From Candidatus Iainarchaeum sp. (GTDB lineage: Archaea; B1Sed10-29; WALL01; JAGHAM01): DNA of 64,000 nt. The notes below the pieces were generated by a model, which was not told the DNA's origin, did not search any database, and saw nothing but the letters and a program-made list of their open reading frames with translations. The stretch spans positions 13,062 to 77,061 of the forward strand of contig JAGHAM010000004.1 of assembly GCA_021161465.1 (NCBI GenBank). Reading direction: 5' to 3'. Numbering within the stretch: position 1 is the first letter of the stretch; the number at the start of each line of letters is the position of its first letter. Both the position numbers and the translations under genes were made by a program. This document shows positions 1 through 64,000 of the stretch, piece by piece.

Positions 1-246
1 GTTTCGATATACAAGATAGGAGAGGTTCCAAAACAAAGATGGGGGCGGATGAAGTTCAAGGACCTGGCTGTGGTGATAAAACCTGTAAGCCCTGGTACGC
101 AGGTGGTGACGGCTCTGACACGTATGGGTAAAGAGGGTTTTGAGGCTTTGCCTGTGGTTGATAACTATCATGAAGTAGTTGGCTGCCTTTACAAGAGAGA
201 TATTGACACAATTCTGGAACTCCTGAAAGTGACAAAGCTTTCTTAG
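1..246 (+). CDS. CBS-domain protein, 3' end only
   Basis: The frame is open from base 1, so this is the C-terminal end (81 residues) of a gene that starts outside the window; the ATG at 49 is probably internal. The visible part matches the second half of a CBS domain: 'VSPGTQVVTALTRM' followed by 'FEALPVVDN' and 'VVGCLYKRDI'. CBS domains usually bind adenine nucleotides and regulate a partner domain. In archaea such a tail often sits on an M50 membrane protease or an ion channel, but nothing here decides which. Confidence 0.7.
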   Translation, partial: VSIYKIGEVPKQRWGRMKFKDLAVVIKPVSPGTQVVTALTRMGKEGFEALPVVDNYHEVVGCLYKRDIDTILELLKVTKLS

Positions 247-265
247 GCTTCTGCACGACAGACAG

Positions 266-276
266 TTTTTTTAATC
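266..276 (+). promoter_or_regulatory. TATA box of tRNA-Ser
   Basis: The T-rich run ending in TTTTTTAAT lies 25-35 bases before the first base of tRNA-Ser (301), the normal archaeal TATA distance. Confidence 0.45.
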
Positions 277-315
277 CTGATTCTCACTAATAACTGGCAA
301 GCTGGGGTGGCGGAA

Positions 316-376
316 GTTCACGAGCAGGCAAGCTCGAGAAGTTCAGTTCACGAGCAGGCAAGCTCGAGAAACGCAA
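316..376 (+). other. D-loop insertion in tRNA-Ser, with a tandem repeat
   Basis: About 61 extra bases between the start of the D loop (GAA, 313-315) and its conserved GG (380-381). A 25-base unit occurs twice without change (316-340 and 346-370). Each copy can form the hairpin CGAGC/GCTCG. The exact ends are not certain. Confidence 0.7.
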
Positions 377-401
377 TCCGGTTCAACGCGCCGGCCTCGA
401 G

Positions 402-632
402 TAGCCGCAAAATCGGCTAGCGCTTTAGGCGTCTCACGCTCCGCGTGAGAGCACCAGGTGTGGCCGTAAAATCGGTTCACGCGAACCGTAAAATCGGTTC
501 ACGCTTTGGGTGTTGCGCTACGCGCAAGCACCAGGCGGATGATTAAGGACTTAGTCTAAACCTAAGTGAAAAATAACAGGTGCTAGACTTTGTCCAAGTG
601 CCTTACGCTATATGTAAGGCAGGCATCCTGAA
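402..632 (+). other. 231-nt anticodon-loop intron of tRNA-Ser
   Basis: It sits at the canonical 37/38 position, between G401 and A633. It is unusually long and built from hairpins and repeats: CCG(T/C)AAAATCGG occurs at 405-416, 464-475 and 486-497; an 18-base unit is repeated exactly at 464-481 and 486-503; and two related modules (about 419-458 and 501-535) each have a hairpin followed by GCACCAGG. A 7-bp hairpin GCCTTAC/GTAAGGC lies near the 3' end. No long open frame for a homing endonuclease is present. Confidence 0.75.
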
Positions 633-663
633 AGCCGGTGGGCGCAAGCCCGTGCAGGTTCAA

Positions 664-692
664 ACTGTTTCGTCTCCGTATGAAACAGGAAA
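664..692 (+). other. 29-nt T-loop intron of tRNA-Ser
   Basis: Removing these bases restores the T loop TTCAATT. The intron is essentially a hairpin, CTGTTTC/GAAACAG, and ends in GGAAA. Because exon and intron both have A runs at the junction, the cut could shift by one or two bases. Confidence 0.75.
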
Positions 693-731
693 TTCCTGCC
701 CCCAGCGTACCCTTCAACAAACATGTATACA

Positions 732-758
732 CTATAGTAACTATATAATTGGCTATAG
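732..758. promoter_or_regulatory. promoter and possible operator of the RelB-like gene
   Basis: CTATATAATT (741-750) lies about 28 bases before the ATG at 773, as expected for a leaderless archaeal gene. The palindrome CTATAG occurs on both sides (732-737 and 753-758), 21 bases apart, about two helical turns. Toxin-antitoxin operons are normally autorepressed by the antitoxin at such repeats; that this is the operator is inference. Confidence 0.4.
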
Positions 759-772
759 TTAAGGTGTTCTGT

Positions 773-991
773 ATGGCGACGACTATACAGATAAGCGAAA
801 AACTTAGAGAGGAATTAGCAGCTAGGAAGCTCTACGAAAAAGAGAGTTATGAAGAGGTCATCAATGACCTGCTTGAGGACACTATGGAACTTTCAGAAGA
901 AACCAAAAGAGAGATAGAGCAAGCGAGGAAGGAGATAAAAGAAGGAAAAGTTTACGCCATGGCAGAGATTAAAAAGGAGCTAGGGTTGTAA
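773..991 (+). CDS. RelB/VapB-like antitoxin
   Basis: A 72-residue protein, starting at ATG 773 rather than at an in-frame alternative at 749, because the TATA box at 741-750 fits a leaderless start. The N-terminus 'MATTIQISEKLREELAAR' and the following 'ESYEEVINDLLEDTMEL' are typical of the small archaeal antitoxins with a DNA-binding head and a toxin-wrapping tail. It is followed without a gap by the start of a RelE-like toxin, which is truncated here. The antitoxin itself looks intact. Confidence 0.7.
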   Translation: MATTIQISEKLREELAARKLYEKESYEEVINDLLEDTMELSEETKREIEQARKEIKEGKVYAMAEIKKELGL

Positions 992-1111
992 ATGTATGAG
1001 ATAATTTTCTCTGCCACCTCAAGAAAGAAATTGAAAAAGTTGGATAAGAACACTCAATCTAGAATCTTATCCTCTTTGGAGCGAATAAGAATTAGACCGG
1101 AATTTTTGTAA
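992..1111 (+). pseudogene. truncated RelE-like toxin
   Basis: The ATG at 992 follows directly on the antitoxin stop (989-991). The 39-residue product begins 'MYEIIFSATSRKKLKKLDK' and ends '...RIRIRPEFL' before a TAA. RelE-family toxins are usually 85-90 residues, so the C-terminal half, which carries catalytic residues, is missing. The sequence beyond the stop belongs to a decayed minus-strand gene, so the toxin was probably cut off by a rearrangement near 1110. Confidence 0.65.
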
Positions 1112-1442
1112 GACGCTTGGTCTTGAAGTTTCTCCAAAAGCAAAGCAATCACAAACCATGCCACTCTTGTTTCCATCGTTGTAATACCTAACATAAAATC
1201 CCTTTGGGCTTAAGTCATATGCTACAAATATATGTGGCTTCCAGACAATCTTGGGTGTAGGCTTGACTTTTGGGCTACTGGCTTCATGGGTTATATTTGC
1301 ATCGTATACTTTGCCAACAACTTTTTCTGTAATTCCCTAGAGTGTTCACATCGAGAATGCTTGACAGACCCGCTACTAGGACAAACAAAATTAGGATAGT
1401 CAGAGCACCAATCACCAGAAACTGCTTTTTGCCTACCAGCAT
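1067..1442 (-). pseudogene. decayed membrane-anchored protein gene
   Basis: On the minus strand the ATG at 1442 opens 'MLVGKKQFLVIGALTILILF', an N-terminal membrane anchor. The frame stops early, but shifting it around 1340 gives a continuous 'TEKVVGKVYDANITHEAS' and later 'PKIVWKPHIFVAYDLSPKG', ending at about 1067. The last part overlaps the RelE remnant, so the two gene fragments seem to have been joined near 1110. Function unknown. A single-base sequencing error could explain the frameshift, but not the truncation of both genes. Confidence 0.5.
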
Positions 1443-1484
1443 AAACCTTTAGTAGACACCTCAATAATAAGTTTTCTCTCCATC

Positions 1485-1796
1485 ATGTTTTTAGTGTTAG
1501 TTAGCTATAAGCTGTGTATGTCCTCCAAGAGCGCAAGGATAACAGTGAAGGCTACGCCAGGGGCGAAAAACTTTAGCATTACCGGCTTTAACGAGTGGAC
1601 AGGTGAGCTTGAGGTAAAACTGAAAAACCCGCCTCTAAAAGGGAAAGCTAACCAAGAGCTTATTCACGAGCTTGAGAAAGTGCTGAATGCTGAGGTCAGG
1701 TTGCTTTCCGGTGAAAAAAGCCGGAGGAAGCAAGTTGAGGTTTTAGGCAAGAGCCAGGATGAAGTGCGTGTCTTAATCAAGAGTTTTAAAGTATGA
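1485..1796 (+). CDS. DUF167/YggU family protein
   Basis: 103 residues; the conserved part begins at an internal Met at 1518, which may be the true start (92 residues). The family pattern is clear: 'ARITVKATPGAKNFSI', 'LEVKLKNPPLKGKAN', and 'GEKSRRKQVEV' near the end. This small alpha/beta fold is widespread in bacteria and archaea, and its biochemical role is not established. It is followed 26 bases later by a YhaM-like gene in the same direction, so the two may be cotranscribed. Confidence 0.75.
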   Translation: MFLVLVSYKLCMSSKSARITVKATPGAKNFSITGFNEWTGELEVKLKNPPLKGKANQELIHELEKVLNAEVRLLSGEKSRRKQVEVLGKSQDEVRVLIKSFKV

Positions 1797-1822
1797 GGGG
1801 TATAATCATATAGGGTGGGTTC

Positions 1823-2779
1823 ATGGAAAAACAGTTCATAAGTGAGCTTAAGACTAATGACACAGTTAACTCTTACTTTGCCGTCAAATACAAGCGCCCG
1901 GTTAAACCTTACAAAAAAGGTAATATGTTCAAAGTTGGTTTGTCTGACAAGACTGGTGAGATTGACCTAACTTACTGGGGTGGCACCAACCAGGATAAGG
2001 TTAAGCAGCTGTGGAGTTCTTTTGATATTGATGACGTGGTTCTCGTGAATGGTGTTGTTAGCGAGTATCAGGGAGAGAGCAAGATAGATGTTAATGAAGG
2101 TGTCGGGAAAATATCAAAAACCAGCGAGTATAATATCGCTGATTTGGTTGCAGTCTCGGAGAGAGACCTTGATGAGATGGCTTCAGAGCTAATGAGTAAA
2201 GTTGAGGAAGTGAAGGACCCTTATTTAAGCAAGCTTTTGCGCGCTTTCTTTGAAGACGCAAAGTTCATGGAAAAGTTCAAGAAAGCCCCTGCAGCCATGT
2301 ATATGCACCATGCTTATGTTGGTGGGCTCCTGGAGCATACTCTACACGTCCTTAGCCTATGTGAGGCAATATACAAGATATATCCCAAGATGGACCATGA
2401 TTTGCTTGTGACTGGGGCAATCCTCCATGATATAGGGAAAACTAGGGAGTTTATGGTTGGAACCAGCATAAAAGTTACCGAGGAGGGGATGCTGAGGGGA
2501 CACCTGGTTATAGGCGAGGAGATGGTTATAGAAAAAATGAAGGGCATCCTTGGATTCCCAGAGACGCTTATGATGAAGGTCGCGCATATAATTTTAAGCC
2601 ACCATGGCAATGGTGAGTTTGGTTCGCCTAAGAACCCACAGTTCCCAGAAGCAGCTGCAGTGCACTATGCTGACGAAATGGATTCAAAGATTGATCAATA
2701 TGTTAGCATAAAGGAGGATACTGACAGCACGGACTTTAGGATATACACAAAGAGGCTTGGCGAGCTTTACTTGAAGTGA
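1823..2779 (+). CDS. OB-fold/HD-domain 3'-5' exoribonuclease, YhaM-like
   Basis: 318 residues. The N-terminal third (about 10-100) is an OB fold ('MFKVGLSDKTGEIDLTYWG'), which binds nucleic acid. The C-terminal half is an HD metal-dependent phosphohydrolase: 'MHHAYVGGLLEHTLHV' (about 161-176), the HD pair in 'GAILHDIGK' (about 198-206), 'LSHHG' (about 258-262) and 'ADEMD' (about 283-287). This order and length match the YhaM/CBF1 family, which removes nucleotides from the 3' end of RNA or single-stranded DNA. Activity is inferred from the family; all expected metal ligands are present. Confidence 0.85.
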   Translation: MEKQFISELKTNDTVNSYFAVKYKRPVKPYKKGNMFKVGLSDKTGEIDLTYWGGTNQDKVKQLWSSFDIDDVVLVNGVVSEYQGESKIDVNEGVGKISKTSEYNIADLVAVSERDLDEMASELMSKVEEVKDPYLSKLLRAFFEDAKFMEKFKKAPAAMYMHHAYVGGLLEHTLHVLSLCEAIYKIYPKMDHDLLVTGAILHDIGKTREFMVGTSIKVTEEGMLRGHLVIGEEMVIEKMKGILGFPETLMMKVAHIILSHHGNGEFGSPKNPQFPEAAAVHYADEMDSKIDQYVSIKEDTDSTDFRIYTKRLGELYLK

Positions 2780-2869
2780 ATTGCTTGTTTAATAGCCCAC
2801 TAGCTACACATAAAATTTTATATTCTGTAGCACTTAATTCAACAAATCCGGTGCGAGAGTTGTAACGAT

Positions 2870-5560
2870 ATGCCAAAAAACAAGAAGGATGTCATGGAAC
2901 TTCTTAGAAAGAAACCAGACGAGTACTGGAAAGTGGACCTATTCGAAGAAAGGGGATTTAAGCGCCAGAAATGCCCTTCCTGTGGGACCTACTTCTGGAG
3001 CATTAACGAGAGGGAGAACTGCAGCAGCCCGCCGTGTGGAGACTACGAGTTCATAGGAAAGCCGCCAACCAAAAAGAGCTTCGACCTGATTAAGGCTTGG
3101 CGCGCGATAGAAAAATTCTTCGTCAAGAATGGCCATACCTCAATAAACCGTTATCCGATAATATGCAGATGGTTTCCCGGACTTTTCTTCACTGTGGCAA
3201 GTATAGTTGATTTCCAGCGCTCTGTTGGCGGGAAGCCAGTTTTTGAGTTTCCAGTTGACCCATTGGTCGTTCCTCAACCGTGCCTGCGTTTTAATGACAT
3301 ACCAAACATAGGCGTGTCCGGAAGGCATATGAGCAGCTTTACCATGGTTGGACAGCATACAAAGAAATACTGGAAGGACAGGTGCATTGAGCTCGACTAT
3401 GAACTAATGACCAAAGTTTTTGGAATCCCAGAAGACAAAATTGTCTTCACTGAGGACATCTGGGTTGGACCAAGCGCATTTGGGTCATCACTGGAGTATC
3501 TGGTGGACGGTCTTGAGCTGGGCACGTCAGTATTTACATCGTTTTGGGGGACTCCTGATAATTTCAAGCCAATGGATGAGAAAGTGATTGACATGGGTGC
3601 AGGCCTGGAGCGGTTTACCTGGATTTCACAAGGTACCCCAACTATATATGATGCTTCATACGGGCCCGTGATAGCAAAGCTGAAGAAGACTGTAGACTAC
3701 GACAAAGAGCTTTTTACCAGGTATTCAAGGTTAAGCGGCAGGATAGATGCAGATAAGATGAACCCGCGGAAGGCATTTGAGGGGGTTGCAGGCAAGCTTG
3801 GTGTTTCAGTAAAAGAATTAGAGACGAGCATAGGACCACTACAGGCTGTGTATGCAATAACAGACCATGCTAAGGCGCTAACGTTTGCCATAGCGGATTC
3901 TGGGTTGCCGAGCAATGTTGGCGGTGGCTATAACCTTCGTGTCCTCTTAAGAAGAGCCTTGAACCTGATAAGCAAATATAATTTGGATTTCACGCTGAAT
4001 GATGTTTGTGAGAAACATGCTAAATACCTAAAGCCGGTGTATCCATCCCTTGCAGAGAACCTTGATGAAATAAATGAAATCCTTGATGTCGAGAAGAAGA
4101 AGTATGAAAGGTCTCTTGACAGGGCCAGGCGGGTCGCAAGGACGATAGTGTCTAAGTCAAGAAAAGTCCCCAAGGACAGGATGATACAGCTTTATGAGTC
4201 TCAGGGGGTCACTCCTGAGTTGCTGAAACAGGTTGCTGAGAGTGAAGGGAAGGACATAGAAATAGCTGAGGACTTTTATTCAAGCTTGACTGCAAAACAT
4301 TCGAAGGATGCTAGCGCTGAGTTCGTTGAGGTCGATGCTCCAAAGACTGTGAACCTGTATTATAGCCAGCCAGAGGCAAAGGAGTTTACTGCTAAGGTCT
4401 TGAAGAATTTCAAATACCAGGGCAAAAACTGGGTCATACTGGACAGGACATTATTCTATGCTGAGAAGGGTGGCCAGGACCATGACACTGGCTGGCTTGA
4501 TGGGAAAAGAGTCATAGATGTTCAGGATATTGGTGGGGTTGTTCTTCACCAAGCTGAACCATTACCGGAAGGAAAAACTGTCAAGGGCCAAATAGATTGG
4601 GATAGGCGTATTATCCTTAGAAACCATCACTCTGCAACACACATAATCAACGGTGCGTGCCGCCGTGTGCTTGGTAACCATATCTGGCAGGCTGGTGCGT
4701 GGAAGGGGATAGACAAGGCCCATCTTGATATAACCCACTATGAGAACCTCTCACAGGAGCAGATAGACAGGATTGAGAAGCTGGCGAATAAAGTAGTGCA
4801 GGAGAATAGACCTGTGACACAGAATCTAATGCCAAGGACAGAGGCTGAGAGCAAATATGGGTTTAGGCTTTATCAGGGAGGAGCTGTACCTGCTGCAGAG
4901 CTTTACATAGTTGAGGTTAAGGACTGGGATGTTGAAGCTTGTGGGGGGACTCATGTCAGCAGGACCGGCGTTATAAAGAAAATAGTGATTTCAGGAACAG
5001 AGAAAATCCAGGATGGCATTGTAAGGGTTCATTTCCTAGCTGGTGAACCAGCTTTGGAGTATCTAAAGAAAATGGATTCTCTGCTTAAGGAAACTGCAGG
5101 CCTGCTTGGTGTTAAGGAGAGTAAAGTTCCAGAATCAGTTAAAAAGCTGTTGAGCAAGTGGAAGTCAAAGCGTAAGGAGTTTGAGAGGTTTTTGAAGAAG
5201 ACGGCAGAGGAGAAGTCAAATGATATAAATCCAATTGAGTTAGATGGAGTCAAGGCGTATGTTTCTGTTGTTGAAGGGGTAGACATGCTTGGTTTAAGGG
5301 AGGTCTCCAAAAAGTTAGGCAACGATGACTCGTTTGTTTTCCTTGTAAGCGACAGGGGTTTTGTATTTGCAGCTGCTGGAAAGAATGTTATAGAGAGAGG
5401 CATAAATGCGGGGAAGATTGTTAGGGAAATAACTGGTTCCTATGGAGGAGGGGGTGGAGGACCACCCGAGAAAGGGGAAGGTATGATAAAGGATAGCACC
5501 TCTTTGGAGCAGTTGGTTGATGATGTAAAGGGTAAGCTTAGGAGGGCTTTGAATGGTTAG
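2870..5560 (+). CDS. alaS: alanyl-tRNA synthetase, archaeal type
   Basis: 896 residues, the usual length. It attaches alanine to tRNA-Ala. A four-Cys zinc site (C35, C38, C51, C56) at the N-terminus is characteristic of the archaeal form. The class II catalytic core follows, with 'GAGLERFTW' and 'NVGGGYNLRVLLRRAL'. The editing domain has the zinc ligands 'HHSATH' (about 586-591) and 'CGGTHVSRTG' (from about 690). The C-terminal domain is Gly-rich ('GGGGGGPPEKGEGM'). A TATA-like AAATTTTATATT lies at about 2814-2825. The last codons overlap a 48-residue ORF that resembles part of this same protein. Confidence 0.97.
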   Translation: MPKNKKDVMELLRKKPDEYWKVDLFEERGFKRQKCPSCGTYFWSINERENCSSPPCGDYEFIGKPPTKKSFDLIKAWRAIEKFFVKNGHTSINRYPIICRWFPGLFFTVASIVDFQRSVGGKPVFEFPVDPLVVPQPCLRFNDIPNIGVSGRHMSSFTMVGQHTKKYWKDRCIELDYELMTKVFGIPEDKIVFTEDIWVGPSAFGSSLEYLVDGLELGTSVFTSFWGTPDNFKPMDEKVIDMGAGLERFTWISQGTPTIYDASYGPVIAKLKKTVDYDKELFTRYSRLSGRIDADKMNPRKAFEGVAGKLGVSVKELETSIGPLQAVYAITDHAKALTFAIADSGLPSNVGGGYNLRVLLRRALNLISKYNLDFTLNDVCEKHAKYLKPVYPSLAENLDEINEILDVEKKKYERSLDRARRVARTIVSKSRKVPKDRMIQLYESQGVTPELLKQVAESEGKDIEIAEDFYSSLTAKHSKDASAEFVEVDAPKTVNLYYSQPEAKEFTAKVLKNFKYQGKNWVILDRTLFYAEKGGQDHDTGWLDGKRVIDVQDIGGVVLHQAEPLPEGKTVKGQIDWDRRIILRNHHSATHIINGACRRVLGNHIWQAGAWKGIDKAHLDITHYENLSQEQIDRIEKLANKVVQENRPVTQNLMPRTEAESKYGFRLYQGGAVPAAELYIVEVKDWDVEACGGTHVSRTGVIKKIVISGTEKIQDGIVRVHFLAGEPALEYLKKMDSLLKETAGLLGVKESKVPESVKKLLSKWKSKRKEFERFLKKTAEEKSNDINPIELDGVKAYVSVVEGVDMLGLREVSKKLGNDDSFVFLVSDRGFVFAAAGKNVIERGINAGKIVREITGSYGGGGGGPPEKGEGMIKDSTSLEQLVDDVKGKLRRALNG

Positions 5561-5699
5561 TGTGAGAAGTTCTGATTCGAGGAAAATTCTAAAGGAAGCC
5601 GGAGCAATCTTAGGAGTCAGCCCAGAAGAAGTCCCAAGGACTGTGAAGAAGCTATTGGAAGAAACCCACAAATTAGAAAAAAGTATAAGACACCTTTAA
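5553..5699 (+). CDS. 48-residue AlaS-like fragment ORF
   Basis: The ATG at 5553 lies inside the last codons of alaS in another frame; the ORF ends at TAA 5697-5699. Its product resembles the alaS region at about residues 737-775: 'ILKEAGAILGV' against 'LLKETAGLLGV', and 'VPRTVKKLL' against 'VPESVKKLL'. It therefore looks like a partial duplication of the helical linker after the editing domain. The coupled start suggests translation together with AlaS. It may be a helper subunit or a relic; the codons look coding, with no internal stop. Confidence 0.55.
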   Translation: MVSVRSSDSRKILKEAGAILGVSPEEVPRTVKKLLEETHKLEKSIRHL

Positions 5700-5749
5700 A
5701 TAACATAATATTTAAATAAATCAGCCCCTTATTCTATTTTGGTGAGTTG

Positions 5750-8203
5750 ATGAAACACAAGATACTTTTTGGTATCCTCATAGGACTATCAATCATGTTT
5801 TTGGTTGGTTGTGTTGGAGAACAAGGCGCTCCGAGTCACCAGAGCTTGGAGGTTTCTGTTTATGATTCCAACTCAAGTTCCCCTCTTGCTGGGACTCCTG
5901 TCATTCTTTATAATTCCTCCAACAAGGTGATTGCCACTAGTGTTACAGATTCTAGTGGCCATGCCTCGTTCGATGTTTCTCCTGGCGACTATTATATCAA
6001 AGTAAATACAACAGGGTTCAATGAGAAGAGAAAAAGCGTTTCTATTGGCCCTATAGAAACCACCGTTGTTGATGTGGGTGTCAGGAAACTTGGTGAATGC
6101 CTCGAGAAGTGGTCTTGCACTGACTGGGGCCCATGCACTAACGGGAAACAAACTCGTATGTGTATGGATGTCAACGACTGTAATACAACATATAATAAGC
6201 CATCTGAGGAGCAGGCATGCAATTCTTTGGAGTGCTCTGCAAATTCAGAGTGTGATGATGATAACCCGTGCACAACTGATAGCTGTACAGATGGCAAGTG
6301 TATCTACTCCCCCATAAAGTCATGCACCAGTGGTGATGGTTGTTGCCCATTTGGTTGTTCATATAACAACGATAAGGATTGCCCAGAAGCTGACCAGTGT
6401 TCAACCAATACAGACTGCAACGACAATAACCCTTGCACTTTTGACAGTTGTGCTGGCTCACCAAAGGTTTGCATTCATTCAACCATAATAAGTTGTTCTG
6501 ACAACGATGATTGTTGCCCATCTGGCTGTAGTTATGTGGATGACAACGATTGCATGCCTGTTGATAAGTGTAAGCTCGATTCTGACTGCGATGATAATAA
6601 TGCATGCACAGTGGACACCTGTTCAGGTATCCCAAAGGTTTGCCGTCATTCAACATTAACAGCATGTATTTCTGGTGATGGTTGTTGCCCAAGCGGTTGT
6701 AACCCGGCTGATGACGCTGACTGCAGGGAATGTGAGACAGACGGGAACTGCGATGATGGTAATCCCTGCACTAACGACACCTGTGTATCCTGGGTCTGCG
6801 AGCACACAGTTTCTAGTGAGGGTTTATCGTGTGGTGAAGGGAAAGTTTGTTGTGGAGGAGAATGCAGGAGGGCATGCTCTTCTGCCCAGGATTGTGCTGA
6901 CTGGTTCGAGGATAACAATGAAAGCTTTGACTCCAACTGTACTGAATTCTCCTGTACCGACCCCGGCAACTGCTGTTATGCTAATTGCATTATAAGTGTT
7001 TCCCCGTGTGGTCCAGAGGACGGATGTTGTCCTTCTAACTGCAATTCTGAGGAGGACCCTGATTGTGAGACTTGTACTGATGAGTGCGATACTGAAGGCA
7101 CGACCCAATGCAACGGTAACACCTTGGAGTCCTGCGGTAACTGTGATGGAGATTCCTGCCTTGAATGGTGCAATCCTGACGACTGCAGTGACTGCTCCTG
7201 CGATTGCGGTAATTACTCCTCTGACCAGGATGAATCAGCGGTAAACTGCAGTGATGGAATAGACAATGACTGTGATGGCCTAATAGACTGTGATGACGTT
7301 GATTGTGTTTCTTATTGCGGTGAGTGTGAGCCTGGAGAAACCAAGGTTTGTGATAACCAGGAGGGAGTTTGTAAGGGTTCGGAGCAAACCTGCACTCATG
7401 AAGGAGACTGGCCCGGCTGTGTCTACACGTCAATTAATGGTTATGAGTCAGCAGAAGCCACCTGTGATGATGGGCTGGACAATGACTGTGATGGCCTGAC
7501 TGACTGCGACGACCCTGACTGCAGTAATTCACCGGAATGCCAGGAGGACAGTTCTGTCAACTTTAAGGCGCGTTGCATAATGACTTATCCACCGGCGGGA
7601 GGTAATCAGTGTGATTTCTACTTTGACAATGTTGGAGAAGGTCATGTGCTCGAACCCTTCAAAGTAGATATGAAGACCAATGGAACTGCCAGACCATGGG
7701 GCCTAGGTAGTATTACTGTTAATCTGAAAGATGAAACCGGAGCCGGATGGACAAAACTCTTGAGATTGCCCTTAAACTCTTCTTACTGGACTGCTGAGGG
7801 AATATGCAGCAAAAACTCAGGCATAGAAAAAGTCGCGAAATGTGATTCGAGTGGTGAAGTACTGGAGGAACATGTGTGCGGAGAAGGAAACGACTTTTCG
7901 GTTGGAATGGAAGACTATTTGAAGATAAAGCTTTCTGTTGACAGCCTAACGCTTTCCATTGAGGACGGTCTGATGTATGAGTATGGTGGTTTCTTTGCTG
8001 GAGGGTCACAGTCCTTAGATGCTGAGATGGTTATACCAGGTAATTCTTATGTCATGGTAACTTGCGACTGGTTGGACACAGGCGAACTTCCATTGCTCTT
8101 GGAGATGGTTGTGGACCCTGATAACAGAATTTTGGAATCGGATGAAAGTGATAATGTCGATTCACTCTTCTTGACAAGCGTAGGACAGACAAATTGCTTT
8201 TGA
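5750..8203 (+). CDS. large Cys-rich surface lipoprotein
   Basis: 817 residues from ATG 5750, preceded by a GGTGA ribosome site (5741-5745) and a TATA box near 5708-5720. Signal peptide with lipobox 'FLVGC'. Then a carboxypeptidase-regulatory-like beta domain ('LAGTPVILYNSS ... SPGDYYIKV'), a thrombospondin-like Cys/Trp motif ('WSCTDWGPC'), four repeats of the form C-x4-DC-x3-N-x-CT-x-D-(S/T)C alternating with 'GDGCCPxGC', and two MopE-like acidic repeats ('NDCDGLIDCDD', 'NDCDGLTDCDD') that probably bind calcium. The last 200 residues look like a CARDB/Ig-like beta domain. Inference: a disulfide-stabilised, metal-binding cell-surface protein. A relative lies at 14645-17617. Confidence 0.75.
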   Translation: MKHKILFGILIGLSIMFLVGCVGEQGAPSHQSLEVSVYDSNSSSPLAGTPVILYNSSNKVIATSVTDSSGHASFDVSPGDYYIKVNTTGFNEKRKSVSIGPIETTVVDVGVRKLGECLEKWSCTDWGPCTNGKQTRMCMDVNDCNTTYNKPSEEQACNSLECSANSECDDDNPCTTDSCTDGKCIYSPIKSCTSGDGCCPFGCSYNNDKDCPEADQCSTNTDCNDNNPCTFDSCAGSPKVCIHSTIISCSDNDDCCPSGCSYVDDNDCMPVDKCKLDSDCDDNNACTVDTCSGIPKVCRHSTLTACISGDGCCPSGCNPADDADCRECETDGNCDDGNPCTNDTCVSWVCEHTVSSEGLSCGEGKVCCGGECRRACSSAQDCADWFEDNNESFDSNCTEFSCTDPGNCCYANCIISVSPCGPEDGCCPSNCNSEEDPDCETCTDECDTEGTTQCNGNTLESCGNCDGDSCLEWCNPDDCSDCSCDCGNYSSDQDESAVNCSDGIDNDCDGLIDCDDVDCVSYCGECEPGETKVCDNQEGVCKGSEQTCTHEGDWPGCVYTSINGYESAEATCDDGLDNDCDGLTDCDDPDCSNSPECQEDSSVNFKARCIMTYPPAGGNQCDFYFDNVGEGHVLEPFKVDMKTNGTARPWGLGSITVNLKDETGAGWTKLLRLPLNSSYWTAEGICSKNSGIEKVAKCDSSGEVLEEHVCGEGNDFSVGMEDYLKIKLSVDSLTLSIEDGLMYEYGGFFAGGSQSLDAEMVIPGNSYVMVTCDWLDTGELPLLLEMVVDPDNRILESDESDNVDSLFLTSVGQTNCF

Positions 8204-8262
8204 TACCAACTAAACTTTTAAATAAACTCCCACACTAATAAAAGGAAATCTAAGTGTTATCT

Positions 8263-11088
8263 ATGCCAGCCTACAAACACGAAAAGGTAGAGTTAAAATG
8301 GCAGAAAGAATGGGAAAACGCCGGGCTTAGCCAAGCCGATGCAGATCCAGAGAGAGAAAAGTACTTCTTGATATTTGCCTATCCAGGAATCTCGGGCTTC
8401 CTTCATGTTGGCCATATGCGAGGCTACTCCTATTCTGACATCATCACTAGGTACAAGCGAATGCGCGGATTCAACGTGCTCTTCCCAGCTGGCTTTCACG
8501 CCACTGGTATTCACGCTGTGGCGATAGCCGAGAAAATCAAGCGTGGCGATAAAAAATTAATCCAATATTTCAAGGACAATGGGGTTTCTGATAAGCAGAT
8601 AGAGAAGTTCAAGGATTACAATGAGGTTGTAAAGTTTTTCTCAAAGGTTTACGTTGACGAGTACTGGAAACGCTTTGGGTTTCTCATAGACTGGAGGAGG
8701 CTTACGAGTACACTGCACCCAGGCTACCATAAGTTCATCCAGTGGCAGTTCAGGAAGCTGATGCAGCAGGGCTTACTAGTGCAGAAGGAGTACTATGGAG
8801 CTTTCTGTCCTCATTGTGGGCCGGTGGCAGTTGATGCAACTGAGACAGACTTGCAGAGGGGCGGAAATGCAGAGAAACTAGAGTTCACATTGTTGAAGTT
8901 CAAGTACGGAGATTCTTACCTAGTGGCTGCAACCTTAAGGCCTGAAACCATCTATGGCCAGACTAACATGTGGGTAAGGCCGGATATCAACTACGTGAAA
9001 GTTGAGGTAGATGGGGAGAAATGGATAGTTAGTGAGGAATGTTCTAAGGCTTTAACCGAGCAGGGAAAGAAAGTAAAGGTTCTGGAGGAAGTGCCTGGAA
9101 AAAGCATGATAGGAAAATACTGCCACGCGCCTGGCATAGATGGGGATATAATCATATTACCTTCTGATTTCCCCGACCCAAAGATAGGGACGGGCCTTGT
9201 TACTAGTGTACCTTCTGATGCACCTTACGATTACATCGCCTTGAAGGACCTACAGGGAAATCCAGGAGAGTGCAGAAAGTATGGGATTGACCCAGAGAAG
9301 GTTAAGGCGATAAAGCTGATACCAATAATCAAGTCCAAGGGCTATGGAGAATTCCCCGCAGAGGAAATTGTTGAGAGGATGGGTATAAAGAGCCAGCGCG
9401 AGACTGAGAAATTAGAGGAGGCTACCAAGGAGATATACAAATTGGGCTACCACACAGGGGTAATGCGCGAGAACTGTGGGCCTTACGCAGGTATGCGAGT
9501 TGAAGAAGCCAAGGATGCTATGAAGGAGGACCTAATCAAGAAAGGTCTTGCCGACGTGTTCTATGCTTTCTCTGAGCCCGTGGTGTGCAGGTGTGGGAGA
9601 GATGTCGTCATAAGGAAGATAACTGACCAGTGGTTCATAAAATACAGTGATGAGTCTTTAACGGAGAAGTCAAAGCTGCATGCTGAAGGCATGAACATCT
9701 TCCCGGAGGATTACAAGAGGGAGATACCTGCGGTTCTGGATTGGTTCCAGGATAGGCCTTGTGTCAGACAGGGCTCTTGGCTCGGGACAAAGTTCCCATT
9801 CGATGAGAAATGGATTATAGAACCTATTTCAGACTCGACACTTTATCCAGCTTATTATGTTGTTTCTATCTATGAGAACAATGGAGTAATCAAGCCAGAG
9901 GAGATGACCGAGGAATTCTTCGATTATGTTTTCTTGGGGAAAGGGGAACCAAAGAAACCAATCTGGAAGAGGATAAGGGAGGATTTTGAATACTGGTACC
10001 CTCTTGATGTAAATTTGGGCGGCAAGGAGCACAAAACCGTTCACTTCCCTGCTTTCCTTATGAACCATGTTGCTATCCTACCTGGAACCTACTGGCCGAG
10101 GGGAATATTCGTGAACTGGTGGGTTTTGGGAAAGGCCGGTTCTAAAATAAGTAAGAGCAAGGGCGGGGCCGAGGCAATACCCGATATACTTGAAACTTAC
10201 TCAGCTGACTCTATCAGGCTTTACTATTCTCATGTGGCTTCTCCGTTCCAGGACATCTATTGGGATGCTGACACAGCCTTCAAGTACAAGAATGCTCTGG
10301 AACGTGCCTATGTAATATGTGAAACCCTCTCTGGACTGAAAGGCGGGAAATCAAGAATAGATAGCTGGCTGGAATACAATTTCAATGAAAGCCTGAGGGA
10401 AGCAACTGACGCTATGGAGAACTATGACCTGAGAGTCGCCTCCGATGTAATTTTTTATGCCATACCGCGTATCCTCAACTGGTACCAGAGGAGAGGGGGA
10501 GAAAACACTAAGATGCTATCTTGGGTGTTGAGGGATTGGGTCAGATTGATGACTCCCTTCACCCCTCACCTTGCTGAGGAGATATGGCACTCGGTGCTTG
10601 GTGAGAAGAACCTAGTTTCGGTTGAGTCCTGGCCAAAAGCACGCGAGGTAGAAGCTGATGAGAGAGTGAATGAAGAAGAGGAGCTGCTTAGGGATATCCT
10701 AAGCGATACGCGTGATATATTCAAGCTGGTTGGTGGGAAGCCTTCAAAAGTTTTCATCTACACACCAGCTAAATGGAAGTGGCAGGTTATTGGGAAGGTT
10801 AGGGGTAAAGAACGCGACTTCAAAGCATGCATACAGGCGGTAGCGGCTGACCAGGAGCTAAAGAAGGATGGGCCACGATTCATTAAGGCGATATTCAAGA
10901 AACTTCCTGGCTATTCGAGCAAACCCCAGATAGATGAGTATGATGGCCTAAAGAGCGCTGAGCTATTCCTCTCCGAGGAGCTTGGAGTTCCTGTAAAGGT
11001 TTTCAGAGAGGAGGACCCCAAGAAATACGACCCTACTGGGAAAGCATCTAAAGCGCTACCACTTTACCCTGCAATATATGTAGAATAA
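8263..11088 (+). CDS. leuS: leucyl-tRNA synthetase, archaeal type
   Basis: 941 residues from ATG 8263; an upstream in-frame GTG at 8254 is less likely. It charges tRNA-Leu. The class I signatures are 'FLHVGHMRG' (about residues 46-54) and 'SKISKSKGG' (about 627-635). The CP1 editing insert lies between them ('TLRPETIYGQTNMWV'). The C-terminal extension and overall length match the archaeal/eukaryotic form rather than the bacterial one. A TATA-like CTTTTAAATAAAC at 8213-8225 serves it. Confidence 0.97.
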   Translation: MPAYKHEKVELKWQKEWENAGLSQADADPEREKYFLIFAYPGISGFLHVGHMRGYSYSDIITRYKRMRGFNVLFPAGFHATGIHAVAIAEKIKRGDKKLIQYFKDNGVSDKQIEKFKDYNEVVKFFSKVYVDEYWKRFGFLIDWRRLTSTLHPGYHKFIQWQFRKLMQQGLLVQKEYYGAFCPHCGPVAVDATETDLQRGGNAEKLEFTLLKFKYGDSYLVAATLRPETIYGQTNMWVRPDINYVKVEVDGEKWIVSEECSKALTEQGKKVKVLEEVPGKSMIGKYCHAPGIDGDIIILPSDFPDPKIGTGLVTSVPSDAPYDYIALKDLQGNPGECRKYGIDPEKVKAIKLIPIIKSKGYGEFPAEEIVERMGIKSQRETEKLEEATKEIYKLGYHTGVMRENCGPYAGMRVEEAKDAMKEDLIKKGLADVFYAFSEPVVCRCGRDVVIRKITDQWFIKYSDESLTEKSKLHAEGMNIFPEDYKREIPAVLDWFQDRPCVRQGSWLGTKFPFDEKWIIEPISDSTLYPAYYVVSIYENNGVIKPEEMTEEFFDYVFLGKGEPKKPIWKRIREDFEYWYPLDVNLGGKEHKTVHFPAFLMNHVAILPGTYWPRGIFVNWWVLGKAGSKISKSKGGAEAIPDILETYSADSIRLYYSHVASPFQDIYWDADTAFKYKNALERAYVICETLSGLKGGKSRIDSWLEYNFNESLREATDAMENYDLRVASDVIFYAIPRILNWYQRRGGENTKMLSWVLRDWVRLMTPFTPHLAEEIWHSVLGEKNLVSVESWPKAREVEADERVNEEEELLRDILSDTRDIFKLVGGKPSKVFIYTPAKWKWQVIGKVRGKERDFKACIQAVAADQELKKDGPRFIKAIFKKLPGYSSKPQIDEYDGLKSAELFLSEELGVPVKVFREEDPKKYDPTGKASKALPLYPAIYVE

Positions 11089-11111
11089 GATTGCCTAGAG
11101 TATACTAGCTA

Positions 11112-12299
11112 TCAGCGCGTTCGCTTTCTTTTTGGTTTAGCTATCTTAGCAAGGCGCTTTGCTAGGAGTTTTGTTTCACCGCTATATAATATATCTGAGG
11201 CACGGGTGGTTAGGTCCCTTAGCTCTTTTGTCCTTCCTGTTCTACCACCGCGGAATATCTCATGGACTACTCTATCTAGTTCTCTCATTTCTGTGGTGCT
11301 TTTTGGCAACTTAAGTCCGGTTTTCTCCTCGATTTCTCTTGCCTGTCCACCAGCTATCTTCTTGCCAAGGACATCTGTTAGCCCTCTTTTATACAGCCTT
11401 CTCACAGCGCTGAACATCTGTGGCCGTGTGCTTTTGGTTGCTATATATGTTGGTTCTTTGTGGCTGTCCAGCCTGGAGTTCATATTGTTTATCGCGTTTC
11501 TCATAGCCTCTATATCAATCATTTCAGATGGCGTTAGCAGTTTGTCCCTGTGCTTCTCAAGTATCTTCCTGGCTTCATTGATGTCTTTCCCATCAAGGTT
11601 TTGGAGGTACCCACTGTGGGAGGTTATCTTTCTCAGTTTTTTCATTTCGGTCTCTGATAAAACTATACCTTCTGTTTTCCTTGGTTTTCTGCGTGGTTTC
11701 CCTTGTGCTTTCTTCTTGCTTGGTTTCTTTCTGCTCGGCTTCTTAGTGCTTTTGGTTTTCTTCTTTTTAGGTTTTGAAACCTTAGGGGTTGGTTCAGGGG
11801 TGGCTAGTTGTTCCTTCTCTTTGAGTTTTTCTTCCAACTCTCTTATCTTATTAGTGAGGCTTTCTCTCTCCCTTTCGTGCTCTTCCATAAGTTCAGTCAG
11901 GCGTCTTTCTGCAAGTTTCATGATGGTTTCATTTTTAAGTTTGTCATGTCCCCTGTCAAGCATCCATCCCCATGCAAACTGGCCTATTTTCTTCTCTTTT
12001 CCGGTTTGCAGCTGGTAGGCACGCTGGTCTTCTTCAGTCCTTATCCTGCTGAAAATGGGCCTATGGCTCCTGAAATAAGTTATGCCCTCTTCCGTTATCA
12101 CTTCGCGCTCGTGTGGCCGCAGCACCTTGGCCATTACCCTTCCCCAAATATCTTTTCCAGAAACACGCTTAGCTCTTTTTTCAATGATTCTTGACATCCT
12201 TCTTTCAGGACTGAAAAATGAATATTTCTTTTTAATGATTTTACTATGCTCTCTAGCCTTGCCGGCATCATATAATTCTATCTCCCCAGACCTTGCCAT
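11112..12299 (-). CDS. hypothetical basic coiled-coil protein
   Basis: 395 residues, not recognised. A charged N-terminal part is followed by a coiled coil ('ERESLTNKIRELEEKLKEKEQ', about 145-165), a very Lys/Arg/Pro-rich linker ('KPKKKKTKSTKKPSRKKP'), and a C-terminal helical part ending in 'KPKRKRTR'. The charge suggests nucleic-acid binding. It begins 3 bases after the stop of the preceding minus-strand gene (12303-13037), so the two form an operon. Its 3' end converges with leuS. Confidence 0.6.
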   Translation of the reverse strand: MARSGEIELYDAGKAREHSKIIKKKYSFFSPERRMSRIIEKRAKRVSGKDIWGRVMAKVLRPHEREVITEEGITYFRSHRPIFSRIRTEEDQRAYQLQTGKEKKIGQFAWGWMLDRGHDKLKNETIMKLAERRLTELMEEHERERESLTNKIRELEEKLKEKEQLATPEPTPKVSKPKKKKTKSTKKPSRKKPSKKKAQGKPRRKPRKTEGIVLSETEMKKLRKITSHSGYLQNLDGKDINEARKILEKHRDKLLTPSEMIDIEAMRNAINNMNSRLDSHKEPTYIATKSTRPQMFSAVRRLYKRGLTDVLGKKIAGGQAREIEEKTGLKLPKSTTEMRELDRVVHEIFRGGRTGRTKELRDLTTRASDILYSGETKLLAKRLAKIAKPKRKRTR

Positions 12300-12302
12300 C
12301 TT

Positions 12303-13037
12303 CTAGGACCTCCTCCTGGTAGTTAAGAGCTCTCTTGGTATCGGCTCTACCATATACTCGCTTAATTTTTTCAACTTGGCAAAGCTTTGAATCTCTCTTG
12401 GTATGTCCGCCTCTGGGAACTTAGTATAGAGTTGTTTCATAAACTCAGCGGATATGAACCCTTTTGATATCCATTCTTCCTTGATGGTTTTTTGTATTGG
12501 AGTTTCAATTGGTGTTACAACTTTAAGTGATGGGCTCACAGGCTTGTCAGACGCGCTCTCAATCTTTTTCAGGGCTTTGTCTATCGTGTAATTGAATACA
12601 ACTGTAGAATACTCATTGCTTATTGAAATTCCCCAGAGTTTTGAAATCTCGGGTGCCAGCCTTTCCTTTACGTTCTTTGGTAGCTCTTCAAATTTTTCTC
12701 TAATACTTATGAATTCTGGTTCATTGAATTCTTCCGGGTGCAATCCCTTAAGCTTCTTGAGAGCCATATAATACTCTGCTGTGGATTTCCCACTTTCTAA
12801 CTTTTTCGCGTATTCCAGATACTCAGAACGATTCTTTATGTTTTTTATAACATCACTAACGCTAACTCCTCTTCTTACTATTGGCGGGATGAACCGAAAA
12901 TCTTCTTTTGTTATGGCTTCCTGTGGTTTCAATGATTTGTAGCTTCTGATGGCCCTAGCTGCCATCAACCTATTGTCTAATTCGCTAATTTTCTCATCAA
13001 GCTCAACAAGCTTTGCATGGAGGTTATCCTTTTTCAT
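12303..13037 (-). CDS. hypothetical helical protein
   Basis: 244 residues, not recognised. Mostly helical and charged, with an N-terminal segment that could form a short coiled coil ('LHAKLVELDEKISELDNRL'). No signal peptide or membrane segment. A TATA-like element (GTATATTTAATAATG on the minus strand, about 13065-13079) lies upstream. First gene of a two-gene operon with 11112-12299. Confidence 0.6.
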   Translation of the reverse strand: MKKDNLHAKLVELDEKISELDNRLMAARAIRSYKSLKPQEAITKEDFRFIPPIVRRGVSVSDVIKNIKNRSEYLEYAKKLESGKSTAEYYMALKKLKGLHPEEFNEPEFISIREKFEELPKNVKERLAPEISKLWGISISNEYSTVVFNYTIDKALKKIESASDKPVSPSLKVVTPIETPIQKTIKEEWISKGFISAEFMKQLYTKFPEADIPREIQSFAKLKKLSEYMVEPIPRELLTTRRRS

Positions 13038-13140
13038 TTAAATCCCTTAACTCGGTATGCATTATTAAATATACACGTTCTCATTTAAATATCTTTGCAA
13101 TAATATTACATATGTATTCTTCCATTCTCCTATGCCATAC

Positions 13141-13205
13141 TAAATCAGTCTGCCCGTCTGTCATCACAGCGTTAGCTCAGAACTCATAGGGCTCATCATC
13201 TGATG
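13141..13205 (-). ncRNA. C/D box sRNA with two guides
   Basis: On the minus strand the boxes appear in the correct order: C box ATGATGA (13193-13199), 12-nt guide (13181-13192), D' box CTGA (13177-13180), C' box GTGATGA (13161-13167), 12-nt guide (13149-13160), D box CTGA (13145-13148). Box sequences, spacing and overall size (about 55-65 nt) match archaeal guides for 2'-O-methylation by the Nop5/fibrillarin/L7Ae complex; nop5 and flpA are at 37-39 kb. A TATA-like element, GGAATAAAAGG on the plus strand (13223-13233), lies upstream. Targets would pair with AACTCATAGGGC and TCTGCCCGTCTG; I have not identified them. Confidence 0.85.
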
Positions 13206-13261
13206 TTGATTGTCCCATAATTGGAATAAAAGGCTTCTGGTGATGTATCAGTTATTGACAA

Positions 13262-13810
13262 TCAATCCTTCCTATGCTGTGTCTTCATCCCTCTGGTCCT
13301 GAAGAATCCTTTGTCATAAACTTTGCCATACTTTTCGTAAATTTGTTTTCCGCCATCTCTAAGCCAACCACCACTAATCGGTAGCCCGTGTTTCTTGGCA
13401 GCATACCTAAGAAGTTTGGCTGCGAGGAACAGTGGCTTCTCCCTTTTCTTCTTGTATACACCTTCTTCAGTAACATGACCACTGATAATTTTTGTATCTC
13501 TGAATTTTGGCCTGACGAATATTTCATGAACGAATAGTGTTTTACCTGCATTGCGGTTGATATCTTTTTTAGCGATGGGCTTGACTGTTATGAACCCTGA
13601 ATACTCTCCCTTTGTTCTTTGCAGATAAGTAAAAATTTCGCCTTTGGTTTGAGATTCAGTTTTATTCTTAAGCCAGCCTTCCACTGCTTTTCTTGTAGTT
13701 GCATATCCTTTGTTTTCAACCCATTCCCGGCGCATCTTCTTTAGGGTTTCAATGTGTTCTGCATCTTCAGGATCGAACAAGATATGCTCTACTTTACCTT
13801 TTCCACCCAT
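13262..13810 (-). CDS. GNAT-like protein, paralogue A
   Basis: 182 residues. It shares long stretches with the protein at 22487-23050: 'EYSGFITV', 'FVH(D/E)IFVRP(E/K)FR' and 'AAKLLRY(V/A)AK', plus 'RGMK' and 'HRK' near the end. The central strand-turn-helix with 'FVRPKFR' resembles the acetyl-CoA-binding core of GNAT acetyltransferases, but the usual RxxGxG/A loop is not clear, so activity is uncertain. It begins near the 3' side of the membrane-protein gene 13845-14528, in the same direction. Confidence 0.55.
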   Translation of the reverse strand: MGGKGKVEHILFDPEDAEHIETLKKMRREWVENKGYATTRKAVEGWLKNKTESQTKGEIFTYLQRTKGEYSGFITVKPIAKKDINRNAGKTLFVHEIFVRPKFRDTKIISGHVTEEGVYKKKREKPLFLAAKLLRYAAKKHGLPISGGWLRDGGKQIYEKYGKVYDKGFFRTRGMKTQHRKD

Positions 13811-13844
13811 CTATATGCTTTATGAAGCAATGATATAAAATTGG

Positions 13845-14528
13845 TTACTCTGTTTTTCCAAAATCTGTTTTCATCAGCTCATTTTTTGGTTTTCCCATTG
13901 CAATCATCCCAGCCAACACTGCAATCAACCCACCTTCTATCACACTAGCTACTAGTACGCCAAGTGCAAGACCAACTAGCCATCCAAGGAAACCTAGGAT
14001 ACCTGCATCCAATCCGAAGGAGTTAACAACAGCGCTAAAAGCTTTCCCTAAAGCCCTTCCTAGTTTATCAATTGAAAATCCACTGTATTGGAAAAACGTG
14101 TGGATGGCATTTATGAAGACAAAAATTATACTAAGCGCCTTACTAATCAAACCAATTATGAGTCCGAACAGAGAACCTGCAAAAAATGCTTGCTTGAGCG
14201 TTTCTCCATAATTTTTTACTGTGGTCCATCCTATCCAAAGCGTCAGCACCATGCACATGCTAGTGTAAAACCCAAGAGCTGAGCTACCTAACCAATCTCC
14301 TTGGAATATCGAGACACCTTCTCTCCACCCGCTGACTGGGACCACCAAGTTAACTACTCCCATAAAGATTGCAAAAGTTGCCCAAACAACAACTAAGAGC
14401 AAGGGAAGTTTCATTCTTCCGAATAGCTTGCCTATGTTTCCAGAGGATTTCTTAGGTTGAGTAGGGACATTGGGAGCAGTCTCTGTAACCATGACCTGAG
14501 GTTTTTTTATTTCAGTTTCTCCAACCAT
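13845..14528 (-). CDS. hypothetical multi-pass membrane protein
   Basis: 227 residues from ATG 14528, which has GGTGA five bases upstream; in-frame TTG/GTG codons further up are less likely. A soluble Pro/Thr-rich N-terminus (about 45 residues) is followed by four or five hydrophobic segments, for example 'LPLLLVVVWATFAIFMGVV' and 'GFLGWLVGLALGVLVASVI'. A Gly-rich pattern in the last segments suggests tight helix packing. No family recognised. Divergent from the lipoprotein gene at 14645. Confidence 0.6.
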   Translation of the reverse strand: MVGETEIKKPQVMVTETAPNVPTQPKKSSGNIGKLFGRMKLPLLLVVVWATFAIFMGVVNLVVPVSGWREGVSIFQGDWLGSSALGFYTSMCMVLTLWIGWTTVKNYGETLKQAFFAGSLFGLIIGLISKALSIIFVFINAIHTFFQYSGFSIDKLGRALGKAFSAVVNSFGLDAGILGFLGWLVGLALGVLVASVIEGGLIAVLAGMIAMGKPKNELMKTDFGKTE

Positions 14529-14644
14529 TACATTCACCAACTAACTAAAAACCAAGCTAATTTTTAAATTTTTTGGGTCATAGCCAAGGCAACTGTGAGA
14601 TTCTTAACGTTATCTTTTTAAATTCAAAATACGTTTAGGTGATT
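14529..14644. promoter_or_regulatory. divergent promoter region
   Basis: It serves two outward genes. On the minus strand an AT-rich box at about 14559-14574 leads to the membrane-protein gene; on the plus strand TCTTTTTAAATTC (about 14609-14621) leads to the lipoprotein gene at 14645. Both genes also have GGTGA close to the start codon. Confidence 0.45.
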
Positions 14645-17617
14645 ATGATAACCCGAAATCTATGTGTTTTGCTGTTTTTCACCACTCTTTTGCTCTTTGT
14701 AGGATGTCTTGAGCCTCAGGAAACTGATAAAAATGTTCAGTTTTTAGTTTATGATACAACTCCAAGCAACGTTCTTGAGGGAGCTTCAATAACCATTTCA
14801 AATAGTTCTGGTGTATTTACCTCTCTCACAACAGATACATCTGGGGTTGTTTTTCTCCGACTTCCTCCAGGTGAGTACAGAGCCGAAGTTTCAAAGGAAG
14901 GATATCAAGGAAGACAGTTTAAATTCACAGTTTCTGGAAATACTTTCGTTACCTTGGATGCACCATTAGAAAGGATGAAACCATGTGTTGAAAACTGGTC
15001 CTGCTCAGAGTGGAGTTTATGTATCAATGGGACTCAAACTAGGAGTTGTATAGACAGTAATCACTGCAATACAACTGAGAATAAGACTATTGAAGAGCAA
15101 TCATGCACTCCACCTGAGTGCCAGATAAATTCTGACTGCAATGACAGTAATCCATGCACTACTGACTCTTGTGTAGATGGAACTTGCAAGCATGAAACGA
15201 TAACCAAGTGTAAGTCCGGAGACAAATGCTGTCCAAGTGGGTGCACTCATGATAAAGACAGTGATTGCCTACAATTAGTTCGATGCAACTCTACGTCTGA
15301 CTGTGACGATGGAGATTCGTGTACACTTGACATTTGCTCAGGGAATCCAAGAGCATGTTCACATGTGAAGGTAACTGCCTGTTCTGACAATGATGGTTGT
15401 TGTCCAGCGGGGTGTACTTACAAGGCCGATGATGATTGTGAACCAGTGGACGAATGTCAAACAGATGCTGACTGTGATGATAGCATACCCTGTACAAAGG
15501 ATACTTGTTCAGGCGCTCCAAAAACATGTTCTCATGCCATGGTTACTCAATGCGTAGACAATGACAGTTGCTGCCCTGAGGGTTGTAGTTATCTCAACGA
15601 CACAGATTGTCCTGAAACAGATGAGTGCTCAACGGATTCTGACTGTGATGATGGTGTGAACTGTACTCTAGATACATGTTCTGGAACTCCAAAGGCATGC
15701 CACCACACTCACATCACTACTTGTCAGTCTGGCGATGGCTGCTGCCCAGAAGGGTGCAACTATCTCAACGATACGGACTGTCCAAATCTTGACCAGTGCT
15801 TAACCAATGCTGATTGCGATGACAACAACGTTTGCACTATGGATGTATGTAATGGAACTCCAAAGATGTGTTACAACCTTCCTATTACTGAATGTCGGGA
15901 TAATGATGGCTGTTGTCCATCTGGGTGTTCGTATGTGACCGATAACGATTGTAGTCAACAGGAGGTCACGGAGACGCTTTATGTGGGAGACTTTGCTGTT
16001 GTTGGAGGCCTACCCATTTACCTACAATCAGTAACAAGATCATATATGCCCGGTGTGATTGGTAGTGCAACCATGCTGGTTGGTGGGAAGAAACTTTCAC
16101 TTAATGATGGTGATGCATTCCCTGGGGATGAGAACTGGAAAGTTAAAGTGACTACCGGTGCAACAGGCCAATGCCCGTCAGGTATGACCTGCAGCAATGG
16201 CTACATAGACTACATAACTCTGTACTATGATAAAACCCTCCAGCCATCGGATAAGGTAACAAAGATTGTTGGTCCAAATCCAAATCATTATTTCGAGTTG
16301 TCCTATGATGGTGATGAAGTTTCAAGAGGTGTATGGGACTCTGAAAGTGTGAGTTTGAAAGCAATGAACTATGGGTGCTTAGACAAACTTACATACACAG
16401 ATGGAACGTATGAAAAGGCTTATGCGGTCGACATGAACTCCAATGATGGTCTTACCACAGCATTCCTTGCTGATGGAAACGGCGGTGTTAGTGATGGTTC
16501 TAACCCACTAGATTTGCAAGAAGGAGATATCTTCTTCGTGGAGAACACGCCTGTTTATATAAACTCAATAGCTATGTCTACTTCCCCATACAACTCCAAG
16601 GTAACCTTTACGGTCGGCTACGGAGCAACTGACGGCAAGACCTCTACCAAAGATGTTACTGGCGATGGGTGTACAACTTCTGGTGGATGGGTATACTGTA
16701 CCCCAACAATACTGGCGACGACCGTTGGCTTGAACTGGACCTTTAACATTTCGCAGTACTCTGAACCCATCCTCCATGTCCTAAGCGGAGCAGACAACGT
16801 ACTCAACACAAAGTATGGTTCTTTGACTTGGCAGTCCGATAATCATGTCTTGTTTTCCAGCATGACTTTTAAGGATTCTTATAACCAAGAGTTCCTCGTT
16901 AAGCGACCGAGCTGTATGAGTACAGGATTGAAAGTTACAGATACGAGCGAAACTATGATATATGTTGACCAATCTGGCACACATCCAGAATATGAATACA
17001 ATAAATTCCATGAAACAGCTGGGGCTTGGATCGAGTCTGTAGATGATGACACGATAAAATTCGTTAATCCAGAACATGCTCCAAGGACCGAGAGAGTTAC
17101 GCTGTGTAAATTGGAGAGTGGCTCCTCTGGTTGCGAAATTAAAGATTTAGATTGGAATTATGGCATTACTCCCTCAAACAAGTTAGTCATTGACCACGAT
17201 CAGGGTTTAGTTTTATCATCTTTCCCGTACAACGGTTCTGATTATGACTACAGCGAAACAGTCGTTGCGGGCGATTCAACGATTCCCCTCTACTATGAGG
17301 AAGGAACCGATTTCCATGGTGTTTACTTCTCTGATCTCAAACCACAGAAGTATTATTATCGATTAGATTTCCTGGATAACTTCCCCATTGGTTTGGAGGC
17401 ACATTCGCCAGAATTAAAATTTTTAGGTAGTGATTATACACTAACCAAAGTTGGTTCGACGGAGGTTGATCTAGTGGATGGTGCTAACTTGCTTTTGGGT
17501 GTTGGCTCTTGTCAGGATGTACCTTATCAAGGGCATACCTACAATCTATGTGTGATTAGTATAGGGTTTAATGATGAAACTGAAACTGGATTTGCATCTA
17601 TACGAGTTATTCAATAA
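14645..17617 (+). CDS. large Cys-rich surface lipoprotein, second copy
   Basis: 990 residues from ATG 14645 (GTG 14639 is an alternative); GGTGA at 14638-14642. Lipobox 'LLFVGC' at the end of the signal peptide. The N-terminal half repeats the plan of the protein at 5750: a carboxypeptidase-regulatory-like domain, the 'WSCSEWSLC' motif, then five C-x4-DC repeats alternating with five 'CCPxGC' repeats. The C-terminal 500 residues differ: a long beta-rich region with no Cys-repeat pattern, similar in style to S-layer-type surface domains ('TETLYVGDFAVVGGLPIYLQ' and a second related segment later). Probably cell-surface; the C-terminal role is unknown. Confidence 0.7.
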   Translation: MITRNLCVLLFFTTLLLFVGCLEPQETDKNVQFLVYDTTPSNVLEGASITISNSSGVFTSLTTDTSGVVFLRLPPGEYRAEVSKEGYQGRQFKFTVSGNTFVTLDAPLERMKPCVENWSCSEWSLCINGTQTRSCIDSNHCNTTENKTIEEQSCTPPECQINSDCNDSNPCTTDSCVDGTCKHETITKCKSGDKCCPSGCTHDKDSDCLQLVRCNSTSDCDDGDSCTLDICSGNPRACSHVKVTACSDNDGCCPAGCTYKADDDCEPVDECQTDADCDDSIPCTKDTCSGAPKTCSHAMVTQCVDNDSCCPEGCSYLNDTDCPETDECSTDSDCDDGVNCTLDTCSGTPKACHHTHITTCQSGDGCCPEGCNYLNDTDCPNLDQCLTNADCDDNNVCTMDVCNGTPKMCYNLPITECRDNDGCCPSGCSYVTDNDCSQQEVTETLYVGDFAVVGGLPIYLQSVTRSYMPGVIGSATMLVGGKKLSLNDGDAFPGDENWKVKVTTGATGQCPSGMTCSNGYIDYITLYYDKTLQPSDKVTKIVGPNPNHYFELSYDGDEVSRGVWDSESVSLKAMNYGCLDKLTYTDGTYEKAYAVDMNSNDGLTTAFLADGNGGVSDGSNPLDLQEGDIFFVENTPVYINSIAMSTSPYNSKVTFTVGYGATDGKTSTKDVTGDGCTTSGGWVYCTPTILATTVGLNWTFNISQYSEPILHVLSGADNVLNTKYGSLTWQSDNHVLFSSMTFKDSYNQEFLVKRPSCMSTGLKVTDTSETMIYVDQSGTHPEYEYNKFHETAGAWIESVDDDTIKFVNPEHAPRTERVTLCKLESGSSGCEIKDLDWNYGITPSNKLVIDHDQGLVLSSFPYNGSDYDYSETVVAGDSTIPLYYEEGTDFHGVYFSDLKPQKYYYRLDFLDNFPIGLEAHSPELKFLGSDYTLTKVGSTEVDLVDGANLLLGVGSCQDVPYQGHTYNLCVISIGFNDETETGFASIRVIQ

Positions 17618-17627
17618 AAAGAAAGGA

Positions 17628-17647
17628 GGAGGTTAAAATTAACCTCC
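17628..17647. terminator. inverted repeat between convergent genes
   Basis: GGAGGTTAA (17628-17636) pairs with TTAACCTCC (17639-17647). It lies between the end of the 14645 gene and the stop of the convergent gene 17639-18097, whose last codons it overlaps. It may end transcription from both sides; archaeal termination mostly uses T-runs, so this is tentative. Confidence 0.3.
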
Positions 17648-18097
17648 CTTGGCGCAACCATGTGACATTTCCGTACCGGTGTTCAAGTCGGTCATTATAT
17701 AACACACTTTTTCATTGTTCTTGTCAAAGTAGTAATCCCACTTCATCTTCTGTCCGCCTTGCTCATACATCCCAACAGCATGACACATTTGTTGCCCATC
17801 ATACTCTCCAAATCCTTTGATTTCGAAGGACATGCTCTCGGTTTCTCCGCCTGCTCCACCGGCATAGTTCCACTGTGCCCCTGGTGCACACCAATCACCT
17901 GTTCCGCTAGAGGTTCCACCAGTTTCCTGTTGCCCTCCAGTTCCTTCAGAAACAGTTTCTCCATTTGTACTGGTGTTCTGAGCATTCTCATTGTTGGACA
18001 TTGATGGCTCTTGTGTTGTTCCTTTTGTGGATGTTCCAATGCAGCCCATCATGACTACTGCAAACAGTAGGATAGTTATTGCTAAAATTGTTTTCAT
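17639..18097 (-). CDS. small lipoprotein
   Basis: 152 residues. Signal peptide with lipobox 'VVMMGC', then a Ser/Thr/Asn/Gly-rich linker of about 45 residues and a compact C-terminal domain starting 'WCAPGAQWNYAG' with three more Cys ('MCHAVGM', 'VCYIMTD', 'HGCAKGG'), so two disulfides are possible. GGTGA lies upstream of the ATG. Probably a surface-anchored domain of unknown function. Converges with the large Cys-rich lipoprotein gene. Confidence 0.6.
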   Translation of the reverse strand: MKTILAITILLFAVVMMGCIGTSTKGTTQEPSMSNNENAQNTSTNGETVSEGTGGQQETGGTSSGTGDWCAPGAQWNYAGGAGGETESMSFEIKGFGEYDGQQMCHAVGMYEQGGQKMKWDYYFDKNNEKVCYIMTDLNTGTEMSHGCAKGG

Positions 18098-18186
18098 AAA
18101 GAAATCACCATTTGTTCCAAATTTTGCAGTTTATTCTTAATAAACCTGCTTCGCTTACACGTAGTAAAAAGGGCCGCGGCCGGGAA

Positions 18187-18241
18187 TTTCCTACCCAACT
18201 CACAATCGTGTGTGGGGTTAGGAGGGGCGCAGCCCCTCTTT
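18187..18241 (-). other. 55-nt T-loop intron of tRNA-His
   Basis: It follows A58 (18242). Its first 29 bases (18241-18213) match the first 29 bases of the anticodon-loop intron of the same gene at 28 of 29 positions, including the hairpin AGGGGC/GCCCCT. It ends in GGAAA like the Ser and Ile T-loop introns. The junction may slide by one or two bases. Confidence 0.8.
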
Positions 18242-18261
18242 TTGAACCCGGGCCAGGGGAT

Positions 18262-18348
18262 TTCTGCAAGATGCAGGATTATCGTCTACCCCCCATAGAT
18301 GGATTGCGTAGCAATCCTCTGGGGTTAGAAGGGGCGCAGCCCCTCTTT
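18262..18348 (-). other. 87-nt anticodon-loop intron of tRNA-His
   Basis: Between G37 (18349) and A38 (18261). It begins with the 29-base module shared with the T-loop intron (18348-18320), followed by a GGATTGC/GCAATCC hairpin and a TGCATCTTGCA hairpin near the 3' end. Confidence 0.8.
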
Positions 18349-18420
18349 CCACAGTCCCCTATACTAGCCAGGCTATACAACCGCAGCCATAGGTTAATTT
18401 TTAGAACAAGGTTGTTTAAA

Positions 18421-18672
18421 TTATTTCTTAAGTTTCTTGTAGCTGTATTCTACTTCATAGTGTTTCATCAACTTTTCAGCAATTTTTTGACCAGATTCTA
18501 TCAGAGGTTGCCCGTACCTTTTGCCTATCCTTGTGCGAAATTCAACTTTACCAATAAATCTATAATGTTCTGGAGCAACTTTAAGGGCTTCCTCTTTAGA
18601 TAATCCCAGTTCTACCCTTTTTCCGAACATTCTTGCTGCTTTAAAATCGTGTTCTTTAATCTTGGATTTCAC
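18421..18672 (-). CDS. small hypothetical basic protein
   Basis: 83 residues, not recognised. Rich in Lys/Arg, with 'KAARMFGKRVELGLSKEEAL' and 'EFRTRIGKRYGQPLIESG'; no membrane segment. Probably a small nucleic-acid-associated protein, but this rests only on charge. It lies between tRNA-His and an aminotransferase gene, all on the minus strand. Confidence 0.5.
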   Translation of the reverse strand: MKSKIKEHDFKAARMFGKRVELGLSKEEALKVAPEHYRFIGKVEFRTRIGKRYGQPLIESGQKIAEKLMKHYEVEYSYKKLKK

Positions 18673-18700
18673 AGTTGCTTTATGTTAGTGAGGTTTAAGT

Positions 18701-19870
18701 TTATTTACGGGTTTTCATGAAATCTTCTATTCTGCTGAATGCTTCCTCTAGAACACCCTCTGGTGGCAGTGTGACTATCCTAAAGTGGCCTCTTCCATAC
18801 TCACCAAAGCCAGAACCAAAAACAGTTAGCACGTATTTCTCCTTCAACAAATCGAGAACCCATTTTTTGTCATCAATGTTTCCATCCCCTATCTTAGGGA
18901 ATGCATAGAAGGCTCCTTTTGGCTTAACACAAGGGAGCCCTATCTCATTGCATCTTTCATAGCAGTAGTTTGCCCTTTTCATTATCTTCCTTTTATTTTC
19001 TTCTAGGAAATCTCTTGGGCCATTTAACACTTCAGCCATCGCAAATTGAGCAGGCGTTGGGGCACAGAGATGGTTCCTAGCCTCCGCCGCGCAGGCATTG
19101 TAGAGCTCATCGCTGTTGTAAAATATACCATACCCTATCCTCCACCCAGTGGCGAAGAAGTTCTTGGACATACCGTTCATTTGAACCACACTTGCACCAG
19201 CATCTACGGCTATCCTTGTTAGACAAGTGTATTTCTCAAACGTGAGTTCATCGTAAATCTCATCAGAAGTTATGGTTAATTCGTTGTCAACAGCCAAATC
19301 AACTATTCCTTTAAGGGTTTCCTTTGAGTATACTGCTCCAGTTGGGTTGTTGGGGTTTATCACAGATATAATTTTAGTTTTAGGTGTAATCTTCTCTTTA
19401 ATATCCTCCAAGTCAGGGTTCCACCCATTTCCTTCATCACATTTGTACTCTATGGACTTCCCACCAAAATATTTTGGGAAGGATAAATAAAGTGGATATG
19501 ATGGGCTTGGTACTAGGGCCTCATCTCCTTTTTCGATGAGTGCACCAAAAACATACTGGATGAGCGGGCTTACACCATCGCCAACTATAACTCTTTCTTC
19601 GTCTACATCCAAATCATTTAACCTTTTTTCTCTTTTGGCAATTTCCCGTCTTGCTTCTGGTGTGCCACCACTGTCAGCATAGTAATTTTTACCTTCTCTT
19701 ATCGCCTTTATGTATGCATCTTTGGCATATCCTGGAGCATCAAAGTCATATCCTCCCGGGTCGCCTATGTTTAATTTTAGTATCTTGTGGCCCCCCTTTT
19801 CAAGCTCTCTCGCTGGGAGGACAACGTCTCTTATGGCGTATTCAAGTGTTGAAATCCTTTTGGCAATCAT
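18701..19870 (-). CDS. class I aminotransferase, alanine/aspartate type
   Basis: 389 residues. A PLP-dependent aminotransferase of fold type I. Seen: 'NIGDPGGYDFDAP' near the N-terminus, 'NPNNPTGAVYS' (cofactor and substrate binding), 'TSDEIYDEL' (Asp and Tyr contacts to PLP), and the Schiff-base lysine K236 in 'GMSKNFFATGWRIGY'. The family transfers amino groups between alanine or aspartate and 2-oxo acids; the precise substrate cannot be read here, but the pattern is closest to archaeal alanine aminotransferases. Confidence 0.88.
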   Translation of the reverse strand: MIAKRISTLEYAIRDVVLPARELEKGGHKILKLNIGDPGGYDFDAPGYAKDAYIKAIREGKNYYADSGGTPEARREIAKREKRLNDLDVDEERVIVGDGVSPLIQYVFGALIEKGDEALVPSPSYPLYLSFPKYFGGKSIEYKCDEGNGWNPDLEDIKEKITPKTKIISVINPNNPTGAVYSKETLKGIVDLAVDNELTITSDEIYDELTFEKYTCLTRIAVDAGASVVQMNGMSKNFFATGWRIGYGIFYNSDELYNACAAEARNHLCAPTPAQFAMAEVLNGPRDFLEENKRKIMKRANYCYERCNEIGLPCVKPKGAFYAFPKIGDGNIDDKKWVLDLLKEKYVLTVFGSGFGEYGRGHFRIVTLPPEGVLEEAFSRIEDFMKTRK

Positions 19871-19950
19871 ATGACCACCAGTTCTCCATTTTTACATTTG
19901 GCCCTTAATAACTTATTGGTTTTTATATTGGATTTTCTTAAGCCCTATTT

Positions 19951-20880
19951 ATGTTTTGGAGATTGTCAAGTTGGATAGCAATCCTAATGCTTGGGTTGGT
20001 TGTTGGGATATTCCTAAATGAAGAGAAGAACAGGTTTGTGTTTAAGTTTTTGTTGGGTCTGGTCTTCGCAGTTATCCTAAATCTATCTCTAAAATTCATC
20101 TTCAATATACCAAGATATATTGGCTTTGGGCCCGCCTTCCCCTCATTTCATGCACAGATGGCTTTTTTTATAGCTGTTATGGCATCGCTTGAAAAACCGA
20201 GGCTTGGATGGTTCCTGCTACCTTTAGCTGGCCTCATATCTTTTTCAAGAGTGGCTCTTGGCTTTCACTTGCTCGGTGAGGTAGTTGCGGGGGCTTTCCT
20301 TGGAACTTTAGTGGCTTATTGGTTTTTTAAGGTGAAGTTATCGGCTGTTTATCGTAAGGAGTTGGCAAGGCAGTTGGTTCATCTCTCTGGTATCCTGCTG
20401 GTGCCTTTGGCGATAATCTTGCCTGAAAAAATTGCCGGGGCGCTTTGCTTTCTTGCAGCACTTTTTATAATCTTTGCTCCATGGACACCAGTAGCCAGAA
20501 TAGCAAAAGCCTTCCAGCGATTCAGGGAGAGAGGGTATAGGGGTGCATTCTACTTCTTCCTTGCTTCAGGGTTTGTCTTATTTGTTTTTCCATTTGAGGC
20601 TGCAGCTGCTGGCATAATTGCTTTAAGTGTTGGAGATTCTATTGCGACGATTTATGGAAGACACATTGGGAAGATACATCTGTTCAAACATAAATCACTG
20701 GAAGGGAGCCTTGCTTGTTTTCTATTCGTTTATGCTGCAGTAGTGTTTATTTTGGGGCGTGAGCTAGCATTACCCATTGCACTTACAGGCACCTTTGTAG
20801 AACTTTTTCCATGGTTTGATGATAATCTTTTGATACCTCCTGGTGTTGCCCTTGTCACCTACCTTGTACGTTTAATTTAG
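19951..20880 (+). CDS. PAP2-type phosphatase fused to CTP-dependent lipid kinase
   Basis: 309 residues, all membrane. The N-terminal half has a PAP2-like pattern: 'FPSFHAQMAFF' (like PSxH) and 'SRVALGFHLLGEVVAG' (SRxxxGxHxxxDV-like, with Glu for Asp). The C-terminal half matches the dolichol kinase/DGK1 group: 'RQLVHLSGILLVPLA', 'SVGDSIATIYGRHIGK', 'HKSLEGSLACF' and 'TFVELFP-WFDDNLLIPP'. Inference: a combined dephosphorylation and CTP-dependent phosphorylation of polyprenol or diacylglycerol. A TATA box near 19919-19930 supports a leaderless start. A kinase-only relative is at 40270. Confidence 0.75.
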   Translation: MFWRLSSWIAILMLGLVVGIFLNEEKNRFVFKFLLGLVFAVILNLSLKFIFNIPRYIGFGPAFPSFHAQMAFFIAVMASLEKPRLGWFLLPLAGLISFSRVALGFHLLGEVVAGAFLGTLVAYWFFKVKLSAVYRKELARQLVHLSGILLVPLAIILPEKIAGALCFLAALFIIFAPWTPVARIAKAFQRFRERGYRGAFYFFLASGFVLFVFPFEAAAAGIIALSVGDSIATIYGRHIGKIHLFKHKSLEGSLACFLFVYAAVVFILGRELALPIALTGTFVELFPWFDDNLLIPPGVALVTYLVRLI

Positions 20881-20919
20881 CCCTGCAAAAGCTTAAATAC
20901 CGCTTTTGAGTAGCATTTC

Positions 20920-21879
20920 ATGATGTTATCCTTGGGCAACGGGGTGCAGTATAAGGATTTGCTCTTTGACCCTACCAGAAAGGCAGCTGATGGATTAGTG
21001 CTCATATCGCATGCACATTCAGACCACGCTAGGCAACATGATACGACTACAATTATGACACCAGAAACCTCAAAGATTACAGGGATAACAGGTAAGGTGT
21101 TGTCTTATGGGAAAACACACCAATTTGGGGAATTTAGGATAACGCCATACCCGGCTGGGCACATAATTGGTTCAGCACAGTATCTAGTTGAGGATGGCAA
21201 AACTATAGTTTATACTGGAGATTTCAGACTAAAGGATAGCATACTCTTTCCAGGGGCTGAACCCCTTAACTGCGATGAGCTTGTCATAGAGTCCACATTT
21301 GGCTCGCCAGAGTATACCTTTCCTGACCCATATGATGTTTACAAAGATATGTCAGGTTGGGTGTCTAAAAACCACTCTAGGGGGCGGATAGTGCTAATTG
21401 GGGCATACTCCATTGGGAAGGCTCAAGAGATAACCCGAATGCTGAACGAATATACGGCTATAACCCCTCTGGTTCACCCGAAAATAAAAGCAGTGAATGA
21501 TACGAGTGTGTTATCTGGTGTCAAATTAGGGGACTACCTGTCATTGGATTCTGAGGAAGCAAGGGAGATTTCAAGAGAGCCATTTGTTGCCTTGCTACCC
21601 CACAGGATGATTTCTAGAAATACTATCGAAAGTGTCATGCTACAGACAGGGCGAGATGTGGTTGCATGTGTCGCGACTGGGTGGGCCGGGCGTTTCAGCA
21701 GGTTTAAGGCATTTCCATTAAGCGACCATGCTGACTTCAATCAGCTCGTTGACTATGTAGAACACGCAGAACCCAAGAAGGTTTATACTACCCACGGTTT
21801 CGCAAAAACACTTGCAAGCCAGCTTAGTCATAAAGGATTCAATGCAAAGCCACTTGAAAAAGCCAACAGGCAGAGTTAG
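20920..21879 (+). CDS. metallo-beta-lactamase-fold nuclease, CPSF/exonuclease-like
   Basis: 319 residues. Motif 'LISHAHSDHARQHD' (HxHxDH zinc ligands) near residue 29, 'AGHIIGSAQYLVED', 'VYTGDFRLKDSILF', and a final 'PLSDHADFNQLVDYVEHAEPKKVYTTHG' give the pattern of the RNA-processing/DNA-repair branch (mRNA 3'-end processing factor and SNM1-like). The beta-CASP insert is short, so this is probably the small exonuclease-like form. TATA-like GCTTAAATAC at 20891-20900 points to a leaderless start. Confidence 0.8.
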   Translation: MMLSLGNGVQYKDLLFDPTRKAADGLVLISHAHSDHARQHDTTTIMTPETSKITGITGKVLSYGKTHQFGEFRITPYPAGHIIGSAQYLVEDGKTIVYTGDFRLKDSILFPGAEPLNCDELVIESTFGSPEYTFPDPYDVYKDMSGWVSKNHSRGRIVLIGAYSIGKAQEITRMLNEYTAITPLVHPKIKAVNDTSVLSGVKLGDYLSLDSEEAREISREPFVALLPHRMISRNTIESVMLQTGRDVVACVATGWAGRFSRFKAFPLSDHADFNQLVDYVEHAEPKKVYTTHGFAKTLASQLSHKGFNAKPLEKANRQS

Positions 21880-21947
21880 GCAGCTTCCTTCAGGGGTGTA
21901 GTTTTTTATACCAGAACAAGATAACTCTTAATATTGAGGCGGTAGTT

Positions 21948-22451
21948 ATGGCTGAACTTAAGAAACAAGCGCATTTCAAGGATATCCCCAAGATTGTTGT
22001 ATTGCATGCTATTGAATCTATATCGGCAGCATTGATACAGGATGCGAAATACAATTATGGGAGAGAGTTTGGATTTGATTCCAGCCTTGAGATGAAAGAG
22101 GCACAAGGCTTGGTTGAGTCATCAGTTAAATTTTTTCCATACACCTACAATTTCAGGTGGTTGGTTGCCCCTGATGAAGGTGGTTATCTAGTTACGTTTA
22201 TAGGCAAGACTCCTGGCAGCTGGTGGGAGTTTCTGTACTCAATGGACAAAAAGCTTGATAACCTCATGGAGACACAGTGGGCTGCCTTGATAAACTTTGG
22301 TATTGGCTATCTAACGGCTAAGTATTACACTAAGAGTGTTAAGTCGCCTGGCCCAACATCTCCACCAAAAGAGCACATAAAGAAGGCTAGAAACAAGCTG
22401 GTTCAGAAGATTGGTAAAGAACAAAAGAAGACACCCATCGATAAGAGATAG
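21948..22451 (+). CDS. hypothetical protein
   Basis: 167 residues, not recognised. An alpha-rich N-terminal part ('IVVLHAIESISAALIQDAK') is followed by a Trp-rich segment ('GKTPGSWWEFLYSM') and a short hydrophobic stretch ('WAALINFGIGYLTAKYY'), and it ends in a Lys-rich tail. It may touch the membrane. A GAGGCGG sequence precedes the ATG. The next gene downstream is a GNAT-like paralogue in the same direction. Confidence 0.5.
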   Translation: MAELKKQAHFKDIPKIVVLHAIESISAALIQDAKYNYGREFGFDSSLEMKEAQGLVESSVKFFPYTYNFRWLVAPDEGGYLVTFIGKTPGSWWEFLYSMDKKLDNLMETQWAALINFGIGYLTAKYYTKSVKSPGPTSPPKEHIKKARNKLVQKIGKEQKKTPIDKR

Positions 22452-22486
22452 AAACATATTAATAGTTTTTATTAATCAATCTTCTC

Positions 22487-23050
22487 ATGGTTTCTAAGAA
22501 GAGGATACACATTTTCAAGTTTAATCCAGATAGCAAAGAACATCTGCAAGCTTTAAGGGAACTAGTTGAGGACAGCATGATGGACAGTGTTTTTGAAGAT
22601 TACTTAACCAATGGTAAATCAGATAGACTGAATGGGCATTCGTCATGGGTAACGAGTATGAAGGCTCACCTACAAAAGAAAGGCAAGGTAATAACCTATC
22701 TACAAAAGGTTGATGAAGAATACTCTGGTTTTATTACGGTTGAGCCAAAGAAGAAGGAGAAGAAGACGTTCGTTCATGACATATTTGTGCGACCAGAGTT
22801 CAGAGAAACATATGTTGAGGAATACCCAAAAGAGCTTGGCGGCCCACTCAAGAAAAGGCGTGAGCAGCCATTGATGCTTGCAGCGAAACTTTTACGGTAT
22901 GTGGCAAAAACCCATGGATTCCCACTTGATGGGATATGGCTCCCGCCACACGGTGAAAGGGCTAACGAGAAGTATGGTGAAAAATATAACGCTGGCTATT
23001 TTAGATTACGGGGGATGAAAGCCAGACACAGAAAGAAAAGAGAAATCTAG
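22487..23050 (+). CDS. GNAT-like protein, paralogue B
   Basis: 187 residues; paralogue of 13262-13810. Shared core: 'YLQKVDEEYSGFITVEP', 'FVHDIFVRPEFRETY', 'LAAKLLRYVAKTHGFPLDG'. Between these, paralogue B has its own 'MMDSVFEDYLTNG' region. The fold resembles GNAT acetyltransferases. TATA-like TTTTTATTAATC (about 22464-22475) lies upstream, fitting a leaderless start. Its stop overlaps the stop of the convergent gene 23047-23487 by four bases. Confidence 0.55.
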   Translation: MVSKKRIHIFKFNPDSKEHLQALRELVEDSMMDSVFEDYLTNGKSDRLNGHSSWVTSMKAHLQKKGKVITYLQKVDEEYSGFITVEPKKKEKKTFVHDIFVRPEFRETYVEEYPKELGGPLKKRREQPLMLAAKLLRYVAKTHGFPLDGIWLPPHGERANEKYGEKYNAGYFRLRGMKARHRKKREI

Positions 23051-23487
23051 TTTGAGAGGTCTATGGTGTGGCTTAGTCTCTCTCCTGTTTTTGGGTGGAA
23101 CCCAAACAACACAAACTTGGCATTTTTCAAACCCTTTAAATCAACCTTGCCCTTCAGCTCTTTTAGGACTTCTTTTGGGTTTATCTTGGACGGTTCTTCA
23201 ATATACCTAAGGAATAGGCTGCCATAAGCGACTCTCGGCTTTAGTGGTTTCTTTGACATAGCGGTTTCTTTTATACCCTCAAAATAAGCTATGAAATATG
23301 GGTTGTCTTTTGTTGGCTCGTGACTGTATCTATTTATAGCTATTCTCTTGTCTCCAGTGTATCCTCTTGATGGGTCATTTATGAATTTGGATAGCTCAGA
23401 GGCTCTGCGCCAGCCTGGTCTCTTTCTCTCAAGCCTCTTTAGGTTTTCGAATACTACGCGCGTTTGTCCTCTGGGCTTTCCTGGCAT
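23047..23487 (-). CDS. hypothetical basic protein
   Basis: 146 residues, not recognised. The N-terminus is very basic ('MPGKPRGQTRVVFENLKRLERKRPGWRR'), and the rest mixes strands and helices ('VAYGSLFLRYIEEPSKI', 'AKFVLFGFHPKTGERLSHTI'). No signal peptide. Overlaps the convergent GNAT-like gene by four bases. Confidence 0.5.
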   Translation of the reverse strand: MPGKPRGQTRVVFENLKRLERKRPGWRRASELSKFINDPSRGYTGDKRIAINRYSHEPTKDNPYFIAYFEGIKETAMSKKPLKPRVAYGSLFLRYIEEPSKINPKEVLKELKGKVDLKGLKNAKFVLFGFHPKTGERLSHTIDLSN

Positions 23488-23539
23488 AGTTTAAAGTTGT
23501 GCTCAGTGATTTAAAAGCATTTGTGTTTTTAGGAGGTTT

Positions 23540-23908
23540 TCATCGTCTGTTTTTGGACCTTGTTATCTCGCTAATCTCGACCAGGAGCGCGCCTTTGCAT
23601 GCCAACCCTTTCTTTGCTTTCAGCTTTTTGCAAAGCTGGAACCATTTTCCCTCACTGAAGTATTTGCATTTTCCTGAGAATTGGTATCCCTCATAGTTCT
23701 TATCCCATGCAACTAAGGCCACATTGCTGTTGTCTTGGATATTCTCCAAGGTTGTTTTCATGTAGGTGTCACACAAAAGTATCTTGTTTTTGCCTATTAC
23801 TTTGTAGCAGGTAATTGCGATAACATGGGGCTTGCCTTTTTTCGTAGTAGCAAGAGCAATGGGTTTACCCTCTATGAGTTCTTTAATGTGAGGGCTAATT
23901 TCTTTCAT
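23540..23908 (-). CDS. pyridoxamine-phosphate-oxidase-like flavin protein
   Basis: 122 residues from the ATG at 23908; a minus-strand TATA box (23931-23939) lies about 27 bases upstream, so this Met fits a leaderless start better than two in-frame alternatives further up. The split-barrel pattern 'KPIALATTKKGKPHVIAI', 'CDTYMKTTLENIQDNSNVALVAWD' and 'YQFSGKCKYFSEGKWF' matches the PNPOx-like family, which binds FMN or F420. Substrate unknown. Confidence 0.75.
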   Translation of the reverse strand: MKEISPHIKELIEGKPIALATTKKGKPHVIAITCYKVIGKNKILLCDTYMKTTLENIQDNSNVALVAWDKNYEGYQFSGKCKYFSEGKWFQLCKKLKAKKGLACKGALLVEISEITRSKNRR

Positions 23909-24036
23909 GACTACCATAACTAAAGGCACATATATAAATCTTCTCGAGGCTGGTATGGTTAGTTCTATGCGTGCGGAGATGAGCTGGTGAGCTGCATTCG
24001 AAATGCTTAATTAGTTTCCTTTCTAAAAGTCAACAT

Positions 24037-25218
24037 ATGCTTGGAGAGGATTTTATTGATGTCGGGAAGAGAGTTAAGGAGGAAGGGCTCTCTAGGCTTA
24101 AAAAAATCCATAGTTATTATTTCCAATGCCTCAAGTTGGTTGATACAATTGAGGACCAGAAGTATAAAGCAGAGCAGCTGAAGGGGAGAGATTTAGTCAT
24201 TAGGAATAAGCATGCTAAGAGGACAGCAAAAACCATAAAGAGGATAAACCAATTGTTTGGCGTGATAAATCAGTCATTCCTGAGGGGTGAGCTAAAAGAT
24301 TTTGAGGGGAAAGCATTTGCTGTTGCAATCCAACAGTCACTGAAGGAAGGGGTTTCATCAATTTCTAGGCCAACCTGTGCTACGTGCCACATACAAAGGC
24401 TTGAGCCCATGGCTGGAACCACGAGTGAAGCGAGGAAAGCCTTAAGCCAGCTGGATAAATTGGTTCTTTTGTATGAAGACTACGAGAAGAAAAGGCAGGC
24501 TCTGGATAAGAGGATAAAGGGGCTTAAGGGAGATATACATAACATTGAGAATAAAATGAGGGAACTACAGAAAGTTAGCGAAACTCTAAAGGAAATAAAA
24601 GACAGTGATAAGCTGATTAAAGACTACGAGCAGTTGGGGCAGCTCTTGGAGAACTATGAGTCTATCAGAAGGAAGCGTTTGTCACTCCTTGCAACCAAAC
24701 CTGTGCCGGATTTGGTGAAAGCATTTTATAGCGATAAAAAATCTGGTGAGATTGGTTTTCCTATACCAAATGACGAGAAAGCTTTAAAGGAACTTTCTGC
24801 TGTTGCCAGTCACGACTGCCCCAACTTTTCTGCAGGACAGCTACTTGAGTGTCTAACTTACAATGATAAAAAGCTATCTCATATGACCCCAGAACCAACA
24901 AAACTAAAGCAACTAGTCTTGGATAACCATAACTGGCTTTCAAGCGTAGATGGGCTACCCAATTCTGACTTCCTAAAGTTAACTATGGAGAGCTCAAAGG
25001 CAGATGTGGAAAAGGCCGGAGAGTTTCTGAGGGTTGACAAGGAGCTAATCGATGAAATAAAGAATCTGGTAGAAACTGTTGATGCTAAAGAAGCTGTAAG
25101 GGCTAAAAGTTTAATCTTAAAATCAAAGCAGGAGTCTATGAGCCAGCTTAGGGAAAAATGGGAGAGCGCCAGCAAGGAGTTAGCTAATCTACTGAAGATA
25201 AAACAAAACTATTTCTAA
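24037..25218 (+). CDS. hypothetical coiled-coil protein
   Basis: 393 residues, not recognised. Helical throughout, with a clear heptad-like segment at about 145-225 ('RIKGLKGDIHNIENKMREL', 'YEQLGQLLENYES') and a second coil at the C-terminus ('SQLREKWESASKELANLLK'). A 'CATCH' motif at about 113-117 and later isolated Cys could bind a metal. Probably a cytoplasmic structural or DNA-associated protein, but this is a guess. It converges tightly with nnrE. Confidence 0.55.
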   Translation: MLGEDFIDVGKRVKEEGLSRLKKIHSYYFQCLKLVDTIEDQKYKAEQLKGRDLVIRNKHAKRTAKTIKRINQLFGVINQSFLRGELKDFEGKAFAVAIQQSLKEGVSSISRPTCATCHIQRLEPMAGTTSEARKALSQLDKLVLLYEDYEKKRQALDKRIKGLKGDIHNIENKMRELQKVSETLKEIKDSDKLIKDYEQLGQLLENYESIRRKRLSLLATKPVPDLVKAFYSDKKSGEIGFPIPNDEKALKELSAVASHDCPNFSAGQLLECLTYNDKKLSHMTPEPTKLKQLVLDNHNWLSSVDGLPNSDFLKLTMESSKADVEKAGEFLRVDKELIDEIKNLVETVDAKEAVRAKSLILKSKQESMSQLREKWESASKELANLLKIKQNYF

Positions 25219-25220
25219 CC

Positions 25221-25754
25221 TCAAAGTTCTTTGACCACGAATTTTTTACCTTGCATTCCTTGTTTTGGGAACCCTAGGCAGATGGTCAGGTCCGCGTCAA
25301 CCTCCAATTCTGTGCCAATACCCGTTGGCACATCGACACTTACGATGAATACGCCTGCTTTCTTCCTGGCGTTTATTTCATTGACCAAACCCCTTATTGG
25401 TTCTCGCAGTTCCCCTTTGATGCCTATCCCAAGCAGGCAGTCGACTATGCAGTCAAAGCCATCTATAGAATCCACAAACCTATCTGGAGATAGCTTTTCT
25501 CTATTAATCTCGGCCTCTGTGGTTTTGGTTTCAAAAGGAGCATACACTTTCGAATCTGGCAGGTGTCGTGCAGCCGTGAAGCAATCACCCCCATTGTTGC
25601 CTGAGCCGCATATAAACACAATATTACTGCATACACCTTGTTTCATAAGCTTCTTTAGTTCCTCTGCCACAGCCTTCCCTGCGTGTTCCATAAGCTGTAG
25701 GTGGTCCTTGCCTTTCTCCCAGGCGCGCATCTCTTCAACTGTAACGAATTTCAT
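25221..25754 (-). CDS. nnrE: NAD(P)H-hydrate epimerase
   Basis: 177 residues, the YjeF N-terminal domain alone. It interconverts the R and S forms of damaged NAD(P)H hydrate so the dehydratase can repair it. Seen: 'CGSGNNGGDCFTAARHL' (NAD-type phosphate loop, N in GNNGGD), 'IVDCLLGIGIKG', and 'VSVDVPTGIGTELEV'. It is somewhat shorter than the usual 210-230 residues, and the dehydratase partner NnrD is not in the window. Its start overlaps the small upstream gene 25751-25948 by four bases, so the two are coupled. Confidence 0.85.
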   Translation of the reverse strand: MKFVTVEEMRAWEKGKDHLQLMEHAGKAVAEELKKLMKQGVCSNIVFICGSGNNGGDCFTAARHLPDSKVYAPFETKTTEAEINREKLSPDRFVDSIDGFDCIVDCLLGIGIKGELREPIRGLVNEINARKKAGVFIVSVDVPTGIGTELEVDADLTICLGFPKQGMQGKKFVVKEL

Positions 25755-25948
25755 TTTTCTCCCTTCTGTAACATTCTAACCAATTCACTGAATTTTAGCA
25801 TTCTGTGTTTTGGAAGTTCCTCCTCAAACTTACCTAAGTCCGCTTCTATGCTATTTGGTGATAGAAAGTGAATCATACCTACTTTATAGTCAATCTTACC
25901 AGCCCGCATTCCATCTACCATAAGTTTTGCAGTTGGCTCCTCGGGCAT
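25751..25948 (-). CDS. small hypothetical protein upstream of nnrE
   Basis: 65 residues from ATG 25948; an upstream AT-rich box (about 25968-25978) supports this Met over one 48 bases earlier. Not recognised; charged, with the core 'DGMRAGKIDYKVGMIHFLSPNSIEADLGKFEEELPKHRML'. Translation-coupled to nnrE. Confidence 0.5.
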   Translation of the reverse strand: MPEEPTAKLMVDGMRAGKIDYKVGMIHFLSPNSIEADLGKFEEELPKHRMLKFSELVRMLQKGEK

Positions 25949-26097
25949 GTGATTTATTGATTTATCTAATTTAAAACTTTTGCACAGATAATACAAGTTG
26001 TAATGGTGTACCTACCATCCCTGTTTCATCTGCAGGATTTATTAATGATAGCTGTGTAACTAACACTTAGTGGTCAGGGATTAAAGGAGTTATAAAA

Positions 26098-26757
26098 ATG
26101 GCTGATATAGATTTAGAGGCTGCGAAGGAGAGGATTAGGAAAGCAGCACGTGGTGAGCGTAGTGAAACCACTGTTAAGCTATGGTTCGATATCCTGCCCA
26201 AAGATGTTCAGGAAAAACTTAGGAAGGATGATGAAATAAGGGATCTCCTACCGAAGTTATTTGAGGCCAAGCCAAAGGCGAGGCGCAGGTCTCCAAAAAT
26301 CAAATTAGAGCCTGGCGAATTCTCATCGTTTATAGGTAAACATGCTGATGATATAGTGCAATCCTATGATGCTCTGGTTGAAAAGATAAAAGAGCGTGGT
26401 AGGGGCTACAAGTATCGGAAGCCAACATGGTCGGAGTTTATGGAAGAAATGGCCAATAGGGGTGTTCCTAAGGATGTACTTAGTCGTATGCAGAAGAGTT
26501 TCGGAAATCAGGAGAGGTATACCGGTAGGAAACTAAAGTTCATGTTCCAAAAATCCGCGGAAATCAGTGATGCTATACTGGAAGTAGCCTATAAACATGA
26601 GGCTAAGGACTTTAGGGTGGAAAGAATGTCATTGAGAGAACTATCAAGGCACCCCCGCATAAAAACAGATATCACTACGCTAAAAAGGAATCTAAGAAAG
26701 ATGAAAGAGGTTCCCGTTGTAAAGAAGTTTATACAACACCATAAATACAGAGTGTAA
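26098..26757 (+). CDS. hypothetical basic protein
   Basis: 219 residues, not recognised. Almost entirely helical and rich in Lys/Arg ('KAKARRRSPKIKL'-type segment near residue 60; ends 'KKFIQHHKYRV'). A GGAG ribosome site lies 8 bases before the ATG. Its composition is like that of the proteins at 48323 and 34224, though no clear shared motif can be traced. The 256 bases after it hold only a hairpin with a T-run. Confidence 0.5.
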   Translation: MADIDLEAAKERIRKAARGERSETTVKLWFDILPKDVQEKLRKDDEIRDLLPKLFEAKPKARRRSPKIKLEPGEFSSFIGKHADDIVQSYDALVEKIKERGRGYKYRKPTWSEFMEEMANRGVPKDVLSRMQKSFGNQERYTGRKLKFMFQKSAEISDAILEVAYKHEAKDFRVERMSLRELSRHPRIKTDITTLKRNLRKMKEVPVVKKFIQHHKYRV

Positions 26758-26833
26758 TTGTTCTGCTTATCTTCTAACTCTCTTCCTGTGCCCTAGACAT
26801 TTCTGTCATCAATACCCAACGTTCTTGATAGTT

Positions 26834-26862
26834 TTGAGAACTTCTTCTCAACGTGTTTTTAT
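26834..26862 (+). terminator. hairpin followed by T-run
   Basis: TTGAGAA (26834-26840) pairs with TTCTCAA (26845-26851) around a CTTC loop, followed shortly by TTTTT. It lies about 80 bases downstream of the 26098 gene and may end its transcript. The rest of 26758-27012 shows nothing recognisable. Confidence 0.35.
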
Positions 26863-27012
26863 CTATTCTTTGTATCTATATACGTGCTCTCTTGCTAATT
26901 CCTGGGATTCACAGGTTAGTATTACTGAGGCAGACATTTTAAGTTGGTAAATGAAAAATCTAAGAGGCTATCCCTTCAGATGCAAGGTAAAAGACTATTT
27001 GTTCATAAATTA

Positions 27013-27942
27013 TTAAGGCAGGCTTGAAAAGTTACCAATCCCTGTCTTATCCATCCCTTTCACAAGTTCAACTAGACTCTTAATATCCCTTTCAACCTCT
27101 TCTGGTTTTGGTTTGCCGGCACTGATTACCGTGTATTTTCCTATACCTCTATCCGTAAGCTTTAGCTTAAAGCTTCGATTCACTAATGGTAAAATTGTCC
27201 TTCTTGTTCTTGAATCTAAGTAGCCTTTACATTTCACTTCATCGTTTGTTAAGACTAAAACTCTTGAATCAAACTTTGCATCCCCCGTTTTAGCTTCATT
27301 AAATCCAGAAGGTTTCTTGATAAATGACTCTATTAATGGTTTTGGTTTCATGTGTATTAAGAAATCACCATCTGGTTCTTCGTCCTCCTCATACTTTGTT
27401 ACAAGTATAGATGTTTCATATATATCCATAAGCTCCCCATAAGATATCCTACAGGGAAGCCTGCACAGTATATTATAGTTATCTATCCTTCCAGTTAGGA
27501 TGTTAACACTTTCATCTTTGCCTTTAATCCTATCCCTCAAGCTTGATTTCTTTTTGTACACATATACTGTTCCACCAAAGTCTCTTGCAATCCTAATCAA
27601 TCTTTTTATGACCCTCCAATCATTTTCAATGCCTACGGTAAGAGTCCATGGGAAAACGATAATGAGTATTGATAAGAGTAACAACCAAAAAACAATCTGT
27701 AGGCCTTCATTGCTCAAAAGTTTTGAACCATGAGCTATACTGTTGTAAACTACTAGAGACCCGAAGGAAACCAAAAAAATGAAAATCAGCGTAAGCTTTA
27801 TTCTTGATTTCATTTTTTCTTTCTTTGAAACAGTTCTAAATACGTAGTCGCCTCTAAGGTCATATAATTTTGAGTCATCTGGAATCTCTATATAAACATT
27901 CCCAGCTAATACTCTCTTCATGGAATAATAGGAAACGTCCAT
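27013..27942 (-). CDS. hypothetical protein with two membrane segments
   Basis: 309 residues, not recognised. Two adjacent hydrophobic segments ('LTLIFIFLVSFGSLVV' and 'IVFWLLLLSILIIVFPWTL', about 50-100) divide a short N-terminal part from a large soluble domain of about 200 residues. The gene follows the stop of the upstream gene 27951-28739 by 8 bases, so the two form an operon. An internal Met at 27921 is an alternative start. Confidence 0.55.
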   Translation of the reverse strand: MDVSYYSMKRVLAGNVYIEIPDDSKLYDLRGDYVFRTVSKKEKMKSRIKLTLIFIFLVSFGSLVVYNSIAHGSKLLSNEGLQIVFWLLLLSILIIVFPWTLTVGIENDWRVIKRLIRIARDFGGTVYVYKKKSSLRDRIKGKDESVNILTGRIDNYNILCRLPCRISYGELMDIYETSILVTKYEEDEEPDGDFLIHMKPKPLIESFIKKPSGFNEAKTGDAKFDSRVLVLTNDEVKCKGYLDSRTRRTILPLVNRSFKLKLTDRGIGKYTVISAGKPKPEEVERDIKSLVELVKGMDKTGIGNFSSLP

Positions 27943-27950
27943 ACTTTAAA

Positions 27951-28739
27951 TTATTTAGTCCTCTTTCCAACATTTTTAATGGTTTCGAAAGCCCTGTTTG
28001 CGAATTCATCGCTTACCTGAATCCAGTGTGTTAGCCACTCACCAACACTCATAGCTGGCTGGACTACAGTTTTAACAGCTTTGCTACTGTTTATGCCTTT
28101 AATAGTTTTGGCTGTTTTTGATATCTCTCCACCACGCGAGGCAACCCTCCCTGTAGCAGACAATCCTCTTGCTGATACTCCCTGACCTTTAACCAAAGCG
28201 CCTTGTGTTTTTGCTAGAGCACTTTCAGTCCTAACAGCAAGGCCTTCAACTCTGGTTACCATACCCTGAAGTCTTGCCAGCCTTGTTATAACAGCAAGGC
28301 CACCAAGGATAGGAAGTAGTTCAGTCACAAGTATAAACCCATCTATGCCGTCAGCCGTGTTTTCGTTTCCATGGTAAAATTCAACCGAGCGCCAGAGCAG
28401 GTATGCAATACCTGACGCGCTGAGTAAGATTGTGCCTACCATTATTACTTGCTCATCTTCCAGAAAACTTGCCCAGACTAAAACAAAGGCGCCAGAAACA
28501 GCTAAAGTAGTCATAGCCTTGTATGGCTCATAAAGTGATTCTTTCAAGAAATTTCCCATGCGGTGCAGTTTAAAGACAACTCGTAATGCACCAAGAACAA
28601 GCATTAAAATCCTGCTGATAGTCCTCAAGGGGTGTCTTATCACCCAGAAGATACCCTTAACTAGCTCAATGAGGGACTTCCCCCATCCTTTAAAGACGCG
28701 AACCACGCCACGCGCGAATCGCCCCAAAACTTTTTGCAT
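27951..28739 (-). CDS. hypothetical membrane protein
   Basis: 262 residues, not recognised. A basic N-terminus ('RFARGVVRVFKGWGK') is followed by three or four hydrophobic segments and, at about 165-215, a soluble stretch of near-repeats ('AKTQGALVKGQGVSARGLSATGRV'). First gene of a two-gene operon with 27013-27942; both are membrane proteins, so they may form one complex. Confidence 0.5.
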   Translation of the reverse strand: MQKVLGRFARGVVRVFKGWGKSLIELVKGIFWVIRHPLRTISRILMLVLGALRVVFKLHRMGNFLKESLYEPYKAMTTLAVSGAFVLVWASFLEDEQVIMVGTILLSASGIAYLLWRSVEFYHGNENTADGIDGFILVTELLPILGGLAVITRLARLQGMVTRVEGLAVRTESALAKTQGALVKGQGVSARGLSATGRVASRGGEISKTAKTIKGINSSKAVKTVVQPAMSVGEWLTHWIQVSDEFANRAFETIKNVGKRTK

Positions 28740-28953
28740 TCAATATTATTGCATAGTTTGCCTATAAAAAGATTATCTCCGTTGAGAGGAATCATCGAAG
28801 TAGGCTTATAAGGACCATGAGAAACTGCAACATTGACGGAAGATTTATATTGTTACATAAAATAGGACTTGATCTAAGTTGAGGGCGTAGATCTTCACGT
28901 GCGTGAGTAGGTTCCTTCTCTATTAAATTCAACTTCGAATAAAATTAGGGTAT
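28740..28953. other. intergenic region with a possible structured leader
   Basis: Between divergent genes. A TATA-like GATTTATATTG (about 28841-28851) points right. Downstream, AAGTTGA (28877-28883) and TCAACTT (about 28930-28936) form an inverted repeat that encloses a smaller hairpin (TTCACG/CGTGAG). It could be a structured 5' leader of the 28954 gene or a small RNA. No C/D boxes in the right order are present. Confidence 0.25.
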
Positions 28954-29580
28954 ATGTCTTCCAGTATCCGTTCTGAAAAACGAAGAAGATTTGAATTTGC
29001 CAGTTTCCTGTTCTTCTTTCTCTCTAGTGCTTTATTGGCGATGCCAGTATACCCTATATCCCACGAGCTCGGTCACTACATAATTGCTTGCTCGTTCGAT
29101 TGTTCCAAGGTTGAAAAGTTGAACATACTTTTAACATGGAATTCGCTCTTTACACCAAGAGGCAATATGTATGTTAAATTCAGGGAGGATTATCCTTTTG
29201 GGTATCCCACATGGCAATCGATTTTAATAGCAATAGGGGGATTCTTAGCAGAAGCAACGGTGATACTCTTAGGTTCGCTTGCTTTTCTGCTCATTCGAAA
29301 TTTCAGACTCCGTCAGTTTTTATTTGGCTTCATCTTCTGGGGAATGCTTGAGACCACCTTGGTTTCTCCTTTGACACTCCCAAGTGCATTAGTGGATTTT
29401 GCTGTGGTGCTTAAGACAGATTTTGGTCTTAGTGGGATTACCCTCTCTGGAGCATTATTACTTATCTTCACGGCTATACTAGTTCTCTGGCTTATACTTG
29501 CAGTTAGGTTGATAGAGAAAACTAAGCTTGAGCCATTAGCGACTTTGCTGTCAAAAATAAAGAAGAAAGCACGTTGGTAG
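28954..29580 (+). CDS. membrane zinc metalloprotein, M50-like
   Basis: 208 residues. The first membrane segment carries 'ISHELGHYII', the HExxH zinc site (H37, E38, H41), as in intramembrane M50/site-2 type proteases and related families. Three more hydrophobic segments follow ('ILIAIGGFLAEATVILLGSLAFLLI', 'FLFGFIFWGMLETTLV', 'LIFTAILVLWLILAVRLI'). The second M50 motif (NxxPxxxLDG) is not seen, so protease activity is uncertain. Confidence 0.6.
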   Translation: MSSSIRSEKRRRFEFASFLFFFLSSALLAMPVYPISHELGHYIIACSFDCSKVEKLNILLTWNSLFTPRGNMYVKFREDYPFGYPTWQSILIAIGGFLAEATVILLGSLAFLLIRNFRLRQFLFGFIFWGMLETTLVSPLTLPSALVDFAVVLKTDFGLSGITLSGALLLIFTAILVLWLILAVRLIEKTKLEPLATLLSKIKKKARW

Positions 29581-29620
29581 TACTGTGTCAAATCTATCCT
29601 GCAGTACCATTTGAGACTTT

Positions 29621-31111
29621 CTAGTTTCCTTTCATTTCCCACAGCTTCGTGCAGATGTCTTGAACCTTGACGCGCACTTGTTCAGTGGAGTCGCGCATGC
29701 GGATTGTTACCGTGTTATCCTTTAAAGTGTCAAAGTCGATGGTTATGCCAAATGGAACCCCTATCTCGTCAGCTCGCGCGTATCTCCTGCCAATGCTACC
29801 CGTGCCATCGTAAAACACTCTGAACCCAACACTACCGAGCATATTGTAAACTTCCCTGGCCTTTTCTGGCAATCCGCCCTTATTGACTAGTGGATAGACG
29901 CTAACGTCATATGGCGCTACAACACTTGGTAGCTTAAGGTAATTATATTTGTGCTTCTCATCTGGCTCTGCGAGGGAGTTGTCTAAAATCAAGAAAACAT
30001 TTCTGTCGACACCAAAAGAAAGTTCCAACACGTGTGGCAGGCACTTTTGGCCATCTCCATAACTAACTTCCATAGTTTCGCCAGTGATCTCCTGATGGCC
30101 TTTTAAATCGTGGTCAGTCCTATAATGGAACCCAGCAACCTCAACCCACTTGTCTAGTGACGGCGAGTAGCACTCAAGGTCGATGTGATACTTGTTGTAA
30201 AATGCTTTCTCTTTCTCACTGAGCTGGTGAAGTCTGAAGTTGTCCTTATTGAAACCCATGGACTCCATAAACTGGCACATTTTGGCTAGATGGAACACAA
30301 AGAAAGGTTCCATCCCAAGCTTCTTGGTAGCTTCCTTTCCAGTTATCATTATAGGATTCTTTGTCCCTTCCAGTAAGATGTTCATCTCCTGTTTCTCCAC
30401 ATGGTCAAAAGGAACTTCTGGTAACTTGTCAGGGTCGAAGAAGATTTGTAGTTCAGCCTGGGTGAATTCCCTGGCGCGCAACACCCCCTGCCTTGGACTT
30501 ATCTCATTCCTGTAAGCCCTGCCAACCACGGCAAGGCCTAGGGGCAGCCTCTGGCGGTTCACCCTGAACTCGCGCTTGAATGCGGCATATGCTCCCTGGG
30601 CAGTTTCAGGTCTAAGATATGCAGTAACTATGTCATCTCCAGTTCCAACCTGAACTGGGAACATCAGCGTAAAAGTTTTTATCTCCTTGAACTCTCCCCC
30701 ACATTTTGGGCAACGGATGTTGTGCTTTTTTATGAGCTTGCTAAGTTCTTCGGCAGTGACGCCTTCAAAGGTTTCGTGAAGCACATCCTCAACTATATGG
30801 TCGGCCCGCACGCGCTCACCGCATTTAGAACACTCAGCCACCGGGTCGAAGAAATGTTCTAAATGACCACTGCCCTTAAAAACCTTTTCAGGCATTATGG
30901 TGGTTGGTTCTATCTCATGGAAATTGTCGTTTAGAGCAAGGAAAAAAGTTCTCCAGTAGTTCTCCCATCTATGCTTTATCTCACTCCCAATACTGCCGTA
31001 ATCATAAAATCCGGATATGTTGCCATGGAATTCACTATTTGGGTAAATTACTCCTCTTTGTAGCAGGATTTTGTTCAGAAGCTCAATGCGATTTATGTCC
31101 TTGTTGGGCAT
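29621..31111 (-). CDS. glyS: glycyl-tRNA synthetase, archaeal/eukaryotic class II
   Basis: 496 residues, shorter than the 550-570 common for this form. It charges tRNA-Gly. Seen: a Cys4 zinc site in an insertion ('CSKCGERV' and 'CPKCGGEF'), motif 2 'GRAYRNEISPRQGVLRAREFTQAE', and motif 3 'HVLELSFGVDRNVFLIL'; the anticodon-binding domain follows ('VVAPYDVSVYPLV'). The N-terminal 'NKILLQRGVIYPNSEFHGNISG' is typical. A minus-strand TATA box about 30 bases upstream fits a leaderless start. Confidence 0.95.
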   Translation of the reverse strand: MPNKDINRIELLNKILLQRGVIYPNSEFHGNISGFYDYGSIGSEIKHRWENYWRTFFLALNDNFHEIEPTTIMPEKVFKGSGHLEHFFDPVAECSKCGERVRADHIVEDVLHETFEGVTAEELSKLIKKHNIRCPKCGGEFKEIKTFTLMFPVQVGTGDDIVTAYLRPETAQGAYAAFKREFRVNRQRLPLGLAVVGRAYRNEISPRQGVLRAREFTQAELQIFFDPDKLPEVPFDHVEKQEMNILLEGTKNPIMITGKEATKKLGMEPFFVFHLAKMCQFMESMGFNKDNFRLHQLSEKEKAFYNKYHIDLECYSPSLDKWVEVAGFHYRTDHDLKGHQEITGETMEVSYGDGQKCLPHVLELSFGVDRNVFLILDNSLAEPDEKHKYNYLKLPSVVAPYDVSVYPLVNKGGLPEKAREVYNMLGSVGFRVFYDGTGSIGRRYARADEIGVPFGITIDFDTLKDNTVTIRMRDSTEQVRVKVQDICTKLWEMKGN

Positions 31112-31260
31112 GAAAACCCCCTGCTTAGAATAAGGAAGGAGAATTATTTAAGGATGGTGGTGGAGTTAGAAGTGTTGGATAATCATTTTATCAATACTAT
31201 ACTTAGATGGGATATCCTAATTCATATAGAAGTCGCGAATATAGATGAGCACATCTAATC

Positions 31261-32160
31261 CTATTTAATTCGTCGTTCAGATTTGGTGCTCCTATTCTTC
31301 AGGATAATAATAATTATTACTATAATCAATACTAGGAATGCAAGTGAGAACAAGATACCAATCACTAGGACATATACCCAAATACCCGAGAGCCAGTCGT
31401 TGTTGGTTGTTACATCATTTGGCATTGGTTTTTCAGGATACCAGCCACTGTTTGAGTAATCCTCCTCAGACCAACTACTGCTGGAATATGTGTCATACGA
31501 ATCATTAACAATACTGTACTCAACTCTATCTATGTACAAGGGTTTTCCCATAGAATGTATTCCCTTGCAAGATCCTTGTGCGTTTGAGAAGGTATCCCAA
31601 TGGTCTGTCCCACCTCCAAGCCAAAATCGAAATCCACCATAGTAATCAGTAAAATCAGATTCTAAACTTACATTTTCTACTTCTCCATCAATACTTATAC
31701 ATCCCACACCCTTACTAATCCATACCCTAATATCATAAGTTCTCCCTGTTTCAATCTCTTCATAAGCGGTATACCTTGTCTTATATCGATTTCCAGCTCC
31801 ATCATAGAAACCAGCCCTGATGCCATTTTCACTTACGCTGTCTGTGTCCCAGCTATATTGCATGAACACTTCTTTTCCATTTCTTCCTAGCAAACCAAAT
31901 TTGGCTGATGTAGCATATACTTCTGGGGTAGAGTTATCCACTTTGAAGGAGAAAGAAAATGAGGGTTCGTTTGTTTGAATCATATTTACTGGTGGCACAT
32001 ATGCTTGAATGTTATATGGGGCCCTTGTACACTTCCAGTTCCAGTTATACTGTTTATATCCTACCTTAACCCAATTATATTCGGATGTATTGCCTTTTAG
32101 GACTGCAGCATAGCTAGTTGCTACCAGAAATATTGCAAGGAGAAAGGCAAGCTTTTTCAC
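31261..32160 (-). CDS. secreted or surface protein with C-terminal membrane anchor
   Basis: 299 residues, not recognised by family. Signal peptide ('LAFLLAIFLVATSYAA'), an outer domain of about 210 residues rich in Trp and Tyr with a lectin-like beta pattern ('FSFSFKVDNSTPEVYATSAKFGLLG', 'GGFRFWLGGGTDHWDTFSN'), a Ser/Asn-rich stalk, and a C-terminal membrane segment ('VYVLVIGILFSLAFLVLIIVIIII') with a short basic tail. Three Cys. Divergent from the lipoprotein gene at 32295. The same signal-ectodomain-anchor plan recurs in 52400-54169. Confidence 0.6.
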   Translation of the reverse strand: MKKLAFLLAIFLVATSYAAVLKGNTSEYNWVKVGYKQYNWNWKCTRAPYNIQAYVPPVNMIQTNEPSFSFSFKVDNSTPEVYATSAKFGLLGRNGKEVFMQYSWDTDSVSENGIRAGFYDGAGNRYKTRYTAYEEIETGRTYDIRVWISKGVGCISIDGEVENVSLESDFTDYYGGFRFWLGGGTDHWDTFSNAQGSCKGIHSMGKPLYIDRVEYSIVNDSYDTYSSSSWSEEDYSNSGWYPEKPMPNDVTTNNDWLSGIWVYVLVIGILFSLAFLVLIIVIIIIILKNRSTKSERRIK

Positions 32161-32294
32161 CAGTTAAAAAATAACAATACAATATTTAAACTTTCCCCTT
32201 TTATCCTTTGATGGATGATAGTTCTAACTACAAATAAGTGGAAACAGTTAAAAAGCTTGCTCTACATAACCCCTGCACTATAAAGGGGATAAAA

Positions 32295-34181
32295 ATGCGA
32301 GTTAGTGTTGTTGCTATTCTTATGATTTTTTTTGCTGTCATTATGGCAGGTTGTGTTAACGACAATGGAGGAAGTACTGTAGGAAATAATGTTTCATGCG
32401 ACCCTCCATTGAGAGTAATTGGCGGCCATTGCTGCCTTGACCAGGATAACGATGGTGTGTGTGATACCAATATTTCCAATCCTGTAAGCACACCTGTTGC
32501 CAATGAGAGTCCTATCAGCAATGGAAGCGCCCCTAATGTAACCCAACCAGTTGAAAACCATACAGGAAACCAGACAATTAATGGAACAGGCCCTGGGAAC
32601 AATACACACCAGCCAAATGGGACAGTTCCATCTGTTGCAAATAACACTGGGAATGAATCGAATGCGAGTATCAATGGAACTATAGGGAATACAACAAATG
32701 GAACGAGTGCACAAGAAACGCCAGCATTCAGCGTTCGATGCCATCTACCTTATATAACTGATAATGATGGCTGCTGCCTGGATGCAAATGAGGATGGAGC
32801 CTGTGACGAGATAGAAGATGCTGCACCATGTGGAGATGGTGTCTGCACTGAAGATGAGATGGATAGTTGCTGTACTGATTGTGGTTGCCCTGAAAACCAA
32901 ACATGTATAGATGATGAGTGCATATCCACCATTAATATATCAGTAACTGCCATCAATCTCTTCAAGACTCCAAAAATACCACCTAGTTTTTGTGGAGATG
33001 GCATCTGTGGCAGTGGGGAGACGACAGATAATTGCTGCACTGACTGTGGGTGCCCAACAGGTATGTTCTGCAGCAGTGATGGTTGTAAAGTTTTCACCAT
33101 CCCCAACCAAATACACGGATTCATCCCCTTAGGCCCGACAAACACGACAAACGACACGGGAACTCCATGGATTGTTGTTACGATTGATGAAATACAGATG
33201 CACACATCTGGTGATGGCAGTGGTCCAGGGGAGTTGATGTTCTACAGCCAGACGAAGAGTGGTAATGTTACCCAACTAGTGAAATGGCCAGTTGGTGGTT
33301 ATAAAGCCATCTGGAAGGACAGTGTTCTCCTTGCCGGGAAGAGAGAAGCAGTTCCTCTTTTTGCACTTCCGGAGGCAAGCATGGGTGATTCACTTGATAT
33401 ACACATGTTGTTTGGAGAATCAGATTTGCCTAGCGTTTTGCCATTTATTGGCTGCGACCTTACTATCCCTCAGGTAAAATCTTTGTTCCATCTAAGTGAT
33501 TGCAATAAGGATTCTGATGACCCCATATGGGTCGTGCTGCTTTCCAACACAATATTCAAGCCATTCCTTGCCTTGGTGGATGCGATAGGTGGTAACCACT
33601 GCCACACAAATGATTTCCTTGGTGAGTTGCACACTACAGTTACTAGCCCAAGTTGGAGCATTGGTCAGCAACATGTTGATATGAATGATCTTTCAGTCAA
33701 TTATACCATCAGGCGGGTGTATGTGCACCCAGATGATAAATTGACACTTAAACTTAAAGGTGTGAAGATAATTGATGATGCTGATAGTGGCAATAATCCC
33801 GGCGAAATCTTAGGATGGGGCCGTTTCGCTTCTGCCCTCACTGCAAGCTCCTTTGGAACAGGCATGTACGAAGACTATCAGAAAATCTTCGACTTGGGGC
33901 AACGTCAGGTGGAAGGTCCGGCTAATCTGAATGTGGACTTATCTGGGGATAGCTATACAGCTGTGGGCAAACCATTCCTGTATGCAGAACTAGACCTGTT
34001 TGACAGAGATTCTAGATGTTCCCAACCAAATGGCATGAAGTACACTTGCTATTACTCACCGAAGGTGGAGGAAGTTGGTATAACAAGCTTGTTGCTATTC
34101 CAGAATGATAGTTCAGGTGAATTCACCATTGATAGTGGTGGGGTTGGAAGCGCTGAGACGACTTGGGAACTGAGCAAATAA
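32295..34181 (+). CDS. lipoprotein with Asn/Gly/Thr-rich stalk and Cys-rich repeats
   Basis: 628 residues from ATG 32295; an in-frame start at 32238 would hide the signal peptide. Lipobox 'FAVIMAGC'. Then 'CCLDQDNDGVCD' (EF-hand-like), a stalk of about 80 residues dense in N-x-S/T sites, a second 'CCLDANEDGACD', two 'CGDGxC ... CCTDCGCP' repeats, and a 380-residue beta-rich domain starting about 'NTTNDTGTPWIVVTIDEIQM'. The stalk suggests heavy N-glycosylation. Cell-surface role inferred. Confidence 0.65.
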   Translation: MRVSVVAILMIFFAVIMAGCVNDNGGSTVGNNVSCDPPLRVIGGHCCLDQDNDGVCDTNISNPVSTPVANESPISNGSAPNVTQPVENHTGNQTINGTGPGNNTHQPNGTVPSVANNTGNESNASINGTIGNTTNGTSAQETPAFSVRCHLPYITDNDGCCLDANEDGACDEIEDAAPCGDGVCTEDEMDSCCTDCGCPENQTCIDDECISTINISVTAINLFKTPKIPPSFCGDGICGSGETTDNCCTDCGCPTGMFCSSDGCKVFTIPNQIHGFIPLGPTNTTNDTGTPWIVVTIDEIQMHTSGDGSGPGELMFYSQTKSGNVTQLVKWPVGGYKAIWKDSVLLAGKREAVPLFALPEASMGDSLDIHMLFGESDLPSVLPFIGCDLTIPQVKSLFHLSDCNKDSDDPIWVVLLSNTIFKPFLALVDAIGGNHCHTNDFLGELHTTVTSPSWSIGQQHVDMNDLSVNYTIRRVYVHPDDKLTLKLKGVKIIDDADSGNNPGEILGWGRFASALTASSFGTGMYEDYQKIFDLGQRQVEGPANLNVDLSGDSYTAVGKPFLYAELDLFDRDSRCSQPNGMKYTCYYSPKVEEVGITSLLLFQNDSSGEFTIDSGGVGSAETTWELSK

Positions 34182-34223
34182 AACCAATGTGGAGGATGGG
34201 GGGCAAACGTAGTGTTTTGGGAA

Positions 34224-35336
34224 CTACCTTCCCCTCCCTTTATTTTTAATCAAGGCGCGGTAAACCTGACTTAGCTTCAAGGGCCTTCCAGCTATTGGAT
34301 TCTCCCTATGAACCTTATACTTTTTCGATAGCCTCTCAAGCTCTGGGATTTCAAAACCTTGCGCGGTTGTACCCTCAAGTATTAATTTTCCAGTGTTTAC
34401 GTTTATTTTTCCAAGAAGCCATCCATCGATATGTATTTCGGCCTCAATACTGTCTGCTAGGTCTTTGTAATCTTTAATATTCCTGATGCTGTCTTCAGTC
34501 CCGGCACTGAAGAGCTCCACTTTCCCATACCTCTCTAACGCTGGCTTTATATCATCAAAGAATATTTTGGATACTCCTCTTGCATGCTTTTTAAGCTCTT
34601 TCATTGTTTCGTTATGGCTTTTCTTGGCTTCCTCAACGTCTGGAAGGTTAAATAGTTCAATCCCTCTTACCTCAGTTGGGTACTCCTCAATTCTCTTTAC
34701 CCTGCCCCTTTTGGTTGATATGGCTGTTTTCCTCATAGTTATAGATGAATCTTCTCCGATGGGCCAGAAGTCCGGTACCCCTTCAAGCTCGCGCATTCTT
34801 CTCTGCAGTTTTGTAAGTGCTTTCTCAAGTTTTTTGCTTCCCTTATACTTCTTGAACAAAGGGTAGTTGTGTTTTGTAACCGCTGCAAGATAAGCTATTG
34901 GCCTTAACTCTTTTTTTATCTCTTTTATCTCGTTTATGAGACTCTTCTCTAGTTCTTTGTCTCTTGGTTTTGGTAGGAAACTACCTTCGGTGTAGAGCCA
35001 GAGGCGAGGGTTAGTTGGCGAGAATGAGAAGACTTTCCTAACTTTTGATTCCCAGCTGCGTTTCTTTTTATTTATGTATTCCAAGCTGAAAAGAGATAAA
35101 TCCAAGTCATGGTGCTCTATTGGCTCTTTCAGCGTTTCAATGGTTACCATCCTGTGCGTGGCTTTCTTTGCTTCTTTCAGTACATCTGGAGAGAGCTCTT
35201 TCTTGTTCTCTTCAATTGCCTTCTTAATTATCCCAACCCTATAATGGCTAATAGTGTACCTATTCTTGTCCCAAAGATGCTCTAAAGACTTCTCATGGGT
35301 CTTTAGCTTCTTATGGACTTCACGCCTGTAAGCCAT
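34224..35336 (-). CDS. hypothetical basic protein
   Basis: 370 residues, not recognised. Lys/Arg-rich and helical in the N-terminal half, with 'PWRL-like' aromatic patches ('SPTNPRLWLYTEGSF'). The C-terminal part has a mixed pattern ('EIHIDGWLLGKINVNTGKLILEGT') resembling a small beta domain. It ends 'YRALIKNKGRGR'. No signal peptide. Convergent with the lipoprotein gene upstream. Confidence 0.5.
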   Translation of the reverse strand: MAYRREVHKKLKTHEKSLEHLWDKNRYTISHYRVGIIKKAIEENKKELSPDVLKEAKKATHRMVTIETLKEPIEHHDLDLSLFSLEYINKKKRSWESKVRKVFSFSPTNPRLWLYTEGSFLPKPRDKELEKSLINEIKEIKKELRPIAYLAAVTKHNYPLFKKYKGSKKLEKALTKLQRRMRELEGVPDFWPIGEDSSITMRKTAISTKRGRVKRIEEYPTEVRGIELFNLPDVEEAKKSHNETMKELKKHARGVSKIFFDDIKPALERYGKVELFSAGTEDSIRNIKDYKDLADSIEAEIHIDGWLLGKINVNTGKLILEGTTAQGFEIPELERLSKKYKVHRENPIAGRPLKLSQVYRALIKNKGRGR

Positions 35337-35435
35337 GTATATATTTTTGCATACTTCTTTTAAACTACTTTCTCCGCTGCAAGTTTATGGGCCACATAAA
35401 AATTTAAATACGCCTTTATGCATAAGTGGAATTCC

Positions 35436-36548
35436 ATGTTCTCGGGGGGTTTAAAGAAAGCAGTTAAGGTATTTGTTTTTCTTGCTGCAATCTACACCTT
35501 CCTTTTAAGTATCCATCTGTTGTCATCTGGGCTTAAGAGGCTCGGCAGTGGCTTCGTTAAGTCACTTATAAGCTCAACTTCCGACCCATTGACCGGGCTT
35601 TTTGTTGGTATCCTAGCGACGAGTGTCATCCAATCTTCTTCAGCTACAACTTCCATGGTGGTTTCTCTAGTTGCGGCAAATCCTGCGTTCCTACCAAACG
35701 CTGTCCCTATAGTTATGGGTGCGAATATTGGCACGACTGTGACGAATATCCTGGTTTCCTTTGGCCATATGACCAGGAGAAAAGAATTCAAGAAAGCTCT
35801 TGCAGGAGCAACCGTTCATGATTTCTTCAATCTAATAGCGGTGACTATTTTGTTCCCAATTGAATTGTTATTTCATCCTTTGAGAACTATGGCAATTTTC
35901 CTTGGCAATGAATTTGCTGGGCTCGGTGGGTTGACTATGGTTTCTCCATTGAAGCTTGTGCTTTCCCCTGCTTCTGATTTTATAGTTTCGTTTTTGTCCC
36001 AGCTTCAACCGCTGTGGTTTGCTAATGCAGCGGTAATAGCTGCCGCAATAGGTTTGTTGATATTCTCGCTGAATACTATTGTCCAGTTAACGCGTCGCTT
36101 TGCTGAGGCAATCCAGGAGAACATATTCGATAAATACCTCTTTAAAGCAGCGCTCCTTTCGTTCCTTATAGGCTTGCTTCTAACTGCCATAGTGCAGTCT
36201 AGTTCTGTCACTACGTCCATGTCTGTTCCACTGGTTGGTTCTGGTTTGATAACTGTAGAGCAGGTGTTCCCTTATGTGCTTGGGGCAAATGTGGGTACAA
36301 CTGTGACCGCTCTCCTCGCTGCACTTGGAACTGCTTCAAAAGAGGCTGTGCAAATAGCTCTTGTACATTTACTTTTTAATGTGGTTGCTATTTGTTTAAT
36401 TTACCCGTTCAGGTTTGTTCCTATCTCACTTGCGAAACGGCTTGGAGAGCTAGCATCCGAGAAGAGGAAGTATGCAATAGCTTACGTGGTGACTGCTTTT
36501 TATATAATTCCAATCATTTACATAATACTAACAAATTGGGGTGGTTAA
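35436..36548 (+). CDS. Na/Pi cotransporter family protein (NptA/PNaS-like)
   Basis: 370 residues from ATG 35436; a TATA box at about 35401-35410 makes this Met a better leaderless start than the one at 35418. Duplicated Na/Pi symporter motif: 'VIQSSSATTSMVVSLV' with 'MGANIGTTVTNIL', and 'IVQSSSVTTSMSVPLV' with 'LGANVGTTVTALL'. About eight to ten membrane segments. It imports phosphate with sodium, by family. A PhoU-like gene starts immediately after the stop codon, so the two are one operon. Confidence 0.85.
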   Translation: MFSGGLKKAVKVFVFLAAIYTFLLSIHLLSSGLKRLGSGFVKSLISSTSDPLTGLFVGILATSVIQSSSATTSMVVSLVAANPAFLPNAVPIVMGANIGTTVTNILVSFGHMTRRKEFKKALAGATVHDFFNLIAVTILFPIELLFHPLRTMAIFLGNEFAGLGGLTMVSPLKLVLSPASDFIVSFLSQLQPLWFANAAVIAAAIGLLIFSLNTIVQLTRRFAEAIQENIFDKYLFKAALLSFLIGLLLTAIVQSSSVTTSMSVPLVGSGLITVEQVFPYVLGANVGTTVTALLAALGTASKEAVQIALVHLLFNVVAICLIYPFRFVPISLAKRLGELASEKRKYAIAYVVTAFYIIPIIYIILTNWGG

Positions 36549-37214
36549 GTGGTTTTCAAGGATATTGTCGATGCTTTTACCAAGAGCAATATGGTGAAAC
36601 AGACCTATGAGGAGGTTGGTGAGATGCACCATGAACTTGAAAGGATGTTTAAGGAGGCAAGGAACTGTCTGGTTGGTGGTGGCACTATCAATAAGGTTGT
36701 AGAGGAGGATGTCTTGGTGAACAAAAAACAAATTCATATTAGAAAACAGATTATAAACTACTTAGCGATGAATTCTGCCCCAGATGTAACTGCAGCATTA
36801 GAGTTAGTTGAAATAGCTAGTGAATATGAGCGCATTGGGGACTACTGTAAAAATCTATCTCAGCTTGAAACCATATATGGTATAAATTTGTCCAATGATA
36901 GTCCAAGCAAGAAAATTATCGAGATGACAGATTTGATAGAGGAGGAATTCCATTTAGTCCACGATGCTGTGAAATATGAGGATGAAAAACTGGCTAAAAA
37001 GTGTGAGAAGCGCCACAAGGAGATGAAAGTCCTTCATCAGGAACTTATAGAGTGCATAAAAAAACATCCTGAGATGAAGGCTGTCAAAGCCGCAGTGTAT
37101 TCGTCAGCTGGGACCTACTGCAGGCGAATAAGCGCGCACCTTAAGAATGTATCCACAGCTGTGACGAACCCATTCCCAGAGATGGGTTTCAGGCTTGGCA
37201 AATATACCGACTAA
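36549..37214 (+). CDS. PhoU-like phosphate regulator
   Basis: 221 residues from a GTG that directly follows the transporter stop (36546-36548). Two helical halves of PhoU type: 'MVKQTYEEVGEMHHELERMF' and 'LIEEEFHLVHDAVKYEDEKLAKK', with 'EIASEYERIGDYCKNL' and 'RRISAHLKNVSTAV' carrying the E/D-rich metal-binding helices. PhoU proteins act with phosphate transporters; here the fusion-like spacing with an NptA-type carrier, rather than Pst, indicates a dedicated partner. Confidence 0.8.
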   Translation: MVFKDIVDAFTKSNMVKQTYEEVGEMHHELERMFKEARNCLVGGGTINKVVEEDVLVNKKQIHIRKQIINYLAMNSAPDVTAALELVEIASEYERIGDYCKNLSQLETIYGINLSNDSPSKKIIEMTDLIEEEFHLVHDAVKYEDEKLAKKCEKRHKEMKVLHQELIECIKKHPEMKAVKAAVYSSAGTYCRRISAHLKNVSTAVTNPFPEMGFRLGKYTD

Positions 37215-37271
37215 CTTGCAAAACACATAAGCCTTTTTATGTTAACAGTGAAAAATATAATGTTGGTATTC

Positions 37272-38099
37272 ATGGACTTTAAAAAACTCAGAGAGAAGGC
37301 ATTTAAGGAAACTATTAATGAAGTTCGCAAGGAGAAGAAAGAAACTGATAACCTTGTTGTCCAGGCTGTTGAGGCGATAGATGAGCTTGATGATATCACG
37401 AATATCATAGTTGAGAGAGTGAAGAACTGGTATGCCTTCCACTACCCAGAGCTTGAAAAGCTCGTGAAGGATCCTATGCTATACCTGCTTATAATAAAGG
37501 AGATTAAATCGAGAGACCAAATGCTCGCTGAAAAACTCGAGAGGTTTGTCGGGCCAGAACGGGCAAAAGCTATTGCAGAGAAAGCTGTTGGGTCTATGGG
37601 GGCCGAGATTGTAGATAAAGACCTGCAAAGGCTTGTACATCTGGCAGAGCTTGGGATTCATGCAAGACAAGAAAGGGATGAGTTGGCCGATTACATAGAA
37701 GAGAGGACAAAAGAAATCACACCAAACCTTCATGCTATGCTTGGTGGTATGCTTGCTGCAAGGCTTATAGCGAGAGCAGGTTCACTTGAGCGGCTAGCTA
37801 AAATGCCTGCCAGCACCGTGCAGGTACTGGGCGCGGAGAAGGCATTGTTTGCACATCTGCGTAGGGGTGTTCCTTCTCCAAAGCATGGTTTGATATTCCA
37901 GTTCCCACAGATAATCCAGTCCCCAAAGAAGCAGCGTGGGAAGATATCCAGGGCGCTGGCTGGGAAGGTTTCCATAGCAGCCAAGGAGGATTTCTTTGGA
38001 AATAAGGATATAAGCAAAGAACTAATTCAAAGCTTTGAAAAGCGGGTTGAGGCTATAAAGGAGGGAGCATCAAAGAAGAAGGGTGGCAAGCATGAATGA
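37272..38099 (+). CDS. nop5: Nop5/Nop56-58 family, core subunit of C/D RNP
   Basis: 275 residues from ATG 37272; earlier in-frame starts at 37239 and 37260 give no family sequence. The central coiled coil ('NEVRKEKKETDNLVVQAVEAI') and the Nop domain ('TPNLHAMLGGMLAARLIARAGSLERLAKMP', 'VQVLGAEKALFAHLRRG', 'PKHGLIFQFPQI') are complete. The N-terminal fibrillarin-binding beta domain of ordinary archaeal Nop5 is missing. The start of flpA overlaps this gene's end, as expected for the operon. It works with the C/D sRNA at 13141-13205. Confidence 0.9.
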   Translation: MDFKKLREKAFKETINEVRKEKKETDNLVVQAVEAIDELDDITNIIVERVKNWYAFHYPELEKLVKDPMLYLLIIKEIKSRDQMLAEKLERFVGPERAKAIAEKAVGSMGAEIVDKDLQRLVHLAELGIHARQERDELADYIEERTKEITPNLHAMLGGMLAARLIARAGSLERLAKMPASTVQVLGAEKALFAHLRRGVPSPKHGLIFQFPQIIQSPKKQRGKISRALAGKVSIAAKEDFFGNKDISKELIQSFEKRVEAIKEGASKKKGGKHE

Positions 38100-38748
38100 A
38101 ATCTTTCATAATGTTTTCCGTGAAGGCAACAAACTTTACACAAAGAACTTAGTTCCTGGGCAACGGGTTTACGGAGAAAAACTTTTGGAAACTGGCCGGG
38201 GAGAGCTGAGGGAATGGAACCCAAACAGGTCCAAGCTGGCTGCGGTGATACTAAAGGGCTTGAAAACGTTTCCACTCAAGCAAGATTCAAAGGTGCTCTA
38301 TCTCGGTGCTGCCCAGGGAACCACTGCATCACACGTTAGCGATGTAGTGGACAAAGGTTATGTTATCTGTGTTGATGTATCCTCTAAGGCTATGGAGGAG
38401 CTGATACCTCTGTGCGAATCCCGCCAGAATATGCTTCCGGTTCTTGGAGATGCTAACAGGCCTGGAGAGTATGCTAAGTATACTCTTGGAATTAATATGA
38501 TTTATCAGGATGTTGCCCAACCAAACCAAGCTAAAATACTGCTAAAGAACGCTTCACTGCTTGATCCAGGGGAGTACGCTATCTTATGTATTAAAAGTAG
38601 GTCAATAGATGTTGCAGAAGACCCAAAGAAAATCATCAAAAAAGAGTTGGAATCCGTTTCTGATGGTTTTTTTGTGAGAGAGGTGATTGACCTCGAGCCA
38701 TACCACATGGACCATGCACTAGCTGTGTGTGAGAAAAAACTTAGTTAG
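38092..38748 (+). CDS. flpA: fibrillarin-like rRNA/tRNA 2'-O-methyltransferase
   Basis: 218 residues from ATG 38092 (a GTG at 38083 is an alternative), overlapping the last codons of nop5. S-adenosylmethionine-binding class I fold: 'VLYLGAAQGTTASHVSDVV', acidic end of strand 2 'VICVDVSSKAMEEL', and 'NMIYQDVAQPNQAKILLKNA' with the conserved catalytic Asp and Lys of fibrillarin. Methylates the 2'-OH of target RNAs under guide RNA control. Overlaps the convergent Dsb-like gene by four bases. Confidence 0.95.
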   Translation: MNEIFHNVFREGNKLYTKNLVPGQRVYGEKLLETGRGELREWNPNRSKLAAVILKGLKTFPLKQDSKVLYLGAAQGTTASHVSDVVDKGYVICVDVSSKAMEELIPLCESRQNMLPVLGDANRPGEYAKYTLGINMIYQDVAQPNQAKILLKNASLLDPGEYAILCIKSRSIDVAEDPKKIIKKELESVSDGFFVREVIDLEPYHMDHALAVCEKKLS

Positions 38749-39710
38749 GCCAGGTTATAGTCAATTATGCGCTTCATCATCACGAAGGGCTGTGCTCCAC
38801 CAATCAAGCTATCACCGATGTAAAAGGAGGGGGCTACTATGGCTCCTTCTTTTATTGCCAGCTGGTAGTCTCCCTGTACTGTGCTTACCTTTTCCCCGTT
38901 TCCAAAGCATGTGTTGAACTCTTCCATATCGAGACCAACCTTCATAGCATAGCTCTTTAAGTCTTCGTCAGACAGTGCATCCTTCAAAGATTCTGGATCC
39001 CAGTTATCATAAAGCACATCATGATATTCCCAGAATTTACCTTGGTCATAAGCGCATTCTGCTGCCTCTGCTGCCCTTTCTGACCTAGGGTGTATGCTTG
39101 TGAGCGGGAAGTTGATGAATACATATTTTGCCTTGCCAGTGTCAACATAATCTTTTATGATTTTCTTGTAGGTTGTTCTGTAGAAGTTCCTGCAGTATGC
39201 ACAGTCGAAATCACCAAATTCAACTATCGTGAGCTTTGCTGACATATTTCCCTTTATGGGCTGTCCATCAAGGTTTATCTTCGATGGCGACAGTTCAGGT
39301 GTCATTAAAACAAAGTATATCTTTTCTATCTTTAGGGTTCTGTCATCCACCCTGACTTCTATAATCTTTAGGCCTTCGTTTGTTTTAGCTTCATAGTCTA
39401 CAAGCCATTTGCCATTAGCGAAATTGTATCTGGTATTTTTTATTGAACCGCCGTATCTAAGGCGTGTCAGAGTACTTAGCACAAGATGGTTCACATCATT
39501 ATTTGTCCTTATTGGAAGGATTATGTTGGAAACAGACGAGGAGGGCACATTCATGTTGCATACCCTCTCCTCTTTTAGCACTTGACTGGTTCCAGCAAGT
39601 ATGCCAATCATCAGGGTTGCTGAGATAAATACAATTATCAAATACCATGTTCCCGGAGGTATATCCCATGGACATTCTTCGCTCAGCAACTTCTTGAGCT
39701 TTTCCATCAT
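38745..39710 (-). CDS. membrane-anchored DsbA-like thiol oxidoreductase
   Basis: 321 residues. The start must be ATG 39710 (or 39707): a longer open frame to 39791 runs into the 3' end of tRNA-Ile (39731). One N-terminal membrane segment ('TWYLIIVFISATLMIGILAG'), a beta-rich domain, then a thioredoxin-fold DSBA domain: 'VEFGDFDCAYCRNFYRTTY' (CAYC active site), 'VFINFPLTSIHPRSERAAEAA' and cis-Pro loop 'AIVAPSFYIGD'. It probably makes or shuffles disulfides outside the cell, fitting the Cys-rich lipoproteins in this window. Confidence 0.85.
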   Translation of the reverse strand: MMEKLKKLLSEECPWDIPPGTWYLIIVFISATLMIGILAGTSQVLKEERVCNMNVPSSSVSNIILPIRTNNDVNHLVLSTLTRLRYGGSIKNTRYNFANGKWLVDYEAKTNEGLKIIEVRVDDRTLKIEKIYFVLMTPELSPSKINLDGQPIKGNMSAKLTIVEFGDFDCAYCRNFYRTTYKKIIKDYVDTGKAKYVFINFPLTSIHPRSERAAEAAECAYDQGKFWEYHDVLYDNWDPESLKDALSDEDLKSYAMKVGLDMEEFNTCFGNGEKVSTVQGDYQLAIKEGAIVAPSFYIGDSLIGGAQPFVMMKRIIDYNLA

Positions 39711-39745
39711 GTTATTACTCCATTTGTAGGTGGGCGCGAAGGGAC

Positions 39746-40066
39746 TTTCCACCCCAATAGGGGGTTTGAGGCGCACCAACCTTCCCTGCACACATGGATT
39801 TGATAACCTTCTATCTCCATGCAGGTACCCTCTGCAGGGTTAGAGGTTCGTCCAGACCATAAGTCTAAACGTGTGCACCCTTTTCTTCCTGCGTATCGGG
39901 TGGCCTCGTGCCACCCCTGCAGGTTTAGAGATTCGTTCTAGACTGTAGGTCTAGAACGGGTGCAACCCTCCTGGTGCAACCAATCTTCCTACAATCGGGA
40001 TACGGATGATATTCCATCCCCATGCAGGTTTAGAAAGGGTGCAACCCTCCTGGTGCAACCAATCTT
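39746..40066 (-). other. 321-nt T-loop intron of tRNA-Ile made of four units
   Basis: It reads as four concatenated units that each begin with AAG and end near GG: 40066-39988 (79 nt), 39987-39888 (100 nt), 39887-39784 (104 nt) and 39783-39746 (38 nt). The first 30 bases of units 1 and 2 are identical (40066-40037 and 39987-39958). Each of the first three contains a variant of TTCTAAACCTGCA. No open reading frame of note. The boundary of unit 1 is exactly the 5' splice position deduced from the tRNA fold. Confidence 0.75.
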
Positions 40067-40087
40067 TCGAACCCTCGGCCTCAGGTT

Positions 40088-40122
40088 ATCCTCAGCCACG
40101 CTGAGTGTACCAGAACGGGCCT
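40088..40122 (-). other. 35-nt anticodon-loop intron of tRNA-Ile
   Basis: At 37/38. It contains the hairpin CTCAGC-GTG-GCTGAG. The junction may shift by one base because A37/A38 are flanked by A. Confidence 0.75.
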
Positions 40123-40180
40123 TATAAGACCTGCGCTCTGACCTGGCTAAGCTACGCGCCCACATTTATGGTTTAGCGCT

Positions 40181-40193
40181 TTATATATTTAAA
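40181..40193 (-). promoter_or_regulatory. TATA box of tRNA-Ile
   Basis: TTAAATATATAA on the minus strand lies 20-32 bases upstream of the first base of tRNA-Ile (40161). Confidence 0.6.
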
Positions 40194-40269
40194 ACCTACT
40201 TTAGTGATTATCTCCTTTATATTCGTTTTACCAGCACTTTTTTAATGTAGTTAATCTTAATTTTCCCCT

Positions 40270-40905
40270 ATGGTGTTTTGGGATCTTGAATCAAAACGTC
40301 AGTCAATACATCTGGTTTTTGGGGTATTGTTTGCATTTATTGTGTACATGTTGAAACCCGAGCAGAGCTTTGCATTTTTACTTGGTGGGGCAGCTTTGAC
40401 TCTCCTGTTATCGTTGGAGATATCTGAGGGTAGGAAGGTTCCTGTGTTTTACTGGGTTGTTAGGCATACAGAAAGGGCGAACAATAAACCAGGCAGTGGG
40501 GTGACGTGGTACTTCTTTGGAGTTTTGCTGACATTCTCAATATTTTATTTCTATTTCAATGTGCCGAAGGAGATAATTGTAGCATCCATGTTGATTCTCG
40601 CTATTGGGGACTCAGTTTGCACAGGGCTTGGGAGAAAGCTTGGCAGAAGGCTCCTACCCAAGACACAGACAAAATCATGGGCGGGTAGTGGGCTCGGATT
40701 CTTATTTTCATTCTTAGGCGCGTCTGTGCCCCTGGCTAATATTTTCCCGCCAGAGCAAACAGTGACCATCGCACTGATTGGTGCAGCTGTTGGGATGCTA
40801 ACAGAAGCATATCTAAGGAAGCTCAATGATAACTTAACTATCCCAGTAGTTTCATGTGCTGCGATGAGCTTAGCAGCTTATTGGCTTGGTTGGATTGCAA
40901 TTTAA
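40270..40905 (+). CDS. dolichol-kinase/CTP-dependent lipid kinase-like protein
   Basis: 211 residues. Membrane protein of the same family as the C-terminal half of 19951-20880: 'KRQSIHLVFGVLFAFIVYM', 'ASMLILAIGDSVCTGLGRKLGRR', 'KSWAGSGLGFLFSFLGA', 'GMLTEAYLRKLNDNLTIPVVS'. The order 'R-Q-x-x-H', 'GDSxxxxxGRKxG', 'KSxxGSxxxF' and 'xE...NDNLxIP' matches dolichol kinase and DGK1, which use CTP. Lipid substrate unknown. A TATA-like box near 40238-40246 fits a leaderless start. Confidence 0.75.
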   Translation: MVFWDLESKRQSIHLVFGVLFAFIVYMLKPEQSFAFLLGGAALTLLLSLEISEGRKVPVFYWVVRHTERANNKPGSGVTWYFFGVLLTFSIFYFYFNVPKEIIVASMLILAIGDSVCTGLGRKLGRRLLPKTQTKSWAGSGLGFLFSFLGASVPLANIFPPEQTVTIALIGAAVGMLTEAYLRKLNDNLTIPVVSCAAMSLAAYWLGWIAI

Positions 40906-40988
40906 GATAATAGTGTCTTAGCCGCCACCTTGACAGCCCTCATCATAAAGGCGCCACAAGATTGCACTCTAAGGTAATGGTGTCTTAG
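40893..40988. repeat. imperfect 29-30 bp direct repeat at two gene ends
   Basis: About 40893-40922 and 40959-40988 share GATTGCA..T.TAAG.TAAT.GTGTCTTAG, 66 bp apart. The first copy holds the stop codon of the lipid-kinase gene, the second that of the convergent CBS gene. Probably a local duplication. Confidence 0.5.
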
Positions 40989-41433
40989 TGAGATCAGCCC
41001 GGGTTACCAATCCTAGCAGTTTGCCATTCTCCACCACAGGCAGATGTGTTAACTTCTTTTTGGACATTATATCAGCTGCTTCAGTAACATGCATCTCAGG
41101 CTTTGCGGTTACTGGACTTTTGTCCATAATGTCTTTCACTCTATTGTGTTTCAGTTTGCTGAATTCATTTTCCGCTTCATCTATCTCCGCCCACAGGTCT
41201 TCAGCTACTTCAATTACATCGAACGGTGAAGGCAGAATAAGCTCGGCTCCAAACTCATGGACTTCCATGAACTTTAGAATTTGTTCGTTTGTCAGCAGCC
41301 CTACGAGTTTGCCTTCCTCAACCACTGGTGCCCCGCTTATTTTTTCTTTCTTAAACTTTCTTATTGCATCAACTATAGGCTCATTTGGGCTTAGCGTTAT
41401 TGGTTCTTTTATCATTACATCCTTGACCAGCAT
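40969..41433 (-). CDS. two-CBS-domain protein
   Basis: 154 residues from ATG 41433 (a TATA-like box about 28 bases upstream favours it over the ATG at 41454). Two CBS units: 'VKDVMIKEPITLSPNEPIVDAIRKF...SGAPVVEEGKLVGLLTNEQILKF' and 'VKDIMDKSPVTAKPEMHVTEAADIM...THLPVVENGKLLGLVTRADL'. The pair probably binds an adenine nucleotide and regulates a separate partner that cannot be identified here. Confidence 0.85.
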   Translation of the reverse strand: MLVKDVMIKEPITLSPNEPIVDAIRKFKKEKISGAPVVEEGKLVGLLTNEQILKFMEVHEFGAELILPSPFDVIEVAEDLWAEIDEAENEFSKLKHNRVKDIMDKSPVTAKPEMHVTEAADIMSKKKLTHLPVVENGKLLGLVTRADLTKTPLP

Positions 41434-41504
41434 GAAGAATATAACGCAGCACAACTATTAAAAACTTTTGGGGAGAAAGAGCAGACGATTTTTATGAAGC
41501 GGAG

Positions 41505-41579
41505 CTGTCCTCCTGATCATACTATCACCCTCTTGCTTACTATAATGGGGGCAAATCAATTGTGACATGATAAGGACAG
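41505..41579 (+). other. intergenic element able to form a long hairpin
   Basis: CTGTCCT (41505-41511) pairs with AGGACAG (41573-41579), and inside it ATCAT (41516-41520) pairs with ATGAT (41567-41571). The paired arms enclose about 45 bases. AACA directly follows the outer stem, reminiscent of an H/ACA guide, but the internal loop is too small for a standard pseudouridylation pocket. A T-rich box at about 41488-41494 may be its promoter. Confidence 0.3.
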
Positions 41580-41687
41580 AACATATAAAGGAAAATTGCA
41601 TCGAAGACGTTAGGTCAGCGAAAAGGTAAGAAACACTTAAAAAGCATGGAGTCTAAAATATATGAGTAATTCTGTAAAGGTGTTCAA

Positions 41688-41978
41688 ATGAAGGTTAAAG
41701 ACTTACAGGTTAGAAAATCTGTTGATTCTATCGAATTGGAGATAGTTAGTATTGATGAGCCGAGGACTTGGTCGAACCCACGTGGTTCTGGAAGGGTTGC
41801 TTCTGCAACGGCTAAAGATGATACTGGTGAGGTTAAACTGACTCTCTGGAATGATGACATTGACAAGGTCAAGAAAGGAGATACAATAGTCATAGAAAAT
41901 GGATGGGTTGGAGAGTTCCAGGGAGAGAAGCAGTTATCCACAGGAAGGTACGGGAAGCTCACGGTTAACCCAAAATAA
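41688..41978 (+). CDS. RPA-like single OB-fold DNA-binding protein
   Basis: 96 residues, one OB fold: 'SIELEIVSIDEPRTWSNPRGSGRVASATAKDDTGEVKLTLWNDDIDKVKKGDTIVIENGWVGEFQGEKQLSTG'. The 'DDTGEVKLTLWNDDID' and 'GxxxxFxGxxQLSxG' patterns match the archaeal RPA/SOSS-B group, which coats single-stranded DNA. A TATA box at about 41655-41663 fits a leaderless start. It precedes argS by 28 bases. Confidence 0.8.
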   Translation: MKVKDLQVRKSVDSIELEIVSIDEPRTWSNPRGSGRVASATAKDDTGEVKLTLWNDDIDKVKKGDTIVIENGWVGEFQGEKQLSTGRYGKLTVNPK

Positions 41979-42006
41979 TAAAAAACATCACCGGTAAAAC
42001 AATCTT

Positions 42007-43674
42007 ATGCTTGAGTTTAGAAAGCAGGTAGCTGTTGCCTTGTCAAAGGCCTCTGGCGTTGAAGTCAAGCCCAGGGAATTGACCATACCACCAAATCCAG
42101 AGTTAGGTGACTTATCTTCTAATGTGGCTTTTCAGCTTCCTGGGAACCCGAAGGAAAACTCGGAGAAGATAGCTGGGAGGATAAAACCGAGAGGGCTTAT
42201 TTCTAAAGTTGAAACCAAGGGACCTTACATAAACTTCTTTCTAAACTGGGCCGAATTCAATCGATTGACCATAGCTACTGCACTGAAACACAATTATGGT
42301 AAAAACACGGACTACACAGGGAAGACAGCAATGGTTGAATACAGCCAACCAAATCCAAATAAGCCTCAGCATGTTGGGCATTTGAGAAATAACCTTCTAG
42401 GCATGGCAGTTTCAAATATACTGGAAGCTAACGGTTGGGAGGTTGTTAAAGCTAATCTTATAAACGACCGTGGCATCCACATATGCAAGGCCATGCTTGG
42501 ATACCTCAAGTGGGGGGAGGGCAAAGAGCCCAATGAAAAGCCAGACCACTTCGTTGCTAAGTTTTACCAGCGCTTTGTCATGGAGGAGGCTAAGGACCCT
42601 GAGCTAACTAAGGAAGCCCAGGAGATGTTGAGGAAGTGGGAAGCAGGTGACCCACAGGTAAGGGCGCTATGGAGGAAGATAGTAGATTGGGCCTATAAAG
42701 GCTGGAACGAGACTTACTCCATGACAGGGACTGAGTTTGACGTTTGGTTCTACGAAAGCGAGACGTATCTGGATGGAAAGAGGATTGTTGATAGTGGTTT
42801 GAAGAGAGGGGTGTTCAAGAAGGCTGATGATGGGAGTGTTTATGCAGAACTTGAACCAGAGTTGCCGAATAAAACAGTGCTCCGTTCAGATGGAACTTCT
42901 ATTTACATAACTAACGATTTAGCTCTTGCAAAGAGAAAGTTTGAGAGCTATCCGTTGGATAAGAGTATTTATGTGATTGGCTCCGCTCAAAATACTTATA
43001 TGAAACAGCTTTTCAGGATTCTAAAGCTGCTTGGTTTTGAGTGGTCGGATAAGTGTTGTCATTTATCCTATGGTATGGTTTCATTGCCAGAAGGGAAGAT
43101 GTCTTCAAGGCTTGGCAGGATGATTTACGCTGATGACTTGCTGGATGAAGTTATCAACCTGGCGGAGAAGGAAGCCGAGAAAAAGGGTATCAGCGAGGAT
43201 GTTAAGGAGACGGCTAAGCACGTTGGGCTGGCTGCTATCAAATTTAACTTTCTGAAGGTTAACCATAGGAAAGACATATTGTTTGAGAAGGAAAAGGCAG
43301 TTTCGTTTGAGGGAGATACCGGGCCTTATGTGCAGTATGCCCATGCTAGGTGCAATCAAATAATTGAAAAACTTGGCAGCTATGGAAAGCCAAATTACTC
43401 CAAGCTGACAACACTCCACGAGCGCGAACTCGTGAAGAAGATAAGTGAGTTCCCTGAGATTGTGAGGGAGTGTGGGGAAACTCTTGAGACACACCCTATA
43501 GCTAATTATCTGCTTGAGCTGACGCACACGTTCTCTGATTTCTATGCTAATTGCCCCGTGATACAGTCCAGAGGCTCTTTAAGGGCAGCTCGTGCTGATT
43601 TGGTGAAAGCAACTAAGGGAGTTCTATCTACTGGATTAAGCTTGCTTGGTATAAAACCATTGGAGAAGATGTGA
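42007..43674 (+). CDS. argS: arginyl-tRNA synthetase
   Basis: 555 residues. Class I enzyme: N-terminal Add-1 domain of about 85 residues, HIGH-type 'NPNKPQHVGHLRNNLLGMAV' (about 117-136), 'YITNDLALAKRKFESY', and KMSKS-type 'LPEGKMSSRLGRMI' (about 361-374) with the DALR anticodon-binding domain at the C-terminus ('HARCNQIIEKLG', 'FSDFYANCPVIQS'). Charges tRNA-Arg; the tRNA-Arg(UCU) gene lies about 1 kb downstream. Its stop is one base from the GTG of thiL. Confidence 0.95.
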   Translation: MLEFRKQVAVALSKASGVEVKPRELTIPPNPELGDLSSNVAFQLPGNPKENSEKIAGRIKPRGLISKVETKGPYINFFLNWAEFNRLTIATALKHNYGKNTDYTGKTAMVEYSQPNPNKPQHVGHLRNNLLGMAVSNILEANGWEVVKANLINDRGIHICKAMLGYLKWGEGKEPNEKPDHFVAKFYQRFVMEEAKDPELTKEAQEMLRKWEAGDPQVRALWRKIVDWAYKGWNETYSMTGTEFDVWFYESETYLDGKRIVDSGLKRGVFKKADDGSVYAELEPELPNKTVLRSDGTSIYITNDLALAKRKFESYPLDKSIYVIGSAQNTYMKQLFRILKLLGFEWSDKCCHLSYGMVSLPEGKMSSRLGRMIYADDLLDEVINLAEKEAEKKGISEDVKETAKHVGLAAIKFNFLKVNHRKDILFEKEKAVSFEGDTGPYVQYAHARCNQIIEKLGSYGKPNYSKLTTLHERELVKKISEFPEIVRECGETLETHPIANYLLELTHTFSDFYANCPVIQSRGSLRAARADLVKATKGVLSTGLSLLGIKPLEKM

Positions 43675-44607
43675 GTGCCAAAGCTGTCCGATTTAGGTGA
43701 ACGTGAGGTCATCAGAAGGGTTCGGAGACTTCTGAAGAGGCCAGGCATATTGACTCAGCTTGATGAGGATGCTGAGATATTCAAAACAAAAGGCTTTTTA
43801 GCGGTGACAACGGAGTTGCATGTTGCAGGCACGCACTTTAGAAGTTCAAGTCCTGTTAGTGTAGGAAAGCGCGTTGTAGTTTCAACACTCACTGACCTGC
43901 TGGCCAAGGGCGCGCTACCACTTTATTTCATGACTAGCATCGGCTTGTCTAGTGATACCGACTATGAGTTTGTGAGAAAGTTATACAAGTCTATGTCCGA
44001 CTCTTTGAAAGAATTTAACGCGTTTTTAATCGGTGGTGACACAGTTGAATCCAACCAGTTGGTCATCGGCACCACAGCGATAGGCAGGGTGAAAGGGAAA
44101 CCCTTGTTGAGAAAAAATGCCCGGGTGGGGGATAAGGTGGTGGTTACAGGCGAGATAGGTAACGGCGCGCTTGGCTATCTGCTCTTGAAAAAAGGGCTGG
44201 CAGGACCCAGGAAGTTTGTGAGGGCACAGCTTGAGCCGAGTGTGGACTTTAGGCTCTGCAAACGTTTGATGTCCAGGGCTAATGCTGGCATAGACATCTC
44301 AGACGGTCTCGCTTTTCAACTGGCAGAGGTTGCGAAACAATCGGAGAAGAGAATAACTATTTTCGAGGATGAATTACCAGTGGACTCACACTTGCCAAAG
44401 CTTTGCAAAGAAAACAACTTCAACTTGGACGAGGTGCTTTTTCACATAGGAGATGATTACCAGGTGCTTTACACGATGCCTAACCCACCGAAGGGCGCGC
44501 TTGTTATAGGAGAAGTTGAGCGCGGGAGTGGATTGTTCATAAAAAGAAAGACAGGTGAAATCCAGCCGTTGAATGGTGAAGGCTGGGAGAGTTTCAAGCG
44601 TCATTGA
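43675..44607 (+). CDS. thiL: thiamine-monophosphate kinase
   Basis: 310 residues from GTG directly after the argS stop. It phosphorylates thiamine monophosphate to the active diphosphate. Seen: 'GEREVIRRVRRLL' start, 'AVTTELHVAGTHFRSSSP' (first metal loop), 'STLTDLLAKGALPLYFMTSIGL', 'FLIGGDTVESNQLVIGTTAIGRV', 'DISDGLAFQLAEVAK' and 'FHIGDDYQVLYTM'. The usual TTD of the first loop is TTE here and the usual M/VNDLAAMGA has 'STLTDLLAKGA', both mild departures. All glycine-rich turns are kept. Confidence 0.9.
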   Translation: MPKLSDLGEREVIRRVRRLLKRPGILTQLDEDAEIFKTKGFLAVTTELHVAGTHFRSSSPVSVGKRVVVSTLTDLLAKGALPLYFMTSIGLSSDTDYEFVRKLYKSMSDSLKEFNAFLIGGDTVESNQLVIGTTAIGRVKGKPLLRKNARVGDKVVVTGEIGNGALGYLLLKKGLAGPRKFVRAQLEPSVDFRLCKRLMSRANAGIDISDGLAFQLAEVAKQSEKRITIFEDELPVDSHLPKLCKENNFNLDEVLFHIGDDYQVLYTMPNPPKGALVIGEVERGSGLFIKRKTGEIQPLNGEGWESFKRH

Positions 44608-44659
44608 TTTAAACTACATATACTAAAATTTTAGGGCGGACGCGTAGCCTAGCCAGGAT

Positions 44660-44691
44660 TGTTCCGTGGCAACAGCTCATGGAATCCTGAT
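44660..44691 (+). other. 32-nt D-loop intron of tRNA-Arg
   Basis: Its removal gives the D arm GCCTAGCCAGGATAGGGC. The intron contains TTCCGTG paired with CATGGAA (one G-U). Introns here are rarer than at 37/38. Confidence 0.75.
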
Positions 44692-44729
44692 AGGGCACCG
44701 GCCTTCTAAGCCGGCTATCGGGGGTTCAA

Positions 44730-44789
44730 AATAAGGAGGAGGGACACGTTCCCTCCTCCCTTATAAGCCCTTCTCCTTTGCGAGTGAGT
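44730..44789 (+). other. 60-nt T-loop intron of tRNA-Arg
   Basis: It occupies the same position (after base 58) as in the Ser, His and Ile tRNAs. The strong purine/pyrimidine hairpin covers most of it. The junction may slide by a base. Confidence 0.75.
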
Positions 44790-44845
44790 TTCCCTCCGCG
44801 TCCGCTTCTTATTGTTATTTAAGTTACAATGAACAAAATAACATT

Positions 44846-45586
44846 ATGCCCGGGAAGCTTGGTCATTCGATTTATACAGGTGAAATGAAGCTTAGGGAAA
44901 GTTTGATAGAGCATTTTGGGAAGCCTGATGATTACAGTGGAAGCTTGGTCGACTACAACAAGCTTCATGAGAAGACTATACAACTAAAAATAGACAATCT
45001 TTTGAAGAGGCTGAAGTCAAAGGGAGTTCTAAATGAGGACAAGACTGTGAGAATCTTGGATATAGGCTGCTGGAAGGGCCAGGCGCTTTCTGAAGTAAAA
45101 GATTACATAGAAAAGAAAGGTTTTAATGTGGAAGCTTATGGTGTAACACTCGTTAAGCATGACAAGCAGTCAGCAATGAAAAATGGCTTGAAGATAGTGA
45201 CTGCGGATGCTGAGAGATTGCCGTTTCCAGATAACTATTTCCACTTGGTCTTATCAGTACATTCTATAGAGCATATGTATGACAAGCTTAAGGTTATTGA
45301 GGAGGCCCATAGGGTTTTAGCACCGGAAGGGCTTGCCACACTCCACGTGAGAACTCGAAGTTTTGCTACGGACGAAGGAAAGCCAATAAGCTTGCGCGTG
45401 CTGGCAGAGCGCATACCATCTGGAAAGTTGGTGAATCTGCAAAAGGGTTATTCAAACTTAATTGAATTTACCAAGAGAAGGGGAGAGAAGCTTAACTTCC
45501 ATCTTAAAATGGTCAAGTTCGCTAGGAAATCGCCTTCCGGGGGCAGTGTTTCCTTCTATGGACCAGACCGAAAAGAATTTAAATGA
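44846..45586 (+). CDS. SAM-dependent methyltransferase, class I
   Basis: 246 residues. Rossmann motif I 'RILDIGCWKGQALSEV' (about 69-84), 'VEAYGVTLVKHDKQSAMKNGL' (strand 2), 'ADAERLPFPDNYFHLVLSVHSIEHM' (motifs II-III) and 'EAHRVLAPEGLATLHV' (motif IV) identify the SAM-binding fold of methyltransferase type 11. Acceptor unknown. A TATA-like GTTATTTAAGT near 44814 fits a leaderless ATG. Confidence 0.75.
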   Translation: MPGKLGHSIYTGEMKLRESLIEHFGKPDDYSGSLVDYNKLHEKTIQLKIDNLLKRLKSKGVLNEDKTVRILDIGCWKGQALSEVKDYIEKKGFNVEAYGVTLVKHDKQSAMKNGLKIVTADAERLPFPDNYFHLVLSVHSIEHMYDKLKVIEEAHRVLAPEGLATLHVRTRSFATDEGKPISLRVLAERIPSGKLVNLQKGYSNLIEFTKRRGEKLNFHLKMVKFARKSPSGGSVSFYGPDRKEFK

Positions 45587-45605
45587 TTTTTGCTTTATTG
45601 ATGGT

Positions 45606-45902
45606 ATGGGAATTGGTAGGTTCGAGAAAAGGCTAATAGCTTCAGCTAAGCTAGCCAGCATGGAGAAGTACGGTTATTGCTATTCTGAGGATTTGGCTGT
45701 AGTTAAGGAGTACTTGCGCGATGAGGTAGAGATTGAAGAGTCTGAAGGCAACAGGGTTACTGTAACACGAAATGGGATTTCATTTGAAATTGACGTAAGG
45801 GGCATGGTGCCTAAGAAAACAGAGGTTGCCAGTTGGGCTATCCAACCTGCAGAGGAAAGAAGAGGTAAATGGGTTTCAGTTTTTGACCCCGCAAACCACT
45901 GA
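45606..45902 (+). CDS. small hypothetical protein
   Basis: 98 residues from ATG 45606. An AATTTAAAT box at about 45577-45585, inside the end of the methyltransferase gene, lies about 25 bases upstream and favours this start over longer ones that would run into that gene. The sequence 'RFEKRLIASAKLASMEKYGY' and 'GNRVTVTRNGISFEIDVRGM' suggests a mixed alpha/beta domain; no family recognised. Confidence 0.5.
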   Translation: MGIGRFEKRLIASAKLASMEKYGYCYSEDLAVVKEYLRDEVEIEESEGNRVTVTRNGISFEIDVRGMVPKKTEVASWAIQPAEERRGKWVSVFDPANH

Positions 45903-45953
45903 AGGATGCTCTCCTTTGCTAGCAAGGACTGCAGCTTTGTTTATCTGTAGAGG

Positions 45954-48287
45954 TTAGTCCTTCTCTATTACCTTGCCTGTCATGCTATCTAGAACTAGTT
46001 CTCTGTTTCCGCTTTTTGATGAAAATATGGCGTAATAAACCGGTTTGTATATGAAGGACTTGTCCCTTATCTTAACCTCACCAAACAGTGCAGGTATGTC
46101 CGAAACAGAACTGTCTGGTATGGTTGGCTTTTCTGTGATTCCTGTGCTTTTCTCCATTACGAGTTCAGTCTCCAGCGATGTAAACTCAGGTGTTACTAAC
46201 TTTTCCGGCAGGTTAAAGTCATATTTGAGCGAGTAAACGCCTTTTTTATCTTTCTTGAGCTTCCCCTCATCAACGAGCTCATCGCTCTCCTTCATAGTGT
46301 CTGCTTCGCTTAACCCCGAGAACTTGGACAGGCTCTTAACACTTGCCTTCTTGCCTTTCCTGAGTGCGACTATCACCTTTCTTTTTTCGGGAGGCATTTC
46401 CAAAAGTTTCTTCACACCTTTGGTTGTTGTTAAGTTGCCATTTTTTATCCCGATTATCTCTCCGGTGATACCATCTATATAGCATACACTCCTCCTGAAG
46501 CCACCCTTCTCAAAGTAATCGTATTCCAGCTTGTATATTGGCGAATATCTAACTCCAAACTCCTTCAGGTTCTCCTCATTTCCAACCAACCCAAACAGCT
46601 TTTTCCTCCTCTTTGATTCAAGAATCACCCTAGCTTTGTCTTCATCTATTTTGCCCTTAAGCACAAGCACTTCCTCAACATCAGTTCCCTCAGGAGAGGG
46701 TTCATAACTTTTTGGAACAAGGTAATCGCCGTCAAGCTTGTAGTCTCCAGCTGTGAGCTCTTGGACAAGGTCCTTACTTTCTATCTTGGTTTTATACCTC
46801 TTGTTTATTGTCCTTACCAGTTGGTCGACCTGCCTGAGATGGACCCTTTTGAAGTCTCCAATCCTTTTGATAAGGGTTTTAATCAGGAAGTCTTTAACTT
46901 CCTCTGGCTTTATGCCTTCCTCAAAGCTGACTGACCTAGCTTCCCTACCCTCATGCTGGGAGAACCTTGGTCTTACTTTCATGACAAAAGCCCTTGAAGT
47001 GGAATCGCTTCTGTCGCCGACGAGGCAGTGACCTATCGGGAGTGACCTTATGAATTTTGAATGCTGATACTCTTTTGGTATCATGGTAGGCATCCTTTTC
47101 AAGACTGCTTTCAAGTCATCATCGAAGACAAGCTTATGGCATAGCAGAATATCTAGTTGTGAGAGCACTTTGGTGTCTATTGCAGATGGTTGCTGGGTTG
47201 CAAACACCAGTGAGCAACCAGGCCTCCTGCCTTGTTTTACATACTCTATCAGTGGGTCGCTTGCGGGTGTCTTAGCACCGCTTGGTATCAGGGTATGTGC
47301 CTCATCTATGAAGAGCCAGGTTGGTGGGATTCCGGTTTCAAGCATGTCCTCCATCTCCACCGCAAATTTCTTCATGGAGGTCTTCCTGGCAGACAGTTTT
47401 CTGGCGTTTAAGATTTTTCTGGCAAGGATTCCTATTACCAGGGAGGAAACTTTTTCCTCAAGGAAGCTTATGTCTATTATTGATACTTCCCCCTCCCTAC
47501 ATAACTCTATTAGCGGTGTTCCTGTTTCAGTAAACACTCCCCATGATTTGGCTGCTTCGAACCTTGAGATTATGGCTCTCCTCGAGCTCTTGCTGAAACC
47601 TTTCTTCCCGGACACTATCTCCTCGCTTTCACTTAGGCAGGTTATTATGTCATCTATACTGTAAACCTCCGTCTTTGGAGGCAGCCTTTTCCCATCTTTA
47701 GTTGTATAACCCTCCCTAACATTTTCAAGGGTTTTTTCAAGTAGTAAACCCTTTGGGGAAAACCTGTCAATATCAAAGGTAATGCACCAGTCATCTACAG
47801 TTAAGTCTGCTGGCCTGAGTGCAAAGCTTCTGTCGTAAGTGTCCTCTGGAAGTGTGTTTCTTACACCATGTGGCACAAAGACAGACACGTTGTCCACCCC
47901 TTTTGGGGTTTGCCCCATTCTCACAAGCTCGTCAAGCTCGCGCTCTTCCTGGTTTGGGTGTTTCATCGACCAGTAGATTCCTATTGGATCGATTATGACG
48001 CTAGCGACGTTTGGATTTTTGAAAACTAGTTCCTCTGCGATTACACCCAATGAATAGCTTTTGCCGGAGCCTCTCGCCCCAACTATGAATACCACGTGTG
48101 GTGCTATAGCATCCATATACACAAAGCTGCCGTAGTTCTCCTGCTCAGCTATCTTTCCCATCAGGAGCGCGCCGTCTCGCTTGTATTTCTCGTGTATGCT
48201 CTTATCTCTCCCTATAAAGAAGGCTCTGCCTGAATCATCTGTTAATGCTTTTAATGGCTCATTTACTCTTGGGCTAAATGTGGGCAT
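45954..48287 (-). CDS. HerA-type hexameric ATPase/translocase
   Basis: 777 residues. HerA/FtsK-type P-loop NTPase: Walker A 'GARGSGKS' (about 70-77), Walker B 'TWLFIDEAHTLIP' (about 323-335), sensor-like 'FATQQPSAIDTKVLSQLDILLCHKLV'. The HAS-barrel start seems short. The C-terminal third, beyond the ATPase, has a helical part and a winged-helix-like segment ('SVKSLSKFSGLSEADTMKES'). Family members pump DNA, often with the nuclease NurA, which is not in the window; so the partner is unknown. Its divergent start lies 35 bases from the 48323 gene. Confidence 0.8.
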   Translation of the reverse strand: MPTFSPRVNEPLKALTDDSGRAFFIGRDKSIHEKYKRDGALLMGKIAEQENYGSFVYMDAIAPHVVFIVGARGSGKSYSLGVIAEELVFKNPNVASVIIDPIGIYWSMKHPNQEERELDELVRMGQTPKGVDNVSVFVPHGVRNTLPEDTYDRSFALRPADLTVDDWCITFDIDRFSPKGLLLEKTLENVREGYTTKDGKRLPPKTEVYSIDDIITCLSESEEIVSGKKGFSKSSRRAIISRFEAAKSWGVFTETGTPLIELCREGEVSIIDISFLEEKVSSLVIGILARKILNARKLSARKTSMKKFAVEMEDMLETGIPPTWLFIDEAHTLIPSGAKTPASDPLIEYVKQGRRPGCSLVFATQQPSAIDTKVLSQLDILLCHKLVFDDDLKAVLKRMPTMIPKEYQHSKFIRSLPIGHCLVGDRSDSTSRAFVMKVRPRFSQHEGREARSVSFEEGIKPEEVKDFLIKTLIKRIGDFKRVHLRQVDQLVRTINKRYKTKIESKDLVQELTAGDYKLDGDYLVPKSYEPSPEGTDVEEVLVLKGKIDEDKARVILESKRRKKLFGLVGNEENLKEFGVRYSPIYKLEYDYFEKGGFRRSVCYIDGITGEIIGIKNGNLTTTKGVKKLLEMPPEKRKVIVALRKGKKASVKSLSKFSGLSEADTMKESDELVDEGKLKKDKKGVYSLKYDFNLPEKLVTPEFTSLETELVMEKSTGITEKPTIPDSSVSDIPALFGEVKIRDKSFIYKPVYYAIFSSKSGNRELVLDSMTGKVIEKD

Positions 48288-48322
48288 CGCTAATATATAC
48301 TGAAGGGTAATATAAATAAACT

Positions 48323-49315
48323 ATGGCCTTGAAGAGGACTACTATTGAGTTGGCCAATGAGCTTATAGACTGGTATGCTAAATCAGGCAATTTGCACAGG
48401 AAGGTTTCGCTTGAGGCTTTCAGGGATGCCTATAATGTTAGAACAAGCTATGAAGGTCTTAAAGATCTAATGCTACAGCTATCATATGCATCTATCCCAC
48501 TCGAGGGCGGTAAATTCGATTTGAGGAAGGTTCCAAAGACGCACAGGAGAAGGGTTGAGGCATTACGGGAGGAATTAAAAAAAGGCAACATAGACATCAA
48601 GCAAGCCGAAGCCGCTGCCCGCAAATTTTTAGCTCATCCGCTTGGCGAGAGGATGAGGGACTTGAATCCAATGGAGGATGAAGAAATCGAGAGGATGCAA
48701 AAGCGGTTTGAACTGAGCATGAATAAGGCAATGTCCATATTGACAGAATCTATGAACGCGCATCCTGCTAGGGCATATAGCATAATGTGGAAGGCACTTG
48801 GGGGGAAAATACATGATGAAATACCAATTATAATGAGGAGTTCAAACAAGGGGGAGTTAAGGGATTATTTGAGAAAGTTTTGGAACGTTAGTTATCTCAA
48901 GGCTGATGCCTTTGTCCAGTACAAGAAGGCCGACAGCCATATAATAGACCTATACAAGAACCATTTGGATGATATCCCAGATGAAGCGTTGAGACACACC
49001 GTAGAGAACCTATATCGCAGCGTTAGAAGGTACCCATGGGGCAAGCGCAAATCTGCAATCCCTACCAAATCTAAGGCCGGGATGTCTAAGAGAGATTTTA
49101 TCAATGGCTATAAATCCTTTGGCATTGAAATAAGGTTGAAGCCTGAAGAAGCGAAATTACCAGAATACAAAAAGAAGCTCATATTGTTTGGTAGGCATCT
49201 CAATGCTGGAACCGCTATATACAAAGAAGCTATGAAGAAAAGAAAAGAGATAGGCCCATTAATTAGGGCTAAAGAAAAAATGAAATCTGCCCATAAGCGG
49301 GCAGAATTAAAATAA
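48323..49315 (+). CDS. hypothetical basic protein
   Basis: 330 residues, not recognised. Almost all helical and basic; 'RRRVEALREELKKGNIDIKQA' and 'RKFWNVSYLKADAFVQY' are typical. No signal or membrane segment. The style matches 26098-26757 and 34224-35336, so these may form a loosely related group of nucleic-acid-associated proteins. Upstream is the divergent HerA gene; downstream a convergent PC4-like gene. Confidence 0.5.
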   Translation: MALKRTTIELANELIDWYAKSGNLHRKVSLEAFRDAYNVRTSYEGLKDLMLQLSYASIPLEGGKFDLRKVPKTHRRRVEALREELKKGNIDIKQAEAAARKFLAHPLGERMRDLNPMEDEEIERMQKRFELSMNKAMSILTESMNAHPARAYSIMWKALGGKIHDEIPIIMRSSNKGELRDYLRKFWNVSYLKADAFVQYKKADSHIIDLYKNHLDDIPDEALRHTVENLYRSVRRYPWGKRKSAIPTKSKAGMSKRDFINGYKSFGIEIRLKPEEAKLPEYKKKLILFGRHLNAGTAIYKEAMKKRKEIGPLIRAKEKMKSAHKRAELK

Positions 49316-49332
49316 AAGAAAAAGAGGAGGGT

Positions 49333-49701
49333 TTAATCTTCTTCCTCCAAGACTTCCTCTTCAATTTCTAAGGTTTCTTTACCTGTTTCAGGTGATTCTT
49401 CCTTTGCTTTTTCCTCCTTCTTCTCAGCTTTCTCTTTTATTTCCTTAGCTGAGCTTATCTCTTCAACAGGTTCGCCGCTGTCTTCACTCATTTTTAAAAC
49501 AGAGTCTGCAAGCGATTTGGCTATTCCACCCTCGTCAGGGAAACCAAGACCTCTCTTATATCTCCTTTGCCCATCAGGGGTGAAGTATCCCTTGGATAGT
49601 GAAATGAAGTAATTTCCATTTACTTCTTTTCTCGCTACTTCAATGAAGTTGTTCGTTCCATACTTTATTTCTTCTGCCTTAATTGTTGTGTATTCTACCA
49701 T
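49333..49701 (-). CDS. PC4-like DNA-binding protein with acidic tail
   Basis: 122 residues. The first 65 residues have the alternating strand pattern of single-stranded DNA-binding PC4/p15-type proteins ('NNFIEVARKEVNGNYFISLSKGYFTPDGQRRYKRGLGFPDEGGIAKSLADSVLKM'); the last 45 are a Glu/Lys-rich tail ending 'EEEVLEEED'. The fold assignment is inference and similarity is weak. It lies between cdc6 and herA, in a region of DNA-metabolism genes. Confidence 0.45.
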   Translation of the reverse strand: MVEYTTIKAEEIKYGTNNFIEVARKEVNGNYFISLSKGYFTPDGQRRYKRGLGFPDEGGIAKSLADSVLKMSEDSGEPVEEISSAKEIKEKAEKKEEKAKEESPETGKETLEIEEEVLEEED

Positions 49702-49779
49702 TCTGTCTCACCTTGGTTGTTAGTGCGTTGTTTTTGAATCTATCTGTTTAAAAAACTTATCTCTAAGGTTTGCCTAGGG

Positions 49780-50844
49780 GTGTTCAACAACATAAATCCT
49801 TTTATTCTCGGAAATCTACAAATTCCAAGGGAGTTTATGTGGGACTACGAACCTAAAATCATTAAAGATGAAAAGCCATTGTTGGAAGCCTTTGTGCCTG
49901 AGCATGTGTTGCACAGAGAAGGGCAGAAACAGCTTTTGGTTAGCGCGCTGAAGCCAGCTTTAGCCGGGCGCAGGGCAGTGGACTCCTTCTTCTATGGGCC
50001 CTGCGGAACCGGTAAGACGCTATTGGCAAGGTGGCTTTTGAACGAGTTAGAGAGCCATTCATCCAAGGTGCAGACTGTATACGTTAACTGCTGGAAAAAC
50101 AACACGGCGTACACCTGCCTTTCGTCTATACTCAAGGAGTTGGGGGTTTTTACCACATACAGGCAGGCAACTAGTGAACTGTTAAAACAGCTTGAGGTGG
50201 AAGCTAGGGAGAAAGCAACAGTGGTATGTCTTGATGAGGTGGATTCTTTGGAGGACAAGGAGCTTCTCTATAGCATGTCACGCTCTGGTGTTGCCTTGCT
50301 TTTGATATCTAATGACCCCTATGCACTGGTTGACTTGGACTTAAGGATAAAGAGCTCTTTAAGACCGGAGCCTGTTGAGTTCCCAGCGTATAAGACTGTT
50401 GAGATATTCGATATACTGATGCAGAGGAGGTCATACGCGTTTGTGCCAGGGACTGTTGATGATATAGTCCTTAAGCTAGTTGCTAGGCTATCTGATGGCG
50501 ATGCAAGGGTGGCCTTGGAAACATTGAGGCGTGCTGCTTTGCTTTCCGAAGAGCGCGGTGAAGATAAGGTCACAAGCACAAGTGTGAAGGAAGTGTTTAA
50601 GACTACAGGAAACCTTCGCAAGAGTGAAGCCCTAAAGCGCCTGAACGAGCATGAGAAGGCCTTGTACCAGATAATTGAGGGCAAGAAAAAAATATCCACA
50701 AAGAGGTTGTTTGAAGAGTACACAAAGATAGTAGAAAATCCTGCTACAGATAGGACTTATCGCAATTATATGAACCATCTGGTCAAGCTTGGGCTGGTTA
50801 AAGCTACTGGTGAGCTTACAGGGAGAAAATACGAGCTAGTTTGA
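49780..50844 (+). CDS. cdc6: Orc1/Cdc6 replication initiator
   Basis: 354 residues from a GTG at 49780; a TTTAAAAAA box at about 49747-49755 lies about 28 bases upstream, so this looks leaderless. AAA+ ATPase: Walker A 'GPCGTGKTLLARW' (about 73-85), Walker B 'VVCLDEVDSLED' (about 148-159), sensor 1 'VALLLISND', and sensor 2 'SDGDARVALETLRRAALLS'. A winged-helix domain at the C-terminus ('NEHEKALYQIIEGKKKISTKRLFEEY') binds origin DNA. It probably marks a replication origin nearby; no clear ORB repeats are seen in the 78-base gap upstream. Confidence 0.93.
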   Translation: MFNNINPFILGNLQIPREFMWDYEPKIIKDEKPLLEAFVPEHVLHREGQKQLLVSALKPALAGRRAVDSFFYGPCGTGKTLLARWLLNELESHSSKVQTVYVNCWKNNTAYTCLSSILKELGVFTTYRQATSELLKQLEVEAREKATVVCLDEVDSLEDKELLYSMSRSGVALLLISNDPYALVDLDLRIKSSLRPEPVEFPAYKTVEIFDILMQRRSYAFVPGTVDDIVLKLVARLSDGDARVALETLRRAALLSEERGEDKVTSTSVKEVFKTTGNLRKSEALKRLNEHEKALYQIIEGKKKISTKRLFEEYTKIVENPATDRTYRNYMNHLVKLGLVKATGELTGRKYELV

Positions 50845-50897
50845 TCGATATAGTCAAGTTTTTTAATTCCTTGTTCCCTTAGGTATACTGGTGTGTT

Positions 50898-51467
50898 ATG
50901 CCAACGCATGAAAAACCAAAGGAGTTCCGAAAGCCTGAGAGGAGATGGCCAACAAAACTCGCGAGAATACAAATACATGTTTCGGACCCAGAAGGATTAA
51001 AACACGTTGGGGTCAGGGGTTACAATGTTCTACAGATTTCTAAAAGGGGCTTATCTCCTGCACCGCTAACGACACCATCAACACGAGAGGTCGAAGAGGA
51101 ATTCATAAAGAAAGCTAAAAATTTTGGTGTATCAAGCAATCGTTCAAAGATGCCTTCACTCCAACTCAAGGAGAGAGTGGGTAAAGACATCATAGCCCAT
51201 ACGGTTGTTGAAACGGGGAAAGGTAAAGCTTTTGTAGCAGAATGGACCCGAAAACACTTGGACTCAGAAACAGATAGAAGAAGTGGAGTGGAGCGTCTTG
51301 TTGTTTTCAACGACCATCCGGAAATATACCAGAAAGTTCTTGAGAAAGAGGGTATTGAAGGCGTACTTAAACTACTTGAGGCCCATAACAAAGGTAGGAC
51401 ATTATGGGAGAAGCTTATAAAGCCAAGGATAGACAGGACTAAACGAAACACTCTCGTAAAACTTTGA
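50898..51467 (+). CDS. hypothetical basic protein
   Basis: 189 residues, not recognised. Basic N-terminus ('KPKEFRKPERRWPTKLARI'), then mixed alpha/beta. A TATA-like TTTTTTAATTCC at about 50868-50879 lies near the right distance for a leaderless ATG. It sits between cdc6 and the DUF460-like gene, all on the plus strand. Confidence 0.5.
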   Translation: MPTHEKPKEFRKPERRWPTKLARIQIHVSDPEGLKHVGVRGYNVLQISKRGLSPAPLTTPSTREVEEEFIKKAKNFGVSSNRSKMPSLQLKERVGKDIIAHTVVETGKGKAFVAEWTRKHLDSETDRRSGVERLVVFNDHPEIYQKVLEKEGIEGVLKLLEAHNKGRTLWEKLIKPRIDRTKRNTLVKL

Positions 51468-51490
51468 TGACAAAAAAGAGAAGTGTGTGA

Positions 51491-52240
51491 ATGATAGTTG
51501 GGATAGACCCTGGGACAACAGTTGGGTTTGCTGTCCTTGACTTGGATGGAAATCCAGTGAAGGTAGGCAGCTTTAAGAATAAGTCCATTGACGACCTGGT
51601 GAGGATTCTATCTAGCTATGAGCCTGTTCTGGTTTCATCTGATGTTGCTAAGGTTCCAGAAGCTGTTAAAAAGGTGGCCATTGCATTTAATGCAACTGTT
51701 TTTCACCCAACTGAGAACTTGCAGATTGAGGAGAAGGTAAAGTTGATTAGAGGCCATAGCGTTTCTAATGTTCACGAGCGTGATGCTCTTGCAGCTGCCA
51801 TTAAGGCTTACAAGCATTACTCCTCCAAGCTAAGGAAAGCTAAAAAGCTTGCAGCGGAGAGACAAGAGGATATACTCCGCGCTGCCCTGCGTGAAGTTAG
51901 GTTGTCGGATGTAGCTGAGCCACACCCGGCAGATAGCAAAGAAAACACTGCTGGGATAGCGGAGGTCAGAAAGGAGCTCGGCATTGAGAAGAAAAAAGCA
52001 ATCGAGCTGGAGAGGAAAAACAAAGAGCTAAGAAAGAGGCTTGCAGTGGCAAATAAGAAAATTTCGGTGTTAGAAAGAAAACTTGCAAGGGTGGAGAAAT
52101 TTTCACAAAAAGAGGAGGTTGCCAGAGAACACAAGGAAGAGAAACATGCCTCCATCACCGAGTTGGAACCTGATGAGGTCGAGAAACTATTCTTAGAGTA
52201 TAAGAAAAACCCTAAGAAGATAGCTAATCTAGGGCAATAA
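51491..52240 (+). CDS. DUF460-like protein: RNase H-type fold plus coiled coil
   Basis: 249 residues. It opens 'MIVGIDPGTTVGFAVLDLDGNPV', the first strand of an RNase H/RuvC-type fold with the metal-binding Asp, and continues with 'NVHERDALAAAIKAYKHY' carrying the last acidic residue (about 95-112). The C-terminal half is a long coiled coil. This is the plan of the archaeal DUF460 family, which is usually about 600 residues, so this is a short version. Nuclease activity is predicted only from the fold. Overlaps secG at its 3' end. Confidence 0.7.
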   Translation: MIVGIDPGTTVGFAVLDLDGNPVKVGSFKNKSIDDLVRILSSYEPVLVSSDVAKVPEAVKKVAIAFNATVFHPTENLQIEEKVKLIRGHSVSNVHERDALAAAIKAYKHYSSKLRKAKKLAAERQEDILRAALREVRLSDVAEPHPADSKENTAGIAEVRKELGIEKKKAIELERKNKELRKRLAVANKKISVLERKLARVEKFSQKEEVAREHKEEKHASITELEPDEVEKLFLEYKKNPKKIANLGQ

Positions 52241-52388
52241 GTATCACTATTTCTGCAACTATGAAGAAGACTGAAAACCAAGCAACCATTTCTGGTGTTA
52301 TCTCTATCCCACCACCAGAGGTATCAAAATATCTAACCAATCCTGCGGCACTGGTTGGCCCCTGCACTGGGTTTGACTTAATCTTCAT
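52224..52388 (-). CDS. secG: preprotein translocase subunit SecG/Sec61-beta
   Basis: 54 residues. The protein reads 'MKIKSNPVQGPTSAAGLVRY', then 'FDTSGGGIEITPEMVAWFSV' and a C-terminal membrane segment 'FFIVAEIVILIALD'. The archaeal Sec61-beta signature is exact in plan: a short polar N-terminus, '(S/T)AAGL-R(F/Y)(F/Y)', 'G(I/L)xI(T/S)PExV', and one tail anchor. It is the third subunit of the SecYEG channel that moves proteins across the membrane. Its 3' end overlaps the DUF460-like gene by 17 bases. Confidence 0.9.
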   Translation of the reverse strand: MKIKSNPVQGPTSAAGLVRYFDTSGGGIEITPEMVAWFSVFFIVAEIVILIALD

Positions 52389-52399
52389 TTAAACCAAAC

Positions 52400-54169
52400 T
52401 TATTTAGCTGTTTTCTTGTTTAAATCTTTTTTGTTTTTGCTATGGTGTTTTTTATGCTTCTTCTTGTAGTAAAAGAACAGTATCACAACTACAATCAACA
52501 GTATCACACCAACAACTATCAAAGCAATCACAACCCCAGCTATCAGTCCAAATTCACCTAGTATTGGATGGGCTTCTCCTTCTGTTTTGAAACCTATATA
52601 GAAGGTTGTGCTGTTCTCGCTGTCTGCCCGGTAAACACGCAATGAACCCTTAACTGGCTTGAAGGCCATAGTTTCATTTGAGATGGCTACCTTACGACTA
52701 TTAAACTTGTAGTCATCTTCACATTCGGGTGTGTTTGCACTGCAGAACACGAAAGAGCTGTTTTCAGGTAGCCAGTCAATTCCCTGGACGTTTATCTGGT
52801 CTTTTATGTCACCCAAAGTTAAGGAGCCTTCCGTTGTGAAGTCGAGGTTTGCTGAAGCTGGCTCTCCGGGAAGGCTTTGATTCAACAAAGAGAGTATCGC
52901 TGAGAGTGTTGAGTTTTCATCAGGGGACAAAATTCTATAAAGCTTGCAATTGTCAGAGCAGGCAGTTAAGTTATCTGTACCATTCTCCTTGTCACATTCT
53001 TCTCCATCAACAACAAGCCCATCTCCACATATTGGCACGAGAGAGTTGCAGTCCTTACATTCAAATCCGGGTGTGTAATTCTGTGATGCACTGGTTTGCT
53101 TCGTGTCGCATAACTCACCCTCAACAACAAGCCCATCTCCACATATTGGTGTCATGTTCATACAATCGCTGGAGCATTTGAAGCCTTTGGTTACATTGCT
53201 CTTATCACACACTTCGTCACCAGCTATTATACTATCCCCACAGGTAGTTTCAAGCTTGCAGTCTGATGTGCAATTGTAGCCATATGGCACGTCTTTATCA
53301 CCATCACACTCTTCCCCATTTTCTTTGTCTACTTTACCATTCCCACAATAAGGGGGCACCTCAAGGTAGGCTTTTGTGCTCATGTCATAAACCTTGTCTA
53401 GAGGCATCTTGGTTATTGTCTCTCCATTTATTGTTATGTCCTTTATCTCCCATGTATACTCTCTGTCTCCTATTGTATCCGCACCCATAAACACTATGGT
53501 TAAGTTGTCAAAGAGGCACTCTGTTGACTTTATGTCCATTTTAATGGTTTTCCACTCATTGTTTTTGAAGGCCTCCTCTTTCGGGTCGCCATTGGTGTAA
53601 CTATCTACTGCTGGTCCGTCTGCAATCCTCCCTGGCAATAGCAAGTTTTGTGAACCCGAACTACAAAATACTCCATAGGCCTCCTGTGTGCTGCCAAGCC
53701 AGTTGCACTCAAAGTGAACATGGCATAGGTGACTTTGTGAGGGGTAGGGGAGAAATGAAAAAGTGTTGGTTATGAAACCCGGCTTTTCAACCGTTGCATT
53801 TTCATATCCATAGATAAATCCAAAGAAGTTTGGCCCATCGTTGTTTTCACCTTCACCAGTCTTCACAGCCAGTGCATGGTTGTCGAAGTCCAAATCTATA
53901 TTTGGGGCATTTACCCTCACCTTTGCAGTTAGTTCCCATGAATTGCCTGCAGGGTGTGGGATTATCGTTGAAAGTTTCCATACACCCATTGATTCATCTG
54001 AAGAACGGATTTTTAACACTGTGCCGTTGTCATAGTATAAGGAAACATCCATATCTGGTTCTTGCCATCCAAACTTTATGTCCCTGAAAATCCAGTCACT
54101 TTTATTTTGAGCGCTGGCAACAGCAAACAAACTTAAGAGTATAATCAACATCACTAATGCTCTTCTCAC
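52400..54169 (-). CDS. secreted Cys-rich surface protein with membrane anchor
   Basis: 589 residues from a GTG at 54169 that has GGTGA five bases upstream; longer in-frame starts lack this. Signal peptide ('LVMLIILLSLFAVASAQ'), an Ig/lectin-like N-terminal region of about 250 residues, four repeats of the 'CGDG...GEECD' type (DUF4215-like; 'CGNGKVDKENGEECD', 'CGDGLVVDGEECD'), a beta region, and a C-terminal membrane segment ('GLIAGVVIALIVVGVILLIVVVILFFYY') with a Lys-rich tail. The Cys repeats probably form disulfides. Shares its signal/anchor plan with 31261-32160. Confidence 0.65.
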   Translation of the reverse strand: MRRALVMLIILLSLFAVASAQNKSDWIFRDIKFGWQEPDMDVSLYYDNGTVLKIRSSDESMGVWKLSTIIPHPAGNSWELTAKVRVNAPNIDLDFDNHALAVKTGEGENNDGPNFFGFIYGYENATVEKPGFITNTFSFLPYPSQSHLCHVHFECNWLGSTQEAYGVFCSSGSQNLLLPGRIADGPAVDSYTNGDPKEEAFKNNEWKTIKMDIKSTECLFDNLTIVFMGADTIGDREYTWEIKDITINGETITKMPLDKVYDMSTKAYLEVPPYCGNGKVDKENGEECDGDKDVPYGYNCTSDCKLETTCGDSIIAGDEVCDKSNVTKGFKCSSDCMNMTPICGDGLVVEGELCDTKQTSASQNYTPGFECKDCNSLVPICGDGLVVDGEECDKENGTDNLTACSDNCKLYRILSPDENSTLSAILSLLNQSLPGEPASANLDFTTEGSLTLGDIKDQINVQGIDWLPENSSFVFCSANTPECEDDYKFNSRKVAISNETMAFKPVKGSLRVYRADSENSTTFYIGFKTEGEAHPILGEFGLIAGVVIALIVVGVILLIVVVILFFYYKKKHKKHHSKNKKDLNKKTAK

Positions 54170-54210
54170 TAAAATCACCACACTAAATACAACAGTAAAG
54201 TATAAATTAA

Positions 54211-56166
54211 TTATGTGAAGAACCTTGAGGCTAGTATTTCTAATACTTCCTCAGCTTCAGCTTCTGTTCTGGCTTCCACAATCATCCTTATTGTATTGGA
54301 TGTGCCGGATGCCCTTATGAGAGCAGTAGCATTGCCTGCTTTGAACTTGACCCCATCCAACTCTGAAATTACTTTAAAGTTTTTTCTTATCTCCCTTTTC
54401 AGCTGAACTATAACTACCTTTGGATTTTCAACTTCAAACTTTCTCCTCTTTATGGATACCTCTGGAAGGCTGGCACGCATGTCGTGCAAGTCATGTGCCA
54501 TAGCTGAAAACACTGCTGAGAAGAATGTTCCGCTATTGTATGCTGTGAATCTAGGGAAACAGTAGTGCCCGTTTGGTTCTCCGGCAAGGATTGCTCCCTG
54601 CTTAAGGGCTTCTGATATGACGAACGGGTCCCCGACTCTTGTATGTATTATAGTTCCTTTAGTTGATTCTTCGAGCATTTGTGATGTATCTATTGATGCC
54701 ACTACCTTATCACCAGATTTTACTATTGCTTTGTCTGCAAGGCAGAACAACTCATCGCCGTTAACCCATTCACCCATTGAATCAAAGACGGCTATCCTGT
54801 CTGCATCCAGGTCAAAAGATACAGCAATGTCTGCCTTTGCTTTTATCATTTCCTTTGGCAGATATGAGATGTTTTTCTCCTCTGCACAATCATACGGCCT
54901 TTTTCGTTCGATGGTAATCACATCTGCTCCTAGCCGTTCCAGCAAGGGAGCTGCAGTATATTTAGATGCCCCAAGCCCAGTATCAACGATGACTTTTGAG
55001 TCTATTCCGCTGAAAGTCTTTTTGAAATTCTTTTCAGCCATATCCAGATACTGCTCAAGCACATCCTCTTTTTTTACAACCCCGGAAGCCCGGCTATACT
55101 CATTTTTCATGAACTTCCTTTTTAGTTCAGCCAGGTCTTCATTCATAAAACCGTTCCCTTCTTGGTAAAGGAATTTGAAGCCATTGTATTCTGGTGGGAG
55201 ATGGGATGATGTTACCATAACTCCGAAGTCAGCTTTTAGATGGTTTGTAGCGAAGGATACAAAATCAGTTGGACCCATTCCCACCTGTATGACAGTTGCG
55301 CCTGCTTTAACCATTCCTTCTATTAACTTTTTCTCGAGTACCCCTGAAGTTTGCTTGGTGTCCCTGCCTACAACTATGGTCAGCCTGCCAGGGATTAAAC
55401 TACCCATAACTTTCCCAAGAAGCAGGGCCACTTGGGGGTTCAGGTATGGCGGCTTGCCTCTAATGTCGTAGCTTTTGAAGAACTCAGGCACGAATATTTT
55501 CCCGTTTGCTATATCTACAATCTCCTTTAACGAGTCTATGAAAAATTCGGGTGTCCCTTCATGCTTCCTATAGAGGGCGGTCATTAAGCCAAGCTGTTGT
55601 GCTGGCTCAAGGTCCCTTACCCATGAGTCACCAATCATAAGTATCTCATTTGGGTTTATTCTTGTTATATCCATCAACATTTCATAGAACCTTGTTGATG
55701 GTTTCATCTCCCCCGTGTCTTCAGGGCATATCATTAAATCAAACTCTGGGATACCAGCTTTCGCAAGTTTCTTTTTAAGATGTTCCCTGTATTCATCACT
55801 TAGCACAGCAACAACAACTTCCTTCCTCTTCTTAAGTTCGTTGATTGTTTCTCTAGCAAGTGGGTTTGCCTTGACCTCTACATTCTCCCAGAAGACCTTT
55901 AATGCTTCCTTAACACGCTTTCCACTCTTGCTCTTTGGAATCCCTAAGAGCTCCAGGGCTCTTGCAGTCGAGTACTCCCTTGACCTTTTCTTTGGGTCTT
56001 TTGAGTCTTTAATCCCGTCAACAACATTGAGCCAGGTTCTTCTTATCTTTTCCGATTCAAATCCTGTCCTGTTTGATAGAAATTCAAAAGTCTCATTGTA
56101 TGCCCTAACGGAGTTAATAGAATACAGAGTATGGTCTGCATCAAAGGCAATGCACTTTATAGGCAT
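54211..56166 (-). CDS. HAD phosphatase fused to phosphohexomutase
   Basis: 651 residues from ATG 56166; a TATA-like box about 25 bases upstream fits a leaderless start, and a longer start adds nothing. Residues 1-222 are a HAD hydrolase (DxD in 'IAFDADHTLYS', 'GEMKPSTRFYEML', 'MIGDSWVRDLEPAQQLG'). Residues 225-651 are a phosphoglucomutase/phosphomannomutase: phosphoserine loop 'TSSHLPPEYNG' (about 319-329), metal loop 'DLDADR', sugar loop 'GEPNGHY' and phosphate loop 'RASGTSNTIR'. Inference: dual action on sugar phosphates. Divergent from a nucleotidyltransferase that would use the mutase product. Confidence 0.85.
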   Translation of the reverse strand: MPIKCIAFDADHTLYSINSVRAYNETFEFLSNRTGFESEKIRRTWLNVVDGIKDSKDPKKRSREYSTARALELLGIPKSKSGKRVKEALKVFWENVEVKANPLARETINELKKRKEVVVAVLSDEYREHLKKKLAKAGIPEFDLMICPEDTGEMKPSTRFYEMLMDITRINPNEILMIGDSWVRDLEPAQQLGLMTALYRKHEGTPEFFIDSLKEIVDIANGKIFVPEFFKSYDIRGKPPYLNPQVALLLGKVMGSLIPGRLTIVVGRDTKQTSGVLEKKLIEGMVKAGATVIQVGMGPTDFVSFATNHLKADFGVMVTSSHLPPEYNGFKFLYQEGNGFMNEDLAELKRKFMKNEYSRASGVVKKEDVLEQYLDMAEKNFKKTFSGIDSKVIVDTGLGASKYTAAPLLERLGADVITIERKRPYDCAEEKNISYLPKEMIKAKADIAVSFDLDADRIAVFDSMGEWVNGDELFCLADKAIVKSGDKVVASIDTSQMLEESTKGTIIHTRVGDPFVISEALKQGAILAGEPNGHYCFPRFTAYNSGTFFSAVFSAMAHDLHDMRASLPEVSIKRRKFEVENPKVVIVQLKREIRKNFKVISELDGVKFKAGNATALIRASGTSNTIRMIVEARTEAEAEEVLEILASRFFT

Positions 56167-56216
56167 GTTAGCATTTCTGGAGAAACTATTATAAAAACGT
56201 GCCACCCTAACTTTCA
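56167..56216. promoter_or_regulatory. overlapping divergent promoters
   Basis: The 50-base gap holds an AT-rich centre (TTATAAAAA around 56189-56197). The same box can serve both the minus-strand gene starting at 56166 and the plus-strand gene starting at 56217, each about 25 bases away. Both starts look leaderless. Confidence 0.55.
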
Positions 56217-57464
56217 ATGACTGATATGCAAGCAGTTATCCTGGCAGCTGGAGCGTCATCAAGATTTTATCCATTTTCCGAAGAGAGTCATAAAGCAATG
56301 TTCCGTGTGATGGGCAAGCCGCTTATAGACTATACTTTAGAAAGTCTCAGCAGAGCGGGTGTAGAAGAAGTCATAATTGTACTAAGTCCAGGGCAGAATC
56401 TTGATATCAAAACTGAGCTTAAACTTAGGTTCGTCGTGCAGGAAAAACCAGAAGGCATGGGCGATGCTTTGCAAAGGTGCACTGGCCTTGATGGGGAGTT
56501 CCTATTACTAAGCCCATACCACTTTAATGCTGATGAATTCATAAAACCAATGCTCAAGAAGGCTGCGGAAACTGGTGCTGATGCAGTCCTAGTTGCCCAG
56601 GAAACTTCAATGCCTTGGAGGTATGGGATGCTTGGCTTAGATGGGGACAAAGCAGTTAAAATAGTTGAGAAGCCGGAGAGGGGCAAGGAGCCATCAAACA
56701 AGAAAGCTCTCTCGATATACCTCCTTCCTGATGATTTTCTTAGCTATCTCAACAAGGTGAAGAAGCACCAATACTCATTTGAGGACGCGCTTCAGCTGAT
56801 GATGAAAGAGAAGGATGTCAGGGTGATTGAATCAGAAGCAGAGTCCCTTTCTGTGAAATACCCATGGGATGTTTTGGATGCTGTGAGAAAACTCGAGAGG
56901 AGATTCCTTAAAAGGAAGATAGCAGATAATGCTGAAATAGCCAAGTCAGCTAAGATTAATGGGGACGTATATGTTGGCGAGAGAGCCCGGATTCTTGATA
57001 ATGCTGTGGTGAATGGCCCGTGTTACATAGGTGATGGCTGCGTTGTTGGCAATAATGCCTTGGTTCGGGATTTTTGTGACCTCGAGCCTGGTGTGGTTGT
57101 AGGGGCGAACACAGAGGTTAAGGGCAGCTATCTCGGCGAAAACACACATATACATTCTGGCTATGTTGGAGATTCTGTGATTGGCTCAGGGTGTAGGATT
57201 GGTGCTGGGTTTGTTACAGCTAACAGGAGGGTTGACAGGGGGGAGATAATGGCTGTTGTGAAGGGAAAGCAGGTCAACACAGGTCTTAGCTTTCTTGGTG
57301 CCATCATTGGCAATAAGGTTAGCATTGGTGTACAGTCGTCTGTTATGCCTGGGAAGATAATTGGTAACCGCTCTGTTGTCTGGCCTAAAACAGCAGTGAC
57401 TAAGAACGTTGGTTCTGATGCCCTCTGTAAGTCAAATGTAAAGACCATTGTGGAGGGGAAGTGA
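56217..57464 (+). CDS. sugar-1-phosphate nucleotidyltransferase with left-handed beta-helix
   Basis: 415 residues. NTP-transferase domain at the N-terminus: 'QAVILAAGASSRFYPFSEESHKAM', 'GKPLIDYTLESL', 'ALSIYLLPDDFLSYL', with the GxG-type loop (LAAGASSRF) for the nucleotide. The C-terminal part (from about 230) repeats 'I-x-x-x-A' hexapeptides ('AEIAKSAKINGDVYVGERARILDNAV') that form a left-handed beta-helix, as in GlmU-type enzymes. Substrate not decided; the divergent mutase suggests a hexose or GlcNAc phosphate. Its stop overlaps the next start by one base. Confidence 0.85.
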   Translation: MTDMQAVILAAGASSRFYPFSEESHKAMFRVMGKPLIDYTLESLSRAGVEEVIIVLSPGQNLDIKTELKLRFVVQEKPEGMGDALQRCTGLDGEFLLLSPYHFNADEFIKPMLKKAAETGADAVLVAQETSMPWRYGMLGLDGDKAVKIVEKPERGKEPSNKKALSIYLLPDDFLSYLNKVKKHQYSFEDALQLMMKEKDVRVIESEAESLSVKYPWDVLDAVRKLERRFLKRKIADNAEIAKSAKINGDVYVGERARILDNAVVNGPCYIGDGCVVGNNALVRDFCDLEPGVVVGANTEVKGSYLGENTHIHSGYVGDSVIGSGCRIGAGFVTANRRVDRGEIMAVVKGKQVNTGLSFLGAIIGNKVSIGVQSSVMPGKIIGNRSVVWPKTAVTKNVGSDALCKSNVKTIVEGK

Positions 57465-58234
57465 TGGTTTTTTCTGTTCCATGTAAGCAAAACAAAAAAC
57501 TGAAAAAGGTGTTGAATGCCGTTCGAAGAAACAAGGAGCTTAACACATTGCTAAAGTGTGCTAATGTTACAGCAATAGACAGGCTGAGATATTCCGACCA
57601 CGGGCCAGTCCATGTCAAGATAGTTGCAAATGTTGCTCTGGAAATGCTTAGAATGCTCGTTAAGAGTAATGTAAAACCAAGTGTGGTTAGAGACTATGGG
57701 TTGGATGTCTATGATGCTGAGGTTGTTGTTGTTCTTGGTTCTTTACTACACGATATAGGCATGAGCATACATAGGGTTAACCATGAATTTCTATCAGTGG
57801 TTGTGAGCCAGGAGCTGCTTGATGATATCCTTAAGTCATACCCCAAGGACAAGAGAGCTATAATCAAGTCTGAGGTTTTGCATGCGGTTTTCTCACATGA
57901 GGAGGGGATACGCCCACTGACTGTGGAAGGCGGGATTGTCACTATAGCTGACGCATTAGACATGAGTGAGGGAAGGGCTAGGATACCATTCGATGCAGGT
58001 AAGGTTGATATACATTCTGTTTCTGCTCTGGCTATAAAGGGCGTTCATCTTGAAAAGGGTAAGGATAAGCCAATTCAAATACGGATTGAGATGAGCAACT
58101 CAGCGGGAATATTTCAGATAGATAACTTATTGAAGCCTAGAGTAGAGGAGTCGGGGCTCAAGGATTATATCACAGTTATGGCTGAAATTAAGGGCAAGGA
58201 AAAAAGTATCATCAAGAAGATAATGATTTCCTGA
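57464..58234 (+). CDS. HD-domain phosphohydrolase
   Basis: 256 residues from ATG 57464, whose A is the last base of the preceding stop. The HD pattern is clear: 'DHGPVHVKIVANVALEML' (first His), 'VLGSLLHDIGMSIHRVNHE' (HD pair and next His) and 'VTIADALDMSEGRARIPFD' (last Asp). The C-terminal part is a mixed domain. Family members hydrolyse nucleotides or phosphate esters; the substrate here is unknown. Cotranscribed with the nucleotidyltransferase. Confidence 0.8.
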   Translation: MVFSVPCKQNKKLKKVLNAVRRNKELNTLLKCANVTAIDRLRYSDHGPVHVKIVANVALEMLRMLVKSNVKPSVVRDYGLDVYDAEVVVVLGSLLHDIGMSIHRVNHEFLSVVVSQELLDDILKSYPKDKRAIIKSEVLHAVFSHEEGIRPLTVEGGIVTIADALDMSEGRARIPFDAGKVDIHSVSALAIKGVHLEKGKDKPIQIRIEMSNSAGIFQIDNLLKPRVEESGLKDYITVMAEIKGKEKSIIKKIMIS

Positions 58235-58288
58235 ATAGTTGCCACTAAAATACAAAAAGTTATATAACCCATCTTCGAAAACTAATTT

Positions 58289-60337
58289 ATGCCGAGTGAA
58301 TTCACCAAAAATTTGCCGCACATAATTGCCATAGCTATTCTAATATTTGCTCTGCTTGTTGTTTCAACCAAGGCAGGTTTGGTGAGGTGTTCAAGTCTCG
58401 GAAACCAATTTTGTCAGGTAATGGACTCTATATTTGGAAGACCTAAAATAGCTATTGTCTATGGAGATGAGGGGATTGGTGACCCCTTCCTAATGAAGAA
58501 AACCATAGAAGGGCTTTGGAAGATACCAGTTGACATGATTAATATTGATGATTTGTCACCTGGCATGCTAGACAATTTCAACCTTGTGATAGTTGAAAAA
58601 TCTAGGACTATCCCCTCTTCAAAATTGAAGATATTCTATGACTATATAATGAGGAAAGTTGATGGGCGGCTGGTTTGGATTGGCGATTCAGGGACCTTTG
58701 GAGGTCCTGATGACCAGGACTGCAGGGATATGAAATTTCTGGTGAGTTATAAAGAGAAAGAGTCTAACAGCACAAGGCTGAAAAGCGCGCCTCATGTTGT
58801 GCACATTTGTGTCAAGGAATCAGAGTTGAACCTTGAGAATACCACTTTGTTCCAGAGCAGCATAAACCGGCAAGAGGCTGTTTCAAAGGAGGCATGGGAT
58901 GAACTTGCCAAGGAGTGCTCCGATTTTGGTGGCAGCCTGCAACCAGTCCAGGAGACCCTTGGTTATAGGTGTGAGTTGCCATCCGATTCAGATTACTCTG
59001 AGATGTTTTTCGTCTGGGAAAATGAAGATGACTTTAAGAGGATAATAAACCCGTGGGACCGCGGGAATTACTCATCAGTTTCGGGTGATGACCTGCCCGG
59101 TTTCAATTTCGGCAGTGACGTGCTTGGCATATCATTTATAGCTGATGATTTTGCGGTGAAGAACTACCAGAACTACCAGGAAGACCTATCTGCAATAAGG
59201 GAGAAATTAGCGGATGCACATAGTGGGCTTGTGGATTGCTCCAGGTTGAAGTCATCAGGAGGCTGTAGTGTTTCAGCAGAACAGTCAAAGGCTAGGTCTG
59301 ACTTGAGGAAATTGACCGCCCTTAAGGACAACTTAAGAAGTTATTTGGATGGGATGATTACCACCTTGGATAGCATTTCCACACAGAAGCAGCTGAAGAA
59401 CGACACCAGTGGTGCTCTACTCTTGACGGATGCTGTCAACAAACTGTCTAACGAACGTAGTTCCATTGCTGATGTTGCGATACCTTCTGATGTTCCTACA
59501 GCAGCTGAACTCCAGGACATGAAAGGCATACCTTCAGCTATAAACAGGATGATTGGGTACATTGCTGTCCTTAAGGGGAGTGAGACTGATGGTGTCATCA
59601 AGCAACAATATGATGGGATGGAGAACCAGCTGAACCAGTCTATGTCTAATTTCAACGCAACATTATCTTTGCTTGAAACCGACACTCGCTCATATATTAT
59701 GTGTAAGGCTACTGGCTCAAACACTGTTAAAGGCGCGCTCGTATCAGCAGTTGGTAGTGACTATTCCAGTGAGATTAGTTTGCTTCTTTCTTATGCGAGC
59801 CCAATGACCGATGAGAATGGTGTGCTTTCCATTATGTCCCAGGCCACAGACAAAAATGGATTAAGACCAAAATGGAGGGAGTTGCGTGACAAATTGGCAA
59901 ACTTGGACGAGTCAACAGTCTGCGACAGGAAGTCCACAGAAGCGAAGCTGGCGTTCACCGATATCGTTTCTGCACTGGACGAGATGGATACAGCAGCTAG
60001 GAGAACTGTTGTTTATGACGCAATACCTACTTTAGTGGTTTCAGATGTGGACCACCTACTTGTAAGAGGGATTTCAAGGGCAACAGAATTGAAAATCACG
60101 GGCGAGGATGTTCCAATTTCGTTTATCCTGGTTGGGACCAATCCCGATGCACGGGTTGTTGCAAAGCTAAGGGTTACACCTATTTTTGCTGGGAGGCAGT
60201 ACTGGCCTGCAATAAGTGAGAGAGAGCCTAAGTTTGGAACGCATGCATTTAGCAAGGGAACTGTAATCTACTATGCATTCCCGCCAGAGATTGAGGAGCA
60301 ACTGGTAAACAATATGGTTGAGTTCCTGTTGTATTAG
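58289..60337 (+). CDS. membrane-anchored protein with GATase-like domain (1 of 3)
   Basis: 682 residues, not matched to a characterised family. One N-terminal membrane segment ('HIIAIAILIFALLVVSTKAG'), then a Rossmann-like domain ('PKIAIVYGDEGIGDPFLMKKTI', 'NFNLVIVEKSRT', 'GRLVWIGDSGTF') that resembles class I glutamine amidotransferase/ThuA-type domains but shows no catalytic Cys-His pair. A coiled-coil region (about 290-430) and a C-terminal beta domain follow. The next two genes share the anchored plan. Confidence 0.55.
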   Translation: MPSEFTKNLPHIIAIAILIFALLVVSTKAGLVRCSSLGNQFCQVMDSIFGRPKIAIVYGDEGIGDPFLMKKTIEGLWKIPVDMINIDDLSPGMLDNFNLVIVEKSRTIPSSKLKIFYDYIMRKVDGRLVWIGDSGTFGGPDDQDCRDMKFLVSYKEKESNSTRLKSAPHVVHICVKESELNLENTTLFQSSINRQEAVSKEAWDELAKECSDFGGSLQPVQETLGYRCELPSDSDYSEMFFVWENEDDFKRIINPWDRGNYSSVSGDDLPGFNFGSDVLGISFIADDFAVKNYQNYQEDLSAIREKLADAHSGLVDCSRLKSSGGCSVSAEQSKARSDLRKLTALKDNLRSYLDGMITTLDSISTQKQLKNDTSGALLLTDAVNKLSNERSSIADVAIPSDVPTAAELQDMKGIPSAINRMIGYIAVLKGSETDGVIKQQYDGMENQLNQSMSNFNATLSLLETDTRSYIMCKATGSNTVKGALVSAVGSDYSSEISLLLSYASPMTDENGVLSIMSQATDKNGLRPKWRELRDKLANLDESTVCDRKSTEAKLAFTDIVSALDEMDTAARRTVVYDAIPTLVVSDVDHLLVRGISRATELKITGEDVPISFILVGTNPDARVVAKLRVTPIFAGRQYWPAISEREPKFGTHAFSKGTVIYYAFPPEIEEQLVNNMVEFLLY

Positions 60338-60528
60338 GTTCATTAGCTTTTTGCGCTAACCTTTTGCAATAGTTGGGATAGTTTTTCTTGTGTTTTAGCG
60401 GATTTTAGATAGTTGTAACTATATAGTTGTAAAAATCAGAAAAGCTTAAAAATAACTAATGTATCAATCATAAACAGCGAAAAGTTTAAAAGGAGAACTT
60501 GTTTAATACGAAACAAAGAGGGATTGAT

Positions 60529-61431
60529 ATGGCAGACGAATATTACTCCGACGGTAGGAAACAAATGGAAGTAGCTGTTCCAATAATAATTATAATCCTG
60601 TTAATCATTGGACTTATCCTATGGAAGCCAGAGTTGTTTGCGGGAATACCTGTGATTGGAGGATTATTTAGTCCAGCAGCAGTAAACGTTTTGATAATAG
60701 GTGATCAGGCAACCGAGAAGGATGCTTGGGTTAACATTATGAGTAGCGACATAGCAAGGAATGTTTTTGGGAACCCACTTAATGTTGACATAGTTACACC
60801 AGCTGGAGGCACCTACACTTATGCAGACATAAACGCACCAGGGTGGCTTAAGCTTCACGATGTAAAAGTGGTTGTTTTGACTGGAACACACTTGAAAAGC
60901 TCTTTGCAGCTGACACTTAAAAAATGGGTTGAGGATGAAGGAGGTAAGCTTCTGGTCATTGGCGTTGGTGGAACTCAAGATAATGGTAGATGGGCAGAAC
61001 TAACCAACATATTACCAGTTTCATGCGGTATCGATAATGATTGTTCCACTGTTCTTAAAACAATTTATGCGCCAAAACTGATGATAAAAGATTACGATAA
61101 AAACAGCAATAAGCTCATGGAATATATAGATGTCAACACTCCTATGACAGAGGCCAATGGGAGTATAACTATTGCAGATGTGTCAACTGTTGCTGAAGGG
61201 AAGGAGTTATTCCAGCTGGCTGGTTTTGATTCTGCGGACAAGGTGAAAGCTGGTGTTAATGGGAATATACACCCTGGTATACTTGAAAGAACTGCTGGGA
61301 TGAAGGGCGGTAAAGTTGTCTACATAAGCTTTAACCCAACGAAAGAGAATATCACACCAGGAGTTGAGGAAAATCTTGTGATAAACCTAGTGGCATACGC
61401 TATTGGCGTTGATGGATACAAGAGTGCTTAG
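60529..61431 (+). CDS. membrane-anchored protein with GATase-like domain (2 of 3)
   Basis: 300 residues from ATG 60529, preceded by GAGGGA; a longer in-frame TTG start is less likely. N-terminal membrane segment ('VPIIIIILLIIGLILW'), then 'VNVLIIGDQATEKDAWVNI', 'LHDVKVVVLTGTHLKSSLQ' and 'WVEDEGGKLLVIGVGGTQD', the Rossmann-type pattern shared with both neighbours. No enzyme motif found. The 191 bases before it contain AT-rich near-repeats (TAGTTGTAACTATATAGTTGTA) and a TTTAAAAGG box. Confidence 0.55.
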   Translation: MADEYYSDGRKQMEVAVPIIIIILLIIGLILWKPELFAGIPVIGGLFSPAAVNVLIIGDQATEKDAWVNIMSSDIARNVFGNPLNVDIVTPAGGTYTYADINAPGWLKLHDVKVVVLTGTHLKSSLQLTLKKWVEDEGGKLLVIGVGGTQDNGRWAELTNILPVSCGIDNDCSTVLKTIYAPKLMIKDYDKNSNKLMEYIDVNTPMTEANGSITIADVSTVAEGKELFQLAGFDSADKVKAGVNGNIHPGILERTAGMKGGKVVYISFNPTKENITPGVEENLVINLVAYAIGVDGYKSA

Positions 61432-61440
61432 GTGATTTGA

Positions 61441-62322
61441 GTGGCGTACTATGGGAGTCCCGCTTCGAAATATGCTGAGATGGCTATACCCATAATATTA
61501 ATAATAGTAGTCCTCTTGGTTGTCGGGGCGAAGTTTTATGGGGTTTGTATCCCAGGCTTGGACTTCATATGCGCCTCAAAATCTTATGAAGTGCTTATTC
61601 TGACCACTCAAACCTCAAAACCATCTGCTGAAGCTTTGAAAAATAGGCTTGGGACACTTGTGGGAACCACTGCAGTTTATGTCCAACCTAATGTGAATGA
61701 TATAACTCCCGGAGTTTTGACAAGTCAGAACTACAAGTTAGTCATGCTATACGGTGACGACCTCGCGCTAACGAACAAAGCTAGAACAGAGCTAGCTAAC
61801 TACGTTAAGAACGGTGGCTCACTTCTGATACTGAAGGGTGCTGGCTTGCGCCAACTTAAGAGCGATGGTTCCTTAAGCGAATTTGTTTTCGGTTGGGGTG
61901 TTGGTGATATGAACAGCATAATAAAGTTTAGACCATCGTGCCCGATAACCAACTGTAATAGCGTTAGTGATGTGACTGTGACCAGAGACGAGCTTGGGTC
62001 TGAAGTTTCGTTTGTGCCAATTAATTTTAACCATCCAATTATCAAGATGCTGGGTCTCAGGGCTGCTCAGAAGTTTGACCTAACCCAAAAAGATAAGTTC
62101 GATAGCATCACACTTGTGAATGATGAAGGCTTGGTAGCCATAGCTTCGCTTGATTGGTTTGATGCTGAAGGAAAACCTCGCAGCACACCAGCAATAATAA
62201 CCTATGATACAGGTTCAATCGGAGCAGGTGGCAGGGTAACTTACTTAGCTTTTGACCCACTGCAACTCGACTATGAGTCCCTTTTCACGAACGTTATGAG
62301 GTATTCTCTTAGGACTACCTAA
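61441..62322 (+). CDS. membrane-anchored protein with GATase-like domain (3 of 3)
   Basis: 293 residues from GTG 61441, with GGTGA five bases upstream. N-terminal membrane segment ('AIPIILIIVVLLVVGAKFYG'), then 'YEVLILTTQTSKPSAEALKN', 'NYKLVMLYGDDLALTNKARTEL' and 'YVKNGGSLLILKGAGLRQL'. Same plan and close spacing as the gene before it (9 bases), so these two are an operon. Ends four bases inside the convergent DNA ligase gene. Confidence 0.55.
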   Translation: MAYYGSPASKYAEMAIPIILIIVVLLVVGAKFYGVCIPGLDFICASKSYEVLILTTQTSKPSAEALKNRLGTLVGTTAVYVQPNVNDITPGVLTSQNYKLVMLYGDDLALTNKARTELANYVKNGGSLLILKGAGLRQLKSDGSLSEFVFGWGVGDMNSIIKFRPSCPITNCNSVSDVTVTRDELGSEVSFVPINFNHPIIKMLGLRAAQKFDLTQKDKFDSITLVNDEGLVAIASLDWFDAEGKPRSTPAIITYDTGSIGAGGRVTYLAFDPLQLDYESLFTNVMRYSLRTT

Positions 62323-63968
62323 GATTTAATCAGTGATTCTATTCTGCCAAGGGTTTCAGCTTCTTCTGGTGACCTATCCTCACGGATTCTTATCAAGCGT
62401 GGGAATCTGAGGGCATAGCCAGAAGCGTACGTCGGGCTTTTCTGTATCTCCTGATACCCTACTTCAACTACAACTCTCGGTCTTAGCTTGACAAGCTTGT
62501 TTTTCTGCTCTACTATATCTGGCTTCAGTTCCTCTGTGAGCATTTCCAGTTGTTCATCACTCAAACCAGTAGCCATTTTTCCTATCTCAAGGAATTCCCC
62601 AGTGTCTGGGTCCCTGCAGGCAAGCAAGTAACTCCCAAGCCAGTTGGCTCTCCTACCCTCTCCCCACTCAGCACCTACAATAACCAGGTCTATGGTTTCT
62701 GCAATAGGTTTTAACTTGTACATATAACCGACCCGGGAACCAGGCTTATAATTTGCTTCTGGGTTCTTTATCATAACGCCTTCGTGACCCTTGTCCAAAG
62801 CCTCCTTATAGAACTCGTTAGCAGGTTTGGTTTTGTCGGTCAAAAGCATCTTTGAGAGCCTTAATCTTTTCCCCTCGGTCACTATACTTTCAAGAGTTTT
62901 CCTCCTTTCCTTAAATCTAACTTTCACATAATTCTTGTTGTTTAGGTACATACAGTCGAATAAGTAAAGGATAATTGGTATCTCTTCTGCCATCTGGTCT
63001 ATCCCATGCTTCCTCTTTATTCTTCTTGAAAGCACTTGGAATGGCCTTGGATGTTCATCTGGCTCAACAGCGACTGTTTCCCCTTCGATTATTGCGTTTT
63101 TAGCTGTGATGCCTTCTCTTATGGCTTCTACGACATCGGGGAACTGTTTGGTAACATCCTCGAGCCTGCGCGTGAAAATTTTTATCTTTCCATCAAAAAT
63201 GTGCACTTGTGTCCTCATACCATCATACTTATACTCGAATATACCCGGCTTAAACGACTTAAATGCCTCCTCAACACTATGGACGCTTTGAGCTAACATT
63301 GGCCTCAACGGTCTGCCCAACCTGAGGTCAATCTTTTTAAGTCCTTCAACGCCTTTCTCCCTTGCGAGCTCGGCTAGCTCACCATAGTCGTTAATCAGGG
63401 AGAATGCACCTTCAACTATAGCAGCATCAATGTTCCAAGCTTTCGCTACGGCATCCCTGACAATCCCTTCACCCACACCAACACGCATCTCCCCAAGAAG
63501 AAGCCTTACCATGTATTTGACTTCCCCAGCTGAACAGGAGTTCAAAAGTTCAACGATGTACTTTGATTTCTTTTCCTGTGAACCGGGCCCTTCTAACTTG
63601 CTAATTTTCCTTGTCAACTCTTCTATGGTTTTCAGGCTTAAATCTTCCTGGAAGAGAGTAGTTTGAATTTTTCTTTTAAACAATTCTTCACATGCGAGAC
63701 CAGTATCTCCTGTTTTAGCGATTATCTCCTGAATGACATCCTCTGAAAACCCTGTGGACATACTGATACATTTAATCATCATCCTGCTGGCTATCCCAAG
63801 TTCAGATGGGTCCCATGGTGGAAAAAGCAGGCCCTGAACGTATAATACCGTTCTATGCAAATCGTCGCTGGAGGATAAGAACAATTCTTTCACAATTTCA
63901 GTCATTTCTAATCTTGAGTCAGTTTTCTCAAGCCGTTCCAGAAAAGCTACAAATTCCTTAAAGAGCAT
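62319..63968 (-). CDS. lig: ATP-dependent DNA ligase
   Basis: 549 residues, the usual archaeal length (about 550-600). It seals nicks using ATP. The covalent Lys is K247 in 'FEYKYDGMRTQVHIF' (motif I), with R252; motif III 'IIEGETVAV' (E296 region), motif IV 'HEGVMIKNP' (about 395-403) and motif V 'YMYKLKP' (about 415-421) are all present. The helical DNA-binding domain precedes them. The gene starts close to the window end on the minus strand; its upstream TATA is at about 63985-63995. Confidence 0.96.
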   Translation of the reverse strand: MLFKEFVAFLERLEKTDSRLEMTEIVKELFLSSSDDLHRTVLYVQGLLFPPWDPSELGIASRMMIKCISMSTGFSEDVIQEIIAKTGDTGLACEELFKRKIQTTLFQEDLSLKTIEELTRKISKLEGPGSQEKKSKYIVELLNSCSAGEVKYMVRLLLGEMRVGVGEGIVRDAVAKAWNIDAAIVEGAFSLINDYGELAELAREKGVEGLKKIDLRLGRPLRPMLAQSVHSVEEAFKSFKPGIFEYKYDGMRTQVHIFDGKIKIFTRRLEDVTKQFPDVVEAIREGITAKNAIIEGETVAVEPDEHPRPFQVLSRRIKRKHGIDQMAEEIPIILYLFDCMYLNNKNYVKVRFKERRKTLESIVTEGKRLRLSKMLLTDKTKPANEFYKEALDKGHEGVMIKNPEANYKPGSRVGYMYKLKPIAETIDLVIVGAEWGEGRRANWLGSYLLACRDPDTGEFLEIGKMATGLSDEQLEMLTEELKPDIVEQKNKLVKLRPRVVVEVGYQEIQKSPTYASGYALRFPRLIRIREDRSPEEAETLGRIESLIKS

Positions 63969-64000
63969 CAGTTATTTTTATTAAACTATTTATATAAGAA

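Follow-up and report, generated by a model that had tools for sequence, protein, structure and literature searches.

The 64,000-nucleotide stretch of DNA analysed here (the window) comes from Candidatus Iainarchaeum sp. and contains a tRNA-Ile(UAU) gene whose T-loop carries a predicted intron over four times the length of the tRNA that it interrupts. Among named genomes, the best match to the ArgS protein of the source genome (42%) bears the label Aenigmatarchaeota, so that the source is likely to be a DPANN archaeon, probably one of the Aenigmatarchaeota. The origin and spread of tRNA introns is an open question, and this locus puts it in a concrete form: from what was so long an intron built, and how could it be removed so that a tRNA results? 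We think it likely that this intron, at position 59/60, is made of four head-to-tail, diverged modules of a kind that has spread through most tRNA T-loops of the genome, that it grew on its 5' side, and that the endonuclease EndA would excise it in one step.

A tRNA-Ile gene with two introns

Neither ARAGORN nor Rfam matches the unspliced gene. When both introns (35 and 321 nt) are removed in silico, a canonical 75-nt tRNA with a full cloverleaf results, which ARAGORN identifies as tRNA-Ile(tat) (Table 1). An earlier note, made from the letters of the window alone, had proposed a 321-nt T-loop intron in tRNA-Ile, and the spliced product bears it out. The limits given there (39746-40066) have the right length and leave an equally valid 7-nt T-loop, but they lie 1 nt away from those that we set by the motif TTCRAR^...GRR-AN^T (40065..39745). 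We prefer the latter because the other T-loop introns of the genome follow this motif; its 3' part fits 31 of 34. The note had also called the intron far longer than is typical for archaeal tRNAs, in agreement with a review that gives less than 100 nt (PMC4033280), and had stated that it encodes no protein. The sequence is consistent with this: the sole long open reading frame that overlaps the intron (38745..39791) does so only via an upstream GTG ahead of its likely start (MMEKL).

Table 1. Features of the tRNA-Ile(UAU) gene, with positions in the window
Feature	Positions	Strand	Basis or remark
Pre-tRNA-Ile(UAU) gene, 431 nt	39731..40161	minus	in-silico splicing and ARAGORN; mature tRNA 75 nt; 7-bp acceptor stem GGGCGCG/CGCGCCC
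Anticodon-loop (37/38) intron, 35 nt, relaxed BHB (bulge-helix-bulge)	40088..40122	minus	ARAGORN i(40,35) and BHB scan
T-loop (59/60) intron, 321 nt	39745..40065	minus	splice sites TTCGAA^A and GGAAAG^T; motif recurs in orthologous introns of 3 relatives
Hairpin adjoining the 3' splice motif	39750..39773	minus	candidate inner helix at the splice site
Unit 1, 79 nt	39988..40066	minus	frame of the earlier note
Unit 2, 100 nt, with extra hairpin	39888..39987	minus	
Unit 3, 104 nt, with extra hairpin	39784..39887	minus	
Unit 4, 38 nt, degenerate	39746..39783	minus	in no other tRNA of the genome
30-nt repeat, copy 1	40037..40066	minus	
30-nt repeat, copy 2	39958..39987	minus	
Inserted hairpin of unit 2	39934..39958	minus	CGTTCTAGAC..GTCTAGAACG
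Inserted hairpin of unit 3	39849..39871	minus	CGTTTAGAC..GTCTGGACG

Two kinds of self-splicing intron, group I and group II, were considered and rejected, as no catalytic intron model of Rfam matched the window or the tRNA locus. More generally, no Rfam family reached its gathering score in the 64-kb window, and around the tRNA even a cutoff of E = 10 gave none that was relevant.

TiaS would act on an isoleucine tRNA of the CAU type; we did not detect it in the genome, and the same search was positive in 4 control archaea. The tRNA-Ile(UAU) is therefore probably needed for AUA codons. This bears on the suspicion that the locus is a decaying tRNA gene, or that its array is an artefact of assembly. 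The source genome is a 976-kb draft (40 contigs, 93% complete) of metagenome type, and several of its contigs (C20, C25 and C34) break in similar arrays, as an artefact might lead one to expect. But the locus is interior to a 77-kb contig, the units differ in sequence, the exons form a perfect cloverleaf, and a tRNA that is probably essential should not be decaying, so we regard decay or artefact as very improbable.

The units and their kin in other tRNA genes

The division of the intron into four units, which was also first proposed from the letters alone, holds up: each of them begins with AAG, and their ends read GG, GG, GGG and GGAAA. The 30-nt repeat that was said to head units 1 and 2 is indeed identical in the two, and the similarity extends to 44 nt at 93%. 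Judged by sequence, a single two-hairpin module underlies all four units, which are diverged copies of it arranged head to tail. In hairpin 1 we counted 11 two-sided compensatory cells, as against 3.9 in shuffles (0/500), and the folding of the whole pre-tRNA, compared with shuffles, gives z = -7. Such conservation of structure could mean that the chain has a function of its own, for instance as a structured small RNA that is freed by splicing. We consider this quite improbable: the chain has no Rfam match; between tRNAs there is free variation in the number of copies, in which hairpins are present and in length; and conserved folding would be equally expected if it merely kept the splice sites close.

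Much of the intron recurs in other tRNA genes of the same genome. It has 77 identical nucleotides in common with the intron of tRNA-Gly(CCC), in a run that crosses from unit 1 to the head of unit 2 (shuffled maximum, 11), and it is 94% identical to one tRNA-Ser intron over 148 nt. Its last fifth has no match in the other tRNA introns of the genome. A core sequence, GGGTTGCACCCTTTCTAAACCTGC, has 15 occurrences in the genome when up to 3 mismatches are allowed, nearly all of them in tRNA T-loop introns, and the introns that bear it begin directly after TTCAAA or a close variant. Because the core recurs so often, and because of the folding score of the pre-tRNA, chance is excluded as the source of the array.

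From pattern and similarity hits at the loci that we fetched, we compiled at least 34 T-loop introns, two of which belong to tRNA-Ser variants that share one known 5' half. All of them lie at 59/60. The shortest (13-29 nt) hold at most one hairpin, those of 49-67 nt mostly consist of hairpin 1 and hairpin 2, and those of 106-197 nt mostly comprise 2-3 units; above these stand a 264-nt intron, in the longer of the tRNA-Ser variants, and introns of 318-321 nt. A second sequence family (family B, ATAAGG...CCTTAT) follows the same plan, in which hairpin 1 is joined by AA to hairpin 2. Uninterrupted T-loops were found in tRNA-Tyr, initiator tRNA-Met and one tRNA-Pro. As we read these sequences, a module that comes in two families fills site 59/60 in most tRNA genes of the genome. 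Both signs by which transposed introns are recognised are present: near-identical introns occur in non-homologous tRNAs, and the same element occupies two positions (37/38 and 59/60) of tRNA-His.

These interruptions explain why a standard search sees so few tRNAs in this genome. At E <= 0.001, the Rfam tRNA model finds 8, versus 13 to 44 in 18 relatives. Our first search, with a D-arm pattern, gave almost no matches, because most D-arms differ from it or are interrupted. The tRNA-His(GUG) gene (18173-18387, minus strand), which the tRNA finders missed, has the shared hairpin element twice, once in the anticodon-loop intron (18321-18341) and once in the T-loop intron (18214-18234). In tRNA-Arg(UCU) (44636-44805, plus strand), there are a D-loop intron and, in the T-loop, one of family B that is about 60 nt long. 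In the tRNA-Ser(CGA) gene (301-707, plus strand, about 407 nt), the D-loop has an insertion that includes a tandem repeat, the T-loop a clean intron of 29 nt, and the anticodon loop an array of more than 200 nt that belongs to a third repeat family (AATCGGTTCACGCTTT...). Contigs begin or end inside tRNA intron arrays of this third family (L038 171-256, L040 171-236, and L012), and such arrays thus probably cause breaks in the assembly. A hairpin pair resembling one intron unit also lies outside any tRNA, just past a tRNA 3' end (L001, minus strand).

How the chain may have grown

Many tRNAs have the upstream parts of these introns in common, while the last fifth is for the most part particular to one tRNA. 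In most introns, a hairpin adjoins the 3' splice site, while its distance from the 5' site ranges from 0 nt in the 29-nt tRNA-Ser intron, which has a clean bulge-helix-bulge, to 292 nt in the intron of the window. Taken together, these observations suggest that modules were added on the 5' side.

As to how units multiply, one tRNA-Leu intron contains a tandem duplication that is exact (period 54 nt, run 62 nt). Two tRNA-Ser introns differ by one unit (83 nt), and the ends of this difference fall within a direct repeat of 19 nt, a pattern expected of recombination or slippage; this is the one clear gain or loss of a unit that we saw. The two 3' halves concerned (L010 and L011, on C25 and C34) have T-loop introns of 181 and 264 nt and are followed by different DNA. 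Only one 5' half (C20) was found for them, and they may be two genes or a strain variant. Blocks shared between introns often end within an intron and not at its 3' splice site, which is a poor fit to clean insertion of whole introns. The DNA mechanism that we infer as the best fit is copying from gene to gene and then recombination at the repeats; reverse splicing could be another route of spread.

The orthologous tRNA-Ile(UAU) genes of relatives give the chain a setting. Their T-loop is uninterrupted in 5 relatives (G002, G003, G006, G010 and G014) and holds an intron of 13 nt in G004, 49 nt in G001 (a relative of the same family) and 50 nt in G009, by lengths counted by eye. These three introns are unlike the window's in sequence, yet the end GAA-AN^T is present in them too. 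In several of these relatives the next gene after the tRNA encodes a membrane protein. With orthologs that are intron-free or carry only short introns, the long chain is a local expansion, specific to the lineage of the window. The exact core had no match in 84,980 other species genomes or in IMG/VR, and the family B pattern was found in none of the relatives outside the source genome. A looser search of 60 relatives, in which the core could have up to 3 mismatches, gave one match, in G008, beside a tRNA-Leu gene rather than inside it. There (L064 1-420), the tRNA-Leu gene has no interruption, and after it comes repeat-rich DNA that holds incomplete tRNA 3' ends and a single core hairpin.

We therefore propose a history in which the T-loop site held a short ancestral intron of about 13-50 nt, as persists in the same tRNA of relatives. 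Modules would then have been added 5' of it, and these may have multiplied via recombination between repeats and copying between tRNA genes. A more far-reaching idea, which we find rather doubtful, is that the tRNA introns are a proliferating site-specific element, so that whole introns were repeatedly added at a T-loop splice site that was already occupied, and the resulting chains are cleared by a plain alpha4 endonuclease. If this were true, accretion would offer a direct view of how introns have recently been gained and enlarged.

Proposed removal of the chain and comparison with other archaea

Each module seems to form a closed pair of hairpins, so that the chain would loop out and the T-stem could still form. 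Most probably, EndA would then cut once at each of the two outer sites (TTCGAA^A and GGAAAG^T), which would free the 321-nt chain whole, and a ligase, expected to be RtcB, would join the exons. Both removal in vivo and its one-step order are what we infer from sequence. A strict BHB scan of the pre-tRNA found the motif only at the anticodon intron, and inspection showed that the 5' strand of the T-stem has no pairing partner in the sequence past any internal border. Without an internal motif or a partner for that strand, a single excision is expected.

Could each unit instead be a separate intron that has splice sites of its own, the units leaving in turn? The earlier note had suggested such a twintron-like array, formed by repeated insertion of one small element into itself. 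The unit borders all read GGAAG or GGGAAG, which resemble true 3' ends (GRR-AN^), and the authors of tRNAscan-SE report that some archaeal tRNA introns have to be gone before the BHB of a neighbouring one is able to fold (PMC8450103). But the strict scan finds no BHB within the chain, no outer helix could form at the internal borders, and the units stand in tandem, none of them nested in another or interrupting it. We thus keep the chain of related units and their repeated addition from that proposal and give up self-insertion; removal of the units in succession seems unlikely to us. Two narrower candidates were also dropped: hairpin 1 as a BHB intron in itself was rejected by inspection, as its flanks do not pair, and nested splice sites are unsupported by the strict scan.

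Excision of the chain in one step has points against it as well. At the T-loop splice site, the central helix (TTC/GAA), the 3' bulge (AG^T) and the adjoining inner hairpin are present, but the chain occupies the place of the 3-nt 5' bulge, which is thereby expanded, so that a strict BHB is incomplete there, and alpha4 endonucleases are reported to be strict. The minimum free energy fold of the intron does not by itself reveal the splice site. In favour of the proposed looping out, the T-stem has a probability of 0.90 in the folding ensemble with the window's intron versus 0.50 with shuffled introns; but as 17% of the shuffles reach 0.90, this is not significant for this intron alone, and the test fails in the arginine introns.

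We found one EndA gene in the genome (PF01974; C16:15155-15415, L065, minus strand). Its 170-aa product is of the alpha4 type and aligns over its length to the M. jannaschii-type EndA 1a79, with no insertion that could be an extra loop (CSL or ASL). A second subunit may be missing from the draft. Reviews tie noncanonical tRNA introns to endonucleases that have an extra loop (PMC4090602, PMC4033280, PMC12397907), and this genome challenges the rule that archaea rich in such introns need one. In ARMAN-2, which likewise belongs to the ultrasmall archaea and has relaxed, noncanonical tRNA introns, the relaxed substrate range is explained by a special loop of its epsilon2 endonuclease (PMC12397907, PMC4033280), whereas the EndA found here is without such an insertion.

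Our search of the open-access literature gave no report of tRNA introns stacked in multi-unit T-loop chains and no match for twintron or nested archaeal tRNA introns. In Caldiarchaeum, heterogeneity of a tRNA-Thr intron shows intron gain as a polymorphism within one natural population (PMC3293823), which recalls the two tRNA-Ser variants of our genome, but the gain in Caldiarchaeum is linked to a 1.8-kb recombinase element. Atabeyarchaeia and Freyarchaeia also have most of their tRNA genes interrupted (92-95%), many at noncanonical sites (PMC11291895); they are an Asgard lineage, and the passages that we consulted mention neither a dispersed element family nor a tandem array. A close parallel is found in the transposed tRNA introns of Thermoproteales, where near-identical introns occur in unrelated tRNA genes (Fujishima et al. 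2010, as cited in PMC4090602 and PMC4033280). As far as those citing accounts go, these introns also occupy canonical and noncanonical sites and proliferated within one lineage. In contrast, one site (59/60) dominates in the window's genome, its arrays have multiple units and reach 321 nt, and its EndA is of the alpha4 type, while that of Crenarchaeota is a heterotetramer. Intron transposition among archaeal tRNA genes is thus already known, and what is new is the multi-unit T-loop array: a single genome offers a graded series at one site, from 13-nt introns to four-unit chains, and its relatives offer the orthologous loci with short introns or none.
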